Shown here one piece after another: positions 1 to 32,199 of a DNA stretch of 32,199 nt (positions are counted from its first letter, which is position 1; the number at the start of each line of letters is the position of its first letter). The notes below the pieces were generated by a model. That model made no database searches. It was not told the DNA's origin and was given only the letters and a program-made list of their open reading frames with translations. This DNA comes from a virus: IMG/VR virus record IMGVR_UViG_3300022602_000283, positions 1 through 32,199 of that record, one strand, 5' to 3'. The position numbers were made by a program, and so were the translations under genes.

Positions 1-55
1 TCGATTCACTCTAGTGTTTATCAGATATCAGCCTAAACTATTTTACCAAAATGTA

Positions 56-84
56 TTGACAACAATTGCATTTTGAGTTACAAT
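56..84 (+). promoter_or_regulatory. sigma70 promoter for the left RNA region
   Basis: TTGACA at 56-61 and TACAAT at 79-84, with a 17-bp spacer. The predicted start is near 91. No protein gene follows for 1.5 kb, so the transcript would be the structured RNA region plus tRNA-Asn and possibly the tRNA-fMet/Cys pair. Confidence 0.75.
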
Positions 85-90
85 AAGGTT

Positions 91-985
91 TCATTGGGGC
101 AGCTTAATGTCCGGTAGGCGGTTCGCCGTTTACAAAGAATAAGTCTAGTGATAGACCCAAAGGAGGTAAGCCTACGCAACTCCGCTGGCAACAGTTCAAT
201 TAAGCAAGCCTGCTCACTCTGGCGACAGAGCGTTCACTGATAAGACCGGTGGATGTAACAGCAAAGCTGATGTAGTGGAAAGAACGTTTGTTTAAACGCC
301 AGAGATTGTATCAAAGGGAACGTTAGCAGATGGAAAGTAACAGGTGGTGCTGACTTCACTACAAAACCAATCAGTTAGTTGGTATGAGAAAGGGTAGCGT
401 ATCGGTTCAAGGTTTTGCAGCCAAGAGCTTGTATGCAGTTTGAGTGGTTGGTGGGCTACAGTAATGTAGCACATTGGTCGCAAAAGACGACTGAGTAGTC
501 CGCAAGACAAAAGGTACGTGGTGTGTTGTATTGTGTATTCCAAAAGAGTATGCAGCAACTGAGTCAGCACATCGCAGTAGGTTGTTATAGCACAACGGTA
601 GTGCAACTCCCTGTTAAGGAGTCGGCTGTGGGTTCAAATCCTACTAACGATTAAAAAAGCAAAGACTGACTCGGTCGTATGTGAAAAGCATCTAATACTT
701 GAGCCGCAAGGTAATCAAGTCAGACGTAACTCGCAAGGTGAAATCTGTTTATGCTGGAAGTTTCGTAAGGTGTTAGCGCACTTGAATGGCTCGCAAGGTC
801 AACGGGATAGATGGCGTAGAATAGCATACGATGACAAGACTACTGCCTGTCTTTAAAAACGGCGATGCTGGTAGCAGACTGTGATACTCGCAAGAGGTTG
901 CAGTGGAAATCGAGAGAAAGCAGACTCGCAAGGTCGGTAATAATGCTCGAGGTGTTACTAGGTTAGGATGTATTCTCAGTCCGCC
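91..985 (+). ncRNA. Candidate large structured non-coding RNA with many GNRA hairpins (GOLLD/ROOL-like)
   Basis: This 0.9-kb stretch has no credible coding frame on + but is rich in short stems closed by GNRA tetraloops. I can read gtcta-GTGA-tagac (143-156), ctg-GCAA-cag (184-193), ctctg-GCGA-cagag (217-230), gctaca-GTAA-tgtagc (455-470), acttga..cc-GCAA-gg..tcaagt (697-720) and ctc-GCAA-gag (about 888-897). Degenerate copies of CTCGCAAGGT lie near 728, 790 and 924. A consensus sigma70 promoter precedes it and tRNA-Asn sits in its middle. Very large phage RNAs such as GOLLD and ROOL are known to lie beside tRNAs and to be rich in such loops, and GOLLD was partly defined from freshwater metagenomes. 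Membership of either class is inference, and the 3' end is not defined. It could instead be several RNAs or a decayed tRNA array. Confidence 0.5.
581..652 (+). tRNA. tRNA-Asn (GTT)
   Basis: A full cloverleaf can be folded. The acceptor is gttgtta/taacgat with two G-U pairs, the D stem gcac/gtgc, and the anticodon stem actcc/ggagt around loop ctgttaa (anticodon GTT). The T stem is gtggg/cctac around ttcaaat. No CCA is encoded. The discriminator would be T, where Asn tRNAs usually have G. It lies inside the large structured RNA region. Confidence 0.85.
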
Positions 986-1148
986 AATTTATATGCAAAC
1001 ACATTAGTTGAGCTTGATGCTTTGACTGATCAACATAGCTACATAGGGTAGATTAGTGTGTTTACATATAAGTTATATGCAAACGCATTGTCCTGCGAAA
1101 AAGAATTCCGATGTATAATCGGCCAGCGCATAGTGTGTTTACATATAA
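986..1148 (+). repeat. Two tandem long imperfect hairpins upstream of the tRNA pair
   Basis: Arm 986-1009 pairs with 1051-1074 (about 24 bp, one internal C-A mismatch and a few G-U pairs). Arm 1074-1091 pairs with 1130-1148. The core arms are repeated copies: tatatgcaaacacat versus tatatgcaaacgcat, and gtgtgtttacatata twice (1056-1070, 1133-1147). The middle arms 1056-1070 and 1074-1088 could also pair with each other across a 3-nt loop, giving a mutually exclusive fold. The second loop contains the small hairpin ccgat-gtata-atcgg. They may be RNA-processing sites, a terminator-like spacer or a protein-binding site; the function is unknown. Confidence 0.6.
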
Positions 1149-1155
1149 GTATTAT

Positions 1156-1229
1156 AGCGGGATAGAGTAACGGTAATTCAGCAGGCTCATAACCTGCAGA
1201 TCCTGGTTCGATTCCGGGTCCCGCATCCA
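1156..1229 (+). tRNA. tRNA-Met (CAT), initiator type
   Basis: The acceptor is agcggga/tcccgca with position 1 (A) opposite position 72 (A), so unpaired. Position 8 is T. The D stem gagt/attc gives A11:U24, and the anticodon stem gcagg/cctgc surrounds ctcataa. The T stem is cctgg/ccggg around ttcgatt, followed by TCCA. An unpaired 1:72 position and purine11:pyrimidine24 are the recognised marks of bacterial initiator tRNA. The third mark, three G-C pairs above the anticodon loop, is two of three here (A29:U41, G30:C40, G31:C39). The alternatives are elongator Met or a lysidine-type Ile tRNA, both less likely given 1:72. Confidence 0.8.
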
Positions 1230-1235
1230 AATAAT

Positions 1236-1310
1236 GGCCAGTTGGCAGAGCGTTGATGCGCCGGATTGCAAACTCGGTTTAGGTAGGTTAAACTCCTACA
1301 CTGGCCTCCA
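1236..1310 (+). tRNA. tRNA-Cys (GCA)
   Basis: The acceptor is ggccagt/actggcc. Anticodon loop ttgcaaa (anticodon GCA) sits on stem ccgga/ctcgg, with an A-C mismatch next to the loop. The T stem is gtagg/cctac around ttaaact. TCCA is encoded, and the T discriminator is the known Cys identity base. It begins 6 nt after the CCA of the preceding tRNA-Met, so the two are probably co-transcribed and processed. Confidence 0.85.
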
Positions 1311-1605
1311 AGTTTTGCCTGTTTCTTAAAACAGGCCGGTGTAGTGTAAGAGATGAGGAATTGCAAATTTCCAAGCTGACGCCATAAACGTCTCCATGGA
1401 AACCATTAAAAAACGTTCCAGTGCTCCAAGGTTCCCCGCAAGGAATTGCATGTTTGTTGATCCTTGGTATATTGGTAACCACTGCTTTTTGTCTTTTGCT
1501 CTAGCGACGATGTCTAATGAACATCAGTCTAGTGTCAATTGCACATTGTTCAGCAATTTACTTGCTTACACTCACTGTACTTTTTCAAACACAAAGGAAT
1601 TCAAA
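1311..1605 (+). other. Non-coding leader between tRNA-Cys and the first protein gene
   Basis: No gene is supported here. The stretch contains the hairpin gcctgttt-ctta-aaacaggc (about 1317-1336), without a following T-run. A second sequence (about 1340-1400) has an anticodon-like loop ttgcaaa but no matching acceptor or T arm, so it may be a decayed copy of tRNA-Cys. A third element is a hairpin with outer arms ccaagg (1426-1431) and ccttgg (1462-1467) enclosing ttcc-ccgcaa-ggaa. A continuous open frame reaches upstream from the next gene to 1396 but lacks a ribosome-binding site at its start. Confidence 0.4.
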
Positions 1606-2175
1606 ATGAACATTACACTACGCAAAGCCAACGCACTACAAACAGCAATTCAAGAACACATCAAAAGCATTGACATCAAAACATCGGTGTCTATAAACGA
1701 ATTCCAACTGCCTTTTGATGAAATCAGCCACGCACGTGAGACCCTGTTGGCCAACGACAAGCGCCGTGCAGACTTGACTGCCACCCTGTATGTGATCCGT
1801 GCCCAAGTGGGTGATGCAAATTCCGCCAGCGGTGTCAGCGCACAGTTGGCACAGGCAGCATACATCGACAAGCGCATTGCACAGTTGAAGACCCTAGTCG
1901 ACTCCAAAGCCTCAGACAGCCTTGATGTGGTTGTGGGCAAGTTGGACAAGATCCGCAATGACAAGGGCGAAAGCCGTCGTAGCATCTATGCCAGCGACAC
2001 AGTGGACACTGGTGTGTTGGATGCAGCACAGATTGACCAGTTCAAAACCGACATGCAGATGCTGAAAAAGCAAAAGCAGGCAATCAATGATAAAGTGTTG
2101 GAACTCAACATCCGCACAGAAATCACATTGTCTGACAGCGATGTGGCACTGTTAAAGCAGGAACAGTTGATTTAA
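1606..2175 (+). CDS. Coiled-coil hypothetical protein (189 aa)
   Basis: I do not recognise this protein. It is hydrophilic, rich in Lys, Asp, Gln and Ala, with long stretches predicted helical by composition and heptad-like spacing (for example around the AQAAYIDKRIAQLKTLVDS segment and the DMQMLKKQKQAINDKVLELN segment). No signal peptide, membrane segment or cysteine motif is seen. The start at 1606 is chosen because aaagga lies 9-14 nt upstream; an in-frame extension to 1396 has no such site and runs through structured DNA. It is a single-gene unit closed by a strong terminator at 2182. The likely class is a phage structural-accessory or nucleoid-type coiled-coil protein, but that is a guess. 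Confidence 0.85.
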   Translation: MNITLRKANALQTAIQEHIKSIDIKTSVSINEFQLPFDEISHARETLLANDKRRADLTATLYVIRAQVGDANSASGVSAQLAQAAYIDKRIAQLKTLVDSKASDSLDVVVGKLDKIRNDKGESRRSIYASDTVDTGVLDAAQIDQFKTDMQMLKKQKQAINDKVLELNIRTEITLSDSDVALLKQEQLI

Positions 2176-2181
2176 CTACAC

Positions 2182-2202
2182 AGCCCCGCAAGGGGCTTTT
2201 TT
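2182..2202 (+). terminator. Rho-independent terminator
   Basis: Stem agcccc-GCAA-ggggct followed by TTTTT, 7 nt after the stop at 2175. The GNRA loop type matches those in the left RNA region. Confidence 0.9.
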
Positions 2203-2204
2203 GT

Positions 2205-2279
2205 GGGTCCTTAGTTCAACGGATAGAATACCATGCTTCGAACTTGGGGATAGGGGTTCGATTCCTCTAGGGCCCTCCA
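2205..2279 (+). tRNA. tRNA-Arg (TCG)
   Basis: The acceptor is gggtcct/agggccc with one G-U pair, the D stem gttc/gaat, and anticodon loop cttcgaa (anticodon TCG, reading CGA and related codons) on stem ccatg/cttgg with one T-T mismatch. The T stem is agggg/cctct around ttcgatt, followed by encoded TCCA. It starts two bases after the T-run of the preceding terminator, so it depends on read-through or processing. Confidence 0.85.
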
Positions 2280-2300
2280 AACTAATACTAAAGTTCACAC

Positions 2301-2329
2301 TTGCACTATGTTCAAAATGGTGCTATAAT
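2301..2329 (+). promoter_or_regulatory. sigma70 promoter
   Basis: TTGCAC (2301-2306) and TATAAT (2324-2329) with a 17-bp spacer. Predicted start near 2336, just ahead of the phosphatase gene at 2349. Confidence 0.8.
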
Positions 2330-2348
2330 ACAGTTAATGGAGAGCAAT

Positions 2349-2852
2349 ATGCCGTGGATTCAAAATGTAGCAAGAAGTGATATTAGTCAGGGGTTTCATA
2401 TCGACCCAGGTCCTAATGCTATGCTGATACAGATTGTGGATCCTCCTGGTGACTTTCCCACTCCCAAATATACATTTAAAGAAGTTCACCAGTTTGAGTT
2501 TCTTGATGTAGAGGAACGAGATCCAGTAGACGATGAGGCTATGCGTTGTAGCCCAGAGCAGGCAGCAGAGTTGGCTCGTTTGTTACAACACGCATTAGAC
2601 AACCGTATGAATGTGATTGTTCATTGCCATGCTGGAGTGTGTCGCAGTGGTGCAGTGTGTGAAGTTGGTGTTATAATGGGGTTTGACGACACAGAAGCAT
2701 TCCGTGCTCCTAACTTGTTAGTCAAGCACAGAATGATGCGGGCATTGGGCCTGTACTATGATGAAAACGAAGAGCCAACTATCAATGGCAAGCCCTATCA
2801 ATACAGCGCTGGAGGCATCATTTTGCCCCCAGACCACGAAGGCGATCTTTAG
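2349..2852 (+). CDS. Protein tyrosine/dual-specificity phosphatase-like protein
   Basis: The 167-residue product carries the cysteine-phosphatase signature HCHAGVCRS (residues about 92-100), a CX5R loop with nucleophile Cys93 and phosphate-binding Arg99. The family hydrolyses phospho-Tyr/Ser/Thr or other phosphoesters through a phosphocysteine intermediate. Here the fold is small and closest to phage and bacterial DSP-like proteins; the true substrate cannot be read from sequence. The start at 2349 is preferred because GGAGA lies 5 nt upstream; ATG 2337 is closer to the predicted transcript start and has no such site. It is the first gene of a unit that continues into kinase, phosphoesterase and, further on, RNA ligase genes, so a role in end healing or signalling during infection is possible. 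Confidence 0.85.
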   Translation: MPWIQNVARSDISQGFHIDPGPNAMLIQIVDPPGDFPTPKYTFKEVHQFEFLDVEERDPVDDEAMRCSPEQAAELARLLQHALDNRMNVIVHCHAGVCRSGAVCEVGVIMGFDDTEAFRAPNLLVKHRMMRALGLYYDENEEPTINGKPYQYSAGGIILPPDHEGDL

Positions 2853-2897
2853 CAAAGTTCGCTTATTAAGAATGAGACATTTCAAGAAAGGTAAACA

Positions 2898-3368
2898 ATG
2901 AAGCGCAAGAACTATTTGTATATGTTGATTGGTGTGCCTGCTAGTGGCAAGAGCACTTGGATCAACACCCAAGACTGGACCCGAGATATTCCTGTTGTGT
3001 CTAGTGACCGTTTCATTGACGAACACGCACAAAAGCAAGGCAAGACCTATAACGAGGTCTTTGAGGAATACATCAAGGTTGCAACCAAGTTGATGGAAAA
3101 CCAAGTGTTGATCTGTCAAGCAAATAACAAGGATGTAATCTGGGATCAAACTAACTTGACAGCGAAAAGTCGTGCAGCCAAGTTAGCCATGTTGCCAGAC
3201 TACTACAAGATTGCAGTGGTGTTTAAGACTCCAGATGCAGACGAACACAAGCGTAGGTTAGACGGTCGCCCAGGCAAATCTATCCCAGAAGGGGTATTGA
3301 AGTCGATGGCAGCTAACTTACAATTACCAACAGAAGCGGAAGGATTCAAAGAAATCTGGTACGCATAA
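2898..3368 (+). CDS. Polynucleotide kinase-like P-loop kinase (T4 Pnk kinase domain)
   Basis: The product is 156 residues. Walker A GVPASGKST is at residues 12-20, a SSDRF segment at about 35-39, and DQTNLTAKSR at about 83-92. The last is characteristic of the AAA_33/T4 Pnk 5'-kinase family, in which an Arg and Asp of these motifs handle the acceptor 5'-OH. T4 Pnk is about 300 residues because it adds a C-terminal HAD 3'-phosphatase, which is absent here. A separate phosphoesterase gene follows 10 nt downstream, and an RNA ligase lies three genes on. The predicted reaction is ATP-dependent 5' phosphorylation of RNA or DNA ends in tRNA or mRNA repair. Ribosome-binding site AAAGG lies ahead of ATG 2898. 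Confidence 0.85.
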   Translation: MKRKNYLYMLIGVPASGKSTWINTQDWTRDIPVVSSDRFIDEHAQKQGKTYNEVFEEYIKVATKLMENQVLICQANNKDVIWDQTNLTAKSRAAKLAMLPDYYKIAVVFKTPDADEHKRRLDGRPGKSIPEGVLKSMAANLQLPTEAEGFKEIWYA

Positions 3369-3378
3369 GGAAAGAATA

Positions 3379-3921
3379 ATGACAAAGTGGATTACAAGTG
3401 ACTTGCATTTCGGACACGCAAACATAATGAAGTTTTGCCCTGTAACACGGGTAGGCTTCGCCGATGTGGCAGATATGCGAGAAAAGATGATTGCAGAGTG
3501 GAACGCAAGTGTGCAGCCAGATGATGAAACATTCATCTTGGGTGACTTTGCCTTCTTGCCAGCAAAAGATGCAGTACAAATCTTGCGCCGTTTGAATGGT
3601 GCAAAGATATTGATTGAAGGCAATCACGACCGCAAGTTGTTGAACGACCCTGCATTCCGTGCAGAGTTCAAGGAAGTGCATCAGTATTTGCGCTACAATC
3701 ACGATGGACAAGTTGTGATTATGTTGCACTATCCTATCTGGGAGTGGGACCAAATGCATCGTGGTGCAGTTCACTTCTACGGTCACGTACACGGCAACAA
3801 GACTGGCTTGGAACGGTATCGTGCTCGTGACGTTGCTTTTGACGCTACTGGGCGTGTGGTCAGTCGCTTGGATGAAATGATCAGGGATGCGTTGAAGGGT
3901 GAAATCCGGGCACATCACTAG
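3379..3921 (+). CDS. Calcineurin-like metallophosphoesterase
   Basis: The 180-residue product has all five family motifs in order: DLHFGH (8-13), GDF (55-57), GNHD (81-84), His117 and GHVHG (135-139). These coordinate a binuclear metal centre that hydrolyses phosphomono- or diesters. This size and motif set are typical of stand-alone phage and bacterial enzymes. The position next to a kinase that lacks its own 3'-phosphatase suggests, as inference, that it supplies 2',3'-cyclic phosphodiesterase or 3'-phosphatase activity. Bacterial Pnkp combines kinase, calcineurin-type phosphatase and ligase in one chain, and the order kinase, phosphatase, ligase is preserved here as separate genes. It is probably co-transcribed with the kinase (10-nt gap) and is followed by a hairpin at 3941. 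Confidence 0.9.
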   Translation: MTKWITSDLHFGHANIMKFCPVTRVGFADVADMREKMIAEWNASVQPDDETFILGDFAFLPAKDAVQILRRLNGAKILIEGNHDRKLLNDPAFRAEFKEVHQYLRYNHDGQVVIMLHYPIWEWDQMHRGAVHFYGHVHGNKTGLERYRARDVAFDATGRVVSRLDEMIRDALKGEIRAHH

Positions 3922-3940
3922 TACTAAAGTATTAGTTGTA

Positions 3941-3964
3941 AAAGGGCAACACTGTTTGCCCTTT
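3941..3964 (+). terminator. Stem-loop, probable terminator overlapping the next promoter
   Basis: aaagggcaa (3941-3949) pairs perfectly with ttgcccttt (3956-3964) around a 6-nt loop. The T-run is short. The 3' arm contains the TTGCCC -35 box of the next promoter, so termination and initiation share sequence. Confidence 0.6.
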
Positions 3965-3984
3965 GCCCATTTTGGTTGTATAAT
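3956..3984 (+). promoter_or_regulatory. sigma70 promoter
   Basis: TTGCCC (3956-3961), a 17-bp spacer ending in ttttggttg, and TATAAT (3979-3984). The same spacer end recurs in the promoters at 17555 and 17774. It drives the HD-hydrolase to small-protein unit from 4006. Confidence 0.85.
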
Positions 3985-4005
3985 ATAGTTAACGAGGAGA
4001 GAAAA

Positions 4006-4518
4006 ATGAGCGTTGAATTGATATTAAAAGCACGAACATTTGCTACTGCGGCTCATGCGGCAGTAGCTCAACTTCGCAAGTATACAAACGAACCCTACAT
4101 TGTTCACCCCGCAGAAGTGTTTAGTATCGTCAGCACTGTGCCAGACGCTACTCCTGCAATGTTGGCTGCGGCTTGGTTGCATGATGTTGTGGAAGACACT
4201 GGAGTGACAATTGAAGTCATCAAGCAAGAGTTTGGTGATGAAGTTGCAGATTTGGTCGGTTGGTTGACTGATGTGAGTCGTCCCGAACAGGGCAATCGTG
4301 CGATCCGCAAAGCGATCGACCGCGCTCACACAGCAATGGCTCCGGCTGCCGCTCAAACTGTAAAGTTGGCTGATTTGATCAGCAACACTCGTAGTATCAT
4401 GGAACATGATGCAACTTTTGCCAAGACTTACTTGGCTGAAAAGCGCATGTTGTTGGAAGTGATGACAAAGGGCGACCCCATGTTGATGGCACAGGCTCGT
4501 GAACAAATCGGAGAGTGA
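4006..4518 (+). CDS. HD-domain protein, (p)ppGpp hydrolase-like (Mesh1/SpoT hydrolase domain)
   Basis: The 170-residue product shows PYIVHP (about 30-35), HDVVEDT (59-65) and KLADLISNT (120-128). This is the arrangement seen in the hydrolase domain of RelA/SpoT enzymes and in the stand-alone Mesh1/small alarmone hydrolases, where the His/Asp residues bind Mn2+ and the ED pair is catalytic. No synthetase, TGS or ACT domain is present, so the predicted reaction is removal of the 3'-pyrophosphate from (p)ppGpp. In infection it could blunt the stringent response and keep host transcription and translation active. A strong GGAGA lies ahead of ATG 4006. It is first in its unit, with the next gene starting 1 nt after the stop. 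A related HD phosphohydrolase specificity cannot be excluded. Confidence 0.85.
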   Translation: MSVELILKARTFATAAHAAVAQLRKYTNEPYIVHPAEVFSIVSTVPDATPAMLAAAWLHDVVEDTGVTIEVIKQEFGDEVADLVGWLTDVSRPEQGNRAIRKAIDRAHTAMAPAAAQTVKLADLISNTRSIMEHDATFAKTYLAEKRMLLEVMTKGDPMLMAQAREQIGE

Positions 4519-4519
4519 T

Positions 4520-4786
4520 ATGAACGAACGAATTCGAGAACTTGCCGAACAGGCTAAATTACAACTTGACCAAGATATCAAGGATGGCAAAAAGGACTGG
4601 AAGAATACTCCACAAAGTTATGACGAAATGGTACAAGAAAAGTTCGCCGAGTTGCTTGTGCGAGACTGTTTGAATATTGCTAAAAATTGGAATGATCAAC
4701 TGGTAAGTGCCAAACTTGTTAAAGAATCAAATGCGGTAGGCATTGTGGCATATAGAATCGCACGCCAATTTGGAGTTGAAGAATGA
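4520..4786 (+). CDS. Small conserved-type phage hypothetical protein (88 aa)
   Basis: No function is recognised. The protein is acidic, helical and cytoplasmic in character, with an N-terminal coiled segment (MNERIRELAEQAKL) and a C-terminal MVQEKFAELLVRDCLNI-type helix. No cysteine cluster, signal peptide or nucleotide-binding motif is seen. The start at 4520 is chosen for the ggagag 3-8 nt upstream; an earlier GTG at 4499 would overlap the preceding gene more deeply. It is sandwiched between the HD hydrolase (1 nt gap) and the RNA ligase (4-nt ATGA overlap), so all three are probably translationally coupled. Confidence 0.85.
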   Translation: MNERIRELAEQAKLQLDQDIKDGKKDWKNTPQSYDEMVQEKFAELLVRDCLNIAKNWNDQLVSAKLVKESNAVGIVAYRIARQFGVEE

Positions 4787-5685
4787 ACAAAGAAGAATTA
4801 CGAAAGTTCGTACTAGATAATCCAAAGTTGGTCACAATGCGGCCAGCTGGCGATGGCATCTATGTGCTAAAGTACAAGCGTACTGTATTCTACGATAACT
4901 TGTGGAATGAGTATTTGGAAGAATGCCGCGGCACAATCGTGGACGCAGACTTTAACATTGTGACTTATCCATTCACCAAAATCTATAACTATGGTGTTGA
5001 AAAGAACGCACCTGTGTTTGCCGATACTGATTTGGTAACTGCATATCGTAAAGTCAATGGATTCATGGTTGCTCTGACTTGGTACAACAACGATGTGTTG
5101 GTGTCTACTACTGGTAGCACTGATAGTGATTTTGTTGGTTATGCACGGGAAATGATGTTGAAGCACATGCCTTGGGCTGACTGGCAAATGGCATTCGCCA
5201 ATGACGATATGCAGGGTATGACTTTTATGTTTGAATGTGTGCATCCTTCAGATCCACACATCATTCCAGAAGAAATGGGCATGTACATCTTGGGCTATCG
5301 TGAAAACGAATTTGGCTCTAAGATTGGACACGATGCTTGCGTATTGCAAGACTTGTCTATCATGTTCAAGTGCCACAAGCCAATTGGGCTTACAGCTTAT
5401 ATGTCAGAAGTAAAGACTCTGGCTAAAGAATGTAAGCACGAAGGTTTTGTATTCTATCACACAGATGGTCGTGCTGCTAAAATCAAGAGTCCATACTACT
5501 TGGTCAAGAAGTTTGTAGCCCGTAACCCTCGTACTGACAAGTTGATGCGTCCAGATATCAAGCAATCGTTGGATGAAGAATATTATCCCTTGATTGACGC
5601 TATCCAAGCCAACATCACTGAATACACTGCTATGGACGAGCAAGCTCGTTTGTCTTGGGTTCGTGACTTCTTGGAGGTTGCCTAA
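4783..5685 (+). CDS. rnlA: RNA ligase, T4 Rnl1 (RnlA) type
   Basis: The 300-residue product has the nucleotidyltransferase signature of Rnl1 enzymes. ECRG is near residues 47-50, motif I is KVNG at about 90-93 with the AMP-accepting lysine, motif III FMFE is at about 148-151, motif IV EGFVFY at about 220-225, and motif V KIKSPYY at about 233-239. T4 Rnl1 is 374 residues, so the C-terminal domain is shorter here. The enzyme joins 5'-phosphate to 3'-OH RNA ends using ATP; in T4 it reseals anticodon-cleaved tRNA together with Pnk. Kinase, phosphoesterase and several tRNA genes lie within 4 kb upstream, consistent with a tRNA repair system. It overlaps the previous gene by 4 nt. Confidence 0.9.
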   Translation: MNKEELRKFVLDNPKLVTMRPAGDGIYVLKYKRTVFYDNLWNEYLEECRGTIVDADFNIVTYPFTKIYNYGVEKNAPVFADTDLVTAYRKVNGFMVALTWYNNDVLVSTTGSTDSDFVGYAREMMLKHMPWADWQMAFANDDMQGMTFMFECVHPSDPHIIPEEMGMYILGYRENEFGSKIGHDACVLQDLSIMFKCHKPIGLTAYMSEVKTLAKECKHEGFVFYHTDGRAAKIKSPYYLVKKFVARNPRTDKLMRPDIKQSLDEEYYPLIDAIQANITEYTAMDEQARLSWVRDFLEVA

Positions 5686-5689
5686 GGAA

Positions 5690-5893
5690 ATGCTTGATCC
5701 TGGATACCGTACGGTACCGAGAAAGCAAATCGTTCATGCTTGGCGACCCTGGTTCGCTTGGCGTCCAGTCCAGATACACGGCCGGCGTGTTTGGCTAAAA
5801 ACCATATACCGCCGTTGTATCAATACCTACGTTGACATGGACGATTGGGAAAGATGGGAATACGGTGACTTATTTGATGTATTGAAAGAATAA
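5690..5893 (+). CDS. Small basic, Trp/Arg-rich hypothetical protein (67 aa)
   Basis: It is not recognised. It is strongly basic in its first two thirds (several Arg-Trp pairs, WRPWFAWRPVQIHGRRVW) and acidic at the C-terminus (MDDWERWEYGDLFDVL). The mix of tryptophans and arginines suggests nucleic-acid or protein binding, but there is no recognised domain. ATG 5690 is preceded by aagg at 5684-5687, overlapping the stop region of the ligase gene. The next gene starts 1 nt after its stop. Confidence 0.8.
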   Translation: MLDPGYRTVPRKQIVHAWRPWFAWRPVQIHGRRVWLKTIYRRCINTYVDMDDWERWEYGDLFDVLKE

Positions 5894-5894
5894 C

Positions 5895-6077
5895 ATGCAA
5901 GATGAAAGCCATTTGCCGGTGAGTGAACAAAGTCTAGTCTACCGCTTGCGTAAACGGGCGGAGATTAGACGCAACATTCAAGACAGAAAAAGTGTGCAAG
6001 AAGGTCGAGCTGACCGTATTGCTGACCTGCTGGAAGAAGCAGCCAACGAGATTGAACGCCTGCAGAAAACACTTTAA
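5895..6077 (+). CDS. Small coiled-coil hypothetical protein (60 aa)
   Basis: It is a charged, fully helical-looking peptide with an Arg-rich centre (RLRKRAEIRRN) and a C-terminal heptad segment (RIADLLEEAANEIERLQ), suggesting a small dimeric coiled coil. Peptides ending in this type of LLEEAANEIERL sequence are common in phage genomes; the function is unknown. It is last in the ligase unit, and a new promoter begins 10 nt after the stop. Confidence 0.75.
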   Translation: MQDESHLPVSEQSLVYRLRKRAEIRRNIQDRKSVQEGRADRIADLLEEAANEIERLQKTL

Positions 6078-6086
6078 CCAAACTGC

Positions 6087-6115
6087 TAGACAAACAATCA
6101 TAAGTACAGTATAAT
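6087..6115 (+). promoter_or_regulatory. sigma70 promoter ahead of a truncated tRNA and the oxygenase gene
   Basis: TAGACA (6087-6092), a 17-bp spacer and TATAAT (6110-6115). The next transcribed element is the 25-nt copy of the tRNA-Leu 5' end at 6124, so this is probably the original or a duplicated tRNA-Leu promoter. A second TATAAT at 6232-6237 has no good -35 box. Confidence 0.7.
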
Positions 6116-6123
6116 AAGATTTT

Positions 6124-6148
6124 AAACAATGCGTAAGTGGTGGAATGG
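6124..6148 (+). pseudogene. Truncated duplicate of the tRNA-Leu 5' end
   Basis: These 25 bases are identical to 7995-8019, which cover the 5' flank, acceptor strand and D arm of tRNA-Leu. No anticodon, T arm or 3' acceptor follows. The remainder up to 6289 holds no gene. The two copies form a direct repeat flanking the oxygenase and TctC-like genes. Confidence 0.85.
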
Positions 6149-6289
6149 ATATCGTTGCAACAGTGACGATTGTGTGCCGTTTTGATGGTCTATACTAAAT
6201 AATAGTGTATTTCAAAACAGTTCTTACACTGTATAATTCAATCAGATTGCCAACTTCATTGGCAATACACCCACACTATTAGGATAAGT

Positions 6290-7042
6290 ATGACAAAGAA
6301 AAAACTCTCTGAATTTGATAGTCTTTGGGAATGGACTAAAACAAAGAGTAACTACCACTTTGACGATTTTAGAACAGATGAACCTGGTTTTGGATTCAAA
6401 GTGATTGAAACATTCCCGGTAACTTGGGCGCACCATATTCAAACAATTCGTGATGCCTGTACCCCCAAAACATGGAACAATCTTACACGCACTGGTGGCT
6501 CTCACGGGCACCGTGTGTTGGGTATTGATAAACGCAAGAGCGATATTGCACAAGGGTTGGGTGATATTGATGAGATTGAGTTATCTTCAGTCTACGAAGC
6601 ATTTAATGAAATGCCAGAGTTAAAGGCAATTATTGACAGCTTTCATTTGGAAAAACCACAGGCACGTTGTCACGTACAATGTACTGGGCAGATGTTTACA
6701 TTGCACATAGACCCAATTCAGCGAATGTTCTATGATCATTCACGTGATGGTGCAGTTCACGACCCAGATCCGGATCTTGATGATTACGGATATGATGTTA
6801 AAGACATTATTCGTATCACAGTTATGTTAGAAGACTGGAAACCTGGACAATTCTTAATGTATGGCAACACTCTGTATCAGCAATGGCGTGCTGGTGAAGC
6901 ACACATACACGATTGGATCAATATGCCACACTCGTCAGCAAATGCAAGTCAACACACACGAATTTCATTACAAGTAACTGGGTTACGCACAGCACTAACT
7001 CCATCTGCTTATGATGTTCGTACATTCAAAGCAAATCAATAA
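6290..7042 (+). CDS. 2OG-Fe(II) oxygenase-like protein
   Basis: The 250-residue product has a jelly-roll hydroxylase pattern. HID (139-141) supplies the HxD metal pair, the distal histidine is in NMPHSS (His214), and an Arg ten residues later (Arg224, HTRISLQ) would hold 2-oxoglutarate. The segment between them (RITVMLEDWKPGQFLMYGN) fits the core strands. Such enzymes hydroxylate proteins, nucleic acids or small molecules, and T4-like phages of aquatic bacteria often carry several. The substrate is unknown. Ribosome-binding AGGA is at about 6280. It is followed 10 nt later by the TctC-like gene, probably in one transcript from the 6087 promoter. Confidence 0.75.
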   Translation: MTKKKLSEFDSLWEWTKTKSNYHFDDFRTDEPGFGFKVIETFPVTWAHHIQTIRDACTPKTWNNLTRTGGSHGHRVLGIDKRKSDIAQGLGDIDEIELSSVYEAFNEMPELKAIIDSFHLEKPQARCHVQCTGQMFTLHIDPIQRMFYDHSRDGAVHDPDPDLDDYGYDVKDIIRITVMLEDWKPGQFLMYGNTLYQQWRAGEAHIHDWINMPHSSANASQHTRISLQVTGLRTALTPSAYDVRTFKANQ

Positions 7043-7052
7043 GGAAAAATCA

Positions 7053-7952
7053 ATGTTTAAAAAAATTCTAGCAGCATTTATTATGCTCTTTACTTTATCG
7101 GCTTGGTCAGCAGAACGTATCTCTATTGTATGGGGTTTTGCAGCAGGATCTAATCAGGCAAACTTTTATCGTGCAATGGTCAATGAACTCAACAGTATGC
7201 AAAACAAGTATGAGTTTGTTTTTGAAAATCGACAAGGTGCTGGTGGCGCCGTTGCTGGTCGTTATGTGCTAGCCAACGCAGACCATGCTATCTTTGGCGG
7301 AACCAGTACATTCTTTTTGCGCAGTCAATTTGACACACAAACTGGATATTCTACCAGTGAGTTCAAGCCAGTCTGTGTACAAACTTTGGGAGCCCCGTTG
7401 GTCTTGCTCAGTAGAAAATACACTGACCTAAAGAGCTTCAATAACCGGGGTGGCACAGTATCAGTAAGTGGATTTGGTAGTAGCAGTCATCTAGTCGCTA
7501 GTATCTTACAAGAGCAAGATCCCACTGTTCGCATTGTCAACTATACCACATTGGTAGATGCCAACAAAGATGTTATGGGTCAGCACATTGATGCAGGATG
7601 GAATTTCTATGCTGACGTTGATAAGTTGATTGAAAGTGGAACAGCGCACGGATTGGCTCTGACTGGCAAACATAGTCTAAACGGAGTTCCAACATTTAAA
7701 CAAGTTGGGGTCAACGGATTCGAAGAACTCACATCTAACACTGCTATGTTTGTTAGCGCAAAGATGCCCGAAGACAAAGCCAAAGAGTTGCACGAACTGT
7801 TGCGCAAAGTAAACAATTTGCCAGCTATCCACGAGTTCTATGCACGTGAGTACAGTCATCCAGCTGACTTTGACTATGAACAAACAAAACAGTGGTACAT
7901 CAAGCAAGAAGTATTTTGGACAGTGCAGTCAAGAAAAATAAGACCATTTTGA
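7053..7952 (+). CDS. Tripartite tricarboxylate transporter (Bug/TctC) substrate-binding protein
   Basis: The 299-residue product has an N-terminal signal peptide (KK, hydrophobic core AAFIMLFTL, cleavage near residue 20) and the Bug-family pattern. An early IVWGFAAGS ligand loop is followed by NRQGAGGAVAGRYVLANA, matching the family's GAGG..ga..vAka segment. Bug proteins are periplasmic receptors for carboxylates and related solutes. They feed TctAB permeases and are massively expanded in Betaproteobacteria. The phage copy is slightly shorter than the usual 320 residues and has no permease partner here, so it presumably works with the host transporter or as a decoy or sensor. The start at 7053 is chosen for AAGGA upstream and the signal peptide. 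It is part of the host-like cargo island. Confidence 0.85.
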   Translation: MFKKILAAFIMLFTLSAWSAERISIVWGFAAGSNQANFYRAMVNELNSMQNKYEFVFENRQGAGGAVAGRYVLANADHAIFGGTSTFFLRSQFDTQTGYSTSEFKPVCVQTLGAPLVLLSRKYTDLKSFNNRGGTVSVSGFGSSSHLVASILQEQDPTVRIVNYTTLVDANKDVMGQHIDAGWNFYADVDKLIESGTAHGLALTGKHSLNGVPTFKQVGVNGFEELTSNTAMFVSAKMPEDKAKELHELLRKVNNLPAIHEFYAREYSHPADFDYEQTKQWYIKQEVFWTVQSRKIRPF

Positions 7953-7953
7953 C

Positions 7954-7982
7954 TTGACACACAGACATAAATAAATTACAAT
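7954..7982 (+). promoter_or_regulatory. sigma70 promoter for tRNA-Leu
   Basis: TTGACA (7954-7959), a 17-bp spacer and TACAAT (7977-7982). The tRNA starts 20 nt downstream at 8002. The spacer contains CATAAATA (7966-7973), resembling a T4-type late promoter box. Confidence 0.8.
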
Positions 7983-8001
7983 ATCTACTGTAACAAACAA
8001 T

Positions 8002-8085
8002 GCGTAAGTGGTGGAATGGTATACACTCTGGTCTTAGAAGCCAGCGCCGCAAGGATTGAGAGTTCGAGTCTCTCCTTACGCACCA
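8002..8085 (+). tRNA. tRNA-Leu (TAG)
   Basis: This is a type II tRNA. The acceptor is gcgtaag/cttacgc, anticodon loop cttagaa (anticodon TAG) sits on ctggt/gccag, and the extended variable arm is built on cc-GCAA-gg. The T loop is ttcgagt. Discriminator A and CCA are encoded. Its 5' end is duplicated at 6124. Confidence 0.9.
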
Positions 8086-8092
8086 AATTGTA

Positions 8093-8108
8093 CCTATAGC
8101 AATATAGG
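8093..8108 (+). other. GNRA hairpin after tRNA-Leu
   Basis: Perfect 6-bp stem cctata-GCAA-tatagg, 7 nt after the encoded CCA. There is no T-run, so it is more likely a processing or stabilising hairpin than a terminator. A second stem, aaagtc/gacttt, follows at about 8116-8138. Confidence 0.6.
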
Positions 8109-8197
8109 ATGACAAGAAAGTCTTGGACACGCAGACTTTAAAGAGAGGTGGGAGCAGGTGGAAACCTTGCATTCTTCAACAACAAACTAGGTATTAT

Positions 8198-8425
8198 ATG
8201 AGCAGCAGTTACAGTCGTGGTCCAACTCTGGATTTGGAAAAATGTGTGGCAAACATGGACAATAATCGTTTTATGTTGATTGTGGTAGCAAGCGCACGAG
8301 TTCGTGAAATTGCAAGCAAGAACAAACACAGTACCAGATTTGAACATCGTAACCCAGTGATTACGACACTCAAAGAAGTTGAAGAAGGTAAACTTGATAT
8401 TACAGGCATTAAGAATATCAAATAA
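8198..8425 (+). CDS. rpoZ: RNA polymerase omega subunit-like protein
   Basis: The 75-residue product aligns by eye with bacterial omega. An N-terminal LDLEKCVANMDNNRF segment matches the family's ..vedcl..i.NRF, followed by a helix LIVVASARVREIA matching l.laAs.RArqia. The C-terminal PVITTLKEVEEGKLDI matches kptvvALrEIaaGkv. Length and domain order are as in cellular omega, which chaperones the beta' subunit and affects sigma use and ppGpp response. A phage copy could replace host omega and alter promoter choice. The start at 8198 is chosen because the conserved region begins soon after; the ribosome-binding site is weak (taggt). It lies between tRNA-Leu and tRNA-Gly, probably on one transcript from 7954. 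Confidence 0.8.
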   Translation: MSSSYSRGPTLDLEKCVANMDNNRFMLIVVASARVREIASKNKHSTRFEHRNPVITTLKEVEEGKLDITGIKNIK

Positions 8426-8432
8426 GAATACT

Positions 8433-8506
8433 GCGGGATTGGCATATTGGTTGTGTCCCAGCCTTCCAAGCTGGTTAAAGGAGTTCGATTCTCCTATCCC
8501 GCTCCA
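8433..8506 (+). tRNA. tRNA-Gly (TCC)
   Basis: The acceptor is gcgggat/atcccgc. Anticodon loop cttccaa (anticodon TCC) sits on ccagc/gctgg, and the T stem is aggag/ctcct around ttcgatt. TCCA is encoded, and U73 is the normal Gly discriminator. It starts 8 nt after the omega gene and ends 6 nt before the deaminase start. Confidence 0.9.
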
Positions 8507-8511
8507 TTACA

Positions 8512-9027
8512 ATGAAACCTAAATTTCAACAACTATACATGGACTGGGCACTGCGTGTCGCAGAATTAAGTTATGCAAAAAGACTGCAAGTTGGAGCAGT
8601 TATTGTCAAAGACGATACGGTTATTAGTTACGGCTACAACGGTATGCCTGCAGGGTGGGACAACAACTGCGAGACCAAAGAGTGGTGGAATCCAGAACTC
8701 GAAGACCTTCACCCAGACGAAATAAACTCATTATATCCATTCTATGGTGAACACGAAGTCGGAGACTATATTGCCAACGGCAGATACAGACTTGTCACTA
8801 AGTCAGAAGTCCTACACGCTGAATCAAATGCTATTGCAAAATTGGCGAAGTCTAGCAACAGTGGTCTTGGTGCTGAGTTATTTGTTACTCACAGTCCCTG
8901 CATCCAATGTGCAAAACTTATCTATCAGTCAGGTATTGCTCGTGTATATTATGGTGCAAACTATCGTGATGATGCTGGAGTAAAGTTCTTAAAACAAAGT
9001 GGCATCACAGTCACGCAATTAGTATAA
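8512..9027 (+). CDS. Deoxycytidylate (dCMP) deaminase
   Basis: The 171-residue product has the zinc signature of cytidine/dCMP deaminases: HAES (102-105) with the catalytic Glu, and PCIQC (129-133). QVGAVIVKDDTVISYGYNG at the N-terminus is typical of the dCMP branch. It converts dCMP to dUMP for thymidylate synthesis, as T4 Cd does. Length and motifs match phage homologues; the 50-90 segment is the usual phage-type insertion with an extra Cys and His. The start is immediately after tRNA-Gly with no clear Shine-Dalgarno, so its translation may depend on tRNA processing. A weak hairpin (aacct-aat-aggtt, 9038-9050) follows the gene. Confidence 0.9.
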   Translation: MKPKFQQLYMDWALRVAELSYAKRLQVGAVIVKDDTVISYGYNGMPAGWDNNCETKEWWNPELEDLHPDEINSLYPFYGEHEVGDYIANGRYRLVTKSEVLHAESNAIAKLAKSSNSGLGAELFVTHSPCIQCAKLIYQSGIARVYYGANYRDDAGVKFLKQSGITVTQLV

Positions 9028-9030
9028 ATA
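9023..9030 (+). promoter_or_regulatory. Candidate T4-type late promoter box
   Basis: TATAAATA is identical to the T4 late-promoter consensus and is centred in a perfect inverted repeat attagta-TAAA-tactaat (9018-9035). It overlaps the stop of the deaminase gene and lies about 80 nt upstream of the porin. No late sigma factor (gp55) is visible in this window, so assignment is tentative. Confidence 0.4.
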
Positions 9031-9048
9031 CTAATCTAACCTAATAGG

Positions 9049-9077
9049 TTGATTTTTCAAACTTATGTCAGTACAAT
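9049..9077 (+). promoter_or_regulatory. sigma70 promoter for the porin
   Basis: TTGATT (9049-9054), a 17-bp spacer and TACAAT (9072-9077). The predicted leader is about 28 nt, with AAGGA at 9101-9105 ahead of ATG 9112. Confidence 0.75.
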
Positions 9078-9111
9078 GACATTTTCAACTTTCATTTTAT
9101 AAGGATAAACA

Positions 9112-10125
9112 ATGAAAAAATTCGCACTTTTATTCGCTTTGTTTGCTGCGATGGGCGTAGCACAAGCGGACGTTAGCGTATTTGGTACAATGGATGCTGG
9201 TTATTCTAGCTCTAAAGCACCAGGTGCAGCAGCATCAACTACTAGCTTTACCAGTGGCGGTATGACAACCAGCTACATTGGTTTCAAAGGCGCAGAAGAT
9301 TTGGGCAATGGCTCTAAAGCTGTGTTCGAATTGTCTAGCTTCTTGAATGACGGCAATGGTGCTGTTCAAGGTGGTACAACAGTCAACACATTTGCACGTA
9401 GCGCATACGCTGGCTTGCAAGGAAATTTTGGTGAAGTAACAATGGGTCGTCAAACAAACCCAAGTTTCTTGCCAGTTATCTTGTTTAACGCTTATGGCGA
9501 TAGTGGTGCTTATAGCCCATTGTGGCACGCCACTTACTTCGGTAACACAGGCAATGCAACAACACAGTTGTTCAATGACACAGCTTGGGACAACAGTGTA
9601 AAATACACAACACCAAGCATTGGTGGTGCAACAGTTAGCTTGCAAAACTCTAAAGGCACAGGTGCACAAAACTTTGGTGGTAATGCAATGTACTTCAAAG
9701 ATGACTTGGCATTGACAGCATTCTGGCAAAAGACAGGTTACAATAGCTCTGGTAGTTTCCAAACTGATATCTACACAGCCAACCCAGGTACACGTTCTAC
9801 AGAGCGTGGTCTAGGTGCTAGTTACGATTTGCACTTGGCTAAATTGTTTGCTACCTACACAGAAGGTAAAGACAAAGCATTGAACATGGATGGCAAGACA
9901 ACTCAAGTGTCTGCATTGGTTCCAGTTGGTCCAGGCAACGTAATGGCAGAAGCAGCACATACACGTTATGATGCTGGCACTATCACTACATACGACGAGT
10001 ATGCAGTTGGCTATGACTACAACTTGAGCAAGAAAACAGACGTTTACGCTACAGTTGGTCGCACTTATGTTACTGCTATGACAGCAGGTCAAACATTGGG
10101 CGCTGGTCTACGTATCCGCTTCTAA
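9112..10125 (+). CDS. Outer-membrane porin, Gram-negative Porin_4 type
   Basis: The 337-residue product has a clean signal peptide ending AQA (cleavage about residue 19). The mature start DVSVFGTMDAGYSS has the form of betaproteobacterial trimeric porins (..ssVtlyGvvDag..). Alternating beta-strand sequence runs throughout, with YIGFKGAEDLGNGSKAVFELSS and a GEVTMGRQ strand, and it ends with an aromatic Phe (GLRIRF), the BamA recognition signal. It should form a general-diffusion channel in the host outer membrane. It has its own promoter and terminator, so it is a self-contained transferred unit. The T- and A-ending codons look like those of neighbouring phage genes, which argues for long residence. 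Possible roles are nutrient entry during infection or masking and replacement of the host receptor porin. Confidence 0.9.
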   Translation: MKKFALLFALFAAMGVAQADVSVFGTMDAGYSSSKAPGAAASTTSFTSGGMTTSYIGFKGAEDLGNGSKAVFELSSFLNDGNGAVQGGTTVNTFARSAYAGLQGNFGEVTMGRQTNPSFLPVILFNAYGDSGAYSPLWHATYFGNTGNATTQLFNDTAWDNSVKYTTPSIGGATVSLQNSKGTGAQNFGGNAMYFKDDLALTAFWQKTGYNSSGSFQTDIYTANPGTRSTERGLGASYDLHLAKLFATYTEGKDKALNMDGKTTQVSALVPVGPGNVMAEAAHTRYDAGTITTYDEYAVGYDYNLSKKTDVYATVGRTYVTAMTAGQTLGAGLRIRF

Positions 10126-10140
10126 TCAAACGGTAAACAA

Positions 10141-10164
10141 AAAGGGCACTTAGGTGCCCTTTTT
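10141..10164 (+). terminator. Rho-independent terminator after the porin
   Basis: Perfect stem aaagggcac-ttag-gtgcccttt followed by T residues, 15 nt after the porin stop. Confidence 0.9.
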
Positions 10165-10166
10165 TA

Positions 10167-10195
10167 TTGGCTATTCGCCCTAGATCGTGTATAAT
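10167..10195 (+). promoter_or_regulatory. sigma70 promoter
   Basis: TTGGCT (10167-10172), a 17-bp spacer and a perfect TATAAT (10190-10195). It drives the small gene at 10224 and the methyltransferase. Confidence 0.7.
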
Positions 10196-10223
10196 CACAG
10201 TATCAACTAACTCAAGGAACAAA

Positions 10224-10385
10224 ATGTTTGAAAGTTTAGAAATTCGAAAAGCTGCTAACGGCTTTATCTTGGTAGTAAATACCGAAGAAGACTCAAAAGA
10301 ATATGTGTACGACACAGAACGCAAATTGATGCGTGTTATCAAAAGTCAATTGGGCGAAAAGATTACAGAGGCAGATAAAGATTAA
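10224..10385 (+). CDS. Small hypothetical protein (53 aa)
   Basis: It is a small two-strand/helix protein (MFESLEIRKAANGFILVV...EYVYDTERKLMRVIKSQLGE). The composition suggests a beta hairpin followed by a helix. No domain is recognised. It has a good aagga ahead of ATG 10224 and a 1-nt overlap (TAATG) with the methyltransferase, so the two are translationally coupled. Confidence 0.8.
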   Translation: MFESLEIRKAANGFILVVNTEEDSKEYVYDTERKLMRVIKSQLGEKITEADKD

Positions 10386-10972
10386 TGTCAAACGAAACAA
10401 CAAAAGCAAGGCTACGCCGCTTACCAGATACACAATATGCAGAAGCATATTTTGTTGGTAATGGTATCGATATTGGGTGTGGTGATGACTCACTGGGTCA
10501 ACACACAGATACCTACACTAAAATTCAAAATGTAAAACCTTGGGACTTGCCTGATGGTGATGCTCAGTTGATGGCCAGTGTTGCAGACGATACTTATGAT
10601 TTTGTTCATAGCAGTCACTGTTTAGAACATATGCGAGATCCAGTTGAAGCGTTTAATAACTGGATTAGAATCTGTAAACCCGGGGGATATATCGTTGTCA
10701 CTGTGCCCGAAGAAGACCTGTACGAGCAAGGTCGTTGGCCCAGCGAATACAATCACGATCACAAAACAACTTGGACTATTGCAAAAGAATCAAGTTGGAG
10801 TCCAGTGAGTATCAGTGTAGTTCCATTCTTATATGGAATGTTGGATCAAATTGAAATCATCAAGATTCATTTAATCGATCACAACTATCACTATGATGTT
10901 AAGGGTGTGGATCAGACTCGTGGAGAAGCAGAGTCTGCAATCGAATTCATTGTGCGCAAGCGCAGCGCATAA
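10385..10972 (+). CDS. Class I SAM-dependent methyltransferase
   Basis: The 195-residue product has motif I GIDIGCGDD (about 27-35). A motif resembling YDFVHSSHCLEHMRDP, and then PGGYIVVTVPEED, place it in the Methyltransf_11 group. This group often modifies sugars or small metabolites in surface-glycan clusters. Its neighbours on the other strand (FkbM, sugar nucleotidyltransferase, glycosyltransferase) support a glycan role. The 3' end overlaps the convergent GDPD-like gene by 61 nt, so both C-termini are encoded on the same DNA. Confidence 0.85.
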   Translation: MSNETTKARLRRLPDTQYAEAYFVGNGIDIGCGDDSLGQHTDTYTKIQNVKPWDLPDGDAQLMASVADDTYDFVHSSHCLEHMRDPVEAFNNWIRICKPGGYIVVTVPEEDLYEQGRWPSEYNHDHKTTWTIAKESSWSPVSISVVPFLYGMLDQIEIIKIHLIDHNYHYDVKGVDQTRGEAESAIEFIVRKRSA

Positions 10973-11391
10973 TCTGAACAAATAGCATAGCACTTTGCAT
11001 CTACGCAGATGTTTAAAGTGCTATCTATCATTTCTGGCATTACCATAACGCTGCAAGTAGTCAGTTCTTGCCCTGGATAAGCCCAAATAAATCTATGAGA
11101 GGTAAGAGTAAAATTGTCCTCTTGATGCCAGAAATAGTTGTAGTCAGTGTCTAACAAAAATCTCAGCGCTGCAAGATTTTTAGCATGTATCCACAGACCA
11201 AATTCTTTTAAGAAGTCTTCCCTAATAGGATATTGTGGCTCATCGTGACCAAGCCACAACTCTGAATTTACAGCCCATAAATCAATTTCACAATCAAATC
11301 CAGCAGCCAGAGATTTTAAAATCTGTTCTGGATGATTTTCTAATTCTTTATTGGGTCCTTCTAAAAGACCTCTGTGTGCAATGTACTTCAT
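10912..11391 (-). CDS. Glycerophosphodiester phosphodiesterase-like domain protein
   Basis: The 159-residue product begins MKYIAHRG and continues with ENHPEQILKSLAAGFDCEIDLW and LWLGHDEPQYPI. These correspond to the GDPD/PI-PLC-like barrel elements HRG..E..pEN, E.Dv and vHD. It is shorter than full GDPDs (about 240), so it is a minimal barrel or a domain with altered function. In a surface-glycan cluster it may cleave or transfer glycerophosphoryl groups; the substrate is unknown. It is last in the four-gene minus-strand operon (ATGA overlap with the upstream gene). Its end overlaps the convergent methyltransferase gene by 61 nt. Confidence 0.75.
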   Translation of the reverse strand: MKYIAHRGLLEGPNKELENHPEQILKSLAAGFDCEIDLWAVNSELWLGHDEPQYPIREDFLKEFGLWIHAKNLAALRFLLDTDYNYFWHQEDNFTLTSHRFIWAYPGQELTTCSVMVMPEMIDSTLNICVDAKCYAICSDYALRLRTMNSIADSASPRV

Positions 11392-12077
11392 GTGGTTCTA
11401 ACACTGTATTCAAACGCTTCTCTGATGGGATGAACGTTTGCTGCAATTGTTTCATAAGGGATACCAGCACGAACAAAATAATCGTGCAGACTGTTTTCAG
11501 GATGTACTGGCTCTTGAGTTTGCACATAGTAATCTAATGCATCCCAATACCCCACAAGTTTCTTGTACATTTCGGGTGTGCCAAACAAGAAACTGTCTGT
11601 GAAGTAACAATCTTTGATGAAATGCCCACCTGCGTAGATTTTAGTAGGATCAGTATATTGAGTTAGGTCTATGACAGAATCAGAGGGAGAATCTGTTCGC
11701 ATACGTAATACCATATCGTATTTTTCACCGGTCTCGCTGACATATTGCTCAAACAGTTCGTGACATTTTACAATGCCCCACCACATTACTTCTAGGTATT
11801 GTGCAGATCCTATTAGATTCAATGGACCTTTTGATGGGGGTTTGTTGCTCTCATTGTCATCTAGTATTTGAACTACTGGGAAGCTGTACTTCTCCCCATC
11901 AATACCATTCACCTTAAGAAAATTTACAAACTGTTCTGGGGTCTGACCATACTTTTCTGTTTTCCAAGTTCGGATAAAGAAGTCTGCGTGGTCGAACCCT
12001 TTAAGCATTTGCATAAAACGGAAAATACCATTGTGATGGAATCTTGGAGCTCCGCTTAAACAGATTGCGATCTTCAT
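11388..12077 (-). CDS. Glycosyltransferase-like protein of a surface-glycan cluster
   Basis: The 229-residue product starts MKIAICLSGAPR, a form common in uncharacterised glycosyltransferase-like proteins of phages and giant viruses. It contains DMVLRMRTDS and an acidic/aromatic C-terminal half (HPENSLHDYFVRAGIPYE). The RxRxD segment resembles a donor-sugar/metal site (DxD-like). No membrane segments are seen. It lies between FkbM (stop and start adjacent) and GDPD (4-nt overlap), in a single minus-strand transcript. Sugar specificity cannot be deduced. Confidence 0.65.
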   Translation of the reverse strand: MKIAICLSGAPRFHHNGIFRFMQMLKGFDHADFFIRTWKTEKYGQTPEQFVNFLKVNGIDGEKYSFPVVQILDDNESNKPPSKGPLNLIGSAQYLEVMWWGIVKCHELFEQYVSETGEKYDMVLRMRTDSPSDSVIDLTQYTDPTKIYAGGHFIKDCYFTDSFLFGTPEMYKKLVGYWDALDYYVQTQEPVHPENSLHDYFVRAGIPYETIAANVHPIREAFEYSVRTT

Positions 12078-12689
12078 TTAAATTCTTTCAAAGAAAATGT
12101 TATCTTCGTTTTGTTGGGGTCTGATTTCTGCAATCTTAAATCCATTTGCTTGCAGAAACAATATAGTCTCGTCTTTTGAGTGTTGAGTTTTGTACAACTT
12201 GACATCCTCAGACTGTGGAACTTCAACAACTCCACGTTTAACTATTCTCAGCATATCTCCCAAACCCTTTAACACAGCAAGATCAGATCCTTGTGCGTCA
12301 ATATGCAGGTAATCGATTTCTGTAATCTCGGGAGCATTGGCTTTGATCCAAGTATCTAATCTATATACATTCACGTTCACAGTATCTCTGACCACAAAGT
12401 CAGTTCTGTCTGGCCAAGTTTTATCCAAATTGTCAGCAAATTCATTCAATGAACTGCTGCCAGTGTCGTCTTTTACCAAATGAAAGTCAGCTTCCCCGTC
12501 AAAGTCTGCAATAGCACAAGGGATTACGTTGTATCTATTAGCAAAGCCAGCACGGGCTGCGGTGTCGTTTAAACGATTCACTAGTTCTTTGGTTGGTTCA
12601 AATGCGTAACAAATTACATCTGAATTATCCCTTGTTGCATCTAGTGAATCTTCACCGTAATGCGCGCCTACATCAAACAAATATCTCAT
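12078..12689 (-). CDS. FkbM family methyltransferase
   Basis: The 203-residue product has the family pattern. The SAM motif is LFDVGAHYGED near the N-terminus, followed by CYAFEPTKELVNRL with the acidic ribose ligand. VNVYRLDTWI and EIDYLHIDAQGSDLAVLKG are the hallmark FkbM motif (iDylKiDvqGaE..vl.G). Such enzymes O-methylate sugars in capsules, lipopolysaccharide and antibiotics. It lies 1 nt after the HAD-nucleotidyltransferase gene and abuts the glycosyltransferase, consistent with joint action on one glycan. Confidence 0.9.
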   Translation of the reverse strand: MRYLFDVGAHYGEDSLDATRDNSDVICYAFEPTKELVNRLNDTAARAGFANRYNVIPCAIADFDGEADFHLVKDDTGSSSLNEFADNLDKTWPDRTDFVVRDTVNVNVYRLDTWIKANAPEITEIDYLHIDAQGSDLAVLKGLGDMLRIVKRGVVEVPQSEDVKLYKTQHSKDETILFLQANGFKIAEIRPQQNEDNIFFERI

Positions 12690-12690
12690 A

Positions 12691-14061
12691 TTAACTCCTG
12701 TGATTTTCTAAGTAATGTTCTAAGTCTTCTGGGGTACCCAAACCCCACATTTTTTCAATATTCTTTGTGCGAATCTTTTTGCCATCTGCCACTGCTTCGT
12801 TGAATACAGGGCATACATAGAATTCATTGTTCACACGAATATTCTTTTCTATCATTTGTTCTGCATATTTAACGTAGTCAGAACCATGTTTCCAATAATA
12901 AATGCCAACTGTGGCAAGATTAGAAATTGGATTCTTTTCAGCAACTTCGCTGACAAACCCATCTTGATCAAGTTTGGCAAAACTCCATTTTGGATGTGTG
13001 GATTCAAAAGTGACGATTCCACCATCGATGCTATCAGCAGTAAACGCATACAGGCATTCGTTAGAGTTCCATTCTACAAACTGATCTGAGTTTGCCATAA
13101 GCAACGGACTTTCATTGTTGATAAACTCTTTGGCCAATAATGTTGTGCAAGCAGCACCTTCAGTCAGTCCGTCAACCTGAATAATGTCGCAACCCGGTGC
13201 AATCAGATTTAGTACAGACTGTAAATTGTATTTTTCATAATGCTCTCGCTGCACTAAGAAAATAAAGTGTGCTTCTACATTCAAGTTATCTACGACTACT
13301 TGAATCATTGGCTTACCATTAACATCAATCAATGGTTTTGGGAAAGTATAGCCAGCGGCGGCAAAACGTGACCCTGCACCTGCCATTGGTATTAAAACAT
13401 TCATCTTTTTATTTCTCCAAGGAATCTTTTTCTTTGTAACACCATTGAGTATGTCAATAGCTTCTTCAATCTTTTCACTAGTCAAATCAAATGAGTCAGT
13501 GACTGGAACCAGATGCGCACCGCTGTCCAGAGCACCCTGTCTACCAATATGACTGTCTTCAATAATCACTGTTGTTTTGGGTGTGGCATTCAATTCAGTC
13601 ATACATTTCCAATACATTTCTGGAAATGGTTTTGTGCGTTTTACATCTTCGTTTGATACGTAATAATCAACGAACTCGATAACACCAATGCTCAACAATG
13701 CCAACTTCACAGTCTCTCTGATACTGTTGCTGGCTACTGCAATCTTGATACCCTTCGCAGAGATATTGGCAAACATCTCTCGCAGCGCATCATTTTTTGG
13801 CAGTTGTTTTATCAATTCAAACGTGGCAGTTTGTTTATCAGACCATATTTGATTAAAGAACTTTCTATCCAGCCCACGTGTCTCAGACAACATCTCTAAC
13901 TTTTTAGTTGTGTTGAGTCCGTCATACTTACTTAGGTGTTCTTCGCGGGTAATAACAAACTCTGGTCCTATCTTGGACAATGCTGCATTCAAAGAATCAA
14001 AGTGTAGTTCTCTGCTTTCGATCAGAACTCCATCCAGATCGAAGATTATGAGTTTATTCAT
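12691..14061 (-). CDS. Fusion of HAD phosphatase and sugar nucleotidyltransferase
   Basis: The 456-residue product has two complete domains. Residues 1-210 are a beta-phosphoglucomutase-like HAD protein (FDLDGVL at 7-13, ASNS at about 110-113, KPFPEMY and IIEDSHIG). Residues 220-456 are a nucleotidyltransferase (NVLIPMAGAGSRFAAAGY with the G..SRF loop, then FPKPLIDVNGKPMI). The pair would dephosphorylate a sugar phosphate and activate a sugar-1-phosphate as an NDP-sugar. The junction at residue 220 is a Met (13402-13404) preceded by GGAGA on the minus strand, suggesting two ancestral genes joined, with internal initiation still possible. It is first in the minus-strand operon. Confidence 0.85.
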   Translation of the reverse strand: MNKLIIFDLDGVLIESRELHFDSLNAALSKIGPEFVITREEHLSKYDGLNTTKKLEMLSETRGLDRKFFNQIWSDKQTATFELIKQLPKNDALREMFANISAKGIKIAVASNSIRETVKLALLSIGVIEFVDYYVSNEDVKRTKPFPEMYWKCMTELNATPKTTVIIEDSHIGRQGALDSGAHLVPVTDSFDLTSEKIEEAIDILNGVTKKKIPWRNKKMNVLIPMAGAGSRFAAAGYTFPKPLIDVNGKPMIQVVVDNLNVEAHFIFLVQREHYEKYNLQSVLNLIAPGCDIIQVDGLTEGAACTTLLAKEFINNESPLLMANSDQFVEWNSNECLYAFTADSIDGGIVTFESTHPKWSFAKLDQDGFVSEVAEKNPISNLATVGIYYWKHGSDYVKYAEQMIEKNIRVNNEFYVCPVFNEAVADGKKIRTKNIEKMWGLGTPEDLEHYLENHRS

Positions 14062-14085
14062 TTTTGAAAATCGGTTATACTCTAG

Positions 14086-14114
14086 TTGAAACGCTAGTAG
14101 TTTTATGCTATTAT
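14086..14114 (+). promoter_or_regulatory. sigma70 promoter for the plus-strand glycosyltransferase operon
   Basis: TTGAAA (14086-14091), a 17-bp spacer and TATTAT (14109-14114). Predicted start near 14121, 10 nt ahead of the GAGGTGA ribosome-binding site at 14131-14137. Confidence 0.65.
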
Positions 14115-14141
14115 TTAGTGATTGAAATATGAGGTGATTTT

Positions 14142-14918
14142 ATTAGTTCGTTTGATTATGTTTACAACCAGAGCACTGGCATTGGTGATTGTCTATCCTG
14201 TTTTAATACAGAGTTACCAATCTGGAGTCCAAGCCCACACTACGCAGTGCTGAGAAAATATACCTCACTGCAAACTCTGGATGCTCCCCTGCACAATGGA
14301 CTAAAAGTCTCTGACCTGCACGAACAGGATTACGGTAGTCATCACTTGTTCAATCGTGTGCGCTTGGCAACTGGACTAGAAGCATTAGAAAAGCCACGAG
14401 CAATACTAGACTTGATCAACTACGAACCAATCAAAGAGTATGTTGCATTTAGTTTTGATGTTGGTACATTTGCACAGAATCAGACATTCTTGCATCCCAG
14501 GCCCAGACAGTTGTACGCAGAGCACAGAACAACCATCCAAGAGTTTATCTCTGCCAATGCCGATAGGTATCAGTTCATTGAATTGGGCCTACAGTCGATG
14601 CACTTTGCCAACACCGTTAATATGACTGGTATTGGCCTAGAGCAGACTATTCAGGCATTGTCAGTCTGCAATCACTATTTTGGTATGCATAGTGGTATGA
14701 TGCATTTGGCAACTGCTATCGGCATTCCCTGTACCATTGTGATCAACTTCCCAACTATGCAGCGAATGTTAGCAGCGCCAAGCACAGACCCACAGGACAA
14801 GATGGAGTGGGAGAAACAATGGCTGTATGCATATCACGACTATCTGCACGAAGATGAAACTGGGACAGCAAACAGTATTACTCTGAATAATTTGGCATCC
14901 TCTATACTCGACACTTAA
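14142..14918 (+). CDS. GT9-like glycosyltransferase-fold protein, probable ATT start
   Basis: The open frame has no ATG near its 5' end. The first conventional codon is GTG 14247, but the frame is open upstream to a TGA at 14130-14132 and encodes FDYVYNQSTGIGDCLSC. This resembles the N-terminal G.GD loop of GT9/heptosyltransferase-type proteins. An excellent ribosome-binding site, GAGGTGA, ends 4 nt before ATT 14142, and a promoter lies just upstream, so I place the start at ATT (258 aa). The C-terminal half has HYFGMHSGMMHLATAIGIP, equivalent to the D-SG-mH.A.a...P nucleotide-sugar site. With GTG 14247 the protein would be 223 aa and lack the G.GD loop. It probably transfers a sugar to a lipopolysaccharide-like acceptor. 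Confidence 0.7.
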   Translation: MSSFDYVYNQSTGIGDCLSCFNTELPIWSPSPHYAVLRKYTSLQTLDAPLHNGLKVSDLHEQDYGSHHLFNRVRLATGLEALEKPRAILDLINYEPIKEYVAFSFDVGTFAQNQTFLHPRPRQLYAEHRTTIQEFISANADRYQFIELGLQSMHFANTVNMTGIGLEQTIQALSVCNHYFGMHSGMMHLATAIGIPCTIVINFPTMQRMLAAPSTDPQDKMEWEKQWLYAYHDYLHEDETGTANSITLNNLASSILDT

Positions 14919-14928
14919 ATAAAACACT

Positions 14929-15642
14929 ATGACACAACACGCATTTATGATTACCAGCGCCATCAACACAAAGTTTGGCGTATTCACAGCAGAACAACGA
15001 TTACAACAAACACTAGACACTATCAACAGCATTACTGGGCGTGTACCAGGGGCACGGGTGTTTCTGGTTGAAATGTCTGCTATCCCTCTGACAGCAGAAC
15101 AACGCAGCGAACTTGAATTGGTTGTGGATGACATTATCGACTTTGACGATGACCAAGATGTTAAAGATATTTTCAATGGTAGCGAAAACTGGGATTGGGT
15201 CAAGAACGCTACAGAAGTTATGTGCTTTAGTCAGGCTGTTGAACAGTTGCGTGACAAGGGGGCATTCAAAGACGTTGACCGTATTCACAAAATCTCGGGT
15301 CGGTATACTCTGTATGATGCATTTGACTTGGATGTTTACGATACGTACACAGACAAGATCATTGTTAAACAATCAATGCAGAGTCATTTCCCTCCACAGG
15401 TCACACAGGTTGCTCGTCAGTATATGAGCAGACTGTGGTCGTGGCCTATTGCACTAACTGATCAAGTTCTTAAGTCCTATGAAGAAGGATTCTTGTATAT
15501 TGCTTGGCGCATTTCAGAGGGCGGATACTGCGATATTGAACATATGCTCTACAAGTTCTTGCCACAAGAGCATATACATGAAGTTGAACGTACTGGTGTT
15601 TGTGGTAACATCGGTCCAAACGGTAAAAAGGTCGAAGATTAA
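14929..15642 (+). CDS. Hypothetical protein of the glycan cluster (237 aa)
   Basis: I do not recognise a named family. The N-terminus (FMITSAINTKFGVFTAEQRLQQTLDTINSI...ARVFLVEMSAIPLT) reads like the beta-alpha start of a Rossmann-like glycosyltransferase A fold. The C-terminal part has a conserved-looking HKISGRYTLYD and EGGYCDIEHMLYKFLP. That resembles uncharacterised phage glycosyltransferase-like proteins in which an S/GRY segment precedes the acceptor site. No signal peptide or membrane segment is seen. It starts 10 nt after the previous gene and overlaps the next by 1 nt, so it belongs to the same glycan operon. Confidence 0.75.
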   Translation: MTQHAFMITSAINTKFGVFTAEQRLQQTLDTINSITGRVPGARVFLVEMSAIPLTAEQRSELELVVDDIIDFDDDQDVKDIFNGSENWDWVKNATEVMCFSQAVEQLRDKGAFKDVDRIHKISGRYTLYDAFDLDVYDTYTDKIIVKQSMQSHFPPQVTQVARQYMSRLWSWPIALTDQVLKSYEEGFLYIAWRISEGGYCDIEHMLYKFLPQEHIHEVERTGVCGNIGPNGKKVED

Positions 15643-16535
15643 TGAAACTTACTAAACCCCTAAACATTCTGGTCAAACGCAGAGGCGCAATCGGTGATGT
15701 GATTATGACAACTGGTGTTGTGCGTGAATTGAAAAAACGCTACGCAGACAGCGCAGATATTTACGTTGCCACAGACTGCATTGAAGTCTACAAGAACAAC
15801 CCACACATCAAGGCAGTTGTTCCATTTGACGCAGTAACTGACGCACAGTTTGACGTTGTTTACAATCTTGGCGATGCATACGAAAACAATCGTGGCATCC
15901 ACTATGTTGACAGTTACTTCCATCGTGTGTTTGGTGACTCAGACAATATGAACAAAGAAGTTGAATTGTTTGCAGACGACAACGATAATAAAATTGTTGA
16001 TGCTATCATCAAAAATATTGAAGGTGACTATATTGTAGTTCATATGCGTAATTGGCATTGGGGCGCAAAGAACATCAGTATGGATGTTTGGTTTGATGTT
16101 TATGTCAAACTGTTTGAACAACGTCCCGATCTGAAAGTCATCACTGTGGGCGGTCCAACTGACCATACTGTAGAGCATCCAAACTTTATTGACCTTCGTG
16201 GCAATAACGTACTGACAAGTCAACAGATGATGTTGCTCTGCGATCAGGCACAGTGCTTTATTGGTATTGACAGTGGACCAATGCAGTGCGCAGCCGCAAG
16301 TATGACCAAGATTGTTGCCTTACTCACTCACTTGGCACCGGAGCGTATTCTGCCACATCGTGCTTGGGTCTTGGGCTACAAGGCTGTTGGTATCACAACA
16401 AACGAAGATTGCCGTGGTTGCAACGACAGACAACAATTACCAGTCAGACAGATTGTATGTGAAAAGGGAAATTACCCTTGCACAGGCAATTTTGACACAC
16501 AAAAAATAGCAGATGAGATTTTAACAACACTATGA
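15642..16535 (+). CDS. GT9 family glycosyltransferase (ADP-heptose:LPS heptosyltransferase-like)
   Basis: The 297-residue product has the heptosyltransferase pattern. RRGAIGDVIMTTGVVRELKK at the N-terminus is the acceptor/GDxi loop. VITVGGPTD, the DLRG segment and CFIGIDSGPMQCAAA form the nucleotide-sugar site (D-SGp-H.A-like, here SGPMQC in place of the usual SGPMHL). The C-terminus carries four cysteines (ED-CRGC, IVCEKGNYPC), perhaps a zinc site. GT9 enzymes normally add heptose to the lipopolysaccharide core; in a phage this could modify receptor glycans. The family's usual length is about 320-350. It overlaps both neighbours (1 and 4 nt). Confidence 0.85.
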   Translation: MKLTKPLNILVKRRGAIGDVIMTTGVVRELKKRYADSADIYVATDCIEVYKNNPHIKAVVPFDAVTDAQFDVVYNLGDAYENNRGIHYVDSYFHRVFGDSDNMNKEVELFADDNDNKIVDAIIKNIEGDYIVVHMRNWHWGAKNISMDVWFDVYVKLFEQRPDLKVITVGGPTDHTVEHPNFIDLRGNNVLTSQQMMLLCDQAQCFIGIDSGPMQCAAASMTKIVALLTHLAPERILPHRAWVLGYKAVGITTNEDCRGCNDRQQLPVRQIVCEKGNYPCTGNFDTQKIADEILTTL

Positions 16536-17308
16536 AAATAAACACTATGAAAATATTTAAACATTCAGGCACGATGGGAGACTTGATCTATAGTCTGTAC
16601 ATGGTCAAAAAAATGGGCGGGGGTTACTTTGATGTAGCCATTGAAAACATCGAAAACTGCGTAGCCAAATATGGCTATCGCCCAGAGCACATCGATCCAC
16701 AACACAAGGGCAGATTCACAGTCAAAGACTTTGAAATGATGCTGCCCCTGTTGCGTCGCCAAAGCTACATCGAAACTGTCAGACAATGGCATCAGGGCGA
16801 TGTTGAACCAGATGTTGATTTGGATGAGTTCCGCAGAGTCTTGTATCGTACATTTGAGGGCAATATCTTGCAGGCCTATCATCTTGCGTTGGATATCCCA
16901 TTCACTATGGCAGATTATGATACTACTTGGCTCGAAGCAGATGTAATCACAGAAGCTCCAGTTGTCATCACTCGCAGTCTGCGTTATCGTCCACCAAATG
17001 GTGAAGAGGGTTGGCGTGGAATTATTGAAACTGGTATGATTGAAAACAACAGTGTGTTTGTGGGTATTCAAAGCGAACATCAGGACTTTGAGCAGACATT
17101 TGGCATCAAAGTGCCATTCAGACCAGTCACTGACTTCTTGGAACTTGCCAGCATTATCAACGGTGCTGATTTGTTTGTGGGCAATCAGGGCTTTGCTTAC
17201 AGTATGGCCATTGGACTTGGTAAACCCACTGTGTTGGAAATCAATAAACTTGTGCCAATGCAACAAAGTGAGTGCTTCTTCCCAAGAACAAACTGTCAGT
17301 ATTTCTAA
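16532..17308 (+). CDS. Second GT9-like glycosyltransferase
   Basis: The 258-residue product begins FKHSGTMGDLIYSLYMVKKMGGG, again a GT9-type GD loop. It ends with LASIINGADLFVGNQGFAYSMAIGLGKPTVLE, the degenerate equivalent of the acceptor-side site, with GNQGF replacing DSG. The replacement suggests a changed donor or a non-catalytic partner. ATG 16532 overlaps the upstream stop (ATGA); a second in-frame ATG at 16547 is possible. It is last in the plus-strand glycan operon and is followed by a strong terminator. Confidence 0.75.
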   Translation: MKINTMKIFKHSGTMGDLIYSLYMVKKMGGGYFDVAIENIENCVAKYGYRPEHIDPQHKGRFTVKDFEMMLPLLRRQSYIETVRQWHQGDVEPDVDLDEFRRVLYRTFEGNILQAYHLALDIPFTMADYDTTWLEADVITEAPVVITRSLRYRPPNGEEGWRGIIETGMIENNSVFVGIQSEHQDFEQTFGIKVPFRPVTDFLELASIINGADLFVGNQGFAYSMAIGLGKPTVLEINKLVPMQQSECFFPRTNCQYF

Positions 17309-17329
17309 GTAGAAAAAAGTATTACTTTT

Positions 17330-17355
17330 AGCGTTGTAGAAATACAACGCTTTTT
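17330..17355 (+). terminator. Rho-independent terminator closing the glycan operon
   Basis: Perfect stem agcgttgta-GAAA-tacaacgct (17330-17351) followed by TTTT. The loop is again GNRA. Confidence 0.9.
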
Positions 17356-17357
17356 GT

Positions 17358-17386
17358 TTGTCCTTTTGTAAAAGCGGCAGTATAAT
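17358..17386 (+). promoter_or_regulatory. sigma70 promoter
   Basis: TTGTCC (17358-17363), a 17-bp spacer and TATAAT (17381-17386), directly after the terminator. Confidence 0.75.
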
Positions 17387-17406
17387 ATAGGAAACAGGAG
17401 TTGACT

Positions 17407-17547
17407 ATGAACTACAAAAGCGAAGGTTGGGTTTGGACACAGCAATATGTGACTTGGACCCCATTGGTTCTGGAACAGCCCGAACCCGAAATCACAGATG
17501 TGTCGGAAGCGCAACAAATCTTGGCTGAAATTATGGCCAAAAAATAA
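17407..17547 (+). CDS. Small Trp-rich hypothetical protein (46 aa)
   Basis: ATG 17407 follows ACAGGAG with 7-nt spacing and its own promoter, which makes this short frame credible. The peptide has three Trp in its first third (EGWVWTQQYVTWTP), then an acidic linker with Pro (EQPEPEITDVSE) and a final helix. No family is recognised. A single-gene transcription unit for a 46-residue peptide suggests an early host-interaction protein, though this is inference. Confidence 0.75.
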   Translation: MNYKSEGWVWTQQYVTWTPLVLEQPEPEITDVSEAQQILAEIMAKK

Positions 17548-17554
17548 GATTTGG

Positions 17555-17583
17555 TTGACAGTGCAAGATTTTGGTTGTATAAT
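17555..17583 (+). promoter_or_regulatory. sigma70 promoter
   Basis: Consensus TTGACA (17555-17560), a 17-bp spacer ending ttttggttg and TATAAT (17578-17583). It is nearly the same element as at 17774 and 3956. Confidence 0.9.
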
Positions 17584-17606
17584 TGATACATCAACAGGAG
17601 ATTAAG

Positions 17607-17771
17607 ATGCTGCCAAAGTTCGTAATTGAGATTTTATGCAAAAAGTTCACATCCACAGAAGTAGAACTTATTGCTAAAAACTGGTACAAGTACAGCCAAA
17701 TCAGTCTGACTAACTCTTGCGAGTTCGAATTTGTGTTGCAGGGAAAATCAATCTTGTCCTGCGTGGCATAA
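17607..17771 (+). CDS. Small hypothetical protein (54 aa)
   Basis: ATG 17607 is preceded by CAGGAG at 17595-17600 and by its own consensus promoter. The peptide (LPKFVIEILCKKFTSTEVELIAKNWYKYSQ...) has an amphipathic first helix and three Cys, the last two near the C-terminus. No signal peptide or named domain is seen. Like the preceding gene it forms a one-gene unit with a strong host-type promoter, typical of phage early genes of unknown role. Confidence 0.75.
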   Translation: MLPKFVIEILCKKFTSTEVELIAKNWYKYSQISLTNSCEFEFVLQGKSILSCVA

Positions 17772-17773
17772 GG

Positions 17774-17802
17774 TTGACAGCACAGAAATTTGGTTGTATA
17801 AT
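17774..17802 (+). promoter_or_regulatory. sigma70 promoter for the AAA+ operon
   Basis: TTGACA (17774-17779), a 17-bp spacer ending atttggttg and TATAAT (17797-17802). Ribosome-binding ACAGGAG lies 30 nt downstream. Confidence 0.9.
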
Positions 17803-17833
17803 AACAGTATTGATTCACAAAACAGGAGTTTAA

Positions 17834-18859
17834 ATGTCTAACAGTTTCATTCGCATTGTCAGCGGTGTTTATCGTAAAATTGACGTTAGCGGTCAAGTGT
17901 TCGAACTAGTTGAACAGTTCAAAACTGGTACAAAAGGTGGTTTTGTGACAGTTAAAAACTCTGGACAGTTTCCAGGTTTCCCCGACAAAATTCGTATTAC
18001 AGTTTCAGGTCCCATGGATTATCAATTTGTTACTGATGCCGATTCAGTTGCTCCCATCGTTGAACAGTCACAGGCTGCTGAGGCAGAAACTGATGAACAA
18101 ATCATGGCTCGTATCCGTGAGCGTTTTGATATTCTTACTGAAATGACAAAGGCTGCTACAAACGGCGACATTCGTGCTATGATTGTGAGTGGCCCTCCTG
18201 GTGTAGGTAAGTCATTCGGTGTTGAGCTTGAGATTGAAAAAGCCACTCTGTTTGATCAGATTGCAGGCAAACGTCTTCGTGCAGAAGTTGTCAAAGGTGC
18301 GGCAACTCCCATCGGTCTGTATCAAACCTTGTACAAGTATTCGGATCCAAACTGTGTGGTTGTGTTTGATGACTGTGACAGTATTTTGCTTGATGATGTT
18401 AGCTTGAACCTTTTGAAAGGTGCACTTGATTCTGGCAAAAAGCGCAAGATCAGCTGGTTGTCAGAGTCTAGCACACTGCGCCGCGAAGGTATCCCAGACA
18501 GTTTCGAATTCAAAGGTTCAGTTATTTTTATTACTAACTTGAAGTTTGATCAAATGAAATCGCAAAAGTTGCGTGATCACTTGGACGCATTGCAAAGTCG
18601 TTGTCACTATCTTGACTTGACTCTGGATACAATGCGTGACAAGTTGTTGCGTATTAAGCAAATCGCCGCAGACGGTGCCTTGTTTGCTGATATGGATTTG
18701 GAACAGTCAGCACAAGACGAAATCTTGGCATTCATGGACTTGAATAAAAACAAGTTGCGTGAAGTGAGTTTGCGTATGGCTATCAAAATTGCTCAGTTGC
18801 GTAAATCGTTCCCAGAACGTTGGATGGCAATGGCACGTACAACCTGTATGAAGGCCTAA
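17834..18859 (+). CDS. AAA+ ATPase
   Basis: The 341-residue product has an N-terminal beta-rich domain of about 80 residues (RIVSGVYRKIDVSGQVFELVEQF), then an AAA+ core. Walker A is GPPGVGKS at about 120-127, and Walker B is CVVVFDDCD at about 174-182. A sensor-1-like VIFITN follows, with an arginine-rich lid (LRDHLDALQSRCHYLDL). Similar stand-alone ATPases occur in T4-like phages of aquatic bacteria; the substrate is not established. It may remodel host proteins or nucleic-acid complexes. It starts the long operon of small genes; the next gene begins 1 nt after its stop. Confidence 0.85.
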   Translation: MSNSFIRIVSGVYRKIDVSGQVFELVEQFKTGTKGGFVTVKNSGQFPGFPDKIRITVSGPMDYQFVTDADSVAPIVEQSQAAEAETDEQIMARIRERFDILTEMTKAATNGDIRAMIVSGPPGVGKSFGVELEIEKATLFDQIAGKRLRAEVVKGAATPIGLYQTLYKYSDPNCVVVFDDCDSILLDDVSLNLLKGALDSGKKRKISWLSESSTLRREGIPDSFEFKGSVIFITNLKFDQMKSQKLRDHLDALQSRCHYLDLTLDTMRDKLLRIKQIAADGALFADMDLEQSAQDEILAFMDLNKNKLREVSLRMAIKIAQLRKSFPERWMAMARTTCMKA

Positions 18860-18860
18860 C

Positions 18861-18965
18861 ATGAGCAGTGATACAGCATTTTTCGGTACCCTACTGGCCA
18901 TGTTTGCACTCATGTGCGGACATCCTGTTGTGGCGTTCGCTATCTTTTTGGTGGCTGTATGTTAA
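18861..18965 (+). CDS. Single-pass membrane peptide (34 aa)
   Basis: This 34-residue peptide is almost wholly hydrophobic (FFGTLLAMFALMCGHPVVAFAIFLVAVC), long enough for one or two short membrane segments with a central GHP turn. It starts 1 nt after the ATPase stop and overlaps the next membrane-protein gene by 7 nt. Its tight packing supports translation despite its size. Holin-like or inhibitor functions are possible, but nothing specific can be read. Confidence 0.6.
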   Translation: MSSDTAFFGTLLAMFALMCGHPVVAFAIFLVAVC

Positions 18966-19327
18966 TAAAAATTCGTTTGATTGGCCGGTTCGTCTTGTGG
19001 TGCTTGTTGGGCCTGTTTAGCCGTACGGTTGGGTCTAAAAGTTTCCTTGGCGGCTACTGGCAGTTTACCAAAACTGCCTTTGAAGAAGTGGAAGCGGCTT
19101 TGTTGATTCCTATACTGGTTATTGGCCCATTGGCAAGTATGATAGTCACTATGGGTCTAATGTTGGCGTTTGACTACACTCATGATCAAGTTGATCGAGG
19201 TGCAGTGGTTGCTTTTTGTAGTAACATGCTGTGGGCAGTGGCAGCAGGTACAAGTGTGCTGTGGGACCGTTTTATTTACGAGTACGAAGAATCGTTTAGA
19301 ATCTTGAAGGAGAATCGTGATGTTTGA
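18959..19327 (+). CDS. Membrane protein with several transmembrane segments (122 aa)
   Basis: A basic N-terminus (MLIKIRLIGR) is followed by a hydrophobic stretch FVLWCLLGLF, a second segment ALLIPILVIGPLASMIVTMGLMLAF and a third around FCSNMLWAVAAGTSVLW. The tail is charged (FIYEYEESFRILKENRDV). This gives about three membrane passes with the positive end cytoplasmic. No family is recognised; candidates are inner-membrane superinfection-exclusion or lysis-regulating proteins. It overlaps the genes on both sides (7 and 8 nt). Confidence 0.75.
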   Translation: MLIKIRLIGRFVLWCLLGLFSRTVGSKSFLGGYWQFTKTAFEEVEAALLIPILVIGPLASMIVTMGLMLAFDYTHDQVDRGAVVAFCSNMLWAVAAGTSVLWDRFIYEYEESFRILKENRDV

Positions 19328-19427
19328 AGTTTATGATGGTGACCTGTTGTTGTATACTGTGGACACAGAATATGAGGCCGACGAAGCCCGCGAAGCTGGG
19401 TTTAAAGTAGTAAGGTTTGACCAATGA
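19320..19427 (+). CDS. Small acidic peptide (35 aa)
   Basis: ATG 19320 lies after AAGGAGAAT and overlaps the previous stop by 8 nt; the stop overlaps the next ATG (ATGA). The peptide (FEVYDGDLLLYTVDTEYEADEAREAGFKVVRF) has a beta-beta-alpha-beta outline and ends FDQ. It is not recognised. The coupling at both ends supports expression. Confidence 0.6.
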   Translation: MFEVYDGDLLLYTVDTEYEADEAREAGFKVVRFDQ

Positions 19428-19606
19428 CACCAGAACAAGCATACAAACGGTTAGATGACGACCACCTTGACGCAGTTGATGCGGCTGTGTTTACAGGAGA
19501 CGTTTTCCATGACGAAGACAATCGCCGAAAGTTTCGCAGATTGTTAGAGCGTTGGACACTTGAGTTAGACGCATTGGACACATCGGGATTTGGATTGAAC
19601 CCTTAA
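19424..19606 (+). CDS. Small acidic hypothetical protein (60 aa)
   Basis: The peptide is helical and acidic (TPEQAYKRLDDDHLDAVDAAVFTGDVFHDEDNRRKFRRLLERWTLEL) with a basic central patch. The layout resembles small phage proteins of about 60 residues that follow membrane or structural genes; no function is known. It starts within the preceding stop (ATGA) and ends 9 nt before the next gene. Confidence 0.75.
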   Translation: MTPEQAYKRLDDDHLDAVDAAVFTGDVFHDEDNRRKFRRLLERWTLELDALDTSGFGLNP

Positions 19607-19615
19607 GGAGATGTG

Positions 19616-19795
19616 ATGCGCGGAGCACAGTCACGCTATCATTGCAAGTCCTGTAACACACCGTTCCTGGCCAGAGTTGCAGATAGAGAGCGCGGTTGGG
19701 CACAGTTTTGCAACAAGAGTTGTAAACAGGTCTGGCAAGAACAAGCAAAGAAAATTTGGACTGCATTAAGTAGTACTCAAGTACTACTCTTGTGA
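19616..19795 (+). CDS. Small zinc-finger-like protein (59 aa)
   Basis: It contains CKSCNTPF and, about 20 residues later, CNKSC (CX2C...CX3C), a four-cysteine set consistent with a zinc ribbon. Basic residues surround it (RGAQSRYH, RVADRERG), so nucleic-acid binding is likely. ATG 19616 is preferred over the GTG at 19613 because AAGGAG at 19605-19610 gives normal spacing. Its 3' end encodes a perfect hairpin (19769-19788). Confidence 0.8.
   Translation: MRGAQSRYHCKSCNTPFLARVADRERGWAQFCNKSCKQVWQEQAKKIWTALSSTQVLLL
19769..19788 (+). terminator. Stem-loop at the end of the zinc-finger gene
   Basis: agtagtac (19769-19776), loop tcaa, gtactact (19781-19788), inside the last codons of the zinc-finger gene. 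Only a weak T-run follows, so termination is uncertain. A promoter starts 9 nt later. Confidence 0.5.
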
Positions 19796-19796
19796 T

Positions 19797-19825
19797 TTGC
19801 CCAGAAATAACTTTGGTGCTATAAT
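19797..19825 (+). promoter_or_regulatory. sigma70 promoter
   Basis: TTGCCC (19797-19802), a 17-bp spacer ending ctttggtgc and TATAAT (19820-19825). The spacer end resembles that of the promoter at 2301 (aaatggtgc). Confidence 0.85.
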
Positions 19826-19857
19826 ATACACATAGCAAAGCAAAACAGGAGAACAAC

Positions 19858-20079
19858 ATGGAAACTGTAACCATCACATATTTTGGCAAAGAGTACGACT
19901 ACCCTTTGCTCACTGCTGAGGACATTGGAACGGATAGAATTGTCCGTTTGTGGAAGTATGAAATCAGTGTTCAAGGCTATGAACAATGCTACAATGAAAC
20001 TAAGCGTTTTCATTTCTTGTCCACCAAAGAAGAACTGGCAAAACTGGAACAACTGAGGAAAGCCAATACCGATGCTTGA
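19858..20079 (+). CDS. Small hypothetical protein (73 aa)
   Basis: It has a beta-rich N-terminus (METVTITYFGKEYDYPLL), a central RIVRLWKYEISVQGYEQCYN and a C-terminal helix with heptad leucines (EELAKLEQLRKAN). No domain is recognised. ATG 19858 follows CAGGAG with 8-nt spacing and is the first gene after the 19797 promoter. It overlaps the following gene by 8 nt. Confidence 0.8.
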   Translation: METVTITYFGKEYDYPLLTAEDIGTDRIVRLWKYEISVQGYEQCYNETKRFHFLSTKEELAKLEQLRKANTDA

Positions 20080-20248
20080 AATCTTACTTGTGGCCGCCAT
20101 GACCCTGCCCAACACCGCGCATGTGGCGTATGAAGTAGAGGGCACCTATGCCAACTTGGCAGCATGTGATCGGGCCAAACGGCAGGCCGAACAACTGCCC
20201 CAATCAGTCAAGATAACCTATGCTTGTCTCAAATCCAGTAAGGACTGA
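20072..20248 (+). CDS. Small exported-looking protein (58 aa)
   Basis: The first 17 residues (MLEILLVAAMTLPNTAH) form a short hydrophobic N-terminus compatible with a signal peptide. The rest is a small soluble domain with two Cys (ACDRAKRQAEQLPQ...YACLKSS) spaced so that a periplasmic disulfide is possible. The C-x2-A-K...C pattern occurs in many small phage periplasmic proteins of unknown function. GC content and codon use look higher than in neighbours (GCC, CGG, CTG), hinting at a different origin. It overlaps the preceding gene by 8 nt. Confidence 0.7.
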   Translation: MLEILLVAAMTLPNTAHVAYEVEGTYANLAACDRAKRQAEQLPQSVKITYACLKSSKD

Positions 20249-20249
20249 C

Positions 20250-27770: not shown

Positions 27771-28549
27771 TGATTACATTGATTGGGCACGGATATGTTG
27801 GCGAACATATCGCACAGGAACTAGACGCACAGAAGATTGGATATACATGGATCTCTCACCGTGATTCGGTACCCACAAACACAGCAGCCATTATTAATGC
27901 AGCAGGTTATACTGGTAGCCCCAACGTTGATGTCTGTGAAATATACAAACAAGAAACCATTGATGGAAACGTTACGTTTCCTGTACAACTAGAGCGAGCC
28001 AATCCTCACACACCCATTGTGCATATCAGCAGCGGTTGTGTTTATACTGGCTACGAAAAGAAGTTCACAGAAACAGACGCACCCAACTTTACATTCAATA
28101 ACGGCAGCTTCTACAGTGGAGCAAAAGCATTGGGACAAGAAATGCTCTTGCCATATATGGACAAGAGTTATCTGTTGCGTATTCGTATGCCGTTTGGTGA
28201 TCGTCACCATCCCAAAAACTTCTTGACTAAAATGGTCAAATACGACAAACTAATCAGTTACGAAAACAGTCTGAGCTATATGCCAGATGTTGCCACTGTG
28301 GCAGTGGGTATGGCTTTGAACCGTAAGATTCAGCCCGGCATTTATAATCTGTGCAATCCGGGTAGCAGCAATGCTCGTGAAATCGTTGAAATGATGGGCA
28401 TTGAAAAAGAATTTTTTACCGAAGAAGAATTTCAACGTGCAGTTGTTGCCCCACGCAGTAACTGTGTGTTAAGTACAGCCAAATTGGATGCAGTATACCA
28501 TCTTCGTCCAGTTCGTGAAGCCCTAGAATTAGCAATATCCAAACTATGA
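27770..28549 (+). CDS. NAD-dependent sugar epimerase/dehydratase or RmlD-like reductase
   Basis: The 259-residue product is an extended short-chain dehydrogenase. The N-terminal Rossmann loop is GHGYVGEHIA, VHISSGCVYTG carries the catalytic Ser/Thr region, and YSGAKALGQEMLL is the YxxxK site. NLCNPGSSNAREIVEMMG is a late substrate-domain element of the family. Length is close to RmlD (about 290). It would act on nucleotide-sugars, fitting the glycan island at 10-17 kb although it is separated from it. ATG 27770 overlaps the previous stop (TAATG). Confidence 0.85.
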   Translation: MITLIGHGYVGEHIAQELDAQKIGYTWISHRDSVPTNTAAIINAAGYTGSPNVDVCEIYKQETIDGNVTFPVQLERANPHTPIVHISSGCVYTGYEKKFTETDAPNFTFNNGSFYSGAKALGQEMLLPYMDKSYLLRIRMPFGDRHHPKNFLTKMVKYDKLISYENSLSYMPDVATVAVGMALNRKIQPGIYNLCNPGSSNAREIVEMMGIEKEFFTEEEFQRAVVAPRSNCVLSTAKLDAVYHLRPVREALELAISKL

Positions 28550-28779
28550 CAAAAATCTTTGAAAGTCCCGACAAAGGTGTTACAATATACTCACGTGAAG
28601 CAGGTTCTACAGAACGTGCAACAGTACGAGAAGATCGTAGTACAATAGAACAAGTTCGTGAGTCTAAGATGTGGGGCGAGATTCGTCGTAGCACACACCC
28701 AGCAATGGTAGAGTATCGTGAACGTTGTGTGACACTCTATCACCTACTGAAAAATGAGCGTGAGTTTCTACCTGAATAA
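28546..28779 (+). CDS. Small charged hypothetical protein (77 aa)
   Basis: It is highly charged with alternating Arg and Glu (GSTERATVREDRSTIEQVRESKMWGEIRRS...VEYRERCVTLYHLLKNERE). It looks helical and soluble, reads like a conserved small phage protein, and has no assigned function. It overlaps the epimerase by 4 nt (ATGA). An alternative TTG start is not needed, since translation is coupled. Confidence 0.8.
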   Translation: MTKIFESPDKGVTIYSREAGSTERATVREDRSTIEQVRESKMWGEIRRSTHPAMVEYRERCVTLYHLLKNEREFLPE

Positions 28780-28791
28780 CAAGGAAATGCA

Positions 28792-29097
28792 ATGAGTAAC
28801 GAGCAAGCAAAATTTTTAAATAGTCGTCGCCGTCATAAAACTGATGTGGCTATCGCACGACAGGTCAAGATTGCCAAGTCACATGGTACTTATAATCAGG
28901 CAAACATCAGAGAGCCACATCGTTTGGCAAAACATCATGCAATGGATTGTGGTAATCCAACTTGTTTCTTGTGCGGTAACCCACGCAAGACTCACAAAGA
29001 CAGATTGACTCAACAAGAGAAACGACTGTTTCAGGATGTAGAACGTGTGCGTGATCGACACAGTAACGGAGTAAACGATGGCGACTCAGACCAGTGA
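28792..29097 (+). CDS. Conserved T4-like phage protein with Cys cluster (101 aa)
   Basis: The centre HAMDCGNPTCFLCGNPRKTHKDRLTQQEKR contains three cysteines (CX4CX2C) and a basic tail, which I recognise as a signature common to many T4-like phage genomes without an assigned function. Nucleic-acid binding through a zinc site is likely, with a basic N-terminus (NSRRRHKTD). ATG 28792 follows AAGGAA. It overlaps the gp62-like gene by 20 nt. Confidence 0.85.
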   Translation: MSNEQAKFLNSRRRHKTDVAIARQVKIAKSHGTYNQANIREPHRLAKHHAMDCGNPTCFLCGNPRKTHKDRLTQQEKRLFQDVERVRDRHSNGVNDGDSDQ

Positions 29098-29560
29098 TAA
29101 ACTAGGCATTGCAAATGAAATGCTACAATTCGATAAAAAGAATCGTGCATTCTTTGATGAACTTACAGAAGAAGAACAAAAGAAGTTCACTCCGTTCTTG
29201 ATGGTCAGATGGGGCGCAGATGTACAGGGCAGTCCAGAACTACAGGCCTACTACTTGATGAGTACTAACGAACGACTGAACAAACACTTCTTTGATATCA
29301 GTGGCAAAGATCACAAGAAGTTTCAGTGGCTACTAGCAACAACTGTGAGTCCAGGAATGGGCAAACAGTATCACAAGTGGTTAGCGGCAAAGAAAAAAGA
29401 TAGCTCAAACAACAAAGCAGAGAAATTCTTTGCTGACCTGTATCCCGAACTCAGACACGACGAAATCAAACTGTTAGCAGAATTAAATGGTAAAGATGAA
29501 CTCAAGCAGCTTGCTAAAGAACACGGATGGGATGACAAACGAATCAAGTCAGACCTATAA
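29078..29560 (+). CDS. Clamp-loader small subunit, T4 gp62-like
   Basis: The 160-residue product has the arrangement of gp62 family proteins. A helical N-terminus (DKKNRAFFDELTEEEQKKFTPFLMVRWG) leads into QAYYLMSTNERLNKHFF and QWLLATTVSPGMGKQYHKW, comparable to the YAMNLI...HFNYLMAAVPRGKRYGKW region of T4 gp62. The C-terminal half is shorter than in T4 (187 residues). In T4, gp62 with four gp44 subunits loads the sliding clamp; gp44 is not in this window, so partners lie elsewhere. ATG 29078 has a weak Shine-Dalgarno (cggag) inside the upstream gene, indicating coupling. Confidence 0.65.
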   Translation: MATQTSDKLGIANEMLQFDKKNRAFFDELTEEEQKKFTPFLMVRWGADVQGSPELQAYYLMSTNERLNKHFFDISGKDHKKFQWLLATTVSPGMGKQYHKWLAAKKKDSSNNKAEKFFADLYPELRHDEIKLLAELNGKDELKQLAKEHGWDDKRIKSDL

Positions 29561-30233
29561 GTGTCGCCATTGTTCAAAAGATTTTCGCCGTGAGAGCACA
29601 CTTGCGGCGCATAGCTGTGAACAGAAAAGACGATATCAGCAACAAAATGAAATTGGCGTTCAATGGGCCTACAAAGCATACATCAAATTTTATGAAATAA
29701 CACAGGGCAGTGCCAAACTGAAAACTTACGATGATTTTGCTAGAAGTCCTTATTATCTTGCTTTTGTTAAGTATGGCAGATACGCTGTTGCTATTCGTTG
29801 CATTAATTTTAATAATTTCACCGATTTTCTTTTAAAGAACAACAAGAAACTTGACTACTGGTGCAAAGACAGTCTATATGATGAATGGTTGAAAGATTAT
29901 ATCAGGAAAGAAAATCCACAAGATGCTCTTGAGCGGGCGTTGAAAGAAATGACAGAGTATGCAGAATCAAGACCTGACCTTAAGAACGGTTATACTGACT
30001 ATTTTCGCTATGGTAATGCTAATAGGATTTGTTATCACATCACGACCGGCCGCATTAGTCCTTGGGTCATATTTAATTGTGCTAGTGGAGTGGAGTTCTT
30101 GGAGCGATTGGATGAAGAACAAATTGCAATAATCATGCCATATATCAATCCTGAATTTTGGCAAAAAAAGTTTATTGATTATTTGGCAGACTCTGAATGG
30201 ACAAAGGATATTCTCAAGAAAGCTGGTTTGTGA
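29532..30233 (+). CDS. C2HC zinc-finger protein of the replication region (233 aa)
   Basis: Residues about 10-28 form a C2HC finger (YKCRHCSKDFRRESTLAAHSC), then a largely helical domain (QWAYKAYIKFYEITQ, YYLAFVKYGRYAVAIRC, LDYWCKDSLYDEWLKDYIRKENPQDALERALKEM). I do not know its function. It is likely a DNA- or RNA-binding accessory of the replisome because of its neighbours. The start is ATG 29532 inside the gp62-like gene (29-nt overlap), giving tight coupling. ATG 29532 itself has only a moderate Shine-Dalgarno (atggg). Confidence 0.75.
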   Translation: MTNESSQTYKCRHCSKDFRRESTLAAHSCEQKRRYQQQNEIGVQWAYKAYIKFYEITQGSAKLKTYDDFARSPYYLAFVKYGRYAVAIRCINFNNFTDFLLKNNKKLDYWCKDSLYDEWLKDYIRKENPQDALERALKEMTEYAESRPDLKNGYTDYFRYGNANRICYHITTGRISPWVIFNCASGVEFLERLDEEQIAIIMPYINPEFWQKKFIDYLADSEWTKDILKKAGL

Positions 30234-30442
30234 TAGAGGTAATTCTGAGCAACAAATCTGCAATAGAAGTGATTGATATTGTACACGAACTAAAAGAGAC
30301 TGGATTGATTCAGCATAAAGATTTTGAATTTAACTATCATAGCGGTCAATGGGACGGCTCGTTACAAGACTATAAAAAATTCACTCAATTCAAATTCAAA
30401 GATGAAGCAACGGCAACTTGGTTTACATTAAAATATAAATGA
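30230..30442 (+). CDS. Small hypothetical protein (70 aa), GTG start
   Basis: The GTG at 30230 overlaps the preceding TGA (GTGA) and gives IEVILSNKSAIEVIDIVHELKETG. The middle (KDFEFNYHSGQWDGS) and the aromatic C-terminus (FKFKDEATATWFTLKYK) suggest a small alpha-beta sandwich. A longer frame from 30197 overlaps the upstream gene more deeply and is less likely. It is coupled to the DnaE-like gene (4-nt overlap), so the two may form a complex. Confidence 0.75.
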   Translation: MIEVILSNKSAIEVIDIVHELKETGLIQHKDFEFNYHSGQWDGSLQDYKKFTQFKFKDEATATWFTLKYK

Positions 30443-31044
30443 AATTTCAATCAGACATTGACATAGACTTTGGTAATAGAGAACAAGCACTTGCATTGTT
30501 CAAACATACTCCTGCGGGTATAATTCGTGATGGCAAACTTGTCAAGCATAATACTGGAGTTTATGTCACAGATATCCCCACAGATCCATTTGTTGGATGT
30601 GCAAGTATTGACCACAAAGCGGCAGAACAGCGCGGCTATGCTAAACTAGACTTTTTGAATGTGTCATTATATACGCAGATTAAAAGCGAAGATCACTTAA
30701 ACAGTTTGATGGCCAAAGAACCAGACTGGGCCAAAATTTATGATGCTGACTTCTGCACCAAAGTCATGCATATTGGTAATCATCATAATCTATTAATGGG
30801 TATGCCAGAACCCGTCGATAGTATTACTAGGATGGCTATGTTTTTGGCCTTGATCAGACCCGCTAAGAGACATCTGATTGGTAAAACTTGGGCTGAGATT
30901 GCCCGTACTATTTGGGATGCAGATCCAGAGAGCGGATATCACTTCAAACGTTCGCATAGTGTTGCCTACGCACACTTAGTTTGCGTCCATATCAACTTGT
31001 TATGCGAACAGGATAATAACTCACTTTTCAGTCAAAGCGTGTGA
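30439..31044 (+). CDS. Minimal DnaE (Pol III alpha)-like protein
   Basis: The 201-residue product lines up by eye with the palm and fingers of bacterial Pol III alpha. SDIDIDF (5-11) corresponds to PDFDVDF and carries both DxD aspartates (D8, D10). KHNTGV (36-41) corresponds to KHAGGV. YAKLDFLNV (68-75) corresponds to VKFDFLGL and carries the third aspartate (D71). MFLALIRP (134-141) corresponds to LVALFRP, and FKRSHSVAYAHL (169-180) to FNKSHSAAYALV. PHP, tau-binding and OB domains are missing; cellular alpha is over 1100 residues. All three catalytic carboxylates are retained, so nucleotidyl transfer is conceivable, but such a short protein may have a different role. It ends before a bidirectional stem-loop. 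Confidence 0.75.
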   Translation: MKFQSDIDIDFGNREQALALFKHTPAGIIRDGKLVKHNTGVYVTDIPTDPFVGCASIDHKAAEQRGYAKLDFLNVSLYTQIKSEDHLNSLMAKEPDWAKIYDADFCTKVMHIGNHHNLLMGMPEPVDSITRMAMFLALIRPAKRHLIGKTWAEIARTIWDADPESGYHFKRSHSVAYAHLVCVHINLLCEQDNNSLFSQSV

Positions 31045-31087
31045 TTTTTTTAAAATCATACTAAAACTAAACAGTAGTAAAGGTGCA

Positions 31088-31116
31088 AAAAGTTCTATTA
31101 CTGTAGAAGAACTTTT
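31088..31116. terminator. Bidirectional stem-loop between convergent genes
   Basis: aaaagttct (31088-31096) pairs with agaactttt (31108-31116). T-rich on both strands, it lies between the DnaE-like gene and the antisense gene at 31121. A second inverted repeat, tgatttt/aaaatca, spans 31042-31058 at the DnaE-like stop. Confidence 0.6.
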
Positions 31117-31120
31117 ACAG

Positions 31121-31492
31121 TTAGCTAACTTTTCTCACAAGAGTTATCGATCTCCTCTTTGATCGTTTAAGCGTCATTTCTTTCAAACTCACCTGCGGGC
31201 CTACTTTAATCTCAACATCTTTACTGTTCATAGTTTTAACGCAGAACTTGAACTGTGCCCACTCTGCTTTTAAGAAAACATTGATGGGTATGATGCGATT
31301 ACTCTCCCACCACCACGTATCACCCAACTGTAGAAACAAGAGTTTCTGTTCAGGTGTTTTCAAGCCGGCAAAATCATAGATTGTGGTGATCTGTTCGTCA
31401 CAATTCTGTATGATTCCCACGTATTCGTTGCCCCCATAGGTCAGCAGAGTTAAGTATGGGTATTGTTCTAATAGCTGTTTTATTTCTTCCAC
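31121..31492 (-). CDS. Antisense hypothetical protein (123 aa)
   Basis: It reads on the minus strand between plus-strand genes. The N-terminus (EEIKQLLEQYPYLTLLTYGGNEYVGIIQNCDEQITTIYDFAGLKT) and the centre (LLFLQLGDTWWWESNRIIPINVFLKAEWAQF) resemble a compact beta-rich protein. It ends basic (LKRSKRRSITLVRKV). T4-like phages of aquatic bacteria carry proteins of this kind with unknown function at the border of replication and structural genes. Ribosome-binding GGAAG lies just upstream of its ATG at 31492. Confidence 0.8.
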   Translation of the reverse strand: MEEIKQLLEQYPYLTLLTYGGNEYVGIIQNCDEQITTIYDFAGLKTPEQKLLFLQLGDTWWWESNRIIPINVFLKAEWAQFKFCVKTMNSKDVEIKVGPQVSLKEMTLKRSKRRSITLVRKVS

Positions 31493-31499
31493 GATATCC

Positions 31500-31507
31500 G
31501 ATAAATA
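31500..31507 (+). promoter_or_regulatory. Candidate T4-type late promoter box
   Basis: GATAAATA fits the NATAAATA late-promoter pattern of T4-like phages and precedes the first structural-type gene. The box overlaps the first possible ATG (31507). If real, transcription would begin near 31513, and ATG 31525 would be the true start. Confidence 0.45.
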
Positions 31508-32022
31508 TGTTAAAAGACAACGAAATGATCACTGTCAAAGCATATTTATATCCAAATACCGCTGAGGTTCAAGTTTTTGACCCTACGATATTTACTACAA
31601 GGAATCGCCAAGTGTATAGCCGTCCAATTAAAGTTTACCAAGGGGTAGATAATCCTATCCAAGTTATTGTTAAAAATCAAGACCAAAAAGCAGTGGATCT
31701 TACTGGCAGCAGTGTGACTGCAAGCATTCAGGATCCAGTGAATAGGGTCACTATTAAAAGCTATACTGTGACTTGGGCCAACATTCAGCTGGGTCTGGGT
31801 AACTTTACGTTTGATGCTAACACTATAAACACGTTGGAAAATCGTTTCTACAAACTTGCTTTCAGTACAACAGTGACAAACACAGACGTAACTAGCCCAG
31901 TTTACATTGACGACAACTATGGGGTTCCACTGGATCTAGAAGTACTGCCCGCTTACTATGGCACTAGCTATACTCCTCCTAGTGAAGGTACTACATATAG
32001 CTTGGATGGTGGAGCAATTTAA
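31507..32022 (+). CDS. Probable baseplate/tail structural protein
   Basis: The 171-residue product has a beta-rich composition with a BppU-like or Ig-like domain. IKVYQGVDNPIQVIVKNQDQKAVDLTGSSVTASIQDP is the typical start of such phage upper-baseplate domains, followed by TFDANTINTLENRFYKLAFSTTV. It ends with a Gly/Ser/Pro/Thr-rich tail. This fits a virion protein anchoring tail fibres, and the next gene is a fibre. The start could be 31507 or 31525; neither has a strong Shine-Dalgarno. It overlaps the next gene by 1 nt. Confidence 0.8.
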   Translation: MLKDNEMITVKAYLYPNTAEVQVFDPTIFTTRNRQVYSRPIKVYQGVDNPIQVIVKNQDQKAVDLTGSSVTASIQDPVNRVTIKSYTVTWANIQLGLGNFTFDANTINTLENRFYKLAFSTTVTNTDVTSPVYIDDNYGVPLDLEVLPAYYGTSYTPPSEGTTYSLDGGAI

Positions 32023-32199
32023 TGACCAATATTATTAACATTTCACAAATATTGATCAAACGTGGTAACACCACCGCGGCCAATAGCTACGTAGGTCCTT
32101 TGGGTGAATTGCTGGTAGACACTGGTCAAAAGACATTAAGACTACAAGACGGGTCTACTCCTGGTGGTATGGCTACATTGGTCAACACTCAACAGTTGG
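32022..32199 (+). CDS. Tail fibre/adhesin with Mtd-N-type domain, partial
   Basis: It is open at the 3' window edge; 59 codons are visible. ILIKRGNTTAANSYVGPLGELLVDTGQKTLRLQDGSTPGG matches the N-terminal domain of major tropism determinants and hyaluronidase-type tail fibres (iqlkrGt...n....G..GEl.vDt..ktlrlhDGsTpGG). This domain attaches receptor-binding proteins to the baseplate. The rest of the fibre lies beyond the window. Its start overlaps the previous stop (TAATG), so the two structural genes are coupled. Confidence 0.85.
   Translation, partial: MTNIINISQILIKRGNTTAANSYVGPLGELLVDTGQKTLRLQDGSTPGGMATLVNTQQL

Follow-up and report, generated by a model that had tools for sequence, protein, structure and literature searches.

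Whether a phage can carry its own copy of the omega subunit of RNA polymerase, and what use it would make of one, is the question raised by a short open reading frame in IMGVR_UViG_3300022602_000283, a 32-kb virus record of which positions 1–32,199, referred to here as the window, were analyzed. The frame lies on the forward strand (8198..8425, with ATG at 8198 and the stop codon at 8423–8425) and encodes 75 amino acids, for which an omega (rpoZ-like) identity had been proposed in a first-pass annotation. As that annotation had anticipated, the protein matched Pfam PF01192 (RNA_pol_Rpb6) above the curated cut-off, over residues 22–68 (E 2.8e-8, 34.1 bits compared with 26). Omega models of NCBIfam matched at E 1e-4 to 7e-3, all under their own cut-offs, with 19.1 bits for TIGR00690 (equivalog cut-off 23.6) and 22.1 bits for NF001579 (equivalog cut-off 58), scores that place the protein as homologous to, yet outside, the curated cellular equivalogs. 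There was no match to the frame among the PHROG families. In a single-sequence search of solved chains, omega chains came first (best 7f0r_E, E 1.1e-5), and a profile of 44 sequences, 43 from viral records and one bacterial, reached RNA polymerase omega chains among solved structures at E 3.5e-21; a failure of profile searching to find omega, which had been named beforehand as telling against the identity, was not what we observed. The segments NRF, RVRE (as AR-x-RE), TLKE and LkEveeG are all present in the frame, among them the three listed originally (NRF, ArRvReiA and LkEveeG), and NRF, R-x-R and A-L-x-E are conserved in bacterial and viral omegas alike. The accompanying statement that cellular omega length is kept was correct for one length type, in that the protein belongs with the short form found in the nearest bacterial omegas (66–68 aa) but is shorter than the E. 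coli type of about 90 aa. A possible earlier start, a TTG at 8123, was not adopted, since relatives begin near the ATG used.

Modeling gave a consistent picture. An AlphaFold2 model built with the 44-sequence alignment had a mean pLDDT of 81; a single-sequence model, with pLDDT 62, was discarded. The top 24 rows from Foldseek were all omega chains of RNA polymerase entries or of an RpoZ complex, with probability up to 1.0 and with none of the omega-chain rows at E 0.001 or better, E-values being weak for so short a protein. All 50 rows from a second structural alignment (VIA) came from RNA polymerase structures, the best being a Francisella omega (2.0 A over 65 residues) at a Z of 8.5, a value not decisive on its own for a small helical protein. 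Sequence profile and modeled fold agree that the protein has the omega fold and, taken with the phylogeny and conservation described below, they bear out the proposed identity: the frame is a genuine homologue of the RpoZ/Rpb6 family.

An omega gene in a virus record could be explained trivially if the contig were bacterial DNA wrongly classed as viral, and the only omegas in the phage GenBank collection do sit in bacterial sequence filed there, for which reason they were rejected as viral. Records such as CAKLQH020000003.1, MG065691.1, MG065686.1 and others, deposited as phage, encode an rpoZ resembling that of hosts, which in one of them adjoins gmk and spoT; these records appear to be wholly or partly bacterial. 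This would not account for the content of the window, which has a UvsW gene with UvsW_N and helicase domains, a T4-type RNA ligase, a phage DNA polymerase, several other PHROG matches and a GOLLD RNA; its UvsW is nearest to those of the jumbo phages Phosso (53% identity) and Atu_ph07 (49%). Two more contigs (L001 and L002), recovered from other metagenomes and belonging to the same species, encode an omega identical to that of the window, and misassembly or bacterial contamination was rejected on the basis of phage hallmark genes and these three independent contigs. Relatives of 251, 320 and 364 kb that carry omega also have gp23-type (T4-type) capsid genes with E about 1e-97. The phage hallmark genes of the long records with omega rule out a bacterial origin of the contig, to which we attach practically no weight, and together with UvsW and the RNA ligase they uphold the T4-like affiliation suggested at the outset.

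The gene, seen here in a very large phage of freshwater type, is not confined to one species. Omega was present in 14 of 50 related records scanned, 13 of them over the Pfam cut-off, and omega-based scans of IMG/VR raised the total to 57 distinct ORFs on uncultivated phage contigs, many of them from jumbo phages. In an alignment of 13 viral omegas, conservation was nowhere high enough for a stretch to serve in a collection scan, and a scan of genome contigs with a five-sequence viral alignment yielded just four loci, all bacterial. When 56 viral and 32 bacterial sequences were placed in one tree, every viral omega fell on one side of a single branch (90 bootstrap, 99 SH-aLRT), with one viral/bacterial label change compared with 26.5 in shuffles. 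This tree, based on 79 columns and on bacterial omegas from one phylum only, shows the viral omegas as a distinct lineage apart from the sampled proteobacterial omegas and leaves their origin unfixed. Of 74 codons compared between the omegas of the window and of relative L007, 25 differ synonymously and 16 differ in the amino acid encoded (dN 0.15, dS 1.7), i.e. a dN/dS of about 0.09, with roughly 0.03 to 0.24 in other close pairs; across viral pairs overall, dN ranged over 0.006–0.23 and dS over 0.2–2.4. Because independent relatives preserve the frame uninterrupted, and at such a ratio, it is not a chance frame, and the substitution pattern indicates strong purifying selection under which the protein is being kept.

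Gene exchange is frequent in phage tRNA arrays, and it could be proposed that the viral gene is a recently captured host rpoZ riding as a functionless passenger in such a hotspot. Other cellular-type genes of the window, i.e. the porin and TctC-like genes, would fit this, as would the nearest bacterial omegas, with up to 51% identity to one of the viral omegas. A passenger would not be expected to form a clade of its own across many phage records under strong purifying selection, nor to have lost its surroundings: in E. coli, spoT belongs to the same operon as the omega gene (PMC7700224), whereas gmk adjoins none of the viral omega loci and no gmk–rpoZ–spoT neighborhood was found among them. 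Passenger status is already disfavored and we consider it very improbable. The cellular-type envelope genes are positioned on either side of omega, a tripartite-tricarboxylate receptor of TctC type at 7011–7952 and a Gram-negative porin (Porin_4) at 9112–10125. A short omega of 66–68 aa is typical of Betaproteobacteria, and this likeness fits the porin and TctC-like genes, making that group a candidate source of hosts.

In place of the bacterial neighborhood, the viral omega sits in a tRNA array. Reading along one strand, the window has a sigma70-like promoter (TTGACA-17-TACAAT, 7954..7982, 11/12 consensus bases) that ends 19 nt before a tRNA-Leu(TAG) (8002..8085, found by ARAGORN and by the Rfam tRNA model), then omega, then a tRNA-Gly(TCC) that begins 7 nt beyond the end of omega (8433..8506, ARAGORN), and finally a deoxycytidylate-deaminase-like gene as the next gene in the same direction (8512..9027, PF00383, E 2e-23). 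The upstream neighbor of omega is tRNA-Leu in L001, L007, L038 and L041 also, and the latter three have TAGACA-17-TATAAT directly before it and the same order of tRNA-Leu, omega and tRNA-Gly. A co-directional phage tRNA occurs within 1 kb of 50 of the 57 viral omegas, with tRNAs on both sides in 35, and in 23 of the 57 a co-directional tRNA begins no more than 15 nt downstream of the stop codon. Sigma70 sites with at least 11/12 consensus bases were found within 350 nt upstream at 16 of 53 omega loci, compared with 1 of 1060 base-shuffled controls. The first-pass annotation had credited this phage with many sigma70 promoters of 17-bp spacing and had suggested that omega favors them; a near-consensus site with this spacing is indeed present upstream of the tRNA–omega unit, and 16 of 53 relatives have such near-consensus sites, which show host-type promoters but do not indicate such a preference.

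The same scans bear on which polymerase the protein would join. RNA_pol_Rpb1_1 (PF04997) and Rpb2_6 (PF00562) had no match in 16 long relatives, incomplete fragments in which Pfam may miss diverged subunits; seven of the 16 carry omega, and all but one of the seven exceed 140 kb. Sigma70_r2 was not found in 13 long relatives; all or most bacterial controls for these scans were positive. Because phage beta, beta′ and sigma70 were not found and the promoters are of host type, host RNA polymerase is the likely partner. We put a probability of about 0.7 on the reading that a functional phage omega, produced from the tRNA operon, docks on host beta′, replaces host omega and marks the host enzyme in jumbo-phage infection. 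The predicted steps are that the protein would be transcribed through the host sigma70-type promoter, would take the omega site of beta′ in place of the host subunit, and would yield a phage-marked host RNA polymerase while infection proceeds; beta′ binding, displacement and benefit are all predictions here. The likeliest benefit would be either that the host core is kept assembled and sigma70-competent for phage promoters or that a phage transcription factor is given a phage-specific surface to work on, in the way that host omega serves GafA. Omega is known to help recruit the primary sigma in cyanobacteria (PMC3985657), and it is through contact with omega that GafA switches on a gene transfer agent (PMC9638019). 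On the other side, E. coli and cyanobacteria can do without their omega (PMC7700224, PMC3985657), so that any benefit may be modest.

Comparison with bacterial RpoZ of the short form (PF01192) indicates what such a marked polymerase might present. Family, fold, length class and core motifs are shared and the C-termini are related. NRF, R26, R28, A50, L51 and E53 (E. coli numbering) are retained in nearly all viral omegas. Differences are that the viral sequences form their own clade and lie in phage tRNA arrays rather than next to gmk and spoT, that position 29, following R-x-R, is E in 57 of 57 viral omegas and in the bacterial sample only in Wigglesworthia, and that K45, invariant in the sampled bacterial omegas, is lost in 55 of the 57 and kept in 2. 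The viral C-terminus is of the VGREYLKK type with a tyrosine in the YLK motif (Y63), while the short bacterial form ends VGxEMLKKVP. With K45 mostly lost and E29 fixed, the surface of the viral omega has changed, which weighs against the reading that it docks as host omega does. These fixed differences (E29, loss of K45, Y63) could also be those of a decoy or dominant-negative omega, whose unproductive attachment to beta′ would depress host transcription; in E. coli, dominant-lethal forms of omega that bind more tightly are known (PMC7700224). Yet the core omega motifs are kept and not disrupted, and with host-type promoters and no phage RNA polymerase detected, a general poison of transcription would harm the phage itself unless limited in time, so that a decoy seems quite unlikely.

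Another proposal, raised in part by the first-pass annotation, is that the phage omega blunts the host response to ppGpp by taking the place of host omega and so weakening site 1 at the omega–beta′ interface, in concert with a phage HD-type alarmone hydrolase. Residues 2–5 of E. coli omega (A-R-V-T) coordinate ppGpp phosphates at site 1 (PMC7676912). Their equivalents are not kept in the subfamily of 13 sequences to which the window belongs, where SRG or SRS, three residues further out, takes the place of the A-R-(I/V)-T start and D is aligned to T5. The same residues are kept in many other viral omegas: position 3 is R in 33 of the 57 sequences, and position 5 is T or S in 42. Because most viral omegas outside the subfamily keep R3 and T/S5, loss of ppGpp sensing cannot be the general role of the family and was not adopted as such; for the altered ppGpp response originally suggested, the evidence is mixed. 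Moreover, site 2 (DksA) has a larger effect on transcription than site 1 in E. coli (PMC7676912).

The candidate hydrolase is an HD_4 phosphohydrolase gene at 4006..4518 on the forward strand (PF13328, E 1e-15), whose matches among solved structures are (p)ppGpp hydrolase domains of RelA/SpoT type, including MESH1. Its product is possibly a small alarmone hydrolase and possibly a functional companion of omega. HD_4 was found in 10 of 14 omega-bearing records (one match below the Pfam cut-off) compared with 8 of 36 without omega (Fisher p 0.002), which would favor the ppGpp proposal. When records were restricted to those of 80 kb or more the frequencies were 6/7 and 4/7 (p 0.56, not significant); the association was therefore dropped, and record length may explain it. 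A further point against a coupled role is that the stretch 3921–4782 with the HD_4 gene is missing from the same-species contigs L001 and L002, which keep omega, showing that the gene varies within the species. Overall, blunting of the ppGpp response is an unlikely primary function. An HD_4 domain also occurs in L271 (1317–3857, and similarly in G010) within a long phage ORF (about 850 aa) in which GVAEG-type motifs recur and the product of which is possibly virion-associated.

Replacement of the host omega, the reading we prefer, may be compared with known ways in which phages deal with transcription. Jumbo phages like phiKZ encode parts of beta and beta′ and use their own multisubunit RNA polymerase; the present phages resemble them in carrying homologues of cellular core subunits but differ in that omega alone was seen, with no beta or beta′ in the 16 long, incomplete records. 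T4 modifies host RNA polymerase by AsiA, MotA, gp55, gp33 and Alt/Mod, and here again a T4-related phage is predicted to retool the host enzyme rather than bring its own, though by a replacement core subunit and not by added factors or modifications. The case of GafA and omega in RcGTA (PMC9638019) is similar in that a phage-derived element acts on transcription through omega, as predicted here from sequence; there the element supplies the regulator and the host supplies omega, whereas here omega itself is encoded by the phage. In line with the statement made at first, that no well-described T4-like phage is known to use its own omega, a full-text literature search, with subscription papers mostly outside its reach, found no description of a phage-encoded omega, and PF01192 was absent from five cultured jumbo relatives (Phosso, Atu_ph07, PA5oct, XaC1 and Vibrio phage 2.275.O). 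The protein is a new viral version of a known family, and the takeover route is possibly new. That a widespread lineage of jumbo phages takes over host RNA polymerase by such a core-subunit swap, a strategy not known to have been described for phages, possibly coupled to a resetting of alarmone sensitivity, is in our judgment about evenly balanced between true and false. Known means of phage control over host RNA polymerase are added factors, covalent modification and the phage's own enzymes, and replacement of a core subunit would, if true, be a further route. The role of omega in bacteria is itself still debated, and phage copies under strong selection provide a natural test with regard to sigma use, polymerase assembly and ppGpp sensing, in which the fixed virus-specific residues point to where to look.

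Several other features of these arrays were observed. A perfect 25-nt direct repeat at 6124–6148 and 7995–8019 corresponds to the 5′ end of tRNA-Leu plus its leader, and the two copies flank about 1.9 kb that holds an unassigned ORF at 6290–7042 and the TctC-like receptor gene, which suggests an insertion at the tRNA-Leu start. The GOLLD RNA of the window (518–982, RF02032, 203 bits, E 7.8e-56) encloses a tRNA-Asn, and a second GOLLD lies at 828–1290 in the omega-bearing locus L217, so that this large phage RNA and omega share tRNA arrays in both. In L175, close to an omega-like ORF that has diverged strongly, ARAGORN identified a phage tmRNA at 2766–3143 with the tag ANASNDEVFALAA.
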